Source: a virus | Direction: 5' to 3' (one strand) | IMG/VR virus record: IMGVR_UViG_3300034683_000041 | Coordinates: 54,396 to 118,395 of that record | Length of the DNA: 64,000 nucleotides | Shown: positions 1 to 64,000 of the stretch, piece by piece | How positions within the stretch are numbered: position 1 is the stretch's first letter | How the letters are laid out: every line of letters starts with the position of its first letter | Made by a program: the position numbers and the translations under genes | Notes under the pieces: generated by a model | Database searches by the model: none | Seen by the model: only the letters and a program-made list of their open reading frames with translations | What the model was told of the DNA's origin: nothing

Positions 1-213
1 CCACGCACGTTTGATGCGACTTTGGAGATCGTTAACGGGATACCTATATCTCGAAGAACCACTTATGACCGGCACTTTGGAGTATACGAAGGAGACAAAC
101 TGATCAGCGATCTAACCACAAATAACAACGAAATTGTTCCAAGAATCCGGATACGCTCACTAGACAGTGCTCGACATCCCGATTACATATATCGCCAAGT
201 ACTGTCAGACTAA
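1..213 (+). CDS. C-terminal end of an unidentified protein (partial)
   Basis: The reading frame is open from the first base of the window to the TAA at 211-213, so this is probably the 3' end of a gene that begins upstream. About 70 residues are visible. They are mixed polar and charged, with no motif I recognise. A TTG at 22 could serve as a start but has no Shine-Dalgarno sequence in front of it, so a truncated longer gene is the simpler reading. The next rightward gene follows after 29 bases. Confidence 0.55.
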   Translation, partial: PRTFDATLEIVNGIPISRRTTYDRHFGVYEGDKLISDLTTNNNEIVPRIRIRSLDSARHPDYIYRQVLSD

Positions 214-242
214 ATCCATCCGCAAATCAAAGGAGAATCGAC

Positions 243-563
243 ATGCAGATAGTCACTATTGATACAGTCAAAACAGACACGCCTCAACATATGAAAACCG
301 TACAAAGCAACACAACGTACGACTGCTTCTTTCTAAGAGGCAAAACCGGCAATATATATGCGACGATTGATTTCGTCAATTTCATGATCGTCTTCGATCA
401 TAAAAAAGATTACACTAAATTGGACAGATTTCAGCAACTGTGCGTCCAGTGCCTCATGCATGATACCCCACTCCCCAGCGATATAGGAGATCCCTATGCT
501 TCGACAATTTCAGATTTATCTTATCGGGATTCTCATCCTAGGATCTCCGATATCCGCGCATAG
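243..563 (+). CDS. Hypothetical protein, 106 aa
   Basis: The ATG at 243 is preceded by AAAGGAGAA at a normal distance, which supports translation. The product has no signal peptide, membrane segment or recognised motif. Its last 68 bases overlap the start of the next gene in another frame, and that gene has its own ribosome binding site inside this one. The function is unknown. It belongs to a short rightward group that ends at the bidirectional hairpin at 882-916. Confidence 0.6.
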   Translation: MQIVTIDTVKTDTPQHMKTVQSNTTYDCFFLRGKTGNIYATIDFVNFMIVFDHKKDYTKLDRFQQLCVQCLMHDTPLPSDIGDPYASTISDLSYRDSHPRISDIRA

Positions 564-879
564 CACATACGAAGCTAACAATCTGCCAGAATTTAGTTTA
601 GCTTTGTTAGTTTACGAGGATGGCTCAGGTGCACTCCATGTCCAATTCGACAAAGCTGTCAAAGAACGCAACATGGAGATCTTCCTACAAACATACAGAT
701 CCGGGTATACGTTTGACGTAAGCTATTGGATCGCAGCAAATGAAGCCCTATGTGACCTTGATGCAGAAATAACCCAATTGCTTATGAACGACATCGAATC
801 CTACCGAAGTTCAATTGTTGTTAGACTTCGGAAAAAAGGGACTGGGGTCACGGTCTGGGCAAAAGAAACCAGTATCTAA
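496..879 (+). CDS. Small protein with probable signal peptide, 127 aa
   Basis: The ATG at 496 has AGGAGA five bases upstream, inside the coding sequence of the previous gene. The N-terminus looks like a Sec signal: Arg at position 3, a hydrophobic stretch over about residues 7-20 (IYLIGILILG), and a possible cleavage site near residues 21-23. The remainder is soluble and mixed in composition. The product is therefore probably exported to the periplasm or envelope. The large overlap with the upstream gene recalls nested lysis or spanin genes, but neither product has spanin features, so no function is assigned. Confidence 0.55.
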   Translation: MLRQFQIYLIGILILGSPISAHSTYEANNLPEFSLALLVYEDGSGALHVQFDKAVKERNMEIFLQTYRSGYTFDVSYWIAANEALCDLDAEITQLLMNDIESYRSSIVVRLRKKGTGVTVWAKETSI

Positions 880-881
880 TC

Positions 882-916
882 ATAAGAGTGGTCCCCGTAA
901 GGGTGACCACTCTTAT
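882..916. terminator. Bidirectional hairpin terminator
   Basis: Twelve-base-pair perfect stem (882-893 with 905-916), followed by a T-rich run on the + strand. It lies between the convergent ends of the genes at 879 and 923. Confidence 0.8.
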
Positions 917-922
917 ATTTTT

Positions 923-1327
923 TTATTTCTTTATTTCAGATACACGATATCCCTGAGATTTTAAAAAACTCAAGATATCAGATACTGCACTTTTGTCTGT
1001 ACCATGGAATCGGATATCGATATAGTCGATGTAAGGTACAAGTTCTACACTGGAAGGAATTATCCAGTCTTTGGCAAATACCTTGGTACTACTGAGTGAT
1101 CCTTGTTTGACAACTACTACTAAGAACTGAAGCTCTCGAATGGATGGTAACGAACCAGTACTTTTCTCAACTTCTTTGTGGTAAGGAACCAGATCTCTCG
1201 AGTATACCAGTGCACCATCGTAAGTGACAATGCCTGACACTTCCCCAGTATATACATTACTATCTAACCCGTTGTGGGTTTGAAACTTGATACGCTGACC
1301 TACTTGAATATCGTTGATAGCTATCAT
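923..1327 (-). CDS. Hypothetical protein, 134 aa
   Basis: Leftward gene starting 14 bases after the chaperonin gene stops, so probably cotranscribed with it. The N-terminal half (from IQVGQRIKF) reads like a small beta-rich domain. The C-terminal 40 residues look like an alpha/beta segment (FLKSQGYRV). No catalytic motif or membrane segment is visible. No function is proposed. Confidence 0.6.
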   Translation of the reverse strand: MIAINDIQVGQRIKFQTHNGLDSNVYTGEVSGIVTYDGALVYSRDLVPYHKEVEKSTGSLPSIRELQFLVVVVKQGSLSSTKVFAKDWIIPSSVELVPYIDYIDIRFHGTDKSAVSDILSFLKSQGYRVSEIKK

Positions 1328-1341
1328 AGCAGTTCCTTATT

Positions 1342-3264
1342 CTAGATGTTAGCAGCATTTGGTATGATGCACATCCTCAAAGTTCCAATAGGAACACACA
1401 CCTCACGCAATCTTCTACAAAGCTCCGTTGTCATGTGTGCAGTCTGTGATGGAGGTCCAGATATCCGATCAGGAGTTATGTGCCGGATACATTCTTCAAG
1501 TTGTGTTTTGTCTTGAGGATTGTTGATCTTCCTAAGATCCAGTACGTCAAAATACATAGTTTTATCGTATACTTGTTCGTATGTGAGATGTGAGTCTAAT
1601 GCAAGCATCCATTTGTCAGGAAGTTCCGAACTAGACAGATCTCCTCGAAGTACCGACAAAAACGTTTCCTTAAAAGACTTTGATAAAATATCAAGTATAG
1701 TTTTTTGAAGGTCATGTTCTCCATAGAACGTCTCTTCAGCATCGCAAGTATACGTGTCTACAAGATTCTTGGTAATCCAATACATCTTGTACATCGCATT
1801 TACAACAATACCTGCATCGATCGCTTGTATAGCGGAACCTATGCAGTCTTCAGCAAGAGCTTTGCCAGCTATCACGTCATGTGAAGTTCCACCAATATCA
1901 AGATACATTTTATTCACATACAGAAGATCACTAAGTCCGGTTTCTAATTCGGTGATCTCGGCAATGTTGGCGGTATGCTCGTTACGACACAACTCTAAGA
2001 TCTCATCTATCTTTTGATATGAAGCTTTGAACTGTGGATATTTATCCATGTTCTTTAATGCAGGATGAGAGTTATCCCCTTCAACAACGTCTGGGATGAT
2101 GTTAGAGATACGGATGTCTGTTCTATCCACATGCACGGATGCACCTTCAATTATGCATTCTCTGATATCGGGAAGCATGTCGTCATATCCGAACGACTTA
2201 ACGTTGGCTTTTCCGTTGATACTGAGAGCTTTCCAAGGAAGACCGTATCGAGTAGACTCTGTAGGATATACCCCAACGATCACAACGGCTTTAGTCAGTT
2301 CCATCCATTTCCGGAAAAATTCGCGTACTGTAACTCCTATACCTTGACTTGTTGCAGGAACCATCACCACATGAGGTTTGATAGTATCTTCCGTTCCTAT
2401 CTCGGTAAAGTATTCGATGATCTTGGTAGTTTCGTCAGAAACGTCCATGATGTTTTTCGGAAGAACAAGAAGATTAACATCATCAGCTTCATATACTCTA
2501 CCGCCTTCTCGATTCAGATGATGAATACTACAAGAATCTATAGCAATATTCCTGAACCGATATTCGCAATTTTCAACTCCAACAGAAAACGTTTTTTCTG
2601 TTTCGACATTTCTGGTGCGATAGTCGATACTGGAAGAAGATCCAGCTAAAGGCATGTTCAAGAATATTTCTTCTATAGCTTTAGCAAGTTCAATATTTCC
2701 ACCAGAGGCAGTCAGAGACTGGATATATGCCATCTTACCTATTGCTTGCTGTCGACTGATGTCAAAACGTTTTTCAAGATCTTCGACTTTGAGTACGATA
2801 TCCTTTGAAGAATTTAAGACTTGGTCAAACATCTTCGCAAAAGCCAAGTTCATTTCGTATATGGAATAATTTTCAAATTTATCAGACGCTTCCAGCATGT
2901 TCCGTATGAAATTACAAGCCATGAGCATGGAAGTGGTCGTACCATCTTTACAAGACTGATCAACTCGACGTCCAATATAAGCTATCGCACTTTTGAGGTG
3001 TTCCTGTGCAGGGTTAATGCACTCTATAGCTCCAAGGACTTTAGATCCATCTCGGATAAATGCCCGTATCTGCAAAGTAGGATCGGCACTATTACCAGAC
3101 ATACTTGCAGAATAGATCAGAGTATTTCTAGCAAACGGACCACATATGGTGGTAAGGTGCTGAGTAAAACTCTCAAGGGTCTGGGTAAGAATGTGTTTAA
3201 GGTCTTCACCCTGTATGGTGTTCGTAACGTTTTGAAAAGATTTTAACTTCAAAGGTTCAGCCAT
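1342..3264 (-). CDS. GroEL-like chaperonin, 640 aa
   Basis: ATP-dependent group I-type chaperonin subunit, expected to fold phage or host proteins in the cytoplasm. Seen: an N-terminal GPFARNTLI (residues 42-50, equivalent to the GroEL GPKGRNV region); a DG element near 72; KDGTTTS at 106-112 matching the GDGTTT nucleotide motif, with the catalytic Asp at 107; and a C-terminal IGG followed by an AED element that fits the region holding GroEL Asp398. It is about 90 residues longer than GroEL, mostly in the middle (apical) part, and lacks the Gly-Gly-Met tail. Giant phages EL and OBP are known to encode chaperonins. No GroES-like gene was seen in the window. SD AGGAG-type sequence lies upstream of the ATG at 3264. 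Confidence 0.9.
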   Translation of the reverse strand: MAEPLKLKSFQNVTNTIQGEDLKHILTQTLESFTQHLTTICGPFARNTLIYSASMSGNSADPTLQIRAFIRDGSKVLGAIECINPAQEHLKSAIAYIGRRVDQSCKDGTTTSMLMACNFIRNMLEASDKFENYSIYEMNLAFAKMFDQVLNSSKDIVLKVEDLEKRFDISRQQAIGKMAYIQSLTASGGNIELAKAIEEIFLNMPLAGSSSSIDYRTRNVETEKTFSVGVENCEYRFRNIAIDSCSIHHLNREGGRVYEADDVNLLVLPKNIMDVSDETTKIIEYFTEIGTEDTIKPHVVMVPATSQGIGVTVREFFRKWMELTKAVVIVGVYPTESTRYGLPWKALSINGKANVKSFGYDDMLPDIRECIIEGASVHVDRTDIRISNIIPDVVEGDNSHPALKNMDKYPQFKASYQKIDEILELCRNEHTANIAEITELETGLSDLLYVNKMYLDIGGTSHDVIAGKALAEDCIGSAIQAIDAGIVVNAMYKMYWITKNLVDTYTCDAEETFYGEHDLQKTILDILSKSFKETFLSVLRGDLSSSELPDKWMLALDSHLTYEQVYDKTMYFDVLDLRKINNPQDKTQLEECIRHITPDRISGPPSQTAHMTTELCRRLREVCVPIGTLRMCIIPNAANI

Positions 3265-3280
3265 GTGTATCTCCTATATT

Positions 3281-3580
3281 TTAATCCGACAAGTCATGGA
3301 TAAGGTCATTTTCAATCTTAGAATTTGCAGCACTACGCTTTTCCATGGTCTGTATGATTTTATTATAAGTCACAGTATCCAAATTTAAGAGATCTGTCAA
3401 ACGCAGTCCCAGTGTACGATAGATCGGATATCTATCCATATCTACAAGAACATTTTCAAGCATCACTGAAGAAGGGGGATCTGACAATTCAGTAACCATG
3501 AATCCAGTGATCCCCCCTTTACGTCTAACAGATTTTCCTATCCGTCCCGCAAGATAAGCTTCGTTAAAGCTAGTGGTCAT
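3281..3580 (-). CDS. Hypothetical protein, possible -1 frameshift extension of the upstream gene
   Basis: From the first ATG this encodes 99 residues, but no Shine-Dalgarno sequence precedes it. The same frame stays open upstream to 3736 without any ATG, GTG or TTG, overlapping the end of the gene at 3670-5763. The upstream peptide reads like real protein (for example HVDEYISKWSKIVEAAP). A TTTTTT run lies at 3705-3700 where the upstream frame could slip back one base. The product may therefore be made mainly as a C-terminal extension of about 139 residues. Its tail (GLRLTDLLNLDTVTYNKII) resembles the helical ends of phage tail or baseplate assembly proteins; this is inference. Confidence 0.6.
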   Translation of the reverse strand: MTTSFNEAYLAGRIGKSVRRKGGITGFMVTELSDPPSSVMLENVLVDMDRYPIYRTLGLRLTDLLNLDTVTYNKIIQTMEKRSAANSKIENDLIHDLSD

Positions 3581-3669
3581 GATCGCCCAGCTTATCCCGT
3601 CTTCAGGAGCAGCCTCAACGATCTTTGACCACTTCGATATATACTCATCTACATGTTCGTCCGTGGTGG

Positions 3670-5763
3670 TTAACGGGACAAATCGTCCACCACTATCATA
3701 AAAAACACGTAGAGCATATCGAGCGGAAGAAGTCCATTAACAACTTGTTCAGGTTCTCGTCCACATTTGGGACACGCAGAATACAGTGCTGCGAAATGCG
3801 AACACCGGTTATCGTTGTAGATCTCAAAGAAGTCTTTGGAAAAATCTTCAACTTCAGGACGAGACTGTAACTGATCCAATATCTGTACAAGTGCAGAAGG
3901 ATCGTCTACACTAACCTGATTGCCCGTTTTAGGATGTACCATTTTGACACGGCGAATCCAAGGAGCAATTTGCTGGTATTTTCTATAGCTCAGCGCTTCA
4001 GAAACCGCAGAGATGTCTCGAAGAGAAACAACTTCTGCAAGTCGGGCAACAAAAGCTAACCCAGACTCTATCCACTGTGCAACTGTGGGAGTCTCCATCT
4101 CAACATATACGGAAGAACCTACATGTACTGTACGTTTTCCTTTCAAAAACTCATTACGGTATTTCTCTAATTCTTCGGCAGTACGAGGAGTATTGCTCAG
4201 AATGAAATTCAGAGCCTCACCGTTAAGTTTTTGGAAATCGATATGTCTAAGTTTTTTAACATCCACTTTTGCAGTATCGACATACCCGCATTCCGGATGA
4301 TTGTCAACAAAATCGATTTCTGTACCTTCAGGGTACATAAGACAAGCTACTGCCCAGACACAAGAATCGAAGTCGTGAAATGATACGTTCTTCCAGAAAA
4401 CTTCTTCAAGAGAAGTTCCGGCTTCTGCTTTCAGTGTAGTTTTACAAATCAGTTTAAGGAACAGATCTGCAAAATTCTTTTTCAAGGACACAGAAGCAGG
4501 AGCGGAAGCAAGTTCTCCGAAAAGATATCCGTATTCTCGTTCTGCAGCTCGTGCATCAGAGATAAATGCATGAAGTTCTGCTTTAGTCGGAGGACGTAAA
4601 GTTACAGTCAATCCACTGTTATAGAGTTTCAGACTAAACAAAGGACTGATGTAGGGAAGGAACTGTTGTGCTGCATTAGGACCACTGATAACGTGGTCTT
4701 TTTTCAGATTGATATTTTCCGGACTCAAGATAACATCTGAGAGGATTTTACCATTTTTCAGTTTTGTTCTAGGACGCAGATATTTTGTATCGCACTTTTC
4801 CAACGATTCTTTTTCTGCTTGTGTTTCTCTACCAGAAGATTGGTAACTACGATAAAGTGTAGACGGAAATGTTTTAGGATCGTTCAATGCCGAGATCTTA
4901 AGTAGCTGTCTTTCTTTAGGCTCATCAGATTCCGGGGTAACACTACCCATCTGACGATTGATATACGTAGGGTGAGTTACAATAGTAGTAGCTTTCGGAT
5001 TTTCTGTTATAGCCTCTGTCCAAAACGGTATCAGAAGTTCTTCTTCAGCTGCAATAAGTCGTTGAGCTTCTTCTTCTGTCAAATATTCGTCCTCATCAGA
5101 AGACATCTCATTAACCGAAGAATTCTCCAGTACTTCATCGGAAACCATGATAGGCTCCAACATATCTTCCAAAGACCTAGAACTATCCAAATCCATTTCT
5201 TCATTTACAGATTCCTGAGGTTCTACTACTTCCTCTTCAGGAGTCAACAGATCTTCAGCTATCTGTTCCACAGGAAACTCATCCAAGTCATCGTACATAT
5301 CTTCAACGAGGGAAGAGTGTTCTTCCGCCGCAACTTCTTTTGGTTCTTCTTCAGTATCTTCTAAAGGAGTACCATCCAATCCAGGGGAATATCCTTGGAT
5401 CTCTTCAGAAGTGGTTGCTGTATCTGCCGCAACTGAAGATACTCCTTCAGTATCTACATTAAGTCGAGTATCTTGCGTTTGAGAAACACTCTTGATCTCG
5501 TCACTGAATTTCATGGTAATATTCTCCGTATCTGACTTTACCGTTGGACGGTAGGGTTTATTATTTTCATGATCAGACATATCAATAGGCATAGTCTTCT
5601 CCTGACGAATGGGTTTTGGTTTTCTTTTTTGTATATCTGAAAGACTCATGGGAGTAGAGCCTTTATGATTTACCGTAATGGGTTTAGGTTGAAATTTTGA
5701 AGCAGGCTTTTGTACTGGAAGTGTTGCTCCAGTTATATCTGTCGTTGGTCGTCTAGTAGGCAT
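3670..5763 (-). CDS. Large unidentified protein with acidic linker and Cys-rich C-terminal domain, 697 aa
   Basis: The open frame extends to 5901, but the ATG at 5763 has GAGGAG upstream and overlaps the previous gene by only 11 bases, so it is chosen. Roughly the first 60 residues are Pro/Thr/Lys-rich. Residues of about 85-260 are highly acidic and probably disordered. The C-terminal 350 residues look folded and contain HPECG and later CSHFAALYSACPKCG, a likely zinc site. The arrangement (Cys pairs near helical segments, then a possible frameshifted extension) is reminiscent of myovirus baseplate-hub or tail assembly factors, but I cannot identify it. It ends in the overlapping -1 frame described at 3281. 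Confidence 0.7.
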   Translation of the reverse strand: MPTRRPTTDITGATLPVQKPASKFQPKPITVNHKGSTPMSLSDIQKRKPKPIRQEKTMPIDMSDHENNKPYRPTVKSDTENITMKFSDEIKSVSQTQDTRLNVDTEGVSSVAADTATTSEEIQGYSPGLDGTPLEDTEEEPKEVAAEEHSSLVEDMYDDLDEFPVEQIAEDLLTPEEEVVEPQESVNEEMDLDSSRSLEDMLEPIMVSDEVLENSSVNEMSSDEDEYLTEEEAQRLIAAEEELLIPFWTEAITENPKATTIVTHPTYINRQMGSVTPESDEPKERQLLKISALNDPKTFPSTLYRSYQSSGRETQAEKESLEKCDTKYLRPRTKLKNGKILSDVILSPENINLKKDHVISGPNAAQQFLPYISPLFSLKLYNSGLTVTLRPPTKAELHAFISDARAAEREYGYLFGELASAPASVSLKKNFADLFLKLICKTTLKAEAGTSLEEVFWKNVSFHDFDSCVWAVACLMYPEGTEIDFVDNHPECGYVDTAKVDVKKLRHIDFQKLNGEALNFILSNTPRTAEELEKYRNEFLKGKRTVHVGSSVYVEMETPTVAQWIESGLAFVARLAEVVSLRDISAVSEALSYRKYQQIAPWIRRVKMVHPKTGNQVSVDDPSALVQILDQLQSRPEVEDFSKDFFEIYNDNRCSHFAALYSACPKCGREPEQVVNGLLPLDMLYVFFMIVVDDLSR

Positions 5764-6769
5764 CGGGAAGCTCCTCAACGTCTGAGTTTGAGGCGGTTTT
5801 TGGTTTACGCGAAATCGGAACAATGTCCCAATAAGGTCGCATAGATACGATCTTAACGTCTTCCGTTTCGTAGAGTGCCTGATGTTTGATTGTTCCTCCA
5901 CGATCCACCCACGCTATAACTTTAACTTTAGAATCAACTTTTTTGACAAACTCTTTCATAGAAGGAGTATCGTATCCGTCAACAAGCGCACATCTAAAAG
6001 GAAGAAATTGTTCAGTATCAAAATGTGGGGCATTCAATTCTTCTGACCAAAATTCAGACAAATCTAGCTGTGTGTGATAGTAATTTGAGTTGAAATAAGC
6101 ACAAGAGTTCCAATCTAATGTTTTAACTACATGAGGTTTGGACAAATATGCTGTTTCCCAATCTTTCATTATGCAGACAATTTCTTCTAACTCACAAAGC
6201 GCACGAACGTTATCTATACGTTTTCCGAATATAGTAGCATCAGAGAACGTTGGAGTAAACCAAATAGAATCTTTTTCAAATAGAAATCCGAATGGATTGT
6301 CCTCAGATTTGAGCACCTCAGTCAAATCTTCAGGATCTTCTCCATACGATTCTATTTCTTCTTTCTGAGCGATTATCTCGGACAGATTTGCCAATTTTCT
6401 ATTGTGCGAATTGTCCACAACTACCGTAAGATCATCTTGGTTGTTCGAATTGAATGCAGAGCACAACATGTTGACTCTAACTACGTATGGCTCGTAATCA
6501 TGAAATTTCAAAAACTCTTTTAATTGTAATAAAAATTCTGGATTTTTAAATCTGACGATATGGACTGATAGAGTTGTGGGGACAAACGAAGTCAAAAGTT
6601 CGTAGTCCCCATTGGTTAACACAAACCCATCTTCCAGTCCGGACAATCCAAAATAAAGATAGTTAGCTCCTCGCGCACTAAGAGAAGAAAAGTACAACTT
6701 AAATTGCGAGATAAACTTTTTTAACTTTGGATCTTTTGTTTTCAAACTTGGGGATTTGGGTTTTGTCAT
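5753..6769 (-). CDS. Hypothetical protein, 338 aa
   Basis: Leftward gene in a tight series: 11 bases separate it from the gene upstream, and its 3' end overlaps the next start. The N-terminus is Lys-rich (about residues 1-24). The rest looks like a globular alpha/beta protein with no motif I recognise, no membrane segment and no signal peptide. Context with the neighbouring large acidic protein suggests a shared transcript. No function is assigned. Confidence 0.65.
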   Translation of the reverse strand: MTKPKSPSLKTKDPKLKKFISQFKLYFSSLSARGANYLYFGLSGLEDGFVLTNGDYELLTSFVPTTLSVHIVRFKNPEFLLQLKEFLKFHDYEPYVVRVNMLCSAFNSNNQDDLTVVVDNSHNRKLANLSEIIAQKEEIESYGEDPEDLTEVLKSEDNPFGFLFEKDSIWFTPTFSDATIFGKRIDNVRALCELEEIVCIMKDWETAYLSKPHVVKTLDWNSCAYFNSNYYHTQLDLSEFWSEELNAPHFDTEQFLPFRCALVDGYDTPSMKEFVKKVDSKVKVIAWVDRGGTIKHQALYETEDVKIVSMRPYWDIVPISRKPKTASNSDVEELPDAY

Positions 6770-6780
6770 ACTACTTAAAG

Positions 6781-7539
6781 TTACTCCGAAAGTTGAGCTG
6801 TGTCTATGATGGGTATAACATCATTTTCATTATGTGTATACTCAGGGATATCTGAAGGGGCATCTTCATTATCTGTGTCTTTTGCACTGAGTATTTCCAT
6901 ATATGTATTCATGATTTCCAGGAGAGTTGTAAAATTCTCATGTCGATTTTTGATTCGTTCCAAGAAAGGAAGAACTAAAGTTATACTTTCTGCCACATTC
7001 TGACGAATATTGGCCATTTTTTCTTGAGTCGATATAAGGAACTTGACTACCTCTTCAGTCACAAATTCCATAATGACTTGATAATCCTTGCTTTTCCATA
7101 TTTTATTTTTCTTTACCAAAAGCTCTTTGTAGTTTTTGACGATTGCTACATGATCATCGAATACTTCTTTTACCAGAGAAGATGTTTTGTCAAAAGTATC
7201 TTTGTCCATAGCAACAATATCTTTGTCATTAGTCATATCCAAGATAATTGCTCCAGGGACGTACTTCCCATCTACAAAATTCCCTTCGTGTCGGTACACA
7301 TTAGTGCGTGCTGTGATGGCAAACGACCCAACATATTTCGCTATATGAGCTATTTGTTCTATACCTTCAAGTAAAGCTACCGCATCATGAAAACTTTTTT
7401 CAAGATCAATTTTGACTTGTTTGACTGCAGAAGACATCTCTCTAGCAAAATCAATTTGCTTGACTCGACAAATTTTCTTCTTTTGTTCCCGAGACTTTCT
7501 TTTTTTCAGGGCATTGCGTTCTTTTTTCGTATTGGTCAT
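6781..7539 (-). CDS. Hypothetical protein with very basic N-terminus, 252 aa
   Basis: Residues 1-28 are dominated by Lys and Arg (KKERNALKKRKSREQKKK), which suggests nucleic acid or acidic-protein binding. The remainder is helix-rich, with regularly spaced hydrophobic residues over about 30-60 and 120-220. It ends in an acidic tail. AAGGAG stands upstream of the ATG. No enzymatic motif is visible and no family was recognised. Confidence 0.65.
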   Translation of the reverse strand: MTNTKKERNALKKRKSREQKKKICRVKQIDFAREMSSAVKQVKIDLEKSFHDAVALLEGIEQIAHIAKYVGSFAITARTNVYRHEGNFVDGKYVPGAIILDMTNDKDIVAMDKDTFDKTSSLVKEVFDDHVAIVKNYKELLVKKNKIWKSKDYQVIMEFVTEEVVKFLISTQEKMANIRQNVAESITLVLPFLERIKNRHENFTTLLEIMNTYMEILSAKDTDNEDAPSDIPEYTHNENDVIPIIDTAQLSE

Positions 7540-7610
7540 GTGTATTCTCCTTGATATGTAAGTAAAATAGTGTTACGCATGTAATGAGTTATACAATTAG
7601 AAAACTAACA

Positions 7611-7637
7611 GAGTACTCGCACCATGCGCGAGTACTC
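7611..7637 (-). terminator. Hairpin terminator after the gene at 7649-8128
   Basis: Ten-base-pair stem (7611-7620 with 7628-7637), followed on the - strand by a T-rich stretch. The bases from about 7540 to 7610 lead into the next leftward gene. Confidence 0.65.
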
Positions 7638-7648
7638 TTAAACTAGGT

Positions 7649-8128
7649 TTATTCAACAGGAAGATTCAATTCTACAAAATACAGCCAGAATAAAGCCCGA
7701 GCAACTTTTGTCTCGTGGGCGTTACGAGAGGTATCCTGAGATTCAGTCTCAGGTTTATCTTTTGCTAAAGTACTCAGTCCGATAGGAAGTTCATCATATT
7801 CCTGGAGCTGAGACATGAAATAACAAAATCTCTGTTCTTCTTTAGTCATGGAGGAACATCTGACAATGTACGCATCACATATTGCGAGAAGTTGAGGTGC
7901 TTTCGCTGCAGCGATTCTGTCTTTGTCTACTTGTTCTTCAACGATACTCGTACAATGTTGCAAAAGATCTTTTCTTGTTTGATTAGTGATGTTGCGATGA
8001 ATGTACTCTTTAAGATAGGATAAGATAACGCTACACCTCATCTGGTATTCTGTTTTCAAAGAGAAATTGTTGCGTATAGTGAGCGCTTCTTTTGTGGCAT
8101 CCTCTGTGGAAAAATTCATATCTGACAT
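7649..8128 (-). CDS. Hypothetical protein, 159 aa
   Basis: Helical-looking protein with several Cys and Met residues and no recognised motif. AGGAGT precedes the ATG at 8128. It is the first gene of a leftward series and is divergent from the DNA polymerase gene that starts 70 bases away, so the two probably share a control region. The function is unknown. Confidence 0.65.
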   Translation of the reverse strand: MSDMNFSTEDATKEALTIRNNFSLKTEYQMRCSVILSYLKEYIHRNITNQTRKDLLQHCTSIVEEQVDKDRIAAAKAPQLLAICDAYIVRCSSMTKEEQRFCYFMSQLQEYDELPIGLSTLAKDKPETESQDTSRNAHETKVARALFWLYFVELNLPVE

Positions 8129-8198
8129 AACAAATACTCCTGTGTTTTTAAACAGTGTTTAGTAGTAGTATGACCATCATACCATAGGAGAACTTATC
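8129..8198. promoter_or_regulatory. Divergent control region between the 8128 gene and the polymerase gene
   Basis: Seventy bases between divergent starts. The motif TATG occurs on both strands in the symmetric segment TATGACCATCATACCATA (about 8170-8187). Each start has its own SD. TATG is the core I recall for later phiKZ promoters; assigning it here is inference. Confidence 0.3.
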
Positions 8199-10334
8199 AT
8201 GGAACCGACTGTCGAAAAAGGTGTCTATCGCCCAAAATTGTTAACTAAATATATCGACAACCAAGTAAAATATCTTAAGACACTACATCCTAACGCTCCG
8301 TATGAAAAAGTACGGGAATTAGTAGTGACTGAAGTTAAACAAAAATTGAAAAGACCTAAAGCTACTATCATACATCATCCTTCTCCAGGCAACTCAGAAC
8401 TCAAAAAAGTGGATCTACTCACACACATACAAGAACATTCTCACAGGATCATCACTCCAAGTGGAACCATATTCTACTCTACAGATGAGAAACATGCCTT
8501 CGACAAACAATTCATCGATAACTTACGAGAAGGTAGAAATAAAGCTAAAAAGGCCATGCTCAAATATAAGAGTGAAGGAGATCTTATTCGCGCAGGTAGT
8601 AAGAACAACGAACAAGCAACTAAGAAGATACGAGTCAACTCTATCATAGGAAGTAACGGTAACGACCAAAACGCTATGTATGACCAAGAAGCGTTTTGTG
8701 GAGTTACATCTTTAGCTCGACACGGCATCATCTCAGCATATGCATTCACAGAGAGATTTCTTACTTCTAATTTTTACTTCCCAGATTTTGAATCTGTTAT
8801 AAACTGCATCGTCACAAGTGCATCTCATTGTCCTTCGGAAAAAACAATCATGTCACTCGTTAAAAAATACAATCTCTCTATTCCGTTACCTTGTGATGTA
8901 GCAGAGATATTCGTCAATTGTTTGCACATGTATGTTCCGTATTCTCCGAAACACGAAAGACACATATCTACGATGATAGAAAATCTTTCGCTGCATGAGA
9001 GAATTTTTATATTTTATTCAAGAAATCTCTACAACTTATTTACTAATAATGATTCATTTTGGAAATCGTGGATGAAAGATTTCTTCAATACAGGAAGTAC
9101 CATTTCAGAAGAAGACCTATCTTCGTGTACAGCAGATGACCTTTGGACTATTGACAAAGATCTTTTGCAAGTTATAGCTACTCTGGAAAAAGATAAACTT
9201 GCGGGTATGCAGATAACAGATACTCCAAGTAAATCTCCGGAAATAGCAAAATATCTTGCAGCGATAGGAAAACGATTACAATCCAAATTGGACGATATAT
9301 CTGATCTTATTGATGTATTCTTGCACAGTGAAACATTTATGTCCAATATTCATTACCAGCGATCTATTGTGCGAAAATGCGTAGCTATTTCAGATACAGA
9401 CTCGGTTATATTCACCACGTATCATCTTCTTAAATGGTACCTTAATGGAACATTTAAATTTGTTACGGAAACCTATCACGCAAACGCACTTATCGTGTAT
9501 CTTATCACAAAATCGATCGGTTCTTTCATCAGGAAGATGAGTATCTCTAGAGGAGCTACTGGAGATAACATAGATGTGATTGAAATGAAGAACGAGTACA
9601 TGTATCCTGTACTTATTAAAACTGCACTAGGCAAACACTATGCAGGTACGTACACCATACAGGAAGGGAACTTCCTTCCTAAGCCAACACTCGATATCAA
9701 AGGTGTATCGTTCATGTCATCTAAAACACCTAGTGTAACTCATGAATTTACTAAAAAACTCATAGAAGACATACAAGAAGATGTACTTAACCATACTGAA
9801 GTATATCTTAGTGATTACATATACAGAGTGTACGAATATGAACAAACCATCTTCCAATCTCTCAAATCCGGAGAATTTACATATTTCAACAACGAAACTA
9901 TACGACACGCAAGTGAATACAAAAAGCCAGAAGCATCTATATATGCCAACTATCTATTCTGGAAAGAAGTATTTGCAGATAAATACGGGGATATTAATAT
10001 TCCTACGAAAGCATACATGATACCTGTATACGGAAAGTTATTCCGAAATGCGGACTATCTGAAATATGTTAAATCTGTAGATGCAAATGTCCATGATAGA
10101 CTGGTTAGATATATAGAAAAACTTCCTAAAAATAAAACTATCAATAGGATACCCTTGCCAACCACAATATCTGGACTTCCGAAGGAAATAGAACCTATAC
10201 TGTACCTCAGAGATATCGTGTATAAAAACACAGCAGCAGCACAACTGACTCTGAAGTCTATCGGTGCAGATCTCGGGTTCGCTAAACGAAGACCACTGTT
10301 CTCGGACATGTATAGTTTCTCAGTAGTACGTTAA
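8199..10334 (+). CDS. Family B DNA polymerase, C-terminal catalytic half only, 711 aa
   Basis: Replicative DNA polymerase part containing fingers, palm and thumb. Seen, in order as in RB69/T4 polymerase: a TPSGTIFY segment at about 86-93; basic helix residues 110-124; motif B with K143, N147, S148 and G151 (KxxxNSxxG); motif C SDTDSV at 398-403 with both Asp residues; KHYAG at 479-483 (KKRY-like); and PKPTLDIKG at 494-502 followed by SSKTP. The exonuclease domain and motif A (DxxSLYPS) are absent: only about 80 residues lie before the PSG segment and none match. About 200 residues between motifs B and C exceed RB69's spacing. The N-terminal half must be encoded elsewhere. The ATG has AGGAGA upstream. 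Confidence 0.85.
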   Translation: MEPTVEKGVYRPKLLTKYIDNQVKYLKTLHPNAPYEKVRELVVTEVKQKLKRPKATIIHHPSPGNSELKKVDLLTHIQEHSHRIITPSGTIFYSTDEKHAFDKQFIDNLREGRNKAKKAMLKYKSEGDLIRAGSKNNEQATKKIRVNSIIGSNGNDQNAMYDQEAFCGVTSLARHGIISAYAFTERFLTSNFYFPDFESVINCIVTSASHCPSEKTIMSLVKKYNLSIPLPCDVAEIFVNCLHMYVPYSPKHERHISTMIENLSLHERIFIFYSRNLYNLFTNNDSFWKSWMKDFFNTGSTISEEDLSSCTADDLWTIDKDLLQVIATLEKDKLAGMQITDTPSKSPEIAKYLAAIGKRLQSKLDDISDLIDVFLHSETFMSNIHYQRSIVRKCVAISDTDSVIFTTYHLLKWYLNGTFKFVTETYHANALIVYLITKSIGSFIRKMSISRGATGDNIDVIEMKNEYMYPVLIKTALGKHYAGTYTIQEGNFLPKPTLDIKGVSFMSSKTPSVTHEFTKKLIEDIQEDVLNHTEVYLSDYIYRVYEYEQTIFQSLKSGEFTYFNNETIRHASEYKKPEASIYANYLFWKEVFADKYGDINIPTKAYMIPVYGKLFRNADYLKYVKSVDANVHDRLVRYIEKLPKNKTINRIPLPTTISGLPKEIEPILYLRDIVYKNTAAAQLTLKSIGADLGFAKRRPLFSDMYSFSVVR

Positions 10335-10341
10335 TTGACAA

Positions 10342-10375
10342 CATCTAAGGTACCCTATCAAGGGTACCTTAGATG
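10342..10375. terminator. Bidirectional hairpin terminator
   Basis: Fifteen-base-pair perfect stem (10342-10356 with 10361-10375) and a four-base loop, between the convergent gene ends at 10334 and 10377. Confidence 0.75.
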
Positions 10376-10376
10376 A

Positions 10377-11063
10377 TTAGACGTTAGTTTGAAGTTTAAG
10401 TTTTTCGATGATATATTCCATCTCAATTCTTCTTACATCGGATTCTCGTTTAGTCCATTCAAAATGATAATCTACTTTGTTTTTCTTAAACTTAGATTCA
10501 AAGTAATCGATCGTCTCGGAAGGAAACTTATTATACGTTCCTGCAAAAGACGCTGCTCTCCAGAATCCGATAACTCCTTCAGCATCAATAACGTCTGCAT
10601 CGAATAAAAGATCGGTCGAAGTTGAAGTATATTCTCGGGACAAAATGTGACAAGGGAAATATTCTGGACATCCATAACCCGAAGATTCATGGTAGTCGTA
10701 TGATCCCATGATGATAGTAGAATACACGTCTAAAGCAAGGTTCGGATAGATCTCTCTGACTATAGAAAATTCAGGCAAATCAGAGATAGAATCTGCGGCT
10801 ATGCTTGCAGATTTTACAACATCTTCTCCTCTCGCTTTGGTTTTGTTTTGTACTACATCATGAAAAATAGCACCAAGTTTTGCCACATAACTATCGTACA
10901 AAGTAACGATAGTTTTTTCAGTATCTGTAAGATTTGTCAGGATTGTCTCTATATTAGCAAGTACACGAGCTACGTGTACTTGCCCATGTGAACTATCTGT
11001 TATGTACGTATCTGCTATTCTTTTAGCGTGATGTAATGTTGTAACGATTTCTTTCTGTAACAT
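10377..11063 (-). CDS. HD-domain phosphohydrolase, 228 aa
   Basis: Metal-dependent phosphohydrolase of the HD superfamily. The motif residues are SSHGQVH (His26, His30), IFHD (His68-Asp69), a downstream His in YDYHES, and FDADVIDAEGVIGFWRA near the C-terminal third. This is the DADxxDA...GAIG pattern of YedJ-like stand-alone HD proteins. The substrate is unknown; nucleotides are plausible given the adjacent RNase HI and the nearby ThyX. It follows rnhA by six bases on the same strand, so the two are probably cotranscribed. Confidence 0.8.
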   Translation of the reverse strand: MLQKEIVTTLHHAKRIADTYITDSSHGQVHVARVLANIETILTNLTDTEKTIVTLYDSYVAKLGAIFHDVVQNKTKARGEDVVKSASIAADSISDLPEFSIVREIYPNLALDVYSTIIMGSYDYHESSGYGCPEYFPCHILSREYTSTSTDLLFDADVIDAEGVIGFWRAASFAGTYNKFPSETIDYFESKFKKNKVDYHFEWTKRESDVRRIEMEYIIEKLKLQTNV

Positions 11064-11069
11064 CTAGAG

Positions 11070-11519
11070 CTAGTCCTTTTTGTTTTTAAGCGGAAGTTCG
11101 GCTCCATGCTTTGCGAGATTGTCCGCCGCTTCATTACCAGGATCACCGTTGTGTCCTCTTACCCATTTGAATTTTACTTTAGTATGTCTGCGGATGGCTC
11201 TTTGTAGTTCTTTCCATTCTTCTTGATTTTTGACAGGCGTATTATTACTTGTCTTCCATCCTTTCTTTTCCCAATTGTCTATCCATTTCTTTTCAAACGC
11301 ATTAACTACATATTGACTATCGGAACGGACCTCTACATGTCTTGGTTCTTCGATTGAGTCAAGTCCACGCGTTACGGCAAGTATTTCCATACGGTTATTA
11401 GTAGTTGCAAGTTCTCCACCAACGACAACGTGTCCTTCATCAGATATCGCAGCATATCCGCCATTATCGTTGGCGCTAAAATAGCTTCCATCAGTATACA
11501 ACTTAAGGGGTTTTTTCAT
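11070..11519 (-). CDS. rnhA: Ribonuclease HI, 149 aa
   Basis: Degrades the RNA strand of RNA-DNA hybrids, for example removing primers during phage DNA replication. All catalytic residues are present at near E. coli numbering: Asp10 in YTDGS, Glu45 in NNRMEILA, Asp67 in RSDSQYV, His123 in RGHNGDPGN and Asp133 in EAADNLA. The basic handle region (about residues 75-115) is present. The length is typical of the family. The upstream sequence contains GGGAGAAAAACT as the SD, and the HD gene follows. Confidence 0.95.
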   Translation of the reverse strand: MKKPLKLYTDGSYFSANDNGGYAAISDEGHVVVGGELATTNNRMEILAVTRGLDSIEEPRHVEVRSDSQYVVNAFEKKWIDNWEKKGWKTSNNTPVKNQEEWKELQRAIRRHTKVKFKWVRGHNGDPGNEAADNLAKHGAELPLKNKKD

Positions 11520-11566
11520 AGTTTTTCTCCCTGTATTATCTTTAAGATATCTAAGTTTTTACATAC

Positions 11567-11596
11567 TAGGATCTACCACATGTGGTAGATCCTAGA
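11567..11596 (-). terminator. Perfect palindrome, probable terminator
   Basis: Thirty-base perfect inverted repeat (11567-11581 with 11582-11596) after the leftward gene ending at 11641. A short TATGTAAAAACTTAG stretch follows on the - strand, leading to rnhA. Confidence 0.65.
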
Positions 11597-11640
11597 TGGT
11601 TTACTGTGTAACGGTATAGGGAGGAGTGTGTCATCATTGA

Positions 11641-12213
11641 TTACTTTAAGTAAGCCAGAATTCCAAGTCCTGCACCAAGTACAGACAAAACAAAAGCTAC
11701 TACTTTCCAAGATCTGACGATGAATTCTAATATCACGTCAACTTTAGTTTTTTGTTTAGTCAGTGCATTTACAGAGACCTGAAGTTTATCTAGCTCTTTA
11801 TGTATGGATTCAAGTTCGGTGTGAACCAATTCGCCATTCTGTCCCAATTGACTCAATTTGTTCCGAAGTATTACTGCATTCTGAATAATTTTCTGAAATC
11901 GGATATCGCAATCAGGACGTTTCTCATTGAGAATAGTCACACTTAAGTTAATAGTTTCGAGTTTTTCACAGACCTTTACTAGATCTGTTCTGAGCAAATC
12001 GATATTCTTTTGCTGGTCTCTCAGGGTTTGTTTGTGGTTAGATACTGCCTGTTGTAACTTCGAGATAGTATTTCGCATATGCGAAACGTTAACAGATAGT
12101 TCTTTAACGTCTTCTATGAGTTGCATTTGTCGTACTTGAGAAGTTCGGCTTTGCAGTACCACATCTTGTAACACCTGACCCAGCCTTAACGATCGATCCT
12201 GATCTTCAGGCAT
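11641..12213 (-). CDS. Tail-anchored coiled-coil membrane protein, 190 aa
   Basis: Long heptad-like helices over about residues 10-150 (repeated L/I/V with Q, K, E) are followed by a single C-terminal hydrophobic segment (SWKVVAFVLSVLGAGLGILAY) close to the end, so the protein is probably anchored in the inner membrane with the coil exposed. The ATG at 12213 is preferred because AGGGAG lies six bases upstream; a GTG two codons earlier is possible. It is the last gene of a leftward group with an M15 endopeptidase and a holin-like protein, so a role in lysis is plausible but unproven. A spanin role is not supported. Confidence 0.6.
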   Translation of the reverse strand: MPEDQDRSLRLGQVLQDVVLQSRTSQVRQMQLIEDVKELSVNVSHMRNTISKLQQAVSNHKQTLRDQQKNIDLLRTDLVKVCEKLETINLSVTILNEKRPDCDIRFQKIIQNAVILRNKLSQLGQNGELVHTELESIHKELDKLQVSVNALTKQKTKVDVILEFIVRSWKVVAFVLSVLGAGLGILAYLK

Positions 12214-12235
12214 AACCACTCCCTATATTTTCGTA

Positions 12236-12475
12236 TTATCTCCGCCAAAGATTACAGTACTCCCCAGGTTTGCTCTCTACGTAATTAGCGGAAGCTAACT
12301 CATGTTTTATTTGCGCTAACCCAAGAACAATCTCTGACCCAATTGCCCGACACTGTTTTATTTGATGATTTATCTCAGCAACCAGTTCTATTGCTTCGTC
12401 TGTCTCTGAGTTCATTGCTCTTAGATATTCTACACACAATTCCAACGAACACACGATATCTTCGGATGTGTTCAT
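12236..12475 (-). CDS. Small helical protein, 79 aa
   Basis: Short, helix-rich, slightly acidic protein with four Cys residues and no membrane segment. The second ATG (12475) is preferred over 12487, because GGAGGG lies four bases before it while the earlier ATG directly abuts its G-run. It lies between the holin-like gene and the tail-anchored coiled-coil gene, so it probably belongs to the lysis-like cassette, perhaps as a regulator; this is inference from position only. Confidence 0.5.
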   Translation of the reverse strand: MNTSEDIVCSLELCVEYLRAMNSETDEAIELVAEINHQIKQCRAIGSEIVLGLAQIKHELASANYVESKPGEYCNLWRR

Positions 12476-12511
12476 TATGCCCTCCATCCCCCAAAGCTCA
12501 ATGAACCGACC

Positions 12512-13153
12512 TTATTTTTTAACTAAATCAGTAAATCTTTTCTTCCAATCCTTAGGAGTTTTAGAAGATGTATTTACCTCCGACGAATCTTTCGAACTAC
12601 CAGAAAAGCTGGTACCAAAGAAAAATCCGACAATGATCATCAAAATGTTGTCAGTAGAAGGGATCATTTGGGCTGCAAGATTGGTATTGATATATGCTTC
12701 AGGAACAAGCATAACTACGAATTTGATAAGATAGTTCAGCAAAATCAACAGTATCCCTAAATGGTAGACTCTCTTACTATTAGCAAGAAGTCCTTCTACT
12801 GCTGTTTGATTTCCAGTTCTAGCAGCATCGACTACTGCTCTAGTAACTGAGTTTTGCATGTCTCTGGCATCAGCTCTATCTTCGTTGGCTAATCGCTGAG
12901 ATTCTAGAGCCAGTTCTTTTAATTTGATCTGATTTTCGTTTATACATTTGGTTAATGTCTCCATTTCTTCTGAAGAAAACTCTCGCACATCTCCAGAAGA
13001 ATCTACCATAGGGATACCAGTTTTCTCTTCTATAAAAGTTTGAACTTTTTCAACACCTTTTTCAGTAGCTCCCTTCATAAAGTCAGAAGCAACATCACAA
13101 CCTGCATTGATAAGAGTTCCTAGTACTGTTCCAAGAATGGATGTTAAAATCAT
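12512..13153 (-). CDS. Holin-like membrane protein, 213 aa
   Basis: Begins with a hydrophobic or amphipathic stretch (MILTSILGTVLGTLI). A charged helical middle contains DRADARD, a pattern I associate with phage holin-type proteins. Two clear transmembrane segments follow (about residues 130-150 and 170-187). A glycine/serine-rich GTSFSGSSKDSS comes next, then a basic tail. Membrane topology, the DRADAR element and its place directly after the endolysin gene support a holin or similar pore-forming role. The family was not confirmed. The gene is separated from the endolysin by a terminator hairpin, so it may have its own promoter. Confidence 0.55.
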   Translation of the reverse strand: MILTSILGTVLGTLINAGCDVASDFMKGATEKGVEKVQTFIEEKTGIPMVDSSGDVREFSSEEMETLTKCINENQIKLKELALESQRLANEDRADARDMQNSVTRAVVDAARTGNQTAVEGLLANSKRVYHLGILLILLNYLIKFVVMLVPEAYINTNLAAQMIPSTDNILMIIVGFFFGTSFSGSSKDSSEVNTSSKTPKDWKKRFTDLVKK

Positions 13154-13210
13154 AAGTCATTCCCCGTTCGATGTATCATGATTAATAATCATATTATCCG
13201 GTAATAAAAA

Positions 13211-13244
13211 AGTAGAACTTCCCCCAATAAAGGGAAGTTCTACT
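13211..13244 (-). terminator. Intrinsic terminator after the endolysin gene
   Basis: Thirteen-base-pair stem (13211-13223 with 13232-13244), followed on the - strand by TTTTTTATTAC. This is the most canonical terminator in the leftward block. Confidence 0.8.
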
Positions 13245-13256
13245 ATCGAAGATTTA

Positions 13257-13739
13257 TCAGATTTCTAAAAAGATGATCGATCCTTCAGGATCATACATGT
13301 TTCCTATATCGAAATGGAACCAGGAAATAGCTTTTCCTTTTAACCTGTGTTCTACACGATGGATGTGTTCAAAATGGGCTAACTTGGTATTGCTACGATA
13401 TCCTTTTTTATTAGCTCCATCTTTCAACATTTCTTGCCGTATTTCTTCTGCAGTAGCATTTTTAAAATTGGCATCTATGGCATTGCCAGATTTGTGCAAA
13501 GAGAACGCTGCTCCTTGCGTGCAATCAAAAGGTCTCCAAGCACGATACTGTAGTCCTCCACCATATTGCCAGTTATTGATTGTTATAGGACCATATCGTT
13601 TTCGCAAAAGATCACATGTGAGTAGAACTACTGGGTTAAACAAAAAGTAGATCTTAGATAGGTTACCTAATTTTTTAGCGTGTTCGTAGATGTGTTTAGG
13701 AACAAGTTCATGCGGTCTGATATACTTAGGAGTATACAT
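13257..13739 (-). CDS. Peptidase M15-type endolysin (peptidoglycan endopeptidase), 160 aa
   Basis: Zinc peptidase that should cut peptide cross-links or stems of host peptidoglycan at lysis. The M15 signature SxHxxGxAxD is exact (Ser80, His82, Gly85, Ala87, Asp89), and the third zinc ligand is His142 in SWFHFD. There is no signal peptide or cell-wall-binding domain, so release would require a holin, consistent with the holin-like gene downstream. The length fits compact single-domain M15 endolysins such as the T5 type. A tail-associated lysin is an alternative, since fibre-like genes lie upstream. Confidence 0.85.
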   Translation of the reverse strand: MYTPKYIRPHELVPKHIYEHAKKLGNLSKIYFLFNPVVLLTCDLLRKRYGPITINNWQYGGGLQYRAWRPFDCTQGAAFSLHKSGNAIDANFKNATAEEIRQEMLKDGANKKGYRSNTKLAHFEHIHRVEHRLKGKAISWFHFDIGNMYDPEGSIIFLEI

Positions 13740-13751
13740 GAAAATTTCTCC

Positions 13752-14381
13752 TTAAATATCCGATGCGTTAACGGATGATAATCTTATCTGATTCAAGTAC
13801 GGATCAGTCATACACGGGATCCATTTTGTAGCGACATCCCCTTCTTCTAACTTCAAGCGTTTGATGATCGCTTCTTCTTCTTCTGATGCTGCCAGATGTT
13901 CTATGCAGAAAGCTGCACCAGATATACCTTCCGGTATATGAAGTTGACGAATAACTCGCATATCCAATGTACTAGGAGCATCATAGATAATTTCACGGGA
14001 ATGTGCTTCCAGGGTATTTAAATGTTCGTCTTTCTGATATAAAACCGTGATTCGTATATTGGATACGGAATCAAAATACCCACTAAAAGTGTAGATACCT
14101 CCACTTTGTACCGGGATAGAAATACAGGTCATTCCAGTACCTTCATCATTCCCTTTAGTTACAAAATACGAGAAATCATCTATCATGAAATTATCTCGAA
14201 AATTGATCGTACGTGGAGTGTGTTCCCACCCATGGGTATTCATCATTCCTGTAGAATTGTATATCAGATTTGGATTTATCTCTTTTAAAACAGAATCATC
14301 ATGTTTATCACTTCCATGAATCGGAACATCCCCAGGTTCAGTAGAACCCCCAGAAGGTAATAACCAACCAAATTGCCACAT
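13752..14381 (-). CDS. Probable fibre or virion surface protein, 209 aa
   Basis: Beta-rich composition with the phrase KRLKLEEGDVATKWIP near residues 175-190. This resembles the 'K.E.G..AT.W.P' linker that ends carbohydrate-binding-like modules in phage tail proteins. The N-terminus is Gly/Ser/Pro-rich. AGGAGT precedes the ATG at 14381. It lies in a leftward run of fibre-like genes and next to the endolysin gene. The receptor or sugar specificity cannot be read from the sequence. Confidence 0.5.
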   Translation of the reverse strand: MWQFGWLLPSGGSTEPGDVPIHGSDKHDDSVLKEINPNLIYNSTGMMNTHGWEHTPRTINFRDNFMIDDFSYFVTKGNDEGTGMTCISIPVQSGGIYTFSGYFDSVSNIRITVLYQKDEHLNTLEAHSREIIYDAPSTLDMRVIRQLHIPEGISGAAFCIEHLAASEEEEAIIKRLKLEEGDVATKWIPCMTDPYLNQIRLSSVNASDI

Positions 14382-14390
14382 AGTTCACTC

Positions 14391-14852
14391 CTAGATGACC
14401 AAAGGATGAAACGCTATGGTATTCAAGTTTTCTGTATCCATGTTCTGCAGAGTATACGTAATAAATCTACAAGGAGGAAACTGTATCTGTTCGTGCACTA
14501 TATCCTGTGCGGCAAGCTCGATGGTCTTATCAAGTTCAAAATACAGACTTGTAGTGTTTTGATTTGAGATAGGCCCGATTCTCTGGAACAACGGTTTAGG
14601 AAGATATCCAAAAATGTCAGAAGGTAAAGCTACAGGATAATTAGAATATGCAAAACTGATCTTTGTAGCATGTGTTGAAGTCGCTTGTATTGTGATAAGT
14701 CCAAAACTTGCATTAAACTGCATAAGGTCGATCGTGTGGGATACATTTCCTGAGGGTTTAAGGATCAAGTATGCACCATCTTCAGAAACATATTTGATCG
14801 AAGGATTGTTTCGTATTTTAGAACTGTCTATGTGTGGGATAAGAAAAGCCAT
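14391..14852 (-). CDS. Hypothetical protein in the fibre gene run, 153 aa
   Basis: Beta-rich, no signal peptide, no recognised motif. It has a strong GGAGG SD before the ATG at 14852 and lies ten bases from the next leftward gene. The start MAFLIPHID resembles in style the start of the neighbouring fibre-like protein, MAFNYAPDV. A minor virion or fibre component is the most likely role, from context only. Confidence 0.5.
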   Translation of the reverse strand: MAFLIPHIDSSKIRNNPSIKYVSEDGAYLILKPSGNVSHTIDLMQFNASFGLITIQATSTHATKISFAYSNYPVALPSDIFGYLPKPLFQRIGPISNQNTTSLYFELDKTIELAAQDIVHEQIQFPPCRFITYTLQNMDTENLNTIAFHPLVI

Positions 14853-14918
14853 TATAAACCTCCACTGGAGTTATTGAGAACTTGTTATTGCATAAGATAA
14901 CTCCATAGCTATAGAAGT

Positions 14919-14952
14919 ATGAGATATCTCTCCCGAAGGAGAGATATCTCAT
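14919..14952 (-). terminator. Hairpin, probable terminator
   Basis: Fifteen-base-pair perfect stem (14919-14933 with 14938-14952) with a four-base loop after the gene ending at 14971. No T-run follows on the - strand, so it may act as an RNA-stabilising end rather than a classical terminator. Confidence 0.6.
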
Positions 14953-14970
14953 ATTAATAGAGTTTAGTTT

Positions 14971-15678
14971 TTACACTGCGCTAAGTGCAGCGGTCTGAGC
15001 GGCATTGTATCCCTGGAAATGGATAGCATCGGTGATACGGATCGCATCAGTTGCAAGAGTTGCAACAGTGTCACGTTCTTCGATCGTCATCTTAACGAAG
15101 CTAGTACCATCTGCAATGACATCCAGGGTGTCCTCTGTTTTCGAGAACTTGTCAGCAAGCTGAGCATCCAGGTCAAGGGATTCCTTCTCACCGATCTTTT
15201 CCCATTCGCCAGCGCCTTCTGCACCTGCAGCGTTCCACACGTACTGAGCACTGCTAGCAGTAACGGTGGGATCAGCAGAAGCATCCAGAACAAAGATCAG
15301 ACCGTCACGCTGTTCATCGACCAGCGCATCACGGGCTGTGATGTCAGCAACGAACTTAACAGCACCGCTAACAACACCTGCAGGAAGAAGATCCAGGGGG
15401 ATCTTACCTCCGCCATCCAGCTGAAGAAGGCCGTTGGCGGCGTTGGCATTGTCCAGCATAGCACGCTGAGCTGTCGTCAGCGTAGCTTCGATCAGATTGC
15501 CCAGATCGTTATACCGAGTAACTCCGTCACCAATTTTGATAAAACCGGTATCGGAATCCATAGCCATGAACCCTTCCATAAGAATCGGGTTATGACTTGC
15601 CCACGCTGCACCAGTATCTACACCGATGGATACTGCTGCCGGGAAACTCTTAACATCAGGAGCGTAATTAAAAGCCAT
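14971..15678 (-). CDS. Fibre-like structural protein, 235 aa
   Basis: The ATG at 15678 follows GAGAGG and is chosen over an upstream extension to 15792 that crosses hairpins. The N-terminal part holds ASHNPILMEGFMA...GFIKIGDGVTRYNDL, the repeated 'NP.L.EGE...TG..KIGDG.T.W..L' pattern known from the N-terminal domains of phage tail fibre and tropism proteins. The rest is Ala/Asp-rich and helical. Base composition is visibly more GC-rich than in the flanking genes, which may reflect high expression or a different origin. A 167-base leader with hairpins separates it from the upstream gene. Confidence 0.65.
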   Translation of the reverse strand: MAFNYAPDVKSFPAAVSIGVDTGAAWASHNPILMEGFMAMDSDTGFIKIGDGVTRYNDLGNLIEATLTTAQRAMLDNANAANGLLQLDGGGKIPLDLLPAGVVSGAVKFVADITARDALVDEQRDGLIFVLDASADPTVTASSAQYVWNAAGAEGAGEWEKIGEKESLDLDAQLADKFSKTEDTLDVIADGTSFVKMTIEERDTVATLATDAIRITDAIHFQGYNAAQTAALSAV

Positions 15679-15706
15679 GATAAACCTCTCAAAATAGATT
15701 GTTTTT

Positions 15707-15723
15707 CTTGACACCATGTCAAG
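15707..15723 (-). other. Small hairpin in the leader of the fibre-like gene
   Basis: CTTGACA at 15707-15713 pairs with TGTCAAG at 15717-15723. It is followed by the palindrome ACACGCGTGT at about 15731. Both lie in the putative 5' leader of the 14971-15678 gene. Confidence 0.4.
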
Positions 15724-15804
15724 CAATGTTACACGCGTGTAGTCCCCACAATTATCTTCACAATCTAGAGAAGAAAATAGTTGAGATTCCACATAGAATA
15801 TTAC

Positions 15805-15843
15805 ATATATTAAGTGTACCTAAATGTGGTACACTTAATATAT
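15805..15843 (-). terminator. Hairpin terminator after the DUF4376-like gene
   Basis: Sixteen-base-pair perfect stem (15805-15820 with 15828-15843) with a seven-base loop, immediately after the leftward gene ending at 15846. Confidence 0.7.
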
Positions 15844-15845
15844 CT

Positions 15846-16316
15846 TCAAACAACAAATGTATTGAGTTCTGTGTCCGGAGTATTTTTGAGATCGTCTTCT
15901 CTAGATCGTTGCCAACCAAATGCCAGTTGCAGATGTTCGTTGAGTGCCAGAAATACTTTATCAAACAAAGGTTTATCCATTGTAACCCATACACCATCGC
16001 TGGCTTTCCAGTCTTGGATCACCGTTTCAGGATTGTCAGCGAATACCTTCGTTAGTAATGTGTAGGATGCACGAGCACTCTGATCACTGTCCCACAACTT
16101 ACCGGCATACAGGAATCCACTATCCCGAAGTTCATTCTTCTGAATAGCTATCTCATTTAAGATAGACTCTCTGGTTCTTAACCAGGTACCTTCCGTCGTG
16201 AGTATATAGTTTTCTCCAGGACAATCTTCTTGTACATGAATGTATCCTTCTGGAGCAAACTTCTGTTTAGCACAGTACACCACGTTAGAAGTTCCCACTT
16301 GCGCAAAGATAAGCAT
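15846..16316 (-). CDS. DUF4376-like protein, probable fibre assembly factor, 156 aa
   Basis: The C-terminal 100 residues follow the pattern of DUF4376 domains found beside phage tail fibre genes: DSGFLYAGKLWDSD, then SARASYTLLTK, then WKASDGVWVTMD, ending with a helix around ALNEHLQLAFGWQ. Such proteins are thought to help fibre assembly or attach to fibres. The start codon directly abuts the stop codon of the upstream fibre-like gene, so translation is probably coupled. The N-terminal 60 residues are not recognised. Confidence 0.6.
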   Translation of the reverse strand: MLIFAQVGTSNVVYCAKQKFAPEGYIHVQEDCPGENYILTTEGTWLRTRESILNEIAIQKNELRDSGFLYAGKLWDSDQSARASYTLLTKVFADNPETVIQDWKASDGVWVTMDKPLFDKVFLALNEHLQLAFGWQRSREDDLKNTPDTELNTFVV

Positions 16317-17606
16317 CTAGCTCCTCCTAACGATGACTGGAGTTGTACCAACCGTCAGTCCTGAGATCGTTTCAAGATCCGATGTTTTAACAATGCCGTC
16401 TTGAGTAGCTTGGACATTCCATCCACCATACGGGTTATCGATAATTGTACCGTCTGCAGGAACAACAAATCTATCTGAAGTAGCGTAAGAATAAATGTCT
16501 ACGATGTTACCAGCATCATACTCAATAAATCCAATATAAACTCTTCGTATTTCATTATCTGCAGTATCCAACATCTTTTTAGATAATGGCATGTACAGAT
16601 CTGTGAGAGGATTCTGACCTACTGGTCTTGTCTCTTCAACAACAAATCCATAGGTGTTAACACCAAATCCAGACACTGAGCCAGAGGCAGCAATATCAAC
16701 ATACACATAGTTCTTGCCTTCGACCAGATCAGCGGTATTGATGTATCCAAGAGTATCCATAGCTGCAGATAACTTGGTAAGCGTATCTTCAACATAAGCT
16801 ACTCTTAGTTTATCACTGATAGCAATCTGACCAGCTGAAGCTTCAGCAAATGAAATGTTGATGTGGCCTATAGCTACATAATGGTAGTCTGAAGTAACTC
16901 CATGTAATCTCAAACAACGGAAATCAAGTTTTCTTCCTCTAGAACCGTTGAGTTCGGTGATGATGATAGACGAGGTCTGACTTGCCGGGGCAACATCATT
17001 CATTTCGTATACAAGAACTCCGTCCAGTAACAGTTGTAACTTCTTAGGAAATAAACCTAACCAGATATGGATATCTCTCGGGAAAAGTTCGATATCGCCA
17101 AGAGTACGATCTTGACCAAAGTCTATAGATAGTGTCTGATCTCCAACACCATTTATGAACGTATTTCTCTGACTACACCAACAATTCAGTCGGTTATCTG
17201 CTACTTCAGAGAAAGTTTTCCAGTTCTGAAGTCTAGGTACTTCATAGTCGGATGTAGAAGATGCCACCATTCCATAGGAGTTACTAGATGTGAAATCCGG
17301 AAGTTCTCTTCCCAGGATAGTGATAGGAGTCGCATCGAATATGGCTGGATCATACCCCACAGGAACATTTCCAAGTGCTGTATACGCAATGCTCTGTGGA
17401 AGTAATCCCATGTCTCTGACAGTAGATGTGCATTCAGGTAAATTGCCCCAAGTATTTATACCATCGCCTATCTTTAAAGTTCGTTCTCCGTTGAGGTGTA
17501 CAACTTGATGGATACGTCCAAGAGGTACCGGGTCATCTCCATAAGTTTCAGACCAAGCCGTATCAGTATCACTGCCTATGTGGATATGTCCATGTATACT
17601 TTTCAT
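16317..17606 (-). CDS. Tail fibre-like protein with discoidin-like region, 429 aa
   Basis: The N-terminus carries a TLKIGDGINTWGNL element (about residues 45-58), the same fibre-type repeat as in the 14971 gene. Residues of about 120-260 resemble a galactose-binding (F5/8 type C) beta-sandwich: NRLNCWCSQRNTFING, LSIDFGQDRTLGDIELF, and a later RCLRLHG. This suggests binding to host surface sugars. The C-terminal part is beta-rich and unidentified. It heads the leftward fibre run, followed without a gap by the DUF4376-like gene. Confidence 0.65.
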   Translation of the reverse strand: MKSIHGHIHIGSDTDTAWSETYGDDPVPLGRIHQVVHLNGERTLKIGDGINTWGNLPECTSTVRDMGLLPQSIAYTALGNVPVGYDPAIFDATPITILGRELPDFTSSNSYGMVASSTSDYEVPRLQNWKTFSEVADNRLNCWCSQRNTFINGVGDQTLSIDFGQDRTLGDIELFPRDIHIWLGLFPKKLQLLLDGVLVYEMNDVAPASQTSSIIITELNGSRGRKLDFRCLRLHGVTSDYHYVAIGHINISFAEASAGQIAISDKLRVAYVEDTLTKLSAAMDTLGYINTADLVEGKNYVYVDIAASGSVSGFGVNTYGFVVEETRPVGQNPLTDLYMPLSKKMLDTADNEIRRVYIGFIEYDAGNIVDIYSYATSDRFVVPADGTIIDNPYGGWNVQATQDGIVKTSDLETISGLTVGTTPVIVRRS

Positions 17607-17670
17607 GATAAAACAACTCCCAAGTTAAATCGGATACATAAAATACCCTTAAACTACACAATTTTACAAG

Positions 17671-17710
17671 AGTAACTATAGTGACCCCAAACAGGGTCAC
17701 TATAGTTACT
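17671..17710 (-). terminator. Hairpin terminator after thyX
   Basis: Seventeen-base-pair perfect stem (17671-17687 with 17694-17710), followed on the - strand by TTGTAAAATTG. Confidence 0.75.
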
Positions 17711-17748
17711 TTGGGTATATGGAGAACTCACCCATTCTCCACGAATAC

Positions 17749-18567
17749 CTATCGATCATTCCCATGATCTACTACTTCCCGATCAGAACGAATCGAGAAA
17801 GCTCCACAAGTAAAAGTTTCACCTTCAGGACAATGTCCCAATTGGACACACTTAGGTCCAGCATTAGCGAAGATGACAGGATAATAGCGTTTTGCTATAG
17901 ACAGCATCTGACGAGCCACATCACGGATTTCCCATTGGGCACGAGTGCAACATCTTTCTGCAAAAAAGTGCATAAGAGCTCTCAAGTTCATCGTTGTAGT
18001 GATACTTGAAGCAGCAGCTTGAGGGGTAATGTAACGGGAGTCTTCAGCTTTTACGTCATTGTTGATAAAAAACCTATAAGTTTCCTCAACATGTTCCATA
18101 AGCGAAACAAACCGTTCGTACACTTCAGGATTCTCATGATTCATTATACTGGAAGGAACGATTGTAGCGATATGATGGAACTTAACATATCGCTGACTTT
18201 GCTGCGAATATGAAGCTAACCTGTGTCTCACCAGTTGATGAGTCATGGCACGAGATACATTCTGTATACTGAATGTCATAGTGACATGCTCTATAGGAGA
18301 CTGATGACTACTAGATTGCATCTTCAAAAGAAACTTCTGTGCAGCTTCATACGCATCAGCAGTTCGTGCATCAAGTTCTAGCTTACTAAGACTTGCAGCA
18401 TCAAGGTCATTAGTAAGTTTCAAGATGTCCCGGATAGAAGTATCTTCGGAGTAACATTGTCGATATCCTAAGAACACTTTAAGAAGGTTAAGCCGAGATT
18501 GGATAAGAGCATATTCGGGACAAATTGTTTCTTCAAAATACTCTACGTTTGCTTTAACTGGGTACAT
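17749..18567 (-). CDS. thyX: Flavin-dependent thymidylate synthase ThyX, 272 aa
   Basis: Makes dTMP from dUMP using FAD, NADPH and methylene-tetrahydrofolate, for phage DNA synthesis. The ThyX signature RHRxxSxxxxSxRY is exact at residues 114-127 (RHRLASYSQQSQRY). Other family elements are EDSRYITPQAA and FFAERCCTRAQWEIRDVA, which contribute to nucleotide binding. The C-terminal Cys-rich end (CVQLGHCPEGETFTCG) is typical of some longer ThyX proteins. The best Shine-Dalgarno upstream (AAGGAG, 18608-18603) serves a six-codon ORF that stops seven bases before the thyX ATG, so translational coupling is possible. Confidence 0.95.
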   Translation of the reverse strand: MYPVKANVEYFEETICPEYALIQSRLNLLKVFLGYRQCYSEDTSIRDILKLTNDLDAASLSKLELDARTADAYEAAQKFLLKMQSSSHQSPIEHVTMTFSIQNVSRAMTHQLVRHRLASYSQQSQRYVKFHHIATIVPSSIMNHENPEVYERFVSLMEHVEETYRFFINNDVKAEDSRYITPQAAASSITTTMNLRALMHFFAERCCTRAQWEIRDVARQMLSIAKRYYPVIFANAGPKCVQLGHCPEGETFTCGAFSIRSDREVVDHGNDR

Positions 18568-18574
18568 GTCACAT

Positions 18575-18595
18575 TTACCTGTACAGATTGATCAT
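18575..18595 (-). CDS. Possible six-codon leader peptide ahead of thyX
   Basis: ATG at 18595 with AAGGAG seven bases upstream; it encodes MINLYR and stops at 18575, just before thyX. Seen directly; a role in coupling thyX translation is inference. Confidence 0.3.
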   Translation of the reverse strand: MINLYR

Positions 18596-18780
18596 CTAAC
18601 ATCTCCTTATACCAGGATGGTTATCAACCCCATGTTGACATGGGATGTTCCATATACGTTAAAAGTTACATCCTCCATTCGTTATTCAGATCTACTCATG
18701 AAGAGTAGTCTGATACATAACATATACATGGCACCAGATGGTACCGTAACGTTGATCGTTGTGTGAGGTTCTTGTTCCAT

Positions 18781-18813
18781 ACGTTCTCTACTTACCTTAC
18801 GAGTAGAGAACGT
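18781..18813. repeat. Hairpin 1 of the cluster
   Basis: ACGTTCTCTAC (18781-18791) pairs with GTAGAGAACGT (18803-18813). Confidence 0.7.
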
Positions 18814-18848
18814 AAGTTCTACTACTAGTGGAAATTCAGTTCACTCTA

Positions 18849-18880
18849 CGCAACTATCCCCATAGGGGAGGATAGTTGCG
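18849..18880. repeat. Hairpin 2 of the cluster
   Basis: CGCAACTATCC (18849-18859) pairs with GGATAGTTGCG (18870-18880). Confidence 0.7.
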
Positions 18881-18927
18881 TCCATATCGTTCTCTACCCC
18901 CTATGGGGGAGGATACGGAGTCTAGCA

Positions 18928-18959
18928 CATGTGTGTGTCAAGTGTAGGACACACACATG
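18928..18959. repeat. Hairpin 4 of the cluster
   Basis: CATGTGTGTGTC (18928-18939) pairs with GACACACACATG (18948-18959). Confidence 0.7.
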
Positions 18960-18968
18960 CTTCTCGTT

Positions 18969-18986
18969 CTTGTCTATCAAGACAAG
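18969..18986. repeat. Hairpin 5 of the cluster
   Basis: CTTGTCT pairs with AGACAAG around a four-base loop. Confidence 0.6.
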
Positions 18987-19050
18987 ATGCGTAGAGTCTC
19001 GTTCACTCTTCTCTACTTACCTGTATGTATGTGTTGTACTCACATCTCAC

Positions 19051-19084
19051 GTATAGATACACTTCTCTCTCAGTGTATCTATAC
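19051..19084. repeat. Hairpin 6 of the cluster
   Basis: GTATAGATACAC (19051-19062) pairs with GTGTATCTATAC (19073-19084). Confidence 0.7.
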
Positions 19085-19162
19085 TCTACTTATACTTATT
19101 TATATACATACATAACCCCAGCCCTGCCTCACGGGGGTGAGATCTAGTCATTTTATAATTAC

Positions 19163-19182
19163 AGTGGTAATTTTTTACCACT
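19163..19182. repeat. AT-region hairpin with T loop
   Basis: AGTGGTAA (19163-19170) pairs with TTACCACT (19175-19182); the TTACCACT half recurs near 19196. It could act as a terminator because a short T stretch follows. Confidence 0.5.
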
Positions 19183-19298
19183 TTTAGACTTATAAATTAC
19201 CACTATTTAAATATAATATTTATATATACCAATCTTTTGGTATATGTTGATTATTTCCTTCGAATTCAATACTATGCAATTGATCCCGGAGGTACTAA

Positions 19299-20327
19299 AT
19301 GGATTACCAAAGTAAAATACAACAACTTAGATCCGTGTCTCCTACAGTAGACGAATATATCTCCAAAGGAGGATATTTAGTAGGAGTAGAAGATCCTGAA
19401 AGTGTCACAGATAGAGAAGTTCTTTTGTCGTGCTATCTTCTTCTTATAAATGAACTTCGTCAGATCGGAGTGAACTTCATTGGGGAGTTGGATGAGATAT
19501 TGTCCGATTTCTGGACAGCTGAAGGTCTACTGCAGTTGAGACAAGTTCTTGACCACGAATATTTATCTTCTCAGTTCAGTAATGACCAAGACCTCAAGTT
19601 AAACTTGGACGCATACATCAATGACTCGTATGTCCCTGAAATAGAAAAACTGGAACGAGTCCTTGTTGAAGTTTTAAAAGAAAAGATCATTTCTCCCAAA
19701 TATCAACAATTGTTTCAGGTGTATGGGCACTTTACTACGAATACGATATTTGATGATTATATCAATTATCTCTTAGAGAGTGCTGAGATTAAATTCGATG
19801 TGACTGCTACTGTAGAAGAACAGGCTGAGCTTATTAAGATAGTTCAGCAAAGTAGAGAGTTCTTTAAAGCCGCTATGAGCTTTTTGATCAAAGTCCGTCC
19901 TGATCTTGATAAAGAAAAGATACTGCACAGCGTACTTGATTATGATCTTGATAAGCTTCAGGTAGACGTACTTGATCAGATGGTATTTGCTATGCTGCGA
20001 GCTAAAGACGCAACTGATGCGTTGTCTGTCAAGATACGAGATGAGATATTGTTAAATCACCATCAAACTGCACGACATCACATCGAGTATTATGAGTATA
20101 GAAACACTCCTCCTGATCAGTATGACTTGATACAACTACTTGGACATTTTGTAGAACCTGGATCTACAAAAGAAGAATTTACTAAAGAAGTCGAAGTTCT
20201 TCTAAATCATCCCATAGTTCGTAAAGAAGATCATGGATATATACACAGATTGAGTGCTGCTCTGATAGAGATCTATGATGATGCGAACTTCCACATCCTT
20301 CAGAACAAATCGGTCAATGGGAAATAA
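19299..20327 (+). CDS. Hypothetical protein directly upstream of the RNAP fragment, 342 aa
   Basis: The ATG at 19299 has GGAGGT upstream and follows a strongly AT-rich stretch. The protein is acidic and helical, with no recognised motif, signal or membrane segment. It ends four bases before the preferred start of the RNAP beta'-like gene, so the two are probably translated together and may work together. An RNAP accessory subunit is a possibility that I cannot support from the sequence alone. Confidence 0.65.
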   Translation: MDYQSKIQQLRSVSPTVDEYISKGGYLVGVEDPESVTDREVLLSCYLLLINELRQIGVNFIGELDEILSDFWTAEGLLQLRQVLDHEYLSSQFSNDQDLKLNLDAYINDSYVPEIEKLERVLVEVLKEKIISPKYQQLFQVYGHFTTNTIFDDYINYLLESAEIKFDVTATVEEQAELIKIVQQSREFFKAAMSFLIKVRPDLDKEKILHSVLDYDLDKLQVDVLDQMVFAMLRAKDATDALSVKIRDEILLNHHQTARHHIEYYEYRNTPPDQYDLIQLLGHFVEPGSTKEEFTKEVEVLLNHPIVRKEDHGYIHRLSAALIEIYDDANFHILQNKSVNGK

Positions 20328-20331
20328 TCAC

Positions 20332-21705
20332 ATGCAGAACGAAAATATCATCCGCTGGTTGACTGACCCTATGCGTCGAGCTTCAATATGTACAAGAAGA
20401 GCACTTCTTTTGCTTGTGTCTTCTGTAGAAGTTGAACGTATACCTGATTTTGAAGAAGAACCAACTAGAGATCAAATACTTATCCGATCTGTGGACAGTG
20501 CAGTAGAACACAAACTTAAAACTTCTACTCAGTACGTACTGCAACGAGACACTAAGCATGTGTATGCGTTGAACTACCTACATGGACGCCAAGAGATGCA
20601 ATACATTTGTCTTGGTCCAGTAGGAGCAGCGCCTCTTCATATCTACGAAAAATTCATGTTAAAATCTGGCATGATAGAGAATTATGATGGTCCCCCTATA
20701 GAGACCACGTATGGTAGATACATCTCCAATTATCTCTTATTGGCAAATCCGTTCGGTTCGATGTTTCCGTATATCAATGATGTTTTCAAATTCAGCAACA
20801 TAGAGAATAATGCTGCTAAATTGGCTCTACAAGGAAAGCTTACTACTAATGAACTTTCCAGATATATGGATAATGCATTTTTCATGTCGATGTTAGCAGA
20901 GATCTGTGTACCGATATTTTCTCAAAGAGCATTGACTCCAAACCCAGAGATAGCTAAACGAAAAGCTGAGCTTCTTAAAAAGTACGAAGATGAGCTTAAA
21001 ACTGGGGATACCGCCATCGCAGTCAAAATAGAAGACGAACTCATCGAGATGGATAAACAGTACCTTAAAGGAGATCCTTCAGATGGGTTTTATTCTTCTG
21101 CAGGTAAGAAATATAACGTACACAGAAAATCACAATATCTTGCATTAGGACTTGTTGAAAAATTCCAACAAGAACGAGGTCAGTATACGTTCCTTGAAAC
21201 TGCACTGATAGATGGATGGAAACCTGAAGAGTTCGCTGACATCTGTTCTAACGCTCGACAAGGGAGTTATCGTCGAGGTATAGAAACAGAACAAGGTGGA
21301 GTACAAACAAAATATCTGTTAAGAACTCTTCAGAATCTCGAATTGACTGAAGAAGACTGCGGATCTAAAACTACATATACCGTTCTATTGACTAAAGAAA
21401 ACATCGAGGATCACATTGGATACTATGTAACCTCTGGCCCAAAGAGCAATGTCTATCTCGACGATACGAATAAATCTGAGTTCATTGGATCTACTGTCCA
21501 GCTCAGAACTCCTATGGGATGTAAAACTAAAAACGGATATTGCTATCGCTGCACTGGGCAGATATACAAAACTCTAGGAGTTAAAGAGGTTGGTCCTCGT
21601 GGACTGGAAATCGGTGCAGCATTCTTGACAGCTTCATTGAAAGCCATGCACGGTATAAAACTGTCCAGTATGGACATAAGCGACATCGACAATTATACTT
21701 TATAA
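20332..21705 (+). CDS. RNA polymerase beta'-subunit-like protein (C-terminal segment), 457 aa
   Basis: Fragment of a multisubunit RNA polymerase largest subunit, as in phiKZ-type phages that transcribe their own genes. The C-terminal third follows bacterial beta': RRGIETEQGGVQTKYLLRTL corresponds to the segment after the trigger loop, and LTEEDCGS to VTEDDCGT. CKTKNGYCYRC (Cys397, Cys404, Cys407) with Cys343 recreates the C...CX6CX2C zinc site. IGAAFLTASLKAMHG aligns with the [21 protein letters not shown] region. The NADFDGD magnesium-binding loop is not in this piece. Start at 20332 preferred (GGGA upstream); 20317 and 20275 are alternatives that overlap the previous gene. Confidence 0.75.
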   Translation: MQNENIIRWLTDPMRRASICTRRALLLLVSSVEVERIPDFEEEPTRDQILIRSVDSAVEHKLKTSTQYVLQRDTKHVYALNYLHGRQEMQYICLGPVGAAPLHIYEKFMLKSGMIENYDGPPIETTYGRYISNYLLLANPFGSMFPYINDVFKFSNIENNAAKLALQGKLTTNELSRYMDNAFFMSMLAEICVPIFSQRALTPNPEIAKRKAELLKKYEDELKTGDTAIAVKIEDELIEMDKQYLKGDPSDGFYSSAGKKYNVHRKSQYLALGLVEKFQQERGQYTFLETALIDGWKPEEFADICSNARQGSYRRGIETEQGGVQTKYLLRTLQNLELTEEDCGSKTTYTVLLTKENIEDHIGYYVTSGPKSNVYLDDTNKSEFIGSTVQLRTPMGCKTKNGYCYRCTGQIYKTLGVKEVGPRGLEIGAAFLTASLKAMHGIKLSSMDISDIDNYTL

Positions 21706-21715
21706 GGAGAACTTT

Positions 21716-22336
21716 ATGTCGAATCCTAAAACTATCTCTCCGGAACAAGCTGCTACTGTAAAACCTGTCGTAGTAAAACCGGCTGCAGTAGAGGCTAAAC
21801 CGGATCCCAAATCGGAAGTAAAAACAGAAACCAAAGCGGAATCTAAACCTGCTCCGGAACAGGAACAAAAATCTGGTCAGGAAAACACCACCAAAATTAC
21901 CCCTCAGGTTCAGAATCGAGTACAGGAAGCTAAGCCTGTAGTATCCCCTACTCCTGAACCGGAAAAGACTCTGACCACTAGTCAGAAGAAATTTAATGAA
22001 GAAATAGCTAGCATAACCGAAGAACAGAAAAAAGTTCTTCCTGATGTTAAGATCATTCGTGCTCGCATGACGAGCATTTTACGAACTATCGTGGAAAATC
22101 CCGATACCGAATGGTTCGTTCGCAGGTGGATCGCTGAAGTTAAGAAATCCCCTAAACTTCTTCTTCGTCCCGATAGAATCATAGTCACGGAACAGAACCA
22201 GTATGTCTTTGAGAAAATATTTGTTTTGCACTCTTTGATTTACAATAAGGTAAGTTCAAATACCGAACTCAATTGGGACTATGCTGTTTCTATACTTGGA
22301 GAAACTGCACTGTTGCGATTTTTAAAGAAAAGATAA
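21716..22336 (+). CDS. Hypothetical protein with Pro/Lys/Glu-rich N-terminus, 206 aa
   Basis: Starts ten bases after the RNAP gene with AAGGAGAAC before the ATG, so it is cotranscribed. Residues of about 1-90 are a low-complexity, probably disordered segment rich in Lys, Pro, Glu, Thr and Val (repeats such as KPVVVKPAAV and KTETKAESK). Residues 95-206 look folded and helical (ARMTSILRTIVENPDTEWFV). No family recognised. The linker-plus-domain layout is typical of binding or scaffolding proteins. Confidence 0.65.
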   Translation: MSNPKTISPEQAATVKPVVVKPAAVEAKPDPKSEVKTETKAESKPAPEQEQKSGQENTTKITPQVQNRVQEAKPVVSPTPEPEKTLTTSQKKFNEEIASITEEQKKVLPDVKIIRARMTSILRTIVENPDTEWFVRRWIAEVKKSPKLLLRPDRIIVTEQNQYVFEKIFVLHSLIYNKVSSNTELNWDYAVSILGETALLRFLKKR

Positions 22337-22347
22337 CGTGGTTAATA

Positions 22348-22385
22348 CATGTAAGAGACCACCTGTGTCGGTGGTCTCTTACATG
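22348..22385 (+). terminator. Long perfect hairpin between two genes
   Basis: Sixteen-base-pair perfect stem (22348-22363 with 22370-22385). No T-run follows; instead a G-rich SD for the next gene comes immediately after. The ten-base repeat GTGGTTAATA flanks it at 22338-22347 and 22398-22407. Confidence 0.55.
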
Positions 22386-22394
22386 CTGGGGGAG

Positions 22395-22940
22395 ATGGTG
22401 GTTAATAAATACACACTTAGCGACGTCGTATTGGGTGTATGCTACATCTTAGATAAATACAACATAAAAGTCACTGTTTCGAATATTGAACTTGCGATGT
22501 TTTATCTTAAACGATCCGGCATAGATGTCGAATGCGAATTCACTTTCATGGGAATGTTTCCTAAATCTCGAACATTGATAAATACACTCATGACGTTGTC
22601 CCAACAAAAAAGATTGGTGTGCAATTTAGAATCTAAATTTTGTTGCGTCAATCCTTGTGAATATACAGATCACATTGTGGAGCTAGCGACATCCGAGATA
22701 CTCCCTACTGCACTTGATTTGTTTGTTTATTTGATGGAACATCAAGACAATCCAGATCTAATGCTGTCAAAGATAATGTATGTCATTCATTTACGAGATA
22801 CGCTTAGAACGGAAAATAAAAGTGATAACATTGCAAGTGTCTGGATAAACCTGTGGAATTCCGGATATGTCACGCATCAGTATAAAGAGTTTAAAGAAAT
22901 ATACGATTGGATAGATACCACGGATCTTTATAAAAACTAA
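22395..22940 (+). CDS. Hypothetical protein, 181 aa
   Basis: The frame is open from GTG 22338, but that start would put the 16-base-pair hairpin inside the gene. ATG 22395, right after GGGGGAG, is preferred, with GTG 22398 as an alternative. The protein is helical with many Cys residues (for example CCVNPCEY), and its C-terminal part looks like an all-helical domain. No recognised family or catalytic motif. Confidence 0.55.
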   Translation: MVVNKYTLSDVVLGVCYILDKYNIKVTVSNIELAMFYLKRSGIDVECEFTFMGMFPKSRTLINTLMTLSQQKRLVCNLESKFCCVNPCEYTDHIVELATSEILPTALDLFVYLMEHQDNPDLMLSKIMYVIHLRDTLRTENKSDNIASVWINLWNSGYVTHQYKEFKEIYDWIDTTDLYKN

Positions 22941-22944
22941 ACGT

Positions 22945-22985
22945 ACACGGAAGAGAACTGGTCTTACGACCAGTTCTCTTCGTGT
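22945..22985 (+). terminator. Hairpin after the gene ending at 22940
   Basis: Eighteen-base-pair stem with one bulged G (22945-22963 with 22968-22985). No T-run. Confidence 0.6.
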
Positions 22986-23025
22986 TGGAACACATCACTA
23001 CAATAAGGAGATACTCGGAGAAGAT

Positions 23026-23106
23026 ATGTTCGTGATTTGTACCTTACACGAACCTTCGGGGACCAATCGAAAATCTTCTACCGCATACAATGCTGCAGTA
23101 GAATAA
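23026..23106 (+). CDS. Possible small protein, 26 aa
   Basis: ATG at 23026 preceded by two SD-like sequences, AAGGAG (23005-23010) and GGAG (23017-23020). It encodes a 26-residue peptide starting MFVICTLHEPSG and ending three bases before the convergent gene. There is no other coding frame in this gap. The translation signals are better than those of many larger genes here, but no homology can be judged at this length. Confidence 0.35.
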   Translation: MFVICTLHEPSGTNRKSSTAYNAAVE

Positions 23107-23108
23107 AA

Positions 23109-23636
23109 TTACTTAGGTTCAGATATTCCGTTTTCACTAAAGTCAAACGGATCAGACCGCAATTCGGTATCTGGTATCTCAAGATCAAGTTCTGCACAAG
23201 CTTTGGAGATCTCTCGTTCAGCTTCTTCCAATTGTGTTTTGTCAGTTGTACCATGTCGTCGTAAAGAAATTTCTCTAAGTACAGCGACTGCTGCTTTGCC
23301 AGTTTCTTTAGCATCTTCGTTAGTTTTATATTTCAAACGATAATTGATTCTCTGACCCATACTTTTCTCTCTAGAATCAATAGCATGCAATAATTTATCA
23401 ACAAGGGCAAGTCTAGAACTCGCAAGCTCAGGATCGACATTATTAATCTTAAGATCGATAGTTTCTACAGCTTCAGCAAGTCTACCGATTATTTCGTTAC
23501 GTATGACTGCAGTTTCATTAGCAGTTTCATCATACTTGTCCAATAATTTTGGTATGTCGGGAGATCCGTATTCCAAATCAATATAATCGGAAGCTGCTTC
23601 GGCTTTGGCTTTGGCAATGGCATCTTTTATGTTCAT
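23109..23636 (-). CDS. Hypothetical helical protein, 175 aa
   Basis: The ATG at 23636 follows AAGGTGATACCC; a GTG at 23651 in the same frame is less likely because it overlaps that SD. The protein is helix-rich and acidic, with a possible coiled segment around residues 35-95 and a conserved-looking RINYRLKYKTNEDAKETG stretch. No membrane segment or enzyme motif. It is an isolated leftward gene inside a rightward region, divergent from the early-type promoter at 23731, which suggests separate control. Confidence 0.6.
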   Translation of the reverse strand: MNIKDAIAKAKAEAASDYIDLEYGSPDIPKLLDKYDETANETAVIRNEIIGRLAEAVETIDLKINNVDPELASSRLALVDKLLHAIDSREKSMGQRINYRLKYKTNEDAKETGKAAVAVLREISLRRHGTTDKTQLEEAEREISKACAELDLEIPDTELRSDPFDFSENGISEPK

Positions 23637-23730
23637 GGGTATCACCTTCACAAGTAAAAATTAATACTGTAGCATAGCATGTATAATTTTAATTTCACTT
23701 ATATAGATGCTTATCAAAAATTTTTAGGAC

Positions 23731-23738
23731 TATATTAC
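23731..23738 (+). promoter_or_regulatory. TATATTAC early-type promoter motif
   Basis: TATATTAC, 68 bases before the ATG at 23806, in an AT-rich intergenic region. One of seven such motifs upstream of rightward genes in this window. Confidence 0.5.
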
Positions 23739-23805
23739 AAATTTAGATGTAGAATCTGGGCCTTCTATATTGACAATTCATCACGTAACATTAAAGGAGA
23801 CATCA

Positions 23806-24108
23806 ATGTCTGGGAGAATTTACTCTAGAAAACCGAAAACCCCTTGGAAGATATCCCTCGAGTTCGATGCCAATTCTAAAGTCTATTCATTTGCTGAAAT
23901 TAACGACACAGCTCAGGAAAGAATGTTGAAGTTAATGAACTTACTTGACATTCGCATCGGTATGCAAGAGCCTCTTCTGAAAGTAAAAATCAAGTACCTT
24001 TCTGACAAAGGTGAGCATCCCGGAGAGTACTTCCCACTGGATCGCTTACCGGATGCTGGTTCTCAGGTTACAATTCCCGGATATTGTGAGATCGTAAGGA
24101 AAGTATAA
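23806..24108 (+). CDS. Hypothetical small protein, 100 aa
   Basis: The ATG at 23806 follows AAAGGAGACATCA; a TTG 12 codons earlier is open but would contain the SD. A basic, beta-rich small protein (SGRIYSRKPKTPWKISLEF) without recognised motif. It is followed by a strong terminator and preceded by an early-type promoter motif, so it is probably a monocistronic early gene. Such genes often encode host-takeover proteins; this is inference. Confidence 0.6.
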   Translation: MSGRIYSRKPKTPWKISLEFDANSKVYSFAEINDTAQERMLKLMNLLDIRIGMQEPLLKVKIKYLSDKGEHPGEYFPLDRLPDAGSQVTIPGYCEIVRKV

Positions 24109-24114
24109 CGTTCT

Positions 24115-24148
24115 GTAAGGAGTAGACCAATATTGGTCTACTCCTTAC
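24115..24148 (+). terminator. Intrinsic terminator
   Basis: Perfect 34-base palindrome, followed after about 12 bases by a run of nine T (about 24160). Confidence 0.85.
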
Positions 24149-24191
24149 TTTAGGAAATATTTTTTTTTAAATTTGAAGATTAAAATACGCA

Positions 24192-24199
24192 TATATTAC
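24192..24199 (+). promoter_or_regulatory. TATATTAC early-type promoter motif
   Basis: TATATTAC within ATATATTAC, about 130 bases before the topoisomerase B-subunit start. The leader between them has an inverted pair GTAGACA (24251) / TGTCTAC (24288). Confidence 0.5.
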
Positions 24200-24331
24200 T
24201 AAATTGATCTGAGGAAGTAGTAATAAGTCACCGTTGTTGAACTCTATATGTAGACACGAGATGCCCTTCCTTGCTAGTGGATTTTGTTGTCTACTCAAAA
24301 GTGTAACCAACATGTAGCTAAAGGACAGATG

Positions 24332-26842
24332 ATGAGTTTAAACCAAAAGTTAACAAGTTACGACGAAGGAGCAATCGAAACTAAAAACGATATGGAGTGG
24401 CTCAGACTTCGTCCAGAGAACCATATCCGTACAGTAGATGCTCAAGGTCAGTTACATGTCATCAAAGAAATATTAGACAACGCCCTAGACGAAACCGAGA
24501 TACGTCCAAATGGCAAAGTCGATATTCTTCTATTTCTGGATAGAAGAAAACACAAATGGCAAATCGCAATAGCTGACAATGGTCGAGGATTTCCATTCTC
24601 CGCATTTGTTCCTGCATTCACAGTACTTAAAACGTCCGGTAAATTTAACCGAGACTCATATGTAACTTCTAGTGGACTGAATGGTTTCGGTAGTAAAGTG
24701 GCAAATGCTCTGAGTGAGAATTTACGTGCTATCACTTGGAGAGATGGAAAAATAGCAACTCTACATACCCACCATTCTGACGTTGTAGATCACCATATAG
24801 AAAATTATTCTAACAATTACGGACACACTGGAACTGTCGTCATCTACGAACCATTGGACGAATATTTCGATGGGGTAGATGAGTTTGTCAATGACGCACA
24901 TTCTCAACTTTTTGACACTGCTCGATTACTTGGCATGTTCGCATCCAACAGCACCATAACTATCAAAGTAGTATCGAAAAGTTTAGATTCCAACGTGTGG
25001 ACTATTGGAGCAGAAGAAACACTCTCTCTTCTCTTCGATAAATACTGGAATGATCCTGCAACAGTCACTGTAGTGGATGGGACTGATCACAACGCTTCTC
25101 TTGATTTTCTCAGAACACTGTGGAAAGTAGACAGTAGTTTCATCTGGAGTGAACACTTCACATCGAAAGATATCCCTGAACTTGAGAATACCGTAATGAA
25201 AGTTCAGATGGAAGGCAAACGTTCTGTAGAGAAGCCAGTTCTTTTGATGTTTGATCTTACGATGTATTTGCCAAAGATCATGCGAGGAACGTGTGTTACT
25301 GCAGTTGTAAACAATATCCCATTAAAAGACAACAGTTCTAGTACGCACGTTGCAGCAGTTGCTGCTATGAAAACGATTCTCGCACCATTTGTAGACAATG
25401 AAGATTATCAAAAATTCTTCATCTCGGAGTATCGTCTACCTTTGTGTTTTGCTATGGGCATCAAGTTCGCAGAAGCAAGATTTGATTCTCTTGCCAAAGA
25501 TGCTATCTTTAACTTACCCTTTGAACGACGACTTCAGAACATGTTCGAAACTTGTTTTCGGATGTTCTCAGATGATTACTGGAAAGAACTTTATGAAAAG
25601 ATAGCTGACCATCTTGTTGTACAGTATCATGCGTATTATAACAAACCCATAACAAGCGCTAAAAGTTCTAAGAAACTTAGCTTGACCTTAGTAGATCAGA
25701 AGTTTCTTGATTGCAGTATCCGTGATCCTGAAAAATCAGAATTGTTCATAGTCGAAGGGGTATCTGCACAACACATAAGTGAAGGTCGAGATTCACGGTA
25801 CCAAGCTGCGATGATGATTCGAGGAAAACCCTTGAACGTTATGAAAACAGGTGGTAAAGGATCTACTCCTGTATCCAATCTGAACAATTACACTCCTTAT
25901 CAGGATCTTCAAAAAATCCTGAACGTACATCCAAGCCAAACCGATCTTAGTACTCTCCAATACAACAAGATCATTCTGCTCCAAGATGCTGACGTAGATG
26001 GAGGACATATTTCTACGTTACACATAGGTGCTCTTGCGAACATACACAAAGATCTTCTTCCTGCTGGCAAAGTGTATCTTGCTAACCCTCCACTCTACGA
26101 AGTCATAGTAGGGGATAAGAAAAAATATATACGAACCAAAGAAGATCTCATATATTTTCGAATCATTCAGTTGTACATGCCGGTACTTGATATCCATATA
26201 CAAGATAAAAATAAAACGATCTTTGTAGAACCCAAACAACTTCTTGATGATGAGTATATTGAGTTCTGCACACTGGTGAATCTTGTCGGAGACATCTACG
26301 ACGATCTTTCAAAAGAACTTGTCATCCCCAGATTGGTTCTCGAGTATATTGCAATGAATACTCACAGGCTACAAGGAAACTTGACTGATCGTGACATACG
26401 TAGTGTTTTTGGACATAGTTCGTCATATGACGTGCGTAGTGACATCATAACCATAGAGTTCGAAAGAAAAGACATTCGTTTCTCATTGACTGATGTTTGT
26501 GACGCACTTTATGAAGAGCTTCTCCCTCTGCTTCGCAAAATCTCGTACTTTGATATGCAGATCTTTGCCACTACGAACTACACTTCTCACTGGCAACAAA
26601 CGAAAGTCAGTTTAGTAACTCTGTACGAAACTTTCTTGCAACTGAATAGTAAATTAACCATCAAACGCCATAAAGGTGTAGGTGGTATGGACCCAAGTGA
26701 TCTAGAAAAGACTTGTGTTGATCCTAGCACGAGATTTTTACATCAGATAACTTCGGTAGGAGATATGGAACGAATTTGTCGCATTTTGGGCGACGATAGT
26801 TCCGTACGTAAGCAGATGCTCATCGATAGAGGACTACTGTAG
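24332..26842 (+). CDS. Type IIA DNA topoisomerase ATPase/TOPRIM subunit (GyrB/T4 gp39-like), 836 aa
   Basis: Works with the subunit at 28275 to pass one DNA duplex through another using ATP. Seen: KEILDNALDET (Glu46, Asp49, Asn50) of the GHKL ATPase, DNGRGFP at 82-88, the ATP lid GLNGFGSKVANALS near 115-128, a TOPRIM segment with FIVEGVSAQ, the metal-binding DADVDGGH, and the late KGVGGMDPSDL. Two deviations from gyrase are visible: EGDSA is EGVSA, and KGLGEM is KGVGGM. ATG 24332 is used because AAAGGA lies six bases before it; ATG 24329 directly precedes it, and TTG 24284 is unlikely. Confidence 0.88.
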   Translation: MSLNQKLTSYDEGAIETKNDMEWLRLRPENHIRTVDAQGQLHVIKEILDNALDETEIRPNGKVDILLFLDRRKHKWQIAIADNGRGFPFSAFVPAFTVLKTSGKFNRDSYVTSSGLNGFGSKVANALSENLRAITWRDGKIATLHTHHSDVVDHHIENYSNNYGHTGTVVIYEPLDEYFDGVDEFVNDAHSQLFDTARLLGMFASNSTITIKVVSKSLDSNVWTIGAEETLSLLFDKYWNDPATVTVVDGTDHNASLDFLRTLWKVDSSFIWSEHFTSKDIPELENTVMKVQMEGKRSVEKPVLLMFDLTMYLPKIMRGTCVTAVVNNIPLKDNSSSTHVAAVAAMKTILAPFVDNEDYQKFFISEYRLPLCFAMGIKFAEARFDSLAKDAIFNLPFERRLQNMFETCFRMFSDDYWKELYEKIADHLVVQYHAYYNKPITSAKSSKKLSLTLVDQKFLDCSIRDPEKSELFIVEGVSAQHISEGRDSRYQAAMMIRGKPLNVMKTGGKGSTPVSNLNNYTPYQDLQKILNVHPSQTDLSTLQYNKIILLQDADVDGGHISTLHIGALANIHKDLLPAGKVYLANPPLYEVIVGDKKKYIRTKEDLIYFRIIQLYMPVLDIHIQDKNKTIFVEPKQLLDDEYIEFCTLVNLVGDIYDDLSKELVIPRLVLEYIAMNTHRLQGNLTDRDIRSVFGHSSSYDVRSDIITIEFERKDIRFSLTDVCDALYEELLPLLRKISYFDMQIFATTNYTSHWQQTKVSLVTLYETFLQLNSKLTIKRHKGVGGMDPSDLEKTCVDPSTRFLHQITSVGDMERICRILGDDSSVRKQMLIDRGLL

Positions 26843-26851
26843 ACTACAAAG

Positions 26852-26877
26852 AAGGGGGTCGAATTTTCGACCCCCTT
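26852..26877 (+). terminator. Hairpin terminator after the topoisomerase B gene
   Basis: Eleven-base-pair G/C-rich stem (26852-26862 with 26867-26877) with ATTT loop. Confidence 0.7.
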
Positions 26878-26987
26878 ATCATATACTAGAGTGGAGGATA
26901 TTTTCGTTTATTTGCATTCTAAAACATCTAAATATAGTTTGGATAATGACCTATTCCAAATTAGTAGTGATCCGATGTGAGGAACAT

Positions 26988-27449
26988 ATGAAAATTAAAA
27001 CCTTTGCAGAAAGTCTGCAAGCGGCAGTGGTCAAAGTTACTAAAAACAGAAGTACCTTAAAAACAGGTACACTTTTGTTTGATAAAGATAGCTTCAAAAA
27101 CAACGCGCTATACCCCATAGCCAAACTTATACGATACGTATTCTACAAATTACAGATAACCGATGAGGAATATAAAGAAAAATTCCAACAATATTCGGAA
27201 GCATTGTTAGAGGAACCTTCTAAAATACATACTAACAGAAGAAACCTGTTGGATGCATTGAAGGCTAAAACATTAACCATTAAACAATTCGAAAAAGCAC
27301 TGACTGTGATGCAGTTCAGTATCACAGATATACAGTACACAATCAGGTCAAATGAAACAGGTGAAACTTACACCTTTGCTCTTTCAGATATCAATAAAGA
27401 AATCGAAAATGACAAAGTAGAACGAAATGGTTCTATTTCTGAGGAATAG
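26988..27449 (+). CDS. Hypothetical protein, 153 aa
   Basis: ATG 26988 follows TGTGAGG and is preferred over ATG 26946, which lacks an SD. The protein is helical and Lys/Glu-rich with an acidic C-terminus. No recognised motif. It lies between the two topoisomerase subunit genes and is followed by the next gene after eight bases, so it is probably cotranscribed with it. Confidence 0.6.
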   Translation: MKIKTFAESLQAAVVKVTKNRSTLKTGTLLFDKDSFKNNALYPIAKLIRYVFYKLQITDEEYKEKFQQYSEALLEEPSKIHTNRRNLLDALKAKTLTIKQFEKALTVMQFSITDIQYTIRSNETGETYTFALSDINKEIENDKVERNGSISEE

Positions 27450-27457
27450 GTGCAAGT

Positions 27458-28132
27458 ATGTCCGCACACATGTATTTAAAAGCACTGGAAAGTGAATGGG
27501 CTCTTCCTCTTAAAATCACTAGCAACCTTATAAAGCAGATGGTTGCTAGTTGTGGGTCTGAACCTACAAAAATCAAAGTCATAGAGAAAATAATCTTTCC
27601 TAAGAATTACATAAGCCCATTCGTATTCGCGGGAACGATGGACCCTAAGACCAAGTATTTTCCAAGATCTGTACAATTTCAAGGAATTGATCACATCGAA
27701 CGAGTGAAACCTAAAGATGTTACCAGATGGTTTGAAACCCATAGTTCAGTTTATCGTCAAGATAACTACGGAACTCAAGTTCTACTCAATTCTCAGACTT
27801 TGTCTCCAGAACCAGATAAATTCATACGTAAATTCGATGCAGCAATACCTGGGGTATGTGCTTGTAGACTGTCGGCTATCATAGAGTCTGCAAGTTCTGG
27901 AGCTACTAGAATCAGTTATTACTACACGATAAGAGTCGATGCTCCGGAAAGTCAGATCACTTTGATGAACTACCAAGATGGAAGTTTAAGTCAGACTACG
28001 ACACTTGGAGATTTTATTCGACATTTTTCGCAATACATGGCTACACTGATAAAGACCAGATTTAATCCTACACACATGTCTCCTGATGAAAAAGCTAGTT
28101 TTGAAAAGTTTTCCCTTCTAATACACATTTAA
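27458..28132 (+). CDS. Hypothetical protein, 224 aa
   Basis: Mixed alpha/beta protein without signal or membrane segments. Elements such as FAGTMDPKTKYFPRSV and RISYYYTIRV suggest a beta-rich core, but no family is recognised. It lies between topoisomerase subunits, suggesting a replication or DNA-related role by position only. A terminator hairpin follows. Confidence 0.6.
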   Translation: MSAHMYLKALESEWALPLKITSNLIKQMVASCGSEPTKIKVIEKIIFPKNYISPFVFAGTMDPKTKYFPRSVQFQGIDHIERVKPKDVTRWFETHSSVYRQDNYGTQVLLNSQTLSPEPDKFIRKFDAAIPGVCACRLSAIIESASSGATRISYYYTIRVDAPESQITLMNYQDGSLSQTTTLGDFIRHFSQYMATLIKTRFNPTHMSPDEKASFEKFSLLIHI

Positions 28133-28137
28133 CAAAA

Positions 28138-28165
28138 GTCCTATCTGGTACACTCCAGATAGGAC
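28138..28165 (+). terminator. Hairpin terminator
   Basis: Eleven-base-pair perfect stem (28138-28148 with 28155-28165) right after the gene ending at 28132. Confidence 0.7.
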
Positions 28166-28274
28166 CTACTCATCAACAGTATATTTCGGATATCAGAAAA
28201 TATGTTCCGAGAACTGATGGGAAATTATAACTGGTCTGCACTATGATATAGAAAATCTAATCTGGAGGAACTTT

Positions 28275-30497
28275 GTGTCATATAAGTACGATTTTCATTC
28301 CCAAGAACTAGTAGCTGAAGATGTCGTTCACGATAAGATGGCAAGCTTCGCAGAAGCTGTTGCATTAGATAAAGTCATACATGCAGTAGATGGTCTTAAA
28401 AGTGGTTATCGTCGTATATTGTGGGCTATCAGACACCACAAAGAATTCACGAACTTATATTCGTTTGTAGGTAAAGTTATGGAACATCACCCAGTGGGTG
28501 ACAGATCCATCAATGATGCGTGTATGCGTTGTATGCAACCTCATTCTGTAGGCATTCCTCTTCTTGAGGGAAAAGGAAATACCGGCAGATACTACGACGA
28601 AGATTGTGGAGCTAACAGGTACTTAAGCGTACGTATCTCAGAATTCACTCGAGAAGTATTTTTCCAAGGAATAGATCTTAGTACAATTCCTACCGTAGAA
28701 AAACCTACGTTCGATGGGGAAGAACCTAAATTCTTAATCCCTAAACTCCCTATGGCGCTACTTATGTATACGTTGACATTGGGGACAGGGTTTAAATCCG
28801 AAGTCTTTCCTATGAATCTTACGAACTTGTGTAATCTTCTGCTTCGTTATCTGGATCATAGAGCAAAAGACAAGTATGCTCCGTTCTATGTGAATAAATA
28901 TCCGGAATTGTTGATTCCTGATTTTCCTATCAGAAATATCATAACGAATTCGGATCAAATCATTCGCTCTCACGAAAGAGAAGATTATTCTCCTACACTA
29001 AAAGTAGAAGGGATCTTTGACGTTTCTGGACAGAAGATCACGCTAAGAACCACAGTATTCGGAGCTTCGTTTGGCAAAGTCGAACAAAATCTGAAAACTC
29101 TTCTTAGAGATAAAAATTCGTGGATACAAGATCTATTTACAGAATACCACAACCTTGCTACTATTCGGACAGAAGGTGCACTTGAGATCACAGTTAAGAA
29201 AACTGTAGATCCTATCATGGTAGCAAAACGACTTGCTAAAGAGTTGCGGTTGTATAAAGGGATAAAAGCTATACCTATCTACGGATTACCAAACAATACG
29301 TTACGGACGATGACTCCTGCGGAAATAATCGCTTTGTGGTTTAATTACCGGAAAGGTTCTATCATTTCCGGATTAAAACATGATCAGATAGAATTAGTCA
29401 GACAGGCTAATCTATTAAAAGTCAAAATCATGCTTGCAGATCACTGGGATGATGTTATCTCGATTGTCAGAACCCCCAATAGACAACCTGATGATATCCG
29501 AGAAGAATTGCAAGCAAGGTATGCTTTGACCTATGAACAAGCAGAAAATATCCTTCAAGGATCAAGTATCTTGTCGGTTAACGATAAAGTCAAAGATAAG
29601 AACATCGAAGCTCTGAATAAACTTCAAGATAAAATTTCAGAGTTGGCTCAAGCCAGACACAGTCCAGACGACCAAATCGAACAAGATATCGAGTTCTTCA
29701 AAAAGAAATACGGAACTCCTAGGAAAACCAAAATATCACAATATCTAGGACAAGTATTCATTAAGAATGGGAAAAATACACATTCTGTACAGTTTGACGA
29801 TTACGAAGAAGCTCTCCAGTATCTTAAAGATTACCCGACTGCAACTGTTCATGAATACGATCCGGATTGGAAAGTTACTCACTATGTGAATGCAGAAGGG
29901 TTAAGTGTGCCTATGAAAACTACACTACCCAAACGATTCGACGATTATTTACATCTGAGTACACCAAAAAAGCCTTACACTATCACGTTGAATGACTCAA
30001 CTGAAGCTATATTCAAAGGGGTTGTCTTCCCATCCAACCCTAACGTACAATCGTACATCGTCGGAAATAAGTTTTACGGAATCAAACGATCTGGAGAAAT
30101 AACTCTACTCAAACCTTCAGATATGACTAGTAGAAAAACTAAAGATGCTAAAGGTAGACAGACTGAGTACGTACATTTTGTTCCTGCTCACAAGCTTCCA
30201 GGTGTCTTAGTGTATTTCAACGACAAGACTCCAGATGAACTTTATTTCATGGCTATCTCGGAAGAAACCACCAAGTTGAACTTAGGAATCTTTGGAACTC
30301 CTATCTTTCTTGATTGTATTTCTCGAAAGAGGAAACTTCCGTATATTCTGAACTTACCTGCAACTACGGATTCAACTGTAAGTCACATTTACATCGAATC
30401 TATAGAAAAAGTTATGCGAGGTGGAGACTTTATTAAAGTTGCACTGAAACGAAAGTTGAAACGACATCCAGTATCCAAGAATATTGGAATTCTGTAG
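28275..30497 (+). CDS. Type IIA DNA topoisomerase cleavage subunit (GyrA/T4 gp52-like), 740 aa
   Basis: Carries the DNA-cleaving tyrosine. Starts with GTG after CTGGAGGAAC. Seen: AVDGLKSGYRRILW (residues 37-50), the GyrA 'DGLKP..RR..' helix; HPVGDRSI at 72-79; a GNTG element at 101-104; and CGANRYLSVRI with Arg115-Tyr116 as the catalytic pair, the same numbering as in T4 gp52. Downstream, IKAIPIYGLPNN and a long helical stretch form the coiled-coil and dimer gate. The last roughly 250 residues may be a shortened C-terminal domain. Its partner is the subunit at 24332. Confidence 0.9.
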   Translation: MSYKYDFHSQELVAEDVVHDKMASFAEAVALDKVIHAVDGLKSGYRRILWAIRHHKEFTNLYSFVGKVMEHHPVGDRSINDACMRCMQPHSVGIPLLEGKGNTGRYYDEDCGANRYLSVRISEFTREVFFQGIDLSTIPTVEKPTFDGEEPKFLIPKLPMALLMYTLTLGTGFKSEVFPMNLTNLCNLLLRYLDHRAKDKYAPFYVNKYPELLIPDFPIRNIITNSDQIIRSHEREDYSPTLKVEGIFDVSGQKITLRTTVFGASFGKVEQNLKTLLRDKNSWIQDLFTEYHNLATIRTEGALEITVKKTVDPIMVAKRLAKELRLYKGIKAIPIYGLPNNTLRTMTPAEIIALWFNYRKGSIISGLKHDQIELVRQANLLKVKIMLADHWDDVISIVRTPNRQPDDIREELQARYALTYEQAENILQGSSILSVNDKVKDKNIEALNKLQDKISELAQARHSPDDQIEQDIEFFKKKYGTPRKTKISQYLGQVFIKNGKNTHSVQFDDYEEALQYLKDYPTATVHEYDPDWKVTHYVNAEGLSVPMKTTLPKRFDDYLHLSTPKKPYTITLNDSTEAIFKGVVFPSNPNVQSYIVGNKFYGIKRSGEITLLKPSDMTSRKTKDAKGRQTEYVHFVPAHKLPGVLVYFNDKTPDELYFMAISEETTKLNLGIFGTPIFLDCISRKRKLPYILNLPATTDSTVSHIYIESIEKVMRGGDFIKVALKRKLKRHPVSKNIGIL

Positions 30498-30529
30498 ATA
30501 GATGAGTGGGGAATACCCCACTCATCTAT
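30498..30529 (+). terminator. Hairpin terminator
   Basis: Fourteen-base-pair stem (30498-30511 with 30516-30529), starting at the topoisomerase stop codon. Confidence 0.7.
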
Positions 30530-30551
30530 AGATATGAAAATATTTGACGGA

Positions 30552-30559
30552 TATATTAC
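30552..30559 (+). promoter_or_regulatory. TATATTAC early-type promoter motif
   Basis: TATATTAC in GGATATATTACTTTT, 42 bases before the ATG at 30601 and just after a terminator. Confidence 0.55.
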
Positions 30560-30600
30560 TTTTGTGAGTCTACAATCCTAAAGTAAAAAGGAGTACGATT

Positions 30601-30909
30601 ATGGGAATCTATATCAATCCTCAGGACAGGACTTCAAAAGAAGAATTTCTTAATGCTCATGCCATAGCATTGACAGAAGAAGAATTTCGGCAACACGTAA
30701 ACAGTTCTGACTACGAACAGTACTTTGCATTGGTGTGGATCAACAACGGATACTTCACTGCAGTAGCAGTAGCGTATTGTCCGAGAGAAGCGGCGGATTT
30801 GACTCTGCCCAACGATCTTCGAGAAAAACGGTATTACCTGATTGAAACCGATGTACTGTTAACTTCAAATGTGTTGCGCAAAGACGAGCTCAAATACTTG
30901 CAGAATTGA
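30601..30909 (+). CDS. Hypothetical small protein, 102 aa
   Basis: AAAAGGAGTACGATT precedes the ATG. An acidic, soluble protein with a beta-strand region YFALVWINNGYFTAVAVAY and no recognised motif. It has its own TATATTAC motif and a following terminator, so it is probably an early monocistronic gene. The function is unknown. Confidence 0.6.
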   Translation: MGIYINPQDRTSKEEFLNAHAIALTEEEFRQHVNSSDYEQYFALVWINNGYFTAVAVAYCPREAADLTLPNDLREKRYYLIETDVLLTSNVLRKDELKYLQN

Positions 30910-30911
30910 AA

Positions 30912-30962
30912 TGGGGGGGGGTATATCCCTCCCATTCCCGTTATATACGAACAATTATTTTT
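30912..30962 (+). terminator. G/C hairpin with downstream T-run
   Basis: A nine-G run pairs with CCCTCCC around TATAT; eight or more T follow at about 30957-30965. Confidence 0.6.
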
Positions 30963-30980
30963 TTTGAGTCTTGATTTCTC

Positions 30981-30990
30981 AGATACTATG
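30981..30990 (+). promoter_or_regulatory. AGATACTATG promoter motif
   Basis: TGATTTCTCAGATACTATG shares about 19 bases of pattern with 55172 and 57009. Read as a sigma70-type promoter it has TTGAGT (30964) 17 bases from TATGAT (30987). Confidence 0.45.
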
Positions 30991-31022
30991 ATCGATCTGT
31001 CCAATCAAATCAGGAGAAAGTT

Positions 31023-31697
31023 ATGAATGCCAAACGTAAAAAAGTTCAAGAATATATTCTTCAAACGATAGCTAAGATGGATCCTACTGGACCTAACGTA
31101 GAACGATACAAGAACATGTTTGCAGAAATGTCAGATCAAGAATTTGACAAATATATGAAGATGTTAAAAGAAGGGACAGTCAAACTTACAGTGTATGCTC
31201 CCAATATGAAAAACTATCTTAAGGTAGAAAACTTATTCAAAGCTGCAGAGTTTGTAAATGCCAAATTGTTCCATCGTATTCTGAGAACAGATCATACTAC
31301 TGGATTGCAGTATTGGAGTAATGAGAAGTATCTGGTAGTTACTCTTCCTATAAGAAGAGCTAGACAATTTTTGATGCACAAGATCTCTGTTGCGGAAAGT
31401 GATCAAAAGATCGATGCATTGACAGGACAGGTAACTAAACCAGACAAAGCTTCCGCAATATCCTTCGTGGAAGCACAGTTACTTGGAGCACAAGGATTAG
31501 AGAAAACTTTAGAAGAGTTTTTAAAAGTTCGTGGTGGAGATGTTCGAGCATTTGGGACATATAAACAACAATTGGAAGAAACCGGAGCTTCTCAGATGGC
31601 AGGACTTGATCCTACTACAGTACCTAGAAGTGCCGTAGTGTTTTCCAATATATTGCGATGCATGTACTACGACAACAATCTAGTTGAGGGGATGTAA
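31023..31697 (+). CDS. RNA polymerase beta-subunit C-terminal fragment-like protein, 224 aa
   Basis: The second half resembles the very C-terminal part of bacterial RNAP beta. LPIRRARQFLMHKISVAES fits the 'KLNHLVDDKMHARSTG' region. SFVEAQLLGAQGLEKTLEEF then RGGDVRAFGTYKQQLEETG fits '[41 protein letters not shown]'. The first 80 residues are helical and unassigned. The catalytic Lys motifs of beta are not here, so beta must be split into further pieces. SD CAGGAGAAAG precedes the ATG. Confidence 0.6.
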   Translation: MNAKRKKVQEYILQTIAKMDPTGPNVERYKNMFAEMSDQEFDKYMKMLKEGTVKLTVYAPNMKNYLKVENLFKAAEFVNAKLFHRILRTDHTTGLQYWSNEKYLVVTLPIRRARQFLMHKISVAESDQKIDALTGQVTKPDKASAISFVEAQLLGAQGLEKTLEEFLKVRGGDVRAFGTYKQQLEETGASQMAGLDPTTVPRSAVVFSNILRCMYYDNNLVEGM

Positions 31698-31702
31698 GTA
31701 CC

Positions 31703-33064
31703 ATGTTTTCTAAAGACAGATGGAAAGATGCGCAATCCGAAGTAAGTACCGAACAACTAGCTAATCGATCGGCTTTAGATATCGTGGCAAATCTTAAAGA
31801 TACTTTATCTCAGTTCGATACCTCATCCGATACAGATGTTAGTTTAAGTGGAACTTCTAAAGAATCAGTTATAAAAGAAGCACATGCCGAAGTGACTTAT
31901 ACTGAAGCTTTGGGTAGTGTAGTCGGAATAGATCCTGGAACTAATGAATCCATCACCACATTTGTGTCTTCCACGGATCAGGACAAAATAGATAATCCGT
32001 ACTTACAAAATGTCGCTAGTTCTGCAACTGAGATACACTACAGTTCAAAAGACATGCTAAAAGTGTCTCAACTTACGGGACAAGATATATCAGATCCAAA
32101 AGTCGCGGATCGAGAGTTGAAATCTTGGTATAGTGAAAAGTTAAAAGTTCTGGCTGCAAATACTTCTGCATTGCAAGAGTACTTGTCTGATGTACCTTTG
32201 AGTTCGTATGTTGAACACGAAACTCAAGTCCTGAAAGATATTACAGATCCTTCGGATGTTAAAGAGTTCGTAGACACTCGTATGGATGTTCTTCCACCGA
32301 ATCTTAAAAATGCACTCAATACCACTGCAGACAATACTCTTGGAAGTATGTCCAATAGGATTGGAGCTATAGGTAACGGCGTAACTTCTTTGACTAATTT
32401 TGGAGAAGATGCTTGGGATGTGCTACAGAATGGAAACTATCCTGCTATAGCTGACGAATTCGGTAACCCCATAGAAGGTATGGGAGGACTTCGTGTAGGA
32501 TTTAACAAGATCCAAGATCTTTACAAAGATGCTAACTCTTTATGTGATGAAATAGTCAATGCCTTCAAAGAGTTTTCTGGAGCTAAAGACATTTTTGATA
32601 TGCTTTTAAATGAAGCTATCAACAGTGGACTTGGTAATCTCATAGCTGCGCTTTTAAATTGTGGACAGGATACTTCACGTACCAGATACCACGATAGTCG
32701 AACTTCTTATCTTGCATATCTTGGACTTGAAAAATCCAGTTACAATGGAGATCCTTATAGTTTCAAGCAACTTCAAGATTTTCTTGGGGATTCAGCTATT
32801 TACGATGTGAAAGACAGTATGTTCAAATTGGGTAGCAATACAAAGTTTACTGAAGCAGATAAAGTCACATACACAGAACTTCTGAACATGAACAGTATAA
32901 CTGCTAACGAACTTTTTGAAGATACTGATGATTTTGGTATCACTGCGATCGATACAGATAAACTGACAGTAGCTACAAAAAATTCTGATTATTTGCCTAA
33001 CCAGGCATACGACGAAGATACTCAACTACTTGCACTTAATCTGTCTTCTCAATATTTCAAATAA
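31703..33064 (+). CDS. Hypothetical protein, possibly a virion protein, 453 aa
   Basis: Starts five bases after the RNAP fragment, so it is cotranscribed. The sequence is Ser/Thr/Asp-rich with an N-terminal low-complexity region (about 1-130), a Gly/Asn-rich middle (LGSMSNRIGAIGNGVTSL) and a more hydrophobic helix near INSGLGNLIAALLNC. No enzyme motif. The composition resembles phage virion components, but this is weak evidence. Confidence 0.6.
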   Translation: MFSKDRWKDAQSEVSTEQLANRSALDIVANLKDTLSQFDTSSDTDVSLSGTSKESVIKEAHAEVTYTEALGSVVGIDPGTNESITTFVSSTDQDKIDNPYLQNVASSATEIHYSSKDMLKVSQLTGQDISDPKVADRELKSWYSEKLKVLAANTSALQEYLSDVPLSSYVEHETQVLKDITDPSDVKEFVDTRMDVLPPNLKNALNTTADNTLGSMSNRIGAIGNGVTSLTNFGEDAWDVLQNGNYPAIADEFGNPIEGMGGLRVGFNKIQDLYKDANSLCDEIVNAFKEFSGAKDIFDMLLNEAINSGLGNLIAALLNCGQDTSRTRYHDSRTSYLAYLGLEKSSYNGDPYSFKQLQDFLGDSAIYDVKDSMFKLGSNTKFTEADKVTYTELLNMNSITANELFEDTDDFGITAIDTDKLTVATKNSDYLPNQAYDEDTQLLALNLSSQYFK

Positions 33065-33070
33065 CTAAAT

Positions 33071-33101
33071 GTATACTGGGACCAATCAGGTCCCAGTATA
33101 C
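33071..33101 (+). terminator. Hairpin terminator
   Basis: Thirteen-base-pair stem (33071-33083 with 33089-33101) after the gene ending at 33064. Confidence 0.75.
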
Positions 33102-33135
33102 TTATTAATACGTATGACCATCCAAACTACACGGA

Positions 33136-33143
33136 TATATTAC
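33136..33143 (+). promoter_or_regulatory. TATATTAC early-type promoter motif
   Basis: TATATTAC in CGGATATATTACTAG, 65 bases before the GTG at 33208 and just after a terminator. Confidence 0.55.
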
Positions 33144-33207
33144 TAGTTTGATGATGTCTCTTAATGTAGGTTAACTTCTTTTCACGCCTTAGAAAGGAGT
33201 AATTTTC

Positions 33208-34470
33208 GTGCCGTCCGAACAAAAAAGCATACCGATTGCTGAACACTCTGAAGTTGTAAGAAAGTCTCCTATTGGAACCGGAGAACTTCGTCCTGATATA
33301 TACACTGAATGGTGCGTATATAATTTCACTAAACTTCCCATATATATGGGGACATCTGCAGGAAAGATTATCGCTATTCCTGCCCAACCTGGGCATATAG
33401 AAACACAAAGAAACCCTCGTGTGGAAATTAAATCTCGTACTGCTGAAGTTTATCAGAGAAAGGTTATTGGTATACGAGAAGAAGTCACACCTGATCAAAG
33501 TTGTCATGAATGCAGTATTCCCTACAAACTTCTGAGGGATAATCCTGCGGTGTATTATCCTTCTCTTGCCCTCAGCATCTCTTACGATGCTGGTTCTGTA
33601 TTGAACCTCCATCCTTGTCTTTTTAAAGGAGACCGTGATCCTTTGGCGCATGTCAATAAAGACACGTCAACTCCAACAATGTCTCCTTTAGGTGTTCGTG
33701 CCAACGATGCAAGTGGCACAATAAAACAGTTATACATATACACAGATGGAAAATTGTTAACCGCAAAGGTTAACAACGATCCCAATCTTGCCACGTATCT
33801 AGAATTTGTTATGATCAATGAACATGGTCGAGAAATAACAAAAACTTATCCGTTACATCTGATCAGTAGTAAGGTACTGAAAGTTGAGTTTCCGGATTGG
33901 ACTTTTTATGTTTCCGATGTAAAAACCCTGGCAGCTAAAGCCGATAGAGAAATTCGTATAATCGATCAAAAGATCTATACGGAACAAGAACACAACGATC
34001 TCGTAAGAGAGGCTACAACTGAACTTAAAGAAGAACTAGCACAGACCAAACTCAAGTTGGCTGAATCTGACGAAAAATTGAAGTTAGCAGAATCTCGTGT
34101 AGACTCATATCGGCAAGATATAAAACAGATGCGAGAAATGAACCAAGATAGTCTCAAACATACCACGTCGTTACAGCTGCAAGAAATAAATCGACGTACA
34201 AATGAATTGAAACTACAAAAGGAACAAGTCAGCGCAAATTCGACAGAATTGACAGCTATAAGCAACGTTACTAAAGTGCTTCTCGTCGCAGTACCTACAA
34301 TTGTTGCTGGAGCTGTGGCGTACTACTCGTCGACCACAAAAAGTGTAATCGGTGCATGTGTTTCGGGAGCACTCACTGCTTGCAAATCTCTGGTCAAAGG
34401 TGCAGTCAACAAAGTGTGTCAAAGTGTAGGCAGTTTTATCGGTAGTTGTTTTTCAGCTATATTTGGCTGA
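33208..34470 (+). CDS. Coiled-coil protein with hydrophobic C-terminus, 420 aa
   Basis: GTG start after AAAGGAGTAA. Residues 1-250 appear globular and beta-rich with two Cys-rich spots (SCHECSIP). About 255-345 is a long coiled coil (Glu/Lys/Leu heptads). From about 350 a hydrophobic stretch (VLLVAVPTIVAGAVAYY) and a Gly/Ser/Cys-rich tail suggest membrane association or oligomerisation. Behind a TATATTAC promoter, it may be an early protein acting at the host envelope or in a phage compartment; this is inference. No family recognised. Confidence 0.6.
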   Translation: MPSEQKSIPIAEHSEVVRKSPIGTGELRPDIYTEWCVYNFTKLPIYMGTSAGKIIAIPAQPGHIETQRNPRVEIKSRTAEVYQRKVIGIREEVTPDQSCHECSIPYKLLRDNPAVYYPSLALSISYDAGSVLNLHPCLFKGDRDPLAHVNKDTSTPTMSPLGVRANDASGTIKQLYIYTDGKLLTAKVNNDPNLATYLEFVMINEHGREITKTYPLHLISSKVLKVEFPDWTFYVSDVKTLAAKADREIRIIDQKIYTEQEHNDLVREATTELKEELAQTKLKLAESDEKLKLAESRVDSYRQDIKQMREMNQDSLKHTTSLQLQEINRRTNELKLQKEQVSANSTELTAISNVTKVLLVAVPTIVAGAVAYYSSTTKSVIGACVSGALTACKSLVKGAVNKVCQSVGSFIGSCFSAIFG

Positions 34471-34496
34471 TGAACTAGTCTAAGGAGGTATGTGAT

Positions 34497-36098
34497 TTGG
34501 CACTTGATGATCTTGTTGTAGCAGCATCAGATGCTCTACCCGATTTTAATAAAGATCTACTGATCGAGTACCGGAAAAGACAAATCCATAATTGTACCAA
34601 ATTTATGGAGAAAGCATTCATTGAAGCAACTAAACACGTCGAAGGTGCAAGGTTCATCGGATCTAAAGAATTGAGTCCGGAAGAGCGTTTAAGGCTACTC
34701 AGTCGCGGAAGACATGTACCTACCATTGATATCAATAGATCAGAACTTAAGGTAGTGGAATTTACATTGGGATATGAAAATCAAATATTTCCTATTCATT
34801 TGTATCTTCCCTACCTTATAGACAATGCTATTGTTGTTAATGGAGCGAAGTATTTCGTACAATTTGCGCTCACCGACAAAGTGTTTTATCACATCCCAAA
34901 ACCGGAAGGTCTTGGGATTAAACTACTAGTAACGCATCTGCGTTTTTGGAGAAATCTACAATATACGGTTAGTGGACTCTACGGTACATACACTAACCAG
35001 ATCATCACAACAAAAATCCATCAGCGACAATATAAACCTACAAAGGAGGACATTCTTACTGCTCTTATCTTGTATCCTATCTGCTGGTACGGATGGAGAA
35101 AAACGTTAGAGATATTCGACATCAATCCGGAAGATGTCGAGTTTGTTCAGCATCCCAACAGAGAAGACAACACCTACGAATACATCTGCATTCGAGAAAA
35201 AGATAACGATAGTATTTGGATGAAAACTCGTCCAGAACTGTTATCTGAAAAAGATGCAGAATCTCGAACAAAAGCCAGAGTCATTGCGTCTATTTTGTAC
35301 GTACTGACTTATTTCGACAAATACCCGCAAACGATGTTTTCAGACAACAAAGCGCTTATTTCGTATCTCACTGATGATCCAGACAATGTGGTCTGGAAAG
35401 TCATTTTAGGAAAATCGATTTATGGAATCGACGAGAACGAAAGAAAAGCTATAGGATACTCTGAACATCATCTAAGTAGCATGACCACTTATCTGGATGC
35501 GACTACTAAAGTCAATCTGGAAGCTTCTGGAGTTTATGTCAATGATGTGATGGAACTTATAGTGTACATCTTCAAAAACATAGACTCGCATGTGGTTAAA
35601 CGGACACCGTCGGATCTTAGCAATAAACGTATCAACATGATAGATCTGTTGCTTGGATCAGTTGTACAAAAGTTATTTCGCAGAGTATTTAACTACACTA
35701 ACCACAAAAGTGGTATAACTGGAGATGCATCAAAAATCTTCAGACTTCCCATCAAATCCTTCACTGCACTCAACAAATCCGGTGCAATTTTGGCAATCAA
35801 TCCGTCTACGTACAATGACAACGCATTGATAAGTGTTCTTGCAGGAAAGAAACGGACTACTCATTCCTCAGGAACAATTTCACGTAAACAGGGAGTCAAT
35901 ATCCAATCGACAGATCACAGGTACCATCCTACGTGGTCAGTTGTGGAATCGGCGACATCTATCAGCATCCAGCATCCGGATATCTCAGGAGATATCAATG
36001 CTCTTGCTTGCCAGATCGATGATGCTGGTAATATAGTTATCCCTGATTTTGCACAGGCATTCATATCCGATATGATGGATCTGATTGTCACTTCATAA
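34497..36098 (+). CDS. RNA polymerase beta-subunit N-terminal fragment-like protein, 533 aa
   Basis: TTG start eight bases after AAGGAGG. PYLIDNAIVVNGAKYFVQFALTDKVFY (residues about 102-128) fits the beta region '[24 protein letters not shown]'. Near the C-terminus, HRYHPTWSVVESATSISIQHPDISGDINALACQID fits '[32 protein letters not shown]'. This is how phiKZ-type phages carry the N-terminal half of beta as a separate protein. The catalytic C-terminal half is not in this gene; the last part may be the product at 31023. It is placed four genes from that fragment. Confidence 0.7.
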   Translation: MALDDLVVAASDALPDFNKDLLIEYRKRQIHNCTKFMEKAFIEATKHVEGARFIGSKELSPEERLRLLSRGRHVPTIDINRSELKVVEFTLGYENQIFPIHLYLPYLIDNAIVVNGAKYFVQFALTDKVFYHIPKPEGLGIKLLVTHLRFWRNLQYTVSGLYGTYTNQIITTKIHQRQYKPTKEDILTALILYPICWYGWRKTLEIFDINPEDVEFVQHPNREDNTYEYICIREKDNDSIWMKTRPELLSEKDAESRTKARVIASILYVLTYFDKYPQTMFSDNKALISYLTDDPDNVVWKVILGKSIYGIDENERKAIGYSEHHLSSMTTYLDATTKVNLEASGVYVNDVMELIVYIFKNIDSHVVKRTPSDLSNKRINMIDLLLGSVVQKLFRRVFNYTNHKSGITGDASKIFRLPIKSFTALNKSGAILAINPSTYNDNALISVLAGKKRTTHSSGTISRKQGVNIQSTDHRYHPTWSVVESATSISIQHPDISGDINALACQIDDAGNIVIPDFAQAFISDMMDLIVTS

Positions 36099-36125
36099 AG
36101 CACTCAACCTACAATAAGGATAGTT

Positions 36126-37673
36126 ATGTCAAGGTTTTTATCTGACCCTCAGGTCGAACGACTGTATACTGAAGTAGCTACCGACGCTCTGAGTCAAATC
36201 GATTCTGATTATACGTTGGATGACCGAGAATATCGGCACGTAAAAGATGTTGTCTTTCGGAATCCGGATTTCATAGATACTGTCATCAAGAAATCAGTGG
36301 ATCACAATCGACGAATTCAGAGCCAAGATCTGTTCGATGCTATCATAGACGAACTTGAGTACTCGGTTCTGGATGTCGATCCTAGACGGGATGATCGCCG
36401 GGCAGGATATTCTCGATCAAGACGAGATCCGTATGACGATCGTGGGTATTACAACCAAGATTATCGGAGCACTCGTGGACGTCGTGATGAAAGAGGCGGA
36501 AACAATACACGTGGGATTTATAGTAGACATCAAAAATCTGCTCCTGAAAGACCTGAAAGAGAATCCAAAAAAGAACGTTCTCGCAATACCGCATCAAGAG
36601 CAACGTCCCCTAGTTTTGTATTCATGAAGGACAATCAGGGATTGACGACTGAAACTCAGTCGAAAAATCACCCCACAGAATCTTCGTCTGCCGCAGAGCT
36701 GTCGGTGTTCCAAACCGTAGCCACTACCAAAGGACAAGTGGATGTATCAAAAGTGGATATTGAATACCTTATTCATTCTAAAGATCAGGCATTCAATATC
36801 ATCGAAAAACATCTTCCTCAGGTACTAGTGGCACCTAAAAGTTTGGTCATCAGCAGTTATCAGCAGTTAAACTGGATCCGTTTAGAATCTGCATGCGCTA
36901 CATCTCTCAAGTCAAGAATGGCTTCGCTGATAACTAAGTTGGAAAGTTGTTCTACATTTTCGACATTCTTAAGAACCATTGTTCCCATCTTCTCGACACT
37001 GCCGTCTTCGCGATACACCGAGTGGATTCGAAACAGATTCAATGAGATGCTTGGAAAGTATTACATCAGTCCGGAAAATCCCAATTGTTTCCCGGTTATA
37101 GGAGACTGGAAAAGTTTTACTATCTTGGAAGATAAAAACACTCCGGAATTGCGAACGATCAACGAAACCATTCGAGATTTCGATACATTCGTCCAAGAAT
37201 TATATCTTGGATTACTGGATACGTTTTTCTGGGATACAAATGATGACGGAACAAAAGTTTCGCGCATCATCGATATAGAACAGCATCTTCCTACGGTATG
37301 TGCTGCTCCTGGATTGGACGTAGTAAATGACAACGGGCCGATCGTCAATTCACTCACTAAGAGTGATGCGAAAGAGCAAATAACAAAAGCATTTCAAGAC
37401 AAATATCTGTTCTTTACTACCAAACAGACATCTATATTTGTTAAAGGTAAAGCTAAAGATATTCTTCCTGCAAATGCAGTATCCATCTTGCCGGGATGCG
37501 GTAGTGTACCGGAACATCTCGCATTCGAAACTATAAGTCAAGCAATGATTGATCAATGCTTAGCGACCCGTACTGGACTGCCGAACGTAGATCTGTATTT
37601 TACCGAAGATCTGCATACCAAGTATGCTTTCAGTTCTACAACTGAAGGCATCACTGTGGTGAAGAAAGTATAA
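36126..37673 (+). CDS. Hypothetical protein with disordered Arg/Asp/Tyr-rich segment, 515 aa
   Basis: ATG after ATAAGGATAGTT, 27 bases downstream of the RNAP fragment. Residues of about 80-165 are an Arg/Asp/Tyr/Gly-rich low-complexity stretch (DDRRAGYSRSRRDPYDDRG) that could phase-separate or bind nucleic acid. The C-terminal 330 residues appear folded (alpha/beta). Its length (515) is close to that of the fifth subunit of phiKZ's non-virion RNAP as I recall it, but no sequence similarity could be established, so that idea is speculative. A terminator follows. Confidence 0.65.
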   Translation: MSRFLSDPQVERLYTEVATDALSQIDSDYTLDDREYRHVKDVVFRNPDFIDTVIKKSVDHNRRIQSQDLFDAIIDELEYSVLDVDPRRDDRRAGYSRSRRDPYDDRGYYNQDYRSTRGRRDERGGNNTRGIYSRHQKSAPERPERESKKERSRNTASRATSPSFVFMKDNQGLTTETQSKNHPTESSSAAELSVFQTVATTKGQVDVSKVDIEYLIHSKDQAFNIIEKHLPQVLVAPKSLVISSYQQLNWIRLESACATSLKSRMASLITKLESCSTFSTFLRTIVPIFSTLPSSRYTEWIRNRFNEMLGKYYISPENPNCFPVIGDWKSFTILEDKNTPELRTINETIRDFDTFVQELYLGLLDTFFWDTNDDGTKVSRIIDIEQHLPTVCAAPGLDVVNDNGPIVNSLTKSDAKEQITKAFQDKYLFFTTKQTSIFVKGKAKDILPANAVSILPGCGSVPEHLAFETISQAMIDQCLATRTGLPNVDLYFTEDLHTKYAFSSTTEGITVVKKV

Positions 37674-37680
37674 TTACCAT

Positions 37681-37712
37681 ATAGACTGGGTACTTCATTG
37701 TACCCAGTCTAT
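37681..37712 (+). terminator. Hairpin terminator
   Basis: Thirteen-base-pair stem (37681-37693 with 37700-37712); the gap to 37832 holds no gene, only the ligase leader. Confidence 0.75.
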
Positions 37713-37832
37713 ACTTAAAAAAACTTTGTTTTTCCAGGAGAACGTTATCGTAAATATTTGTTACGGATTAATTACTTGAACAAGGTACTTGTGACAGCTA
37801 TTGACGTATAGTTATCTTAAACTGGAGACCAT

Positions 37833-39932
37833 ATGGACCAAGACCCAAAATACACGTTGTGGAGAACCCTTTCATTAATCATTTCCACAGCAGACAACGC
37901 GTATTACGTTCGTAATGATCCTATCATGGACGATGCGCAGTACGATAAACTACGAATACGATGTGCTAAGCTTGAAAAAGAACTAGGAATCACAGAAGAA
38001 AATTCCGTCCTAAGCTCTATTCCTGGAAGCAGAGGGTCTGGACCAACTCGAGTGCACCCGATGCTAAGTTTGGCAAATATATTCACAAAAGAAGAGCTAG
38101 AAAAATATTTACAAAGTCTTGCTAAAACTGGAATAGATATCGACAAGATCTGGTTTTATCTTGATCAGAAACTCGATGGAGTTTCTCTTGAACTTACTTA
38201 TTCAAGAGATGCTTTAGAATCAGAACACGTACTAACTAGTGCAACAACTAGAGGAGATGGACACGTAGGAAATGAAGTGCACGATAACGTGGCATTTACC
38301 ACACAAGTTCCATTAAATATACCTTCCACATACCGCACAGTTCCTATTCTATCGAACATAGTAGTTCGTGGGGAAGTTGTAGTTGATTACGTAGATTTTA
38401 ATCGAATAAATGTGGCAAGAGAACGTCTTGGACAAAAACCTTTTGTTTCTCCAAGACATGCAGCAGGATCATTAGTGGTCAATTCTAAACAATTGTCCGA
38501 CTATAAAGATATACGAAAATCGAACCCAAACTGGAAACCGTGTAAGTTCTATGCTTACGGGGTAGACGATCATTCCGCGAATAATCGTTACGGTATCAGG
38601 AATTACGTAGAACTAGTAGAATTCCTTAAAATCCTCGGATTTTGTACCATCCCGGGAATACTTGTAAGGCGTGATGCTATCTGGAAAACACACGAAAACC
38701 AGATGCATCAAAGACATTCCCAGGCGTATGCTTTGGATGGTACGGTGGTAAAGGTAATTGACTTTGGAGTATATGAGCAACTCGGAGTCACTAGTCATCA
38801 TCCTAACTATGCTCGAGCTATCAAATTCCTCTCCGAGAAAGCAACGACAAAAGTACAGTCAGTTGTCTTTCAAATCGGTCGGACAGGCAGAATCACTCCG
38901 GTTGTAGAAGTATCTCCGATTACGTGTGGTGGAGTTGTTATCTCCAGAACCACACTACACAACGTGGAATATCTCAAAAAGTTAGACCTGCACTATGGAG
39001 ACATCATCACCCTCAAGAGAGCAGGAGACGTTATTCCACAGATTGTGTCAGTAGATATTTCTCTACGGAAAGAGGATGCCAAAAAGATCGACATACCGAC
39101 CAAGTGCCCGGTATGCGGAGCAACTCTCGACAACAGAGGAAAACAAATGCTTTGTCCGAACAAAAAGTGTTCGGGTCAACATCTAGCCCTTTTAACTGCA
39201 GCTACTTCTAGAAGCGGGTTGCATTTGGAAGGTTTTGGGGAACAATTGCTTTCCCGGTTATACGATCAAGGATTCCTTGATCATGTTCTCGATCTCTTTT
39301 CGCTAACTGCAGATCAGCTTCAACGAGTTGGTGTAAGTGCAGAGTATGCGGATACCCTGATATCTAGGATCAAAACAAAACTCAACAAATTGCAGCTGTT
39401 TGAACTTTTGTCTATCCTAGGCATCTCCAATCTAAGTCGACATACTGCACAAAAACTTTGCCAAAACTTCCCGACCTTGACAGAGTTATATAGTGCAACT
39501 TGCGACGAATTGATGCAGATAAACGGCATCGGTAAACTTACGACGAAAGCTTTGTATACTTACTTACGACAAATAGATCTAAGAAACGAATTATCTTCAA
39601 GAGGTATCGCTTTGTACAGATCAACCCCTCAGGATTGCGACTCACAACTTTCCCATTGGAAGGTTTGTATTACAGGGACTTTTAAAATTCCTCGCAGAGA
39701 ACTAGAACAACGACTGATATCCCATGGTGCAACGATCGTAAATTCGGTATCTTCCCGAACAACGCATCTACTGAAAGGAGAAAACTATGGAGAAACTAAG
39801 GTGGACCTAGCCATCGAGAAAAGTATACCTATATTAGATCAAAGCGATCTGGATAGGATTCTTTTCGATTTCTCTACTTCGACTTCCTGTGAGCAAACAG
39901 GGGATTCCCTGGAACATATATCTTTGGAATAG
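37833..39932 (+). CDS. ligA: NAD-dependent DNA ligase, 699 aa
   Basis: Seals nicks in phage DNA using NAD+. Full domain set visible: the Ia domain with YYVRNDPIMDDAQYDKL (residues 24-40), the adenylation motif DQKLDG with nucleophile Lys113, and a PFVSPRHAAGSLV motif. A four-Cys zinc finger follows (CPVCGATLDNRGKQMLCPNKKC, written here only as CPVC...CPNKKC), then helix-hairpin-helix repeats (INGIGKLTTKAL), and a C-terminal BRCT domain (HWKVCITGTF ... SRTTHLLKGE) from about residue 615. Length is typical of LigA. ATG after CTGGAGACC. It is cotranscribed with nothing downstream; a UUCG terminator follows. Confidence 0.95.
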   Translation: MDQDPKYTLWRTLSLIISTADNAYYVRNDPIMDDAQYDKLRIRCAKLEKELGITEENSVLSSIPGSRGSGPTRVHPMLSLANIFTKEELEKYLQSLAKTGIDIDKIWFYLDQKLDGVSLELTYSRDALESEHVLTSATTRGDGHVGNEVHDNVAFTTQVPLNIPSTYRTVPILSNIVVRGEVVVDYVDFNRINVARERLGQKPFVSPRHAAGSLVVNSKQLSDYKDIRKSNPNWKPCKFYAYGVDDHSANNRYGIRNYVELVEFLKILGFCTIPGILVRRDAIWKTHENQMHQRHSQAYALDGTVVKVIDFGVYEQLGVTSHHPNYARAIKFLSEKATTKVQSVVFQIGRTGRITPVVEVSPITCGGVVISRTTLHNVEYLKKLDLHYGDIITLKRAGDVIPQIVSVDISLRKEDAKKIDIPTKCPVCGATLDNRGKQMLCPNKKCSGQHLALLTAATSRSGLHLEGFGEQLLSRLYDQGFLDHVLDLFSLTADQLQRVGVSAEYADTLISRIKTKLNKLQLFELLSILGISNLSRHTAQKLCQNFPTLTELYSATCDELMQINGIGKLTTKALYTYLRQIDLRNELSSRGIALYRSTPQDCDSQLSHWKVCITGTFKIPRRELEQRLISHGATIVNSVSSRTTHLLKGENYGETKVDLAIEKSIPILDQSDLDRILFDFSTSTSCEQTGDSLEHISLE

Positions 39933-39960
39933 GTATGAGGGCCTTCGGGCCCTCATACCT
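39931..39960. terminator. Bidirectional terminator with UUCG tetraloop
   Basis: Thirteen-base-pair stem closing a C(TTCG)G loop, followed by CATCTTTTTG; it lies between convergent genes. Confidence 0.85.
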
Positions 39961-39976
39961 GCATCTTTTTGTTTGT

Positions 39977-40819
39977 TTAAATGTTTTCAGCTTTAATCAA
40001 TGTACCTTCTCCGAGAAAATATTTCCTGTCAAGTACAGATTGTGCAGATGTTACTGCCATACCTGTATTACAAATCTTGTAATTGAGCTGAGCATAGATA
40101 GCTTCTTTTGCGTTGAATGTTATATTGTCTGCATCGTACATCTGAACGATTTCGTCATTACCAGAATAAAGTCCCCATTCGGAGATCTTTGCATATCGCA
40201 TATCCCCATTGTACAGGACGTTTATAGCTTCCATAACTTCATATCCTCTAACAGGAAGAAGTATTTTAGTTCCGACTACAATCTTAGAATTGTGTCCGGA
40301 TTGTTCTCCGGAAGTCGACGGTACTGGGGGAGTGGGAGTCAGGTCGGATGCTGAGAAGATGTAAGGTTCTTGTTCTTGAGTTTCAGGATTGATTCTCAAG
40401 ATTTGGACCTGAGTATCGAGCATGGTTATTTTTTTCAAATAATAACAATAGTACGGTTCGTTGTTGATAGTTTTACGTACACGCAAGCGATATTGTGTTC
40501 TCTCAGCTTCTGTGAGGTCTTCTGAGACAGGTACTACACGGAAAGGAATTTGTTCATAAAGTCCATGTTCTCTATTCCGAGGGATATGAGGATTTGCTAA
40601 TATGCCATCGTCAGCATTTTTGAACCCTCGGATACCTATTCCAAAATACTGGATAACAGGACGAGTACTAGGAACTTTTTCATGGAACACCTGATGTGCG
40701 AAGTTCAATGTTGTATTTTGGTGAAAAGCATATTCCATAGGTAATCTTGCGTAAATATCACCAATAGCACAAAGATCAGTTTTGACGATGTGCTCGGCAA
40801 ATTGTAAAGCTTCAGACAT
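39977..40819 (-). CDS. Probable virion protein, 280 aa
   Basis: The leftward gene directly abuts the 3' end of the larger gene at 40820-43024 (stop and start are adjacent), so the two are coupled. Beta-rich with a short Pro/Thr linker (TPTPPVPSTSG) near residues 165-178. No enzyme motif. The pairing with a large structural-looking protein and the divergent portal-like gene suggests a head or baseplate component; unproven. Confidence 0.55.
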   Translation of the reverse strand: MSEALQFAEHIVKTDLCAIGDIYARLPMEYAFHQNTTLNFAHQVFHEKVPSTRPVIQYFGIGIRGFKNADDGILANPHIPRNREHGLYEQIPFRVVPVSEDLTEAERTQYRLRVRKTINNEPYYCYYLKKITMLDTQVQILRINPETQEQEPYIFSASDLTPTPPVPSTSGEQSGHNSKIVVGTKILLPVRGYEVMEAINVLYNGDMRYAKISEWGLYSGNDEIVQMYDADNITFNAKEAIYAQLNYKICNTGMAVTSAQSVLDRKYFLGEGTLIKAENI

Positions 40820-43024
40820 TTACATTTCCTCCGAAATATTTTGAAGATTAGATCCAACATGGATCGAAAGTAACGTTTCAATGTGTGATTCAAGTTTTTG
40901 TGGGGTTATTCCTACGTTAAGACTATCTAAAGTATCGGCAGAATCATTTACAAGATTAGGAGTTAACCTTACTGTAATGTCCGTCAAATCAGAACTCATT
41001 ACATATCCATCAGCGATATAAATACCGTCCAAATCGGATAAATGTGCAAGATCTGAAAACTGATCGTTACTTGCAGAAATACTGAGTTTAGGGATATCTA
41101 ATCTGTTATCGGATGAGATATCGTCTGCTACTCTACCTATAGTCAAAGGATCACTAATCAAGAAACTCAGCGTATCTCTTTGTGTTTCTAAAAAGGTTAA
41201 TCTATAACTGCACAATCTAATGAATAGATTTTTTAATCCATCGTATATACGTAATCTACTCGGATCGTGTGCAGTGTATTTGAAGAATATCGGATGAGTT
41301 ACAGGAACTGCATTTGTTAAAACTTTATGACAAAGTTCTTTGAACATTTCCTGATCATTTCCAAGATTCTCGTATGCTCGGATTATCGTTTCAATATCTG
41401 GTTTAGATGCTATCCATGAACTGTAGTTCGGTTTATCTGTCAGATTCAAATCTACCATTTCTCTAACTGTCAGATAATCAAAAAACTTATTCATAGCATC
41501 GTGATAGATAAGATTACCACACTGACGTAATCGTTCTTGTTGTACAACTAAGATTTCAAACTGTGCAGCTACATGATCGACAAATTCTTCCTTAGTAAAA
41601 CTTGTACGGTCTGTCCACAATATCTCATCCAAAGTAGTTTGTACATCAACCACAGTTGTCATGAGATAATCCGTACCCATGAAGGATATCCACTTAGGGA
41701 GTTCGTAATCTTTCGGACGTTGTGATTTGTATACTAAAGATACAGGGTATTTTGTAGGGATAGTTTCGATTACTTCTCCGAATTCTCTATAGTGAGCATA
41801 ATGAAAAAGTAAAAGAGCATCGTCTAACGAAAGATCAATTTCCATGTTGATATTTTCGTCAGTATATTTGACTCGGTAGTTCAACAGATGTTTTGATTTT
41901 CTAAACACTACGTTTTGAAGCAAGAACTCCATGAGTAAATGTTGGTATTCTGTATGAAGTACAGTCTTTTCTAATTCCATTAACCTGGTAGGGATAATGT
42001 TAAGTGAAGTATTTCCGAATTTTTCAGTGATATCGTCGGATATGCGAGGAGTAAGATCAGGAAAATATCCTTCCGATTTTACTCTATTTAGAACATGATC
42101 CATAGTTTCATATTTTGATTCATCTATGGATTCGAATGTTCCAGCATTCACAACACTATCTGAGAGTACTTCTGGTATCAATACACAATCTTCTGAACCG
42201 TCATCTGTTTGTTCAAGGATCGTTTTAGCAACAAGTTTAACCTGCAATCCTTTAAGTAGATTGTCAGCTAATATTTCTAAGTTGCTACGTTTTCCCCTAT
42301 TCTGTAAAATGTATCCCATGTTACGATACAAGAACAGCGCTTGTGTTTCTGTGAGAATGTCACGGTAGTCTCCGATACCTTTAGAGAACAAATATTCCCA
42401 TATGTGATACGGATGAACATTGGAAGTTCTTATATTTTTAACTCTCTGTGTCAGTATAGCCTGATAAAGATATCCGAATAACATACCGTAGAATGTAGTA
42501 GGATATAAATTTTCTTGACTATAGTCTGCAATATACCAGCGCATATGGATATATTCAAGAGTACTATCTACGATGTGTCGTATAGATTCTCGTTCATTTG
42601 TTCTTAAAATATTGTAATCTGCTTTAAGTACGGTAAAGTTTGGTGCATTGATAGCCGTATCTATATCCTGAACTGGATAGACTATATTTTTTATAAGGTT
42701 AGTCTGTTCCGGGTATCGTTGGATAAGCGTTTCGTATTCTGCTGATCCAACTTGAAAGTTTGCAAATGTTTTAGGATGGGTTGTTCTCAATTCCGGACAA
42801 AACAATACTTCAGAACCATCTTCAACAGAAACAGTATACATTGGAGTATCTAGTACTGAATATTTTCCACAGAGGTTTTGATAGTATGGATTGTCCTTGT
42901 CATCATCAATGAGGATATTGCGTTCCTGCATAAGTCTTGTTTTATAAACTTCTGCAAACAAATCAAATTTGATACTCAAAGTCTGTAGAAATCTTAAAAT
43001 TTCTAATTCGTAATGTTTATACAT
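40820..43024 (-). CDS. Large probable virion protein, 734 aa
   Basis: Long soluble helical and beta protein without catalytic motifs, transmembrane segments or signal. Many Tyr and Leu residues, and acidic. It starts at 43024, only 22 bases from the divergent portal-like gene; its SD (CTGGAG) overlaps the neighbour's SD on the other strand. Size and gene context suggest a baseplate or other tail structural protein. I do not recognise a family. Confidence 0.55.
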   Translation of the reverse strand: MYKHYELEILRFLQTLSIKFDLFAEVYKTRLMQERNILIDDDKDNPYYQNLCGKYSVLDTPMYTVSVEDGSEVLFCPELRTTHPKTFANFQVGSAEYETLIQRYPEQTNLIKNIVYPVQDIDTAINAPNFTVLKADYNILRTNERESIRHIVDSTLEYIHMRWYIADYSQENLYPTTFYGMLFGYLYQAILTQRVKNIRTSNVHPYHIWEYLFSKGIGDYRDILTETQALFLYRNMGYILQNRGKRSNLEILADNLLKGLQVKLVAKTILEQTDDGSEDCVLIPEVLSDSVVNAGTFESIDESKYETMDHVLNRVKSEGYFPDLTPRISDDITEKFGNTSLNIIPTRLMELEKTVLHTEYQHLLMEFLLQNVVFRKSKHLLNYRVKYTDENINMEIDLSLDDALLLFHYAHYREFGEVIETIPTKYPVSLVYKSQRPKDYELPKWISFMGTDYLMTTVVDVQTTLDEILWTDRTSFTKEEFVDHVAAQFEILVVQQERLRQCGNLIYHDAMNKFFDYLTVREMVDLNLTDKPNYSSWIASKPDIETIIRAYENLGNDQEMFKELCHKVLTNAVPVTHPIFFKYTAHDPSRLRIYDGLKNLFIRLCSYRLTFLETQRDTLSFLISDPLTIGRVADDISSDNRLDIPKLSISASNDQFSDLAHLSDLDGIYIADGYVMSSDLTDITVRLTPNLVNDSADTLDSLNVGITPQKLESHIETLLSIHVGSNLQNISEEM

Positions 43025-43046
43025 TTAATTTCTCCAGGAGACTGAG
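43025..43046. promoter_or_regulatory. Palindromic shared ribosome binding site between divergent genes
   Basis: TCTCCAGGAGA (about 43030-43040) is a near-palindrome that provides GGAG on both strands for the starts at 43024 (-) and 43047 (+). The 22-base gap leaves no room for promoters. Confidence 0.6.
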
Positions 43047-45773
43047 ATGGAAAACGACACTACAATCAACATACTCAAAGATGCGTATGGGATTTTTAAT
43101 CAGAAGGTAGGGATCGATAGGTCACGTACCGGCAATCAATCCAATCTGTCAAAGACAGAACTTTTAAATTTGGCCAACAGACACTACCAGCCTCCGGCTG
43201 CAACGAGAGGAATAGGTTCCTCTTCGGATATGCTGAACCTCATACAATACTTTCAGCCCACTCACATGCGTGCTGTTAGCATAGTCAACGACATTGATCG
43301 TTTAAAAGCTATAGCTCCAGAAATAGATCAAGCAAAGAACATCATAGTTCCATCTATCCTCTCTCCGAACGATCTTCAAGATACTAATCCTACACTATAT
43401 CTCTCGGAAGATCTTCAGATCTCAGAAGAACTTAGAAAAGAAATCCTGGATTATCTTTACCGTCCTCTTGTTCTTGATTTAGAACTTGGTAGACGAATGA
43501 AATCGTGGTGCGAAACAGCGATGTTTGAATCTGGTTCTGCACCGAATTTAATACTTCCGGAAAGTACGCTTGCTCACCTTATGGGGAAATCGAATGTTGG
43601 TAAGGAATCTTTTTCGCTTGATAGTGAAGAAGGTAAACAAAAATTGACCCAATATTTATCTTCGGCTGATGCTCATCGTAGACTTAACCAAATGTACGAT
43701 GAAGAAATATACCAAAAGAGGATACCTGAAACGTCGGTTAGATCTAATGAGAAATTTAAAACACCAAGCATAGATCTTACTCCGACAGGAAAAAGTATAT
43801 ACCAGGAAGCACTTCCTGCAGTAGAAAAGATCGTTATAAATCATTTAGAAGAACTCAAAAAGGAAAATCCGGTACATGCAGACATCAAGCTATTGGACTC
43901 ATCGTCCAAACTTACTGGGTGTATCGAAAGTATTACTGCACGTATAGTTACAGAACTCGAAGATGGTGATACTTTGAAGATTTCAGAAAACCCAGAAGTA
44001 CTTCGATTTGGAAGTGCGGTTAAAGCTGCGCATAAACGAAGTCTTTCTAAAAACGTCATCGACAGGTATCAACCGGACAATAAAGTAAATGGTTCGGATA
44101 TAGGTTCCTCTCCCATGTATGACGCAAGTCAAAGTAATTCGAGAATACTGAACCTTATTCCTTATATCGACGATACCGCAGAGAATTTTAGCGAACCATT
44201 CATAATGCAATTTCCTGCAGAAGCAGTTATAAGAATCTGTACTCCAGGAAATATCAAAGATACTCTTGGTTATTTCGTATTGATAGATAACTATGGTCAG
44301 CCCATCATGGCCCAGCAATATCTTGGTACCTTATCCGGAAGTTCCAGTGCATCTATGGCAGAAGCAAGCTATAACGCCATGTTCGGTACTTCTAATCATG
44401 GTAACATGATGAGTTCAATGATAGTCAACCCTATGGGATTTGGCAATCCTTACAATCTACAAGATCAAGCAGTCACTAAAGTATTCGATACTATCTTAGA
44501 TTCGATGATGCGTAAAAAATTACAAAACGTAGGATTTGAAGATGTGGCGTTTGGTAAGTACACCACTATAGCTACATGCATGTTCCACAGGATGCTTGCT
44601 CGTAAGAAAACCTCGTTAGTGTTCATCCCTGATGAACTTATGACTTATGTGGCATTCGACTATCGTCCTGACGGATGTGGTAAATCTCGTGTCGAAAATG
44701 CAATGTACTTGTTATCCATCCGTACAATGTTAGTAGTAGCCAACACTATGGCTTCTATGCGAAACTCCATAGCAAGAAAAGAAGTTACTATCGATCTTGA
44801 TGAAAAGGAAACTCAGCCTGAAAGAATACTCCAGGAAGTTGCAAACATGATGAAGCAGAAGTATGGACTTCAGCTCACTTCCGATCCAAGAGTAATATCT
44901 CAGATGATCAACGATCAAAACACTACTATCAAAATGAAAGGTGAAGCCTTTGGTAATTTTGGAGTAGAAATACAAGATACACAACAGAATGTTCCTAAAG
45001 CAGATCAGGATCTCATGGATTCGTTGACTTCTGCTATCATCAACGTATTTGGGGCACCGCATTCTGTCATGAACGAGCTAAACGAAGCAGAGTATGCTCG
45101 TTCTGTAGCTACTACTAACCTCTTCTTTGCTCAAAAAACTTTAGCAGATCAGGATACTCTCACTGGGTTCACGAACAAGTTCATTCGTACGTATTGTAGA
45201 TTTTCTTCTAAAATCAAGAAAGAACTGCTTCGTATACTGGAAGGAAAAACTAAAAACAATGCTCACGATGACACCCCAGTAGACACCGTTTCAGATAAAG
45301 GATCTAAGACAACAACAAAGAATAATCAGCAGATTTTGAATGAGATCATTCGTTCGATAAGTGTCAGTTTGCCTGCTCCGAACATAGCTCCTACTAAGTC
45401 GCAGAACGAAGTACTGAAAGCCTATTTGGAAGTTATCGAGGATATCGTTAACAACACATACCCTGACGACTTAGTGAGTGCAGATACAGATAGTCAGCTT
45501 CAGCCCATTCTGCAAACTATGCGAGCAGAACTCAAGATGCGACTCACTTTACGAGTCATGTCTGAGACTGGACTCAATAAAACATTCGAAGTTCCCGATA
45601 TAACCGAGCACCTTAAAGAAATCATCTCCGATCTTCCTAAAAGGTATCAAGAAATCGAGAACCTTGGATCTGCAATATCCAAGACACTCAGTGTTGTTCG
45701 TACTCCTACCGACGAACCTGAAACAGAAGAAGACTCTTCCTCAGACAACAGTACTTCAGAATTCTCGTTCTAA
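43047..45773 (+). CDS. Portal-like virion protein, 908 aa
   Basis: Probable portal vertex through which DNA is packaged. The middle region reads like a large myovirus portal: a segment SLVFIPDELMTYVAFDYR followed by DGCGKSRVENAMYLLSIRTML and ARKEVTIDLDEKETQPERIL, then repeated helices and an acidic Ser/Asp/Glu-rich tail. The 908-residue length is large for a portal but acceptable for giant phages. There is no nuclease or protease motif. The identification rests on pattern memory and context, not on a diagnostic motif; another large head protein is the alternative. A terminator hairpin follows at 45785-45820. Confidence 0.5.
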   Translation: MENDTTINILKDAYGIFNQKVGIDRSRTGNQSNLSKTELLNLANRHYQPPAATRGIGSSSDMLNLIQYFQPTHMRAVSIVNDIDRLKAIAPEIDQAKNIIVPSILSPNDLQDTNPTLYLSEDLQISEELRKEILDYLYRPLVLDLELGRRMKSWCETAMFESGSAPNLILPESTLAHLMGKSNVGKESFSLDSEEGKQKLTQYLSSADAHRRLNQMYDEEIYQKRIPETSVRSNEKFKTPSIDLTPTGKSIYQEALPAVEKIVINHLEELKKENPVHADIKLLDSSSKLTGCIESITARIVTELEDGDTLKISENPEVLRFGSAVKAAHKRSLSKNVIDRYQPDNKVNGSDIGSSPMYDASQSNSRILNLIPYIDDTAENFSEPFIMQFPAEAVIRICTPGNIKDTLGYFVLIDNYGQPIMAQQYLGTLSGSSSASMAEASYNAMFGTSNHGNMMSSMIVNPMGFGNPYNLQDQAVTKVFDTILDSMMRKKLQNVGFEDVAFGKYTTIATCMFHRMLARKKTSLVFIPDELMTYVAFDYRPDGCGKSRVENAMYLLSIRTMLVVANTMASMRNSIARKEVTIDLDEKETQPERILQEVANMMKQKYGLQLTSDPRVISQMINDQNTTIKMKGEAFGNFGVEIQDTQQNVPKADQDLMDSLTSAIINVFGAPHSVMNELNEAEYARSVATTNLFFAQKTLADQDTLTGFTNKFIRTYCRFSSKIKKELLRILEGKTKNNAHDDTPVDTVSDKGSKTTTKNNQQILNEIIRSISVSLPAPNIAPTKSQNEVLKAYLEVIEDIVNNTYPDDLVSADTDSQLQPILQTMRAELKMRLTLRVMSETGLNKTFEVPDITEHLKEIISDLPKRYQEIENLGSAISKTLSVVRTPTDEPETEEDSSSDNSTSEFSF

Positions 45774-45784
45774 CTCAGTATACA

Positions 45785-45820
45785 TAAGAGAGATCCCCTT
45801 GTATAGGGGGATCTCTCTTA
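45785..45820 (+). terminator. Hairpin terminator
   Basis: Fourteen-base-pair stem (45785-45798 with 45807-45820) after the portal-like gene. Confidence 0.75.
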
Positions 45821-45840
45821 ACTGATCAGTATTTAAAAAC

Positions 45841-45848
45841 TATATTAC
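45841..45848 (+). promoter_or_regulatory. TATATTAC early-type promoter motif
   Basis: TATATTAC in ACTATATTACTTTTATG, 114 bases before the MYG1-like ATG; the leader has a small inverted repeat around AACATATATGTT (about 45922). Confidence 0.5.
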
Positions 45849-45961
45849 TTTTATGACTGTTCACAGATTTGTATATGGAGGAAAATAAAAAACTAGAGAT
45901 TAAGTTATTATTGAGCATGAAACATATATGTTCAATACACACCCACAAAAAGGAATACGTC

Positions 45962-47002
45962 ATGACAAAATCTTTGACTCCACAAAGTGTAGTGGCCGTA
46001 CATAACGGAGTTATTCATGCGGATGAAGTTTTCGCAGTGGCCACACTTAGACTTATCGAATGGGACTTTACGGTTGTACGTACACGAGAAAAAGACATAC
46101 TCAAAACCGCAGATATTAGAATAGACGTCGGTGAAAAGTACGACGCAACAACTGGAGACTTCGATCATCACCAAGATACGTTTGCAGAATATCACGAACC
46201 TCCGAACAAACGTTTCACAGAAGGACCTAAGCTTTCCGGGTTCGGTTTGATCTGGAGACATTACGGACGTCTTGCTATCCAGTCGTACATCAAATCTTAT
46301 TCTCCCACTGAACTTATCGATGAGGAAGTAGACAATATCTGGAACCAAGTCTGCAGAGTACTTGTTGCTCCTATCGATGCATTGGACAATGGTGAAAAAG
46401 AGAAATTCTATCTTGATAAAGGAGTTTACGTACTACCTACAGTAGGACGATACATCAAACTTTTATATCCGTCAGATGCAGAAATTACTCCAGAAAAAGA
46501 AATGAAAGCGTTTGACGCTGCAGTGAACTTTGCTGTAAAATATTTGAAGAAAGAGATAGATAAAGCCTATGCTGTAGTACTCGCTATCCCGGCTATCGTA
46601 GATAAGATCCGTGAAACTGATCCGGAACCTGGGATAATGATCTTTGATCAGTTCGTACCTTGGGGACAAGTGTTCAACAAACACAAAGCCATAAACGGAC
46701 ACATCAAATTGGTAATATTCCCGAATACCTCTAGCGGATCGTGGATGGTCCAATCTCCGTATTACAATTCTTATTCTGATACACTGGGATTGTCGGATAC
46801 AGTTCTTGGAGAACGTCGTGTGTATCGTTTCCCTGCACCCAAGAAATTGTGGGGTAAGAGAGATGCCGAACTTGCGGAAATAACGGGAATAGAAGACGTT
46901 ATTTTTGTTCACCCGTCTAAAGGGTTCATCGCAGCAGCACGATCCAAAGAAGGAGCTATAGCTCTTGCGCATTATTACATAAACAATCAAGATCCAGAAT
47001 AG
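45962..47002 (+). CDS. MYG1/UPF0160-family protein, DHH-type putative metal-dependent phosphoesterase, 346 aa
   Basis: The start at 45962 follows AAAAAGGAATACGTC; the upstream open frame (from 45869) has no good SD. Motifs of the MYG1 family are clear: HNGVIHADEVFA (residues 14-25), IDVGEKYD (54-61) and DFDHHQDTF (66-74), which form the metal site of DHH-related phosphoesterases; eukaryotic MYG1 is reported as a 3'-5' RNA exonuclease. Later elements include PSKGFIAAARSKEGA. A role in RNA turnover or nucleotide metabolism early in infection is plausible. It is unusual for a phage. Confidence 0.75.
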   Translation: MTKSLTPQSVVAVHNGVIHADEVFAVATLRLIEWDFTVVRTREKDILKTADIRIDVGEKYDATTGDFDHHQDTFAEYHEPPNKRFTEGPKLSGFGLIWRHYGRLAIQSYIKSYSPTELIDEEVDNIWNQVCRVLVAPIDALDNGEKEKFYLDKGVYVLPTVGRYIKLLYPSDAEITPEKEMKAFDAAVNFAVKYLKKEIDKAYAVVLAIPAIVDKIRETDPEPGIMIFDQFVPWGQVFNKHKAINGHIKLVIFPNTSSGSWMVQSPYYNSYSDTLGLSDTVLGERRVYRFPAPKKLWGKRDAELAEITGIEDVIFVHPSKGFIAAARSKEGAIALAHYYINNQDPE

Positions 47003-47015
47003 GTTTATCACATTA

Positions 47016-47055
47016 AGTTATAGAGAACACCCTTCAAAGGGTGTTCTCTATAACT
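47016..47055. terminator. Bidirectional hairpin terminator
   Basis: About 19 base pairs of perfect complementarity (47016-47034 with 47037-47055) between convergent genes ending at 47002 and 47078. Confidence 0.8.
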
Positions 47056-47077
47056 ATCAAGGAGTGAACATTATTTT

Positions 47078-47923
47078 TTATACGTTCGATTGAGACAACA
47101 GATCCTTAAGACTCTGATCGATACCATATCTTGCGATATTGGAATCAACACTATCGTAGTTAGCAGCTTTCTGGAAGTTCGGTTTATGGAAGTTCAGAAG
47201 CTTCAGAAGAGACTTACAAGTCTCACGAGTAGTATCATTGTGGTGGATGATACCATTGTACGTAATAGATCGTTCCGGAGTTTCCGGTGTACCAGAAACA
47301 TCTTTCTTCCAACCAAAACTACCAGTTTCTTGCGGATACAGTCCAGTTATGATAGCACCTTCAATGATGTTGTCATAATGACCTGTCGGGTCAGGCTGGA
47401 TGATTGCTATGGATGCCGAGATAGTGGACAGAAGCCACGGGATCTTCTCATCATTCTCTGCGGACAGAGCAGATACCTGACTATCAGGATGCTGGATATT
47501 GAATATCCACTTACGGTGGAAGTTCCAAATAGGAGATCCTACGAATTCGTTGTACGTGAATGTCGGAGATACCGCTTCACGAGTTACGTTAGCAGGCATG
47601 TTAAGCTGCTGTCCGTCTCTGGAATACTGAACCGCATTCGAGTTTACCCGATAGTTCAGATCAATGCCGGAAACAGACTTGGCTTGAACTTCCATGATGT
47701 TTTTAAGTACCTGCTGAGCCATGGGATTTTTGTTCCAAAATCCAGGCACAGACAATACTACTACGATGATATCGTTCAGTACTAACGGAGTAGAAGCATC
47801 AAGCTTCAGTACGTCAGGACCTGCACCCATTTGCCCACTTTCACCAACGTTAGCGGTGGGACCAATGGTTCCGAGTTCTGCTGCTCTTTCGTAAAGAAGC
47901 GCATTATTCCAAGGTTTTGTCAT
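47078..47923 (-). CDS. Tail tube-like protein, 281 aa
   Basis: Follows the sheath gene by 12 bases on the same strand, the standard sheath-tube order of contractile phages. Beta-rich, no membrane segment. Segments such as LNDIIVVVLSVPGFWNK and EGAIITGLYPQETGSF fit tube proteins of large myoviruses in style, but no diagnostic motif exists. The base composition is richer in GC and optimised codons, as for abundant virion proteins. Confidence 0.65.
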   Translation of the reverse strand: MTKPWNNALLYERAAELGTIGPTANVGESGQMGAGPDVLKLDASTPLVLNDIIVVVLSVPGFWNKNPMAQQVLKNIMEVQAKSVSGIDLNYRVNSNAVQYSRDGQQLNMPANVTREAVSPTFTYNEFVGSPIWNFHRKWIFNIQHPDSQVSALSAENDEKIPWLLSTISASIAIIQPDPTGHYDNIIEGAIITGLYPQETGSFGWKKDVSGTPETPERSITYNGIIHHNDTTRETCKSLLKLLNFHKPNFQKAANYDSVDSNIARYGIDQSLKDLLSQSNV

Positions 47924-47935
47924 TACACCTTACTC

Positions 47936-49933
47936 CTACAAGTTTTCTCGACCGACGACTATATCCGTAATGATACGTCGCATGATGTCGTTAGCCTGGA
48001 TGTCGAGACGTACCCGGAGTATACCTCCACGTTGCGCATCATCTTTAGTCTGATACGGCGTTGCGATAACCGGATATTTCCCACCGTACACCCGATAGGA
48101 CTGGGTTTCAATTTCTTGTTTCACAGTAGTGAACATAGATTCGATAGGAACGTCTCGTCCAACGTTTGCTACCCAACTTTCGTATGCGATATACTTGTGA
48201 TAGATGATCGCGTCCACAAAGAATGCGGTAACTAATGCCGAACTTTTATTTGCATATACCGACTGGATATGCGGGAAGAACGGAACAGTCATCTGTTTGA
48301 TCTGGCAATAGTTGATATTGGATTTGTGTAACAGTTCCAATACCTGTTTAGTTCCAGGGAACCAGTTAGTCTTTCTGAAGAAAGTATTTTCGTGGTTCCC
48401 TTCACCAGTAGGTTCTCCCTGGATGATCGTATTGCCCTGGTGAATAGCTCTCTTGTACGCTATCCAGAATACGTGGGGCACTGTGAACTTGATGGATGTA
48501 TCGTGAAGATATCCCGACTGACCCATCACAGTAGCACGACATGCACCAGTACCATGAACAGTACTTTCAGGAGTCAACCGTACTCTGGTCATGATAGCAT
48601 TACCGATGGCTACACTTTCTTCCAGAGTCGGAAAATCGTGCACATCTACAAGACACGCAAACGTGGGAGAAATGTACGGATGTTCTCCTATCATTTGTGC
48701 CATGGCATATTTTGTATCAAGGCTATACCCGACGTCGTAAAGATGAGTCAGAGGATAACGACCTTCATCGTAGATCTCAGGGACAGTTGCTCCAGTCAAA
48801 AGTGCACGGAACATCTCTTCAAATTTCTCATCAGAAAGTTCACCGTCACTTCCGCCAGACAGATAATTCACAGATATGTCAGAAAGACCTATACTGGAAT
48901 CTACCAGAATTGCATGACGATAAGGGACTTCGTCCTTATCTTCCAGTGTAACTACGTTGATCTGCCAAGGGCTAGCAAACGTAGTCGTAACTTCTACACT
49001 CTGGATCTTTTCTGCGATTTCTTTAATCGATTCATCGTAGAACTTGACTTCGTAGGGAAGGATGTTATCGTAAACACCTTCGTCCACTTCAGAGATGTAA
49101 TTGTTTTCGATCACGTCTACAAACGATACTCGTCTTGCAGTCTCTTCGTCAACTACTCCAGGCTCAGCAGTAAAGAATACATGCTGACTTTCAAATTTAT
49201 CCCGCACAGGAAGTGCAATACTTCCATCGTACGGGATCTCAGATGCACCAAATCCATAGAGAACATTCCGTTTCTCATTAAAGATCTGGTCATCTTGAAT
49301 AGCAGGATCAAAGAACCATTTAAATCCTGCACGATTACCCGCAGCACCAGGAGAATCATAAAGAAAGCCAAATACAGGATATACTTTTATACGAACTCCT
49401 GCTTCTTCGACTTCTTTCACCTGTAACCGATCATATTTCTCATCTTCTTCGAGAGCTCGGGTACGGTACTCGAGAGTAACACCAGGTTCTTTGATAGGGT
49501 TGGAACCAGCATCGAGAAGCGGGATGCGTTCTCCCATCTCATCGTAAACAAATCGTCCTTCTTCATCTCTTTCATACTGCTGGATCTGAGCATCTCGAAC
49601 AACACATTCCAATACACACGAAGCCGATTTTACTGTCTCATCTGCAAGACGTACAATAAAACATCCCTGTTGCGGGAATATAGCCTTTTGTAAAAATACT
49701 TGTTCGGGACGAAAGAACTTTCCGAGAGGATCAAAAGTTTCGCTACCGTATTCTGCGATTGCTTCAGGTCCAGTCAAGAACTGGATTTCATTAACTCGAC
49801 CTTTAGCTGCCACTATAGGGAACAGTGGTCTGTGCTGAGGAAGAATTCTTTGAGTAATCGGATTTCCGATAGACTCATCCTTTACCCGTGAGGTATGGTG
49901 AGGATGAGTATATTGCCGAAATAAGTTGCTCAT
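47936..49933 (-). CDS. Tail sheath protein, 665 aa
   Basis: The contractile sheath subunit. The N-terminus has a VKDESIGNP...LPQHRPLFPIVAAKG element and EAIAEYGSETFDPLGKFF, the 'FG...YG' pattern typical of sheath handshake domains. The C-terminal part (YKRAIHQGNTII ... GILRVRLDIQANDIMRRII) also matches sheath style. Size is close to phiKZ's sheath (about 695 residues). Upstream has AAGGAGACAAGCT before the ATG. The adjacent tube gene supports this. Codon use is visibly more GC-rich than the genes around it, in keeping with high expression. Confidence 0.8.
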   Translation of the reverse strand: MSNLFRQYTHPHHTSRVKDESIGNPITQRILPQHRPLFPIVAAKGRVNEIQFLTGPEAIAEYGSETFDPLGKFFRPEQVFLQKAIFPQQGCFIVRLADETVKSASCVLECVVRDAQIQQYERDEEGRFVYDEMGERIPLLDAGSNPIKEPGVTLEYRTRALEEDEKYDRLQVKEVEEAGVRIKVYPVFGFLYDSPGAAGNRAGFKWFFDPAIQDDQIFNEKRNVLYGFGASEIPYDGSIALPVRDKFESQHVFFTAEPGVVDEETARRVSFVDVIENNYISEVDEGVYDNILPYEVKFYDESIKEIAEKIQSVEVTTTFASPWQINVVTLEDKDEVPYRHAILVDSSIGLSDISVNYLSGGSDGELSDEKFEEMFRALLTGATVPEIYDEGRYPLTHLYDVGYSLDTKYAMAQMIGEHPYISPTFACLVDVHDFPTLEESVAIGNAIMTRVRLTPESTVHGTGACRATVMGQSGYLHDTSIKFTVPHVFWIAYKRAIHQGNTIIQGEPTGEGNHENTFFRKTNWFPGTKQVLELLHKSNINYCQIKQMTVPFFPHIQSVYANKSSALVTAFFVDAIIYHKYIAYESWVANVGRDVPIESMFTTVKQEIETQSYRVYGGKYPVIATPYQTKDDAQRGGILRVRLDIQANDIMRRIITDIVVGRENL

Positions 49934-49990
49934 AGCTTGTCTCCTTGATTATGCTATGGGTTAAACAATCTTGAAGTTGGAGTTTTTCAA

Positions 49991-51025
49991 ATGAAAACAT
50001 TGTTGGATACAAGTTACGCACAAGTAAGTAATTTCCCTTCCCAAATGGAAAGAGTCATTAAATTTTTAGTGACGCAACCACAAACTATTCTCACCCCTGC
50101 GCAACTGCAGTCGGTGTGGAATACCCGACTTATAACTTCTAGTCACATATCTTCAATCTTTGATCAGATGTTGAGAAAAGGACAGTTATCGCATTTCGCT
50201 ACATTAGATCTTGGACAGCTTGCCACAGGCATGTCTATCCCGGATGCGTTATCTTGGACAAACATCACCATTGATCTGAAGTATGCTCAAAACTCACAAG
50301 TGCTCAACAGCTTAACTTTTGTTAAAGATAAAATCTTGATCAATGGTACATCTTATCTTCAGTTAAACTCTTCTGGACACTATGTCACAAAAGACGCAGC
50401 AGAGTTACATAGCATGTATGTCAGAGGACAGCTTTGCCGTAGTTATGCTGAAAGAGGACACATTTGGTGCAATGCTGCAATAACGTTATACTTAATAGAA
50501 ACTTACGGAATTTGCATTTCTGGAATGTTAACTCAAAGGATGGGACTTTCCGGAGATGCACAGATTTATCTGGCTAGATTGTTTGGACTTTACATGGCAC
50601 AAAAGTTGAGTTCTCCAAATTCAACACAGTATCCTGATATATTCCTCAGATGTACAAGTCTTGGTAATCAGAAAGAATTAGATGAGTTTCAAAAGTCTAT
50701 CTTTGCCAATGGTGTAACTCAATTAACTCTCGGAACACTGTGTGAGATCCTGTCACAATCTGACATTTCGACGTTGAATGGATTTACTGTTGGTAAATTT
50801 TACGCATTTGTTTCTTCTTTAGGACCCATCTCCGATCCTGTCTCGACTCGCATCGCGTTTGAATATCCTCCGTATTGGATGTTCTTGATTCTCCGAGCAC
50901 TCGATACGTTACGTGGAGCTCAGCTTGGGAACATGTTGAAACGATATAGACTCGATGGAGATCGAGCTAAAAAAGTTATTCGAGATATCGAATCTTACGA
51001 AGGGCTTTATCGTCTGAATCATTAA
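49991..51025 (+). CDS. Hypothetical protein, 344 aa
   Basis: ATG at 49991 with a weak upstream SD (TTGGAG, about 49979). Helical, Leu/Ser-rich protein with no membrane segments and no recognised motif. It stands divergent from the sheath gene 57 bases away and is followed by a hairpin. Position suggests a virion component. Confidence 0.55.
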   Translation: MKTLLDTSYAQVSNFPSQMERVIKFLVTQPQTILTPAQLQSVWNTRLITSSHISSIFDQMLRKGQLSHFATLDLGQLATGMSIPDALSWTNITIDLKYAQNSQVLNSLTFVKDKILINGTSYLQLNSSGHYVTKDAAELHSMYVRGQLCRSYAERGHIWCNAAITLYLIETYGICISGMLTQRMGLSGDAQIYLARLFGLYMAQKLSSPNSTQYPDIFLRCTSLGNQKELDEFQKSIFANGVTQLTLGTLCEILSQSDISTLNGFTVGKFYAFVSSLGPISDPVSTRIAFEYPPYWMFLILRALDTLRGAQLGNMLKRYRLDGDRAKKVIRDIESYEGLYRLNH

Positions 51026-51035
51026 GATTACATAT

Positions 51036-51065
51036 GTACTGTGTGGACACAAGTCCACACAGTAC
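51036..51065 (+). terminator. Hairpin terminator
   Basis: Thirteen-base-pair perfect stem (51036-51048 with 51053-51065) with ACAA loop. Confidence 0.7.
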
Positions 51066-51116
51066 ACAGAGATAGATCAATTTTATGCAAACCTACAGAT
51101 CTACTTGGGAGCAATC

Positions 51117-53759
51117 ATGCAAAATATCCAGCAAGTATTACAGGCACTGAACAACTTCTGTTTTCAGAATATCTGGCAAGAAATACATAGCGAATTACGT
51201 GCTAACATCGTTCTTGAAAAAGTACAATCGAGATCTCAAAGTGGAAATGTCGTCTTTGAAGGGAAATCCTATCGTCTCCCGACACATAACGAGAGTTATT
51301 ATGTTTATCATGTTCCGAAATACTTAATGTACGCATTTTTAGCACGACAAGTATCTTCGGACTGGGAATCTACTGAATCGTTGTGCAACAATAAAGATCT
51401 GCTTTTTCACGTATATCATACTTCTGGCAAAATGGTCAGTAAAGCTGCAGTATTTATCCGTCCAGCAGAAGATGAATTCCTTATAGCTATCAAGAAAAAA
51501 TATTTGAACTTCATATCTTACGCAGAATCTTCTGATATGCGGTTAACAATGTATCTTGATAGCGATATCGTTAATAAGATTGAAATAAAAACATTTTACG
51601 TACCTACAACTGACACTACATTCGTTGTTCGAAACAATATACATAAATGGATCACAGAACATCCGCACGGAAAAGAACATCTGACAGTATACGCTAATGG
51701 TTACGAAATTAGTTATTCGGATGCAGGATCTATCCCCTCAGGAAGTTATGTAGATATCATTTTAGATAAGAATAGTGTTTTGGATTTCGAAATCGATCTT
51801 ACTGATCTTTCACAAAACTACGTATTCTACAGTGACAAAGATAAAACGTATAAACAGATAGTACACATCCCAAAAGAGTTAAACCCCGAAAACAATGTTT
51901 TAACTCACAATACCGCAGATATACATGTCAGGATAGTCAATGATGACGGATCTATAGGTAGAGGGCTGTATTTACATAGATGTGCCGAACGTGGAGTTGA
52001 TCAGATCACACACAACGATATCTCTATCCCGACATTTATTCTTGATGCATATAGAGATTATCTTGATTCACAAGAAATATCTTTACGTGTAACTTTTAGA
52101 AAACACGACAAAGACAACAAACTGATCAGAGATAAGAATTACATAGATCTTCTCTATACAGAATCCGACGAAAACATCCTTGATCATCTTGTAGGAAAAA
52201 TAGATCAGGAACTGTATTTTTGGAAAGCTAGTCATTTGGAGAAGAGCGAGTACGTACGTATGATGTTCGATGTTCCAAACATCATAACCGAAGATACTCT
52301 TGGACAATATATAGATGGACTTGGATACTATCACGTCATGAGTCTTTTGTGTAAGAAGGTAATCTCTTCTTACTTGTATGATGGACATCATCGAGAAGTC
52401 GTGATACCAAAACCTTATATTTTCCAAGGAACTAAGGTTTTCCCAATTACTTATCTGAATGGAATGAAAGTTCCTTCTGAACAGGTCAGTTACTCGAATG
52501 CTGATCCCTTATCGGTGACAGTCGCACTCGCAGAGCACATCCCTGTTCATGCGAATGATCGGTTAGATGTCGAGCTTCTTGTTGATAGTCGTAAGGAAAC
52601 TTACGCCATCACTCCAAGTTCAGATAATCCTAGACTTTCTGTTCCATTTACTAACTTCAAGATTCTAGAAGAGTTTGATATCAGTATCACTCCTGCTAAA
52701 ATCCTTGATGGAGTAAGTACCAGATCTTACGAAGTATTTACGGAAATAACTGGGAATGTCCTTATACAACAAAGAGAAGGATGCACTGAATTTGCATTTG
52801 GATCACAGTGTTTTAATAGGACTTTTGTCATCCAGAATACCGAATGTGTGTTCCACAAGGGAATCTATCTGGACGAGTATCTAGAAAGGAAAGATCCATT
52901 GTACTTCACTCTGGAAGACGGCGTGATAGATGGTGGATACCTTGCAGCTATCTATGAAGTTCCCTTGGTAAAAGCTTACCTCAATGGTAAGTATCTTGTT
53001 CCTGGGATCGACTTCGAAGTCCACACACTGTACGATCGAAACGAGAAGTTTGTGTGTCATCAGTTAGCTGTATATAACTACGAATATCTTAAAGATAAGG
53101 ATAACTACCTCGAGTGGTTCGTAGCAAGTGCAGATATAGAAAACGATATTTCCGGACACATCGTAGACAACCAAGGTGGATCGAATCTGGAAATTCCTCT
53201 GTACTTCCCAGACATGTCGGTAGTACATGCTGGAGGCATGTTCGACTCCGAAGTGACTTCCGTTGGGAATATGCTTCTTTTCAAAGAGGGAAAGTATCTA
53301 GATGCAACTCCATTTGAAATCCAAACCTCCGTACCTAAAGTTCTCTCGAAGTATCTTGAACCGTACTATTCTGCACAAATCGTAGATAGACTTGAGGTTC
53401 TTCATGAGTACTTCTATGGTAAACAGCCGACAATACCTGAGCAGGTGGTAATCGAGAATTCACATAAGTGTCTTTCGAACTACTCTATCGTGATTATCCG
53501 GGATATCCTCAACGGTACTCTTTCGGGAATCAGTGTTGATGCTGACCTTGATAGAATGCGTAGTCAGTTCCAAGACTACGACTACATTCATGCTCTCGAT
53601 ATAGTCATGCAGCAAAAACTTGATCTGACATATATTGACGTTTATCCTCACTATGCTCAGATTGTAGTTCCCGATCCGGAAAAGTACAGACTTCTTCAGG
53701 CATTCATTCAGATGATTATGCCGGAAGATATGCAAACGTCTGGACGTATCTCTTACTAA
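51117..53759 (+). CDS. Large probable virion protein, 880 aa
   Basis: ATG 51117 has GGGAG upstream; an in-frame TTG at 51105 is less likely. A long beta-rich sequence with many Tyr/Asp residues and repeating beta-sandwich-like stretches (for example VKAYLNGKYLVPGIDFEVH and TYLNGMKVPSEQVSYSN), typical of phage tail or head decoration proteins. No catalytic motif, no membrane segment. Not assigned to a known family. A terminator follows. Confidence 0.55.
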   Translation: MQNIQQVLQALNNFCFQNIWQEIHSELRANIVLEKVQSRSQSGNVVFEGKSYRLPTHNESYYVYHVPKYLMYAFLARQVSSDWESTESLCNNKDLLFHVYHTSGKMVSKAAVFIRPAEDEFLIAIKKKYLNFISYAESSDMRLTMYLDSDIVNKIEIKTFYVPTTDTTFVVRNNIHKWITEHPHGKEHLTVYANGYEISYSDAGSIPSGSYVDIILDKNSVLDFEIDLTDLSQNYVFYSDKDKTYKQIVHIPKELNPENNVLTHNTADIHVRIVNDDGSIGRGLYLHRCAERGVDQITHNDISIPTFILDAYRDYLDSQEISLRVTFRKHDKDNKLIRDKNYIDLLYTESDENILDHLVGKIDQELYFWKASHLEKSEYVRMMFDVPNIITEDTLGQYIDGLGYYHVMSLLCKKVISSYLYDGHHREVVIPKPYIFQGTKVFPITYLNGMKVPSEQVSYSNADPLSVTVALAEHIPVHANDRLDVELLVDSRKETYAITPSSDNPRLSVPFTNFKILEEFDISITPAKILDGVSTRSYEVFTEITGNVLIQQREGCTEFAFGSQCFNRTFVIQNTECVFHKGIYLDEYLERKDPLYFTLEDGVIDGGYLAAIYEVPLVKAYLNGKYLVPGIDFEVHTLYDRNEKFVCHQLAVYNYEYLKDKDNYLEWFVASADIENDISGHIVDNQGGSNLEIPLYFPDMSVVHAGGMFDSEVTSVGNMLLFKEGKYLDATPFEIQTSVPKVLSKYLEPYYSAQIVDRLEVLHEYFYGKQPTIPEQVVIENSHKCLSNYSIVIIRDILNGTLSGISVDADLDRMRSQFQDYDYIHALDIVMQQKLDLTYIDVYPHYAQIVVPDPEKYRLLQAFIQMIMPEDMQTSGRISY

Positions 53760-53768
53760 ATATAGCCT

Positions 53769-53801
53769 GATAAGATGGACACTTCGTGTGTCCATCTTAT
53801 C
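53769..53801 (+). terminator. Hairpin terminator
   Basis: Fourteen-base-pair stem (53769-53782 with 53788-53801) after the gene ending at 53759. Confidence 0.7.
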
Positions 53802-53819
53802 TCATCCAAATTTTAACAC

Positions 53820-53827
53820 TATATTAC
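53820..53827 (+). promoter_or_regulatory. TATATTAC early-type promoter motif
   Basis: TATATTAC in ACACTATATTACATTG, 41 bases before the GTG at 53868. Confidence 0.55.
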
Positions 53828-53867
53828 ATTGTGAGTTGAATACTTGTAACATTTAAGGAGAATCATC

Positions 53868-54560
53868 GTGACTACGGGACACAAAATTATTGTTACTGAC
53901 GACACTATTCGTCAAATTGTCAAGTCGGAAATCAACCAATACGGCTACGAAGCCGACCTTAACCACATCGACGTCAGTCAAGTGACTGACATGTCGTATC
54001 TGTTTGCATTCGTCCACTTTTGTGGAAACATCTCCAAGTGGGATGTAAGTAACGTGGTAGATATGTATGGGATGTTCGAGAACTCTCGGTTCAACGGAGA
54101 CATATCCCAATGGGATGTAAGTAACGTTAAAAACATGGGTGGTATGTTCTGTAAGGCCGACTTCAACCGAAACATTTCCAAATGGAATGTGGGGAAGGTT
54201 GAGAATATGGCGTTTATGTTCCAAGCATCTGAATTCGACAGAGACATATCACAATGGAATGTAAGTAATGTTAAAGATATGTCCGGCATGTTTCTCATGT
54301 CGGCTTTCAATGGCGATATTTCGAAGTGGGACGTAAGTAACGTAGAGAATATGGCGTTTATGTTCCGAAAATCGGATTTCGACGGAGACATATCGACTTG
54401 GAACGTAAGTAACGTGGTAGATATGTATGGGATGTTTTCGCGTTCTGAGTTTGAAGGAGATCTCTCCAGCTGGAATGTAGGTCTCGATACAAATACAAAT
54501 CTGATGTTCCAGAAATCACCCATGGAACAACATCCTCCGTTGTGGAGTAAACGAAACTAG
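53868..54560 (+). CDS. DUF285 (BspA-like) leucine-rich-type repeat protein, 230 aa
   Basis: GTG start after TTAAGGAGAATCATC. The protein is built from about seven 24-residue repeats with the core 'F.G(D/N)IS.W(D/N)VSNV..M..MF', the DUF285 repeat seen in bacterial surface and mycoplasma proteins. There is no signal peptide, so the protein is probably cytoplasmic and a binding scaffold. The promoter motif and short monocistronic unit suggest early expression. Repeats have diverged at the protein level but share long identical DNA stretches, implying recent duplication. Function in phages is unknown. Confidence 0.8.
   Translation: MTTGHKIIVTDDTIRQIVKSEINQYGYEADLNHIDVSQVTDMSYLFAFVHFCGNISKWDVSNVVDMYGMFENSRFNGDISQWDVSNVKNMGGMFCKADFNRNISKWNVGKVENMAFMFQASEFDRDISQWNVSNVKDMSGMFLMSAFNGDISKWDVSNVENMAFMFRKSDFDGDISTWNVSNVVDMYGMFSRSEFEGDLSSWNVGLDTNTNLMFQKSPMEQHPPLWSKRN
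53961..54518 (+). repeat. 72-base tandem repeats encoding DUF285 units
   Basis: About seven 72-base units. Units at 54045-54076 and 54405-54436 are identical over 32 bases, exactly 360 bases (five units) apart. Confidence 0.75.
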
Positions 54561-54577
54561 AAACGTTAGTATGTACG

Positions 54578-54616
54578 ATAAGAGAGTTCCTCCCGGTCAA
54601 GGAGGAACTCTCTTAT
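54578..54616 (+). terminator. Hairpin terminator
   Basis: Sixteen-base-pair stem (54578-54593 with 54601-54616) after the DUF285 gene. Confidence 0.75.
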
Positions 54617-54648
54617 ATCAAGATATGACATTCGATTTATTTGAAGGA

Positions 54649-54656
54649 TATATTAT
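54649..54656 (+). promoter_or_regulatory. TATATTAT, variant of the early-type promoter motif
   Basis: TATATTAT in AAGGATATATTATTTT, 48 bases before the ATG at 54704 and right after a terminator. Confidence 0.45.
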
Positions 54657-54703
54657 TTTTTTTGAATCATCCCTTCGTGAACTTTAAACATGGAGATAGT
54701 TAC

Positions 54704-55087
54704 ATGTTTGATCCTAAAGCTTTCCGTACTGGTACTCGTCCCTTCTGGTTCGAAAATTGGCAGTTTGGCGGATATCCTAACACCCGTATGGCTAACTGGA
54801 AACTGGCCCCAATCAAAGGTGTACAAGTGGACAATCGTCCCGTGTATTTCTGTGGTAATCGTAATGGAGCTGACAATGGCTGTGCGTCTATTGTGGACTA
54901 CGGAACTTATCTCGACATTGCAGTATACACTGATGTCGATCCTAAGACCGTGGTCGAACAAATTCGCAACGGTCAAAATACCCAGGATGCGCTACACATA
55001 ACCTTACCCTACTCGAAAATTATGGTTCCGTTTGGTGTCCAATTGTTAACCATCATCGACCAACAGGAAAATTGGTCGCGTGAATAA
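54704..55087 (+). CDS. Hypothetical small protein, 127 aa
   Basis: ATG 54704 follows GGAGATAGTTAC; the open frame starting at 54641 overlaps the promoter motif and is unlikely. Beta-rich with several aromatic residues (FWFENWQFGGYP). No signal peptide or membrane segment. Unknown function. It lies in its own transcription unit with an early-type promoter and is bracketed by terminators. Confidence 0.55.
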   Translation: MFDPKAFRTGTRPFWFENWQFGGYPNTRMANWKLAPIKGVQVDNRPVYFCGNRNGADNGCASIVDYGTYLDIAVYTDVDPKTVVEQIRNGQNTQDALHITLPYSKIMVPFGVQLLTIIDQQENWSRE

Positions 55088-55090
55088 CAG

Positions 55091-55124
55091 TGACTAGAGC
55101 TCAGGATACCCTGAGCTCTAGTCA
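55091..55124 (+). terminator. Hairpin terminator
   Basis: Fifteen-base-pair stem (55091-55105 with 55110-55124). Its core (ACTAGAGCTCAGG) is almost the same as the one at 56941. Confidence 0.75.
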
Positions 55125-55171
55125 TATAACTTTCAAACTACTTTTCTTATTTTTTTACACTGAGATTTTCC

Positions 55172-55181
55172 AGATAGTATG
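55172..55181 (+). promoter_or_regulatory. AGATAGTATG promoter motif
   Basis: GAGATTTTCCAGATAGTATG. As a sigma70-type promoter: TTACAC (55155), 17 bases, TATGCT (55178). Confidence 0.45.
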
Positions 55182-55214
55182 CTATAGCTGTAACCTAAAA
55201 GGAGAGCTCTCCCT

Positions 55215-56891
55215 ATGACTTCTATATTTTTATTCAAAGACAGAAGACCGAATGCGTGTTTTCGAGATCAGATTTACGATCCTGCTGTCGATGGAGAAGC
55301 CCATCTGGATATGCCCAAACTTATCCCAGCAGAAGGGGCAATCGTAGTAGATAGAGACGATGACTATTCGTTGTATTGTGCGGTATACATTGATCCTATC
55401 ACATTTGCTACGACATTAGAACCGACTAGACTTGTAAAAAACGAAATAGATAATGAAGTCGGTATTGTGTCTTATGGTAACGATCTGTTCATGCTCTATT
55501 ATGACGACAGAGTGGAACCAACACAACTTCATATTGATGGTAAACTTCGACTGTTTGGATCTTCACTTGCAGAATACCGATTAAGCAGAAAGAATCTTGA
55601 CGGATCGGTTGACTACATATCGACTTATGTAGATGCCAGTGATCACATCAAAGGAGAGAGAGTTCCTGTAGCATCTCTATCTCCTGGAAGTCCTATCAAG
55701 TATTGTACTAATTGTCACACTTTACATACTTTACAAGATGGGGAACAGATAGTTCTCGAAGTCTTCAACAATGAAGGCATCCTTATGGTGTCTGTTATAC
55801 TGTTCGTCAAACGTGCAGTATTTCTCAATGATTTATTGAATACTAACACCATCATCACTGGCATGACTGCAACCGCTAACCAGATGGATGGAGATGATTT
55901 TTATCTCTATCAGAGACAACAACCAGATGAACTTGTGATATCTCCGATAGTGTCGTATTCTGACGGAAATCAAGAACGTCTTTCTATAGATAATGAAAGC
56001 TGTTTTTGTTATGGGTTGGATGAGTTCATCCCTATATTCCCTGGACAAAAACAAAAAGTACTTATCAAGAAATTCCTTGGAAGAAAACAAACGTCCCCTC
56101 TACAAAAGACGGATGGTATAGAAAGATTTATTTCCATCGAAAGATGGGTAACTGTACTTGCCAACGAGTCGTTAGCAGGACTCAAAATATCCATTGTTCC
56201 TATCTGGAATGCTCTTGAGAATAAATATGATCTCAAATTCATTGGATATTCGGATAGAAGGGATAAGATCTATGATCTGACAAATAAAGTCACTCCGTTA
56301 TCAGAATGGAGTACCGGGATGTTTAACACATTCCAGGATATTACTTTTTCTGTCGATCTGACCGAAGCACTTGGTACGGCTGCTACCGTAGAACATCGTC
56401 AGAAGTGTTTTGTCAAATTCAAACACTACAACGAATTCGAAAGGTGGGTCATGAAGGATTCAGAAACGGACAACTACGCATACGGTGTGGAAGCACCGAA
56501 TAGACGTCGGCCTGTTATCCACTATGATCATCTCTTAAAAGTCTTCTTTATTCCTACTTCCAGGTTCGAAAATAAGGAAGCATTCATCGAAGCATTCTAC
56601 ACGGTTGCAAGACCCCCATACGACCCAGAAACAGAGATCAGTGCTATTGTTCCTACACACTTTACCATCAGGGACATTAATGATCTTCACACGATCATTA
56701 CCTCACCTATCCCTGTGGAAGAGTATACCCAATTCTGGAATATCAACCGACAAACTCCTGAAAGTTACGTTGGATCTAGCTTTATTGTAGAGTTCTTGCA
56801 GAAAGTCGGAGATACATACCTGATCTTATACGGAGTTCCTGTCGATATCTACCAAAGTCCGACTGGTTACAATACTGAACTGAATCCCTAA
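55215..56891 (+). CDS. Probable virion protein, 558 aa
   Basis: ATG with AAAAGGAGAGCTCTCCCT upstream. A long beta-rich protein with no catalytic motif and no membrane segments. It carries a Cys pair (YCTNCHTL, residues about 164-171) that might be a zinc knuckle. In the rightward block with other unassigned large proteins that lead into the head and packaging genes. The preceding AGATAGTATG promoter motif suggests later expression than TATATTAC genes; inference only. Confidence 0.55.
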   Translation: MTSIFLFKDRRPNACFRDQIYDPAVDGEAHLDMPKLIPAEGAIVVDRDDDYSLYCAVYIDPITFATTLEPTRLVKNEIDNEVGIVSYGNDLFMLYYDDRVEPTQLHIDGKLRLFGSSLAEYRLSRKNLDGSVDYISTYVDASDHIKGERVPVASLSPGSPIKYCTNCHTLHTLQDGEQIVLEVFNNEGILMVSVILFVKRAVFLNDLLNTNTIITGMTATANQMDGDDFYLYQRQQPDELVISPIVSYSDGNQERLSIDNESCFCYGLDEFIPIFPGQKQKVLIKKFLGRKQTSPLQKTDGIERFISIERWVTVLANESLAGLKISIVPIWNALENKYDLKFIGYSDRRDKIYDLTNKVTPLSEWSTGMFNTFQDITFSVDLTEALGTAATVEHRQKCFVKFKHYNEFERWVMKDSETDNYAYGVEAPNRRRPVIHYDHLLKVFFIPTSRFENKEAFIEAFYTVARPPYDPETEISAIVPTHFTIRDINDLHTIITSPIPVEEYTQFWNINRQTPESYVGSSFIVEFLQKVGDTYLILYGVPVDIYQSPTGYNTELNP

Positions 56892-56940
56892 TGCATACGT
56901 GATAGCCATATTCTCTCATTAACCAAATCGATCTAACAAT

Positions 56941-56972
56941 AACTAGAGCTTGGGATGTCCCAAGCTCTAGTT
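56941..56972 (+). terminator. Hairpin terminator
   Basis: Fourteen-base-pair stem (56941-56954 with 56959-56972). Confidence 0.75.
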
Positions 56973-57008
56973 CAATAACATTCTTATTTTCTTGGTCTAA
57001 GATTTTTC

Positions 57009-57018
57009 AGATAGTATG
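57009..57018 (+). promoter_or_regulatory. AGATAGTATG promoter motif
   Basis: AGATTTTTCAGATAGTATG. As a sigma70-type promoter: TTGGTC (56992), 17 bases, TATGAT (57015). The ATG at 57016 is part of the motif, so it is not the gene start. Confidence 0.5.
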
Positions 57019-57042
57019 ATTTACGCTAAGGAGAAAGCTATC

Positions 57043-57480
57043 ATGATACAGAATCACGAAAACCCCATCCAGGGTTACTTTTATTTTGACGGAAAGTTCT
57101 ATCCTGCTGAAAAACTTATCAAGTTCTGTGAAGGTAAGGACACTTCTGAAATATACGTGGATCCAAAATATTTTAGCTCTACTACAGTGGAACAAGCATG
57201 GGGACATGTTGGGGTGTTTCCTGATGGGACTATCGAGTACCGTGACATCACCATGGCGGATCTTGCCAAACATATTCCACGGATCTTAAAAGCGGATTAT
57301 GTGCAGTTTCCCATCATTACTCATATAACCCCTAAGGGAACTTACCAGATTCTGGATGGAAGACACAGATATCTACATGCATACATCGACAAACAGACTT
57401 GTATACAATCGCATATCTTAAATTTATCTGAAATGCGGGAGTTCACACAACAGTATTCTACCTGGGCTAAACTCAGGTAA
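57043..57480 (+). CDS. ParB/Srx-fold-like protein, 145 aa
   Basis: The start at 57043 follows AAGGAGAAAGCTATC; the ATG at 57016 falls within the promoter motif. The phrase GTYQILDGRHRYLHAY (about residues 100-115) matches the ParB-like nuclease/sulfiredoxin core ('G.Y.LIDG.RR..A'). Before it is a short acidic N-terminal region and FPDGTIEYRDIT. There is no HTH DNA-binding domain, so this is a stand-alone ParB-like domain; such proteins may bind or cleave nucleic acid or nucleotides. Neighbouring virion genes start 11 bases later. Confidence 0.5.
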   Translation: MIQNHENPIQGYFYFDGKFYPAEKLIKFCEGKDTSEIYVDPKYFSSTTVEQAWGHVGVFPDGTIEYRDITMADLAKHIPRILKADYVQFPIITHITPKGTYQILDGRHRYLHAYIDKQTCIQSHILNLSEMREFTQQYSTWAKLR

Positions 57481-57491
57481 GGAGAGGGGTC

Positions 57492-58763
57492 ATGATCATC
57501 GAAAAGCTCTATCGCAAAACTCGTACAGTATTGGAAGAATTTGCATTAGGAAATAGTCCTTGGGAGCACATGAGTAGTATTGAAAGTAATAACACGAAAT
57601 ACATAGTAAAAATCCAAAATGAGGATCTTACATACTTTTTAGACCTTGGACATATGTTTTTAGAAACACCTATTTCTAGATTTGAAACTTGGGATACGTT
57701 TCGAGATACGTTGACTGACATAGAACTCGAAGCGTATCGTATACATATGCCGGATCTGGACTCTCCTAAAAAGGTTTTACGTACAGTAAGTCCTTTATCA
57801 AGTAATGATTTTTTGATAGAGTACACAGATAAAGATATACCTGACAGAAGAGATGTCAAAACCTTTATCGATCATTTACCAGATCTAGTTATAACTAAAA
57901 CAGGAAACGATTGTCCTATAAAATTAGAAAATTCTCTTCTTTCAGTGAATGGACTTGTATCTCGACCTATCATACGTCCTAATGAAAAAACGGGTAAACG
58001 AGAATATTTTGTTCCTGAAGGTATGAATTTCCTAAGGTGCACTACACATACGACACATCCGAATCTTCTTCTTATGGATTTCGAACTTCTTGGTGGTATG
58101 GAAATAGTTCCTTTATCCGAGTGTAAATTACGTTATCATAACCAAAACAACGAACCGTGTCCTGATGTATTTTTAACTATCACACTTCCTGATGGAAAAG
58201 ACCTGCATGGTAAAACTGCATGTATTGTGATGGCGCATTCTTTATTTCTACCAAATTCAGTGAAGGTAAAGTCTGAAAATAGTCTTTTAATTAATCTTGC
58301 ACAGTTACGTATCCGTATGTCGTTAGCAAAGAGTGCTTATGCCAAAGACAATTACAAACACAATACTCATTTAATAGAAACTCCCATTTCAGAAGAAACC
58401 TATGTCAAAGAACATCTTTCTTCTAAAGATCATTATGGAGCATTCTTAGTTCTCATAAATTCCGAAGATCTTTGGATAGATACAAAATATGGAGTTTCTT
58501 TTGCTGGAAATGTAAAGTTTACTCAATACCCGGACTACATCCCACACGATCTAACTAGTCAGTCATTCATGGATTACACTCAAATAGAATATCTTTCTAG
58601 AAACGCGGTTTACAGTTATCCTACAATGACTAACCTTGATGTATACACTGAAGAAAAGACACAACTTCAACTGTACCCTGACAAATTAAAGTGCAGACAT
58701 GTTGATTGTGTTAAAGACTATAAAGATAATCAATTTGTTTTTCTCAAGATAATGAGTCTTTAA
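57492..58763 (+). CDS. Probable virion protein, 423 aa
   Basis: ATG after GGAGAGGGGTC, 11 bases beyond the ParB-like gene. Beta-rich protein with many Leu, Asp and His residues, no membrane segment, no catalytic motif. Followed by a hairpin and another unassigned gene, then the prohead protease. A structural role is inferred from position. Confidence 0.5.
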   Translation: MIIEKLYRKTRTVLEEFALGNSPWEHMSSIESNNTKYIVKIQNEDLTYFLDLGHMFLETPISRFETWDTFRDTLTDIELEAYRIHMPDLDSPKKVLRTVSPLSSNDFLIEYTDKDIPDRRDVKTFIDHLPDLVITKTGNDCPIKLENSLLSVNGLVSRPIIRPNEKTGKREYFVPEGMNFLRCTTHTTHPNLLLMDFELLGGMEIVPLSECKLRYHNQNNEPCPDVFLTITLPDGKDLHGKTACIVMAHSLFLPNSVKVKSENSLLINLAQLRIRMSLAKSAYAKDNYKHNTHLIETPISEETYVKEHLSSKDHYGAFLVLINSEDLWIDTKYGVSFAGNVKFTQYPDYIPHDLTSQSFMDYTQIEYLSRNAVYSYPTMTNLDVYTEEKTQLQLYPDKLKCRHVDCVKDYKDNQFVFLKIMSL

Positions 58764-58764
58764 G

Positions 58765-58797
58765 ATAAGATAGCTCCTTTTTAGGGAGCTATCTTAT
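58765..58797 (+). terminator. Hairpin terminator
   Basis: Thirteen-base-pair stem (58765-58777 with 58785-58797) after the gene ending at 58763. Confidence 0.7.
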
Positions 58798-58829
58798 TCT
58801 ATGCCAAACCACGTATAAAGGAGGTTTCC

Positions 58830-59510
58830 ATGGGGAAACTAGGAAAGTATTTAAAAACAGTCAATAATTCATATATTTTTACTGGTGAAAAAGCTAAAAT
58901 ATATGTTCCTGAAAGATACTCCGCACAAGGAGTTCTTAAAATCACAAGTCATGTGGAAGTACTTGGTGTATTCGAGATCATAGTGAACGATAACGAAGAG
59001 ATAGGACTTATACTTCCTACAACTATACAAATACATCCATCAAAAATCTACAAAGAAAACAAAGACGACGTAGACTATACAGTTTTGGAATTGCATAAAG
59101 GAGATGTTTTCATGCAATCAAAAACTATAGTTCAAAAAGCAAACTTAGTATACGTCATGTTTGTTGAATTTTTAGCTAACGGTAACTTACCTAAGTTTAT
59201 ACGTTACTGGGATATCCCAAAGTTATTCGATCATGCCCAAAAGGTATGTGGTATTAACCTTAGAGTTCCTAAAAACATTTTTGAGATCCTGTATGCACAT
59301 TTGTATAGAGATCCTAAAGATCTTTCTAAACCTTACAGACTCACATCAATGACAGCTCCTGCGGTGTTTTTATCTTTAAGAGATACTGCATATGCTACGG
59401 ACAGTACTACTGCTAAACTTGTGGGTTCGTATATGCAAGACAACTTTAATTCAGCTATCGTCAATCCTTCGACTGAGAGAAGTCGTGTCGAAGATATGTT
59501 GAGACGATAG
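58830..59510 (+). CDS. Hypothetical protein, probable head gene, 226 aa
   Basis: ATG after AAAGGAGGTTTCC, a strong SD. Mixed alpha/beta protein, Lys-rich, no recognised motif. It ends 26 bases before the prohead protease gene, so it lies in the capsid gene cluster; a scaffold or minor head protein would fit. Not supported by any motif. Confidence 0.5.
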   Translation: MGKLGKYLKTVNNSYIFTGEKAKIYVPERYSAQGVLKITSHVEVLGVFEIIVNDNEEIGLILPTTIQIHPSKIYKENKDDVDYTVLELHKGDVFMQSKTIVQKANLVYVMFVEFLANGNLPKFIRYWDIPKLFDHAQKVCGINLRVPKNIFEILYAHLYRDPKDLSKPYRLTSMTAPAVFLSLRDTAYATDSTTAKLVGSYMQDNFNSAIVNPSTERSRVEDMLRR

Positions 59511-59536
59511 TGTAAACTTAAAAAGGGGATATTTTC

Positions 59537-60340
59537 ATGGAAACTAGACTTCCGAATAATTTACATTTCAATGTGTCGGTGCTCGATCAGTTCCAGGGAC
59601 AGAAACTCAAAGTTCCGAAATTGAACGACTACGGGTATTACGAGATGCCTATCGCTCTTCTTGGAGCTCCTTCCAGAAATCGGGCGTTTTACGATATTGA
59701 ATCTATAGTTCAGCAGATAAACGATCCGAATACTGTGTTCAATATGATGCTTACTCAGGGCAATCTTTATGGAGAACATGGGCATCCTTCGTCAGACGTA
59801 TCTTTGGAAAGACTTGTTGAAGTATCTGAAGATCGTAGATCTCATCACATCCGTAGAGTATGGACTGGAAAAGCGACTGATCGTGGAGTTATCTTATTTG
59901 CTGAAATCCGTCCTACTGGAGTATATGGCAAATACTTGGAAGAATCTATACTTAACCCTTACGAAAATACGACATTTTCTCTCAGATCTCTTATGGTACC
60001 TGATCCAAATAAGAGTACAAGAGAATACGAATATCGTATAGTCAAGCGTCTTGTGACCTTTGACTATGTCACTATGCCGGGATATGCTGAAGCTTCCAAG
60101 TGGTACGTGGGGCATGAAGATTTTTCAAGACCCATCACTGTTGAAGAAATATATAAACAAGAACAATTAAGAGTAGCAGGATTAGAAAATTTCTCTTCAG
60201 AAGAAATGTGCAAACTGTTTGATTTAAAACATGCACAGGTTAATGGTTGTACTTTGGAGAATTATATCCCAGGAACAACCAACTACCTCTCGGAAGGAAG
60301 AAAGAAAAGTATAGTTCATGCTTTTTTAAAGCAAAACTAG
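59537..60340 (+). CDS. Prohead maturation protease (T4 gp21/herpes-fold type), 267 aa
   Basis: Serine protease that cuts capsid and scaffold proteins during head maturation. Likely catalytic residues: His83 in EHGHP and Ser148 in FSLRS, with Asp176 in VTFDYVTMPGYA nearby; the GHP and S-x-R-S elements are the signature of the T4 gp21/phiKZ gp175-like S80 family. ATG after AAAAAGGGGATATTTTC. Sits directly before the ClpP-like genes and the terminase, as expected for a head module. No export signal. Confidence 0.75.
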   Translation: METRLPNNLHFNVSVLDQFQGQKLKVPKLNDYGYYEMPIALLGAPSRNRAFYDIESIVQQINDPNTVFNMMLTQGNLYGEHGHPSSDVSLERLVEVSEDRRSHHIRRVWTGKATDRGVILFAEIRPTGVYGKYLEESILNPYENTTFSLRSLMVPDPNKSTREYEYRIVKRLVTFDYVTMPGYAEASKWYVGHEDFSRPITVEEIYKQEQLRVAGLENFSSEEMCKLFDLKHAQVNGCTLENYIPGTTNYLSEGRKKSIVHAFLKQN

Positions 60341-60352
60341 GGAGAAGCTCAT

Positions 60353-61057
60353 ATGTTCTCTAAAAGACTTATGAAACTCGAAGCGAGTATACCCGCACTA
60401 GAAACCTTGGACACGTCTCACCTTAGCAATGATGAGATCCCAAGTTCTCCGCCAAGTCCAGAGGGAGTCGACGTATACGGACTCTACAATCCGACAGAAA
60501 TGAAGCTGCCGTATTGTCCTATATTTGTTGTTTCTAGAGACAACGGTACTAAAGAATATACCGCACTCATCAACTCAACCATCACCTCTCCTACTGAGTA
60601 TTTCGGACTAGTGGAAATAATCAACCGGATGCAGGAAGGAGACGATATGATCTTAAATATATCGTCTCCTGGAGGATACGTGTGTTCTGCTACATTTATA
60701 GCCAGTTCTATCTATAGATGCAAAGGAACAGTAACCACGGTAGCAACTTCTATCTGTGCATCTGCAGGATCTTTGATCTGGAGTTCCGGACATATCTGCA
60801 AAGCACATCCTACGGCACAGTTCATGTACCATATGAGCAGTCAGATGTCGGTAGGAAACTCGGTGCGTATCCGAGATTCAGCTAATGTTCAGGTTAAATA
60901 TGTACAAGAAGTATTGCTGGATCTTGCTAAAAACAAAGGGCATATAACCGAAGCAGAAGTCGACCTTATATGTAAAGATCCCGACAAATGTGTATGGATA
61001 GATGCAAAGAAAATGATGGAGCGTATCGCTAACCACATCGCTTCTGGGGAGAAATAA
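60353..61057 (+). CDS. ClpP-like serine protease, 234 aa
   Basis: ClpP/crotonase-fold protein. Seen: the SSPGGYV oxyanion-hole loop (residues about 104-110), CASAGSLIWSSG with probable nucleophile Ser137, QFMYHMSS with His160, and a candidate third residue Asp211 (PDKCVW). The E. coli triad Ser97/His122/Asp171 aligns with these positions. The N-terminal 45 residues are extended. The gene follows the prohead protease after 12 bases and precedes a degenerate paralogue, so it may act in head maturation or turnover of phage or host proteins. No Clp ATPase was seen in the window. Confidence 0.75.
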   Translation: MFSKRLMKLEASIPALETLDTSHLSNDEIPSSPPSPEGVDVYGLYNPTEMKLPYCPIFVVSRDNGTKEYTALINSTITSPTEYFGLVEIINRMQEGDDMILNISSPGGYVCSATFIASSIYRCKGTVTTVATSICASAGSLIWSSGHICKAHPTAQFMYHMSSQMSVGNSVRIRDSANVQVKYVQEVLLDLAKNKGHITEAEVDLICKDPDKCVWIDAKKMMERIANHIASGEK

Positions 61058-61059
61058 AT

Positions 61060-61785
61060 ATGAGTTATTTCCCATTTCTCGATTTCGACAACGTTCCAGA
61101 TGTGAATTCTGATCTTGAAGATAAAGATATTGTAGCAGGTACAGAAAAATTCAAAATACCGGATCTGCAATCACACATCCAATTAAGTGAAGAAGATGTA
61201 TTTGGACCAGGGTCCATTAATCGAAGTCATATTGAACAAATCAATATGATAAATCAGTTTAATGCATCAAGAGCGATGCAGTCGAACCCCCAGAAGTTCT
61301 TTTGTTTTCGAGAAGACAAGATCATCCGTATATACATAGCTCACGATATAAGTTGGAGCAAGTGCGATTTTCAGAACATCTTCATGTCCAATCTTCTGAA
61401 ACTCAAATCGGATGAAGAATGTCATTTCTATCTAGGAACTGGATCTGGAGCATCTGGACTTGTTGATATGTACAACCTTGGGCCTATGCTTCATGCAGTC
61501 GAAACTTGTAGAGGAAAAGTCGTAACTCACGCAGATGGAATGTGTTCTTCTGAAGAATCCATACTCTGGGCATACGGACACGAACGGCACAGATCGGAAT
61601 TTTCGGTCATCGTTGTAGAAGGGTGTAGAGGAATCACGGACGCCATGCCGTCGTATACACAGTACTTCCGTGTTCTGTATCAACGATTTGTGGAATTGGG
61701 ATTTATCTCACAAGAAGAATTAGAAGATCTTTTGACTTCACAAAAGATCTTTTCCTTCATTGGACATAGTACTGAAAAAGTGTAG
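61060..61785 (+). CDS. Degenerate ClpP-like paralogue, 241 aa
   Basis: Begins two bases after the ClpP-like gene stops. The C-terminal half aligns with its neighbour: HFYLGTGSGASGLVDMYNL with the SSPGG region, CRGKVVTHADGMCSSEESILWAYGH with CKGTVTTVATSICASAGSLIWSSGH. The serine position is kept (Ser164), but the following Ala-Gly is Glu-Glu, and the catalytic His is replaced by Glu187 (VVEGC). It is therefore probably inactive as a protease, perhaps a structural or regulatory partner. The N-terminal 75 residues are acidic and not related to ClpP. Confidence 0.65.
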   Translation: MSYFPFLDFDNVPDVNSDLEDKDIVAGTEKFKIPDLQSHIQLSEEDVFGPGSINRSHIEQINMINQFNASRAMQSNPQKFFCFREDKIIRIYIAHDISWSKCDFQNIFMSNLLKLKSDEECHFYLGTGSGASGLVDMYNLGPMLHAVETCRGKVVTHADGMCSSEESILWAYGHERHRSEFSVIVVEGCRGITDAMPSYTQYFRVLYQRFVELGFISQEELEDLLTSQKIFSFIGHSTEKV

Positions 61786-61811
61786 TTTAATGGTCATCAG
61801 TAGAGTCTATC

Positions 61812-61838
61812 TGGAGAGGGGCAATTTGCCCCTCTCCA
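61812..61838 (+). terminator. Hairpin terminator
   Basis: Eleven- to thirteen-base-pair G/C-rich stem after the degenerate ClpP gene. Confidence 0.75.
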
Positions 61839-61872
61839 AATTGTATACCCTATGTTTACTAGGAGATCCGAT

Positions 61873-63975
61873 GTGATTTTGTTTGAAAGTGATTATGAAA
61901 AAGAAAAAGTATACTTTGATACTTTAAGTACAAATGTTTCAGCATTTAGGTTATCCCGAGTTCTTGAAAAACTCGGAGTTCGAAACAATAAGTTCATGCT
62001 TGTGACTACGCAAAAAGATCTCATAGGTCTCGACGTGCACAACCTTAAAGATCCGTCTAAAGAACTTGCTGAACGTATAGCGTACGAGATAAAGATCAAT
62101 CCTTGGTATTTCTTTCGAGAAATTGTTCGGATACCTATCCAAGGTGGTCGACCGATACCATTCAAATTTAATCGCGGCAACTTGGCACTCATTTATTGTT
62201 TCCTAGCCAATGTAGATTTTTATCTGGTCATGCCTCGTCAGACTGGTAAGTCTGTATCATCACAAGCTATCGTAGCTTACGTGATGTATTTTTTAGCATG
62301 TAACTTTAAAACCATTTTACTGACTAAAGATACCGCTCTTGTTCAAGAAATGGTTGATCGTCTTCGTGCGATCAAAAAAGCTCTTCCTCAGTTTTTACTG
62401 TTTTCTTCTAGTTCAGATACAGACAATAAGGAAGGACTTACCTACAGTGCACTTGAAAATAAATACAGTACACAAACTAAAAGTAACGATCCTTTTTCGG
62501 CCAACAACTTAGGTCGTGGTTTGTCTTCTCCTTTTTTACACTGGGACGAACTCGAATTTTTCAAATACAATTACATTACTTATCCTGCTGCCACCTCTGC
62601 AACTAACGCAGCACGAGAGTCCGCTAAAGACAACGGATTACCCCACACGAACATTATAACTTCAACTGCAGGTAACCTTGATACTGAAGAATGTCAATTT
62701 GCTCTTAAGTTGATAAGTGAAGCATTACCTTTTTCGGAAAAATTATACGATTGTAAAGATTACGATGAATTCCATGCTATTGTGGATAAACATTCAACTA
62801 GAAAAATGGTGTACGCAGTATTTTCATACTTGCAGTTAGGTTACACCCACAAATGGTTTAGAGAAACTTCAGTACGTACAGGCGGTACTCCTGAAGACAT
62901 AGCACGCGATTATTTGAACTTACGACAAGCAGGTACGGATAGTTCTGCTATAGATCGTACTATTTTAGACAAAATAAAAGCTTCAGAGAAAGAACCTGTC
63001 CAGATTACTTTTGAATCTGGGTACATGTTCCGGTGGTACGAACATCCTGACAAAGTATTCAAAGATCCTAACAGAGTTATCATAGCAGGGCTTGACACAT
63101 CCGACAACGTAGGTAAAGACTTTACATCGTTAGTATTTCTCGATCCGAAGAACATGGACGTTATAGCTACTACAAAATGTAACGAATCTGACCTGATACT
63201 GTTTGCAAGATTTCTTGGAAAGTATCTGGTAGATCATCCTAAAGTAATACTCGTTCCTGAAAGAAAGAGTACTGCCAGTATGATCGTGGGTCTGATCTGT
63301 GAAATCTTAAGAAAAAATGGTATCAACCCATTTACTCGAATATATAACCAAGTATTTCAGAACATCCAAGAAGAACCTTTCTGTCATCTCGATACTTGGG
63401 ATAACTTAGAACAAGGTCCCAACAAAAAGTACTTGGGGTATAGTACTGCGGGAACTGGAAGTAACTCTAGAGATGTTCTTTATAAAGTTACTTTAAACAA
63501 AGCTCTTAGCATGAACGCATCTAAGATATCGGATTCTGGACTGATCAATGAATTTTGTTCGTTATCTGTCAAAAGTGGACGTATGGATCACAGCAATAAA
63601 GGACATGACGATCTGGTCATAGCTTATCTTCTTGCTTGCTGGTTCATTTATTTTGGTAAGAATTTGCGTATGTACAATCTGGATAAAAGTATCTTTTGTT
63701 CGGAAGTAGATAATTCTGGTACAAAACTGACAGCTAAAGATAAAGTTCTGTATTCTCAAGTTACAGAACGTATAGCTGAACTCAATATGTTAGTACGGAC
63801 AGTCACTCACCCAGGAGTACTCAAAGCATACGAATCAGAACTTGCAGATCTCAAAGAACTCATATCCCCTATGGAATACGATATCACTCCTATCCGTAGT
63901 GATGACATTACTCAACAGAAGACTATCCACACACCAGAATACATAACGCAAGCATTTGCAAAAATACGATTCTAA
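61873..63975 (+). CDS. terL: Terminase large subunit, 700 aa
   Basis: ATP-driven packaging motor with nuclease. Using numbering from ATG 61852: Walker A MPRQTGKS at 127-134, Walker B LHWDE at 229-233 (Asp232, Glu233), a coupling segment STAGNLDTEE near 271-280, and nuclease acids Asp415 (AGLDTSD), Glu470 (VPERKS) and Asp586/Asp587 (GHDDLV). GTG 61873 is preferred because AGGAG lies seven bases before it, whereas ATG 61852 has no SD and abuts the terminator; seven residues separate them. It ends the head module with the protease and portal-like genes. Small terminase was not recognised here. Confidence 0.92.
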   Translation: MILFESDYEKEKVYFDTLSTNVSAFRLSRVLEKLGVRNNKFMLVTTQKDLIGLDVHNLKDPSKELAERIAYEIKINPWYFFREIVRIPIQGGRPIPFKFNRGNLALIYCFLANVDFYLVMPRQTGKSVSSQAIVAYVMYFLACNFKTILLTKDTALVQEMVDRLRAIKKALPQFLLFSSSSDTDNKEGLTYSALENKYSTQTKSNDPFSANNLGRGLSSPFLHWDELEFFKYNYITYPAATSATNAARESAKDNGLPHTNIITSTAGNLDTEECQFALKLISEALPFSEKLYDCKDYDEFHAIVDKHSTRKMVYAVFSYLQLGYTHKWFRETSVRTGGTPEDIARDYLNLRQAGTDSSAIDRTILDKIKASEKEPVQITFESGYMFRWYEHPDKVFKDPNRVIIAGLDTSDNVGKDFTSLVFLDPKNMDVIATTKCNESDLILFARFLGKYLVDHPKVILVPERKSTASMIVGLICEILRKNGINPFTRIYNQVFQNIQEEPFCHLDTWDNLEQGPNKKYLGYSTAGTGSNSRDVLYKVTLNKALSMNASKISDSGLINEFCSLSVKSGRMDHSNKGHDDLVIAYLLACWFIYFGKNLRMYNLDKSIFCSEVDNSGTKLTAKDKVLYSQVTERIAELNMLVRTVTHPGVLKAYESELADLKELISPMEYDITPIRSDDITQQKTIHTPEYITQAFAKIRF

Positions 63976-64000
63976 TATAAAGATAAGACTAGTGTCCATA

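Follow-up and report, generated by a model that had tools for sequence, protein, structure and literature searches.

The gene-free gap and its phage

What fills the longest gene-free gap of a 118-kb virus record, at a point where the genes on either side are read away from each other? We addressed this question in a window of 64 000 nucleotides, corresponding to positions 54396–118395 of the 118,395-base record. The proteins encoded, including RNA polymerase pieces, a tail sheath and a DNA polymerase, placed the phage with the phiKZ-like jumbo phages, which have multi-subunit RNA polymerases, and judged from these sequences it is a new lineage of that group. RNA polymerase subunit pieces were located at 20275–21705 and 31023–31697 of the window, and one more, 1508 aa long, was located elsewhere in the record (L003). 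For the 12–26 kb stretch of the window, no nucleotide relatives were found in the phage collection searched. The gap lies at a divergent switch, with a minus-strand gene on its left and plus-strand genes on its right:

17749..18567, minus strand: thyX, FAD-dependent thymidylate synthase (phrog_85, E 1.6e-44)
18568..19298, no strand: gene-free divergent gap of 731 bp, the longest in the 118-kb record
19299..20327, plus strand: gene syntenic with phiKZ gp79
20332..21705, plus strand: phiKZ gp80-like RNA polymerase subunit fragment

A sequence-only reading had described an array of different hairpins in a gene-free switch region, and the gene-free state was upheld: no ORF crosses the array, the ORF at 18566–18766 carries no coding signal and does not match a small gene at the same locus of a relative (L024), and hidden coding was rejected. 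The other divergent gaps of the record are 13–304 bases long, so that the array occupies ~400 extra bases in this gap. On the minus strand just upstream of thyX, a six-codon ORF, ATGATCAATCTGTACAGGTAA, follows AAGGAG at ~18586–18606 and possibly encodes a leader peptide.

A hairpin array far denser than chance

About ten different, nearly perfect hairpins crowd the gap, six of which are perfect and lie within 18780–19182:

18686..18713: hairpin, 11 bp, one bulged base
18780..18814: perfect hairpin, 13 bp, 9-nt loop
18817..18833, plus strand: weak hairpin, 7 bp including one G-U pair
18848..18881: perfect hairpin, 12 bp, 10-nt loop, CCCCATAGGGG in the loop region
18888..18917: imperfect hairpin around CCCCCTATGGGGG
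18928..18959: perfect hairpin, 12 bp, 8-nt loop
18968..18987: perfect hairpin, 8 bp, 4-nt loop
19022–19033 with 19101–19112, plus strand: predicted 12-bp helix, two G-U pairs, enclosing the 19051 hairpin
19051..19084: perfect hairpin, 13 bp, 8-nt loop TCTCTCTC
19163–19182: perfect AT-rich hairpin, 8 bp, 4-nt loop
19222–19247: weaker AT-rich hairpin, 11 bp

The hairpins at 18848–18881 and 18888–18917 have cores that are reverse complements of each other, and the enclosing 19022/19101 helix is borderline, as a helix of at least 12 bp arises in 9 of 300 linker shuffles. The array was confirmed, and its density lies far above what chance would give. When these 403 nt were put through 1000 dinucleotide shuffles, hairpins of at least 8 bp occurred 0.06 times on average (mean 0.063, maximum 2), against six observed, and hairpins of at least 10 bp had a mean of 0.005, against four observed, all of which have at least 12 bp. 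The at least six near-perfect stems at short spacing that had been read from the letters were thus borne out; their length was not, since the perfect stems measure 8–13 bp rather than 7–12 bp. When perfect-stem length was summed over 450 nt, the array took the top rank (score 66) among the 1.70 Mb compared, which came from nine phiKZ-like phages, the runner-up (score 56) being coding, and four long stems within 300 nt were found nowhere else in the record. The fold of 18770–19150 reached z scores of −9.7 on the plus strand and −8.2 on the minus strand.

We tentatively favour the possibility that the core at 18780–19150, which separates two divergent transcription units, acts as an untranslated, structured RNA peculiar to this lineage. 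The hairpins of the core would fold independently, protecting or presenting short single-stranded linkers, and as the stems would need only to be stems, their sequences could drift. The fold z scores of −8 to −10 and the highest perfect-stem density in 1.70 Mb argue for such an RNA, and the stems being unlike in sequence suggests that structure is needed rather than a fixed-sequence protein site. We infer transcription of the core, the strand used and selection acting on the folded RNA. The stems are, on the other hand, pure Watson-Crick and fold almost equally well on both strands, which would be expected of DNA-level dyads too and therefore counts against the RNA reading.

Linkers, repeats and the AT-rich block

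An alternative reading is an origin of replication or another cis-acting DNA site, in which the dyads would extrude or bind an initiator and an adjacent AT-rich block would melt; acting at the DNA level, such a site would make the two strands equivalent. An AT-rich stretch before the 19299 gene had been pointed out and is indeed present:

19151..19260: 81% A+T, more than any other 110 nt of the window; contains the hairpins at 19163–19182 and 19222–19247

This block adjoins the array and provides the AT-rich unwinding stretch of an origin, the stems are perfect and symmetric, and the gap is the longest gene-free one of the record and lies at a divergent switch. A precedent is lactococcal phage c2, in which a non-coding stretch separating divergent operons contains the origin. 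The base composition lent this role no support: GC skew at fourfold sites follows the gene strand on both sides of the gap, and a replication-type switch was not found. The suggestion of an origin in the sequence-only reading was accordingly matched in its AT-rich stretch but not in its skew. Iterons did not reach significance in the linkers taken alone, and the stem sequences are all different, unlike the sites of one initiator. On balance we regard an origin or other DNA site as somewhat unlikely. A limited literature search found no origin that had been mapped in this group of phages, and the array, if it were one, would supply what is missing.

The word CTCTAC occurs in five copies on the plus strand, as opposed to two on the minus strand, a count matched in 6 of 1000 shuffles, and this strand bias favours the RNA reading. 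Within the linkers alone, no repeated word was significant (hexamers, 303 of 1000 shuffles). The earlier claim that the spacers resemble each other therefore failed: outside the stems it does not reach significance, and the motif CGTTCTCTAC at 18782 sits within the first stem, outside any spacer. This also counts against the RNA reading. For a protein-binding RNA sponge of the CsrB/RsmZ type, as had been suggested in the sequence-only reading, a single short motif would be expected to recur in loops or linkers; CTCTAC is in excess over the array as a whole though no word is in the linkers alone, and the loops of the array differ from one another, so that a sponge may still be considered. That the stems differ in sequence and do not form a repeat array was confirmed, and REP/BIME or CRISPR-type arrays were rejected, as no repeat family beyond 2–3 short copies was seen and a tandem-repeat search gave no match.

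Promoters and gene-end hairpins

The early promoter motif of this phage (GGA/AAC-TATATTAC...TTTGA) has 14 plus-strand sites, mostly 28–92 nt before genes (23731, 24192, 30552, 33136, 45841 and 53820 in the window; others in L002, L003 and L004). The gap does not contain this motif (GGATATATTAC). TATG is the phiKZ late promoter element (PMC7598289), and the best late-type promoter or start candidate in the gap is a weak one:

19273..19276, plus strand: TATG, 26 nt before the gp79-syntenic gene

This site ranks 55th by score among 593 TATG sites, and of 50 upstream regions, 28 contain TATG, as against 19 when the opposite strand is read. Because the core ends to the left of this candidate, it would fall outside the gp79 leader, a weak indication that neither of the predicted transcripts on its two sides includes the core, as would suit an origin. 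Against the RNA reading, no promoter was found for the core, the best late-type site being to its right.

The array might alternatively represent stacked terminators, an insulator, or a relic in which gene-end hairpins were left or multiplied after the loss of small genes. We collected the gene-end hairpins of the phage, defined as those no more than 80 nt beyond a stop codon and with loops mostly of 4 nt, and obtained 44 perfect ones (window and L002–L004), which have stems of 11–18 bp and occur singly. TTTT followed within 10 nt downstream in 8 of the 44. None of the four long array hairpins is flanked by TTTT at a distance of up to 10 nt, whichever side is considered, so the reported absence of T-runs was correct as an observation, but it does not speak against terminators since the other 36 gene-end hairpins also lack them: the T-less perfect hairpin is the normal gene-end signal of this phage and nothing special to the array. 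The two kinds of hairpin share perfect, mostly T-less stems, yet those at gene ends are single and have mostly 4-nt loops, while the long array hairpins have loops of 8, 8, 9 and 10 nt against a gene-end median of 4 (p = 0.004). The longer loops indicate that the array is probably not just terminators. No real gene ends lie beside the array, which places it outside the gene-end class; its junction is divergent, with nothing obvious to terminate, and its four long stems in 300 nt are found once in the record.

The same locus in relatives

Relatives were located through alignments. The closest, L024/G001, has 43–46% protein identity and keeps the order thyX (minus strand), gp79-gp80 (plus strand) and GyrB. 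In L024, the interval contains two small plus-strand genes followed by hairpins of 14 (bulged), 12, 11, 6 and 6 bp, a stretch that folds strongly (z −8.0) and has no sequence similarity to the array of the window. An AT-rich hairpin stands just before gp79 in both. That this locus folds strongly in both phages, although the sequences are not alike, is consistent with the RNA reading. The L024 12- and 11-bp hairpins look like gene-end hairpins, however, so that this cluster seems partly terminator-like, and the small genes still present in front of gene-end hairpins of 11–14 bp are what a terminator relic would have started from. Taking both sides together, we judge stacked terminators or a relic unlikely. 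A GC-rich, strongly folding stretch of G001 (L050) was also inspected and set aside as coding.

In L168/L170 and L169 (39% identity), thyX is not adjacent and the locus has only gene-end hairpins, and more distant relatives have a compact gp78/gp79 junction without an array. DNA searches, single-protein searches and genome contigs gave no homologous array. As the array is absent or replaced at the same locus in these relatives, it is lineage-specific as far as seen. The first reading had named stems that are not conserved in related genomes as what would refute it, and this was partly the case: the stems are absent in L168/L169 and at the distant junctions, and an unrelated cluster takes their place in L024. 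That no homologous sequence was found in which stem covariation could be followed counts against the RNA reading, and absence from the same place in relatives counts against an origin.

Lineage specificity, together with stems that are perfect and all different, would also be produced by neutral palindrome growth in a constraint-free gap, with inverted repeats arising and becoming perfect through template switching. We consider this very unlikely, given that phage genomes are compact and that the other gaps of this phage have no such arrays.

Known RNA families and hairpin-dense gaps in other phages

The array is unusual and has no known family. No Rfam family, including ROOL and GOLLD, was matched at the gathering cut-off and nothing credible was found at E<=1 (one chance match, E 0.88). 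ROOL and GOLLD are large ornate structured RNAs known from phages; the array core, if transcribed, would be comparable as a structured phage RNA, but it is smaller and has no Rfam match. A tRNA or tmRNA in the array was rejected. In the relative G001, a tmRNA is accompanied by tRNA-Ser, -Arg, -Pro and -Gly (L046 102–1278). Hairpin promoters of the N4 type have stems of 5–7 bp and were set aside, the array stems being far longer; integron attC sites were set aside because cassettes are absent.

Hairpin-dense gene-free gaps were found in three further cases:

fnug 115967–116609 (L066 15967–16609): phiKZ/fnug gap between the 117 and 117.3 genes, convergent junction; 114665–115319 in phiKZ
L131 11388–11791: gap of Klebsiella phage Eowyn, 404 nt, z −6.4, convergent junction
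L119 9587–10108: gap of metagenomic phage G008, between a minus-strand and a plus-strand gene

The phiKZ/fnug gap carries ~11 different hairpins of at least 6 bp in 643 nt and folds with z −8 to −9. Like the array it is gene-free and hairpin-dense, but its junction is convergent, its stems are shorter and there is no sequence similarity. Among 11 phikzvirus copies, 31 columns were variable, mostly in loops, and no compensatory pair was seen at a divergence too low for one to be expected. As the phiKZ/fnug and Eowyn gaps are convergent, terminators are expected there, and these two gaps lend some support to the terminator reading. The G008 gap has six different hairpins of 7–10 bp in 210 nt (351 nt, fold z −6.1) and, as in the window, lies between minus- and plus-strand genes, although the flanking genes differ. 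Sequence similarity between the G008 gap and the array was marginal (1 of 100 shuffles in one of 14 comparisons) and is not claimed.

The phiKZ precedent favours the RNA reading. Abundant structured RNAs derived from untranslated regions were detected in phiKZ by Northern blot (PMC8545117), and these share with the array a phiKZ-like phage genome, structure, the untranslated state and a position beside operon ends. They differ in being ~100 and 180 nt long with two stem-loops each, in lying at different genes and in having been demonstrated as RNA (PMC8545117).

More broadly, one or a few of the gene-free gaps in each phiKZ-like jumbo phage might contain a hairpin array belonging to a fast-evolving class in which the string of stems is conserved and the sequence is not, serving as a noncoding RNA scaffold or a replication origin; we put this forward as a speculation with rather low probability. 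If functional, such arrays would escape sequence-based searches, since they would keep structure without sequence, and since phiKZ itself has a hairpin-dense gene-free gap, the idea could be tested in a phage that is grown in the laboratory.

Several minor observations were made alongside. The sequence GAAGTCATTCACTACGTTCATTCC is conserved in gene-free, mostly divergent gaps of Aeromonas jumbo phages (L150–L155) and in G008, and in G008 and AhC3_1 it is followed by a C-rich CCCCACCCCAACCCC-like box; as the Ferozepurvirus gaps have no array, the 24-mer common to G008 and the Aeromonas phages is a short core and not an array. In the record analysed here, a tRNA-Leu (taa) was found at L003 13214–13300, and diverged tandem repeats of 72/144 nt lie inside a coding region at 54090–54415 of the window. 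At 801–1000 of the window, where two genes converge, the local fold is very strong (z −11.3) and includes a hairpin of 12 bp at 882–916.
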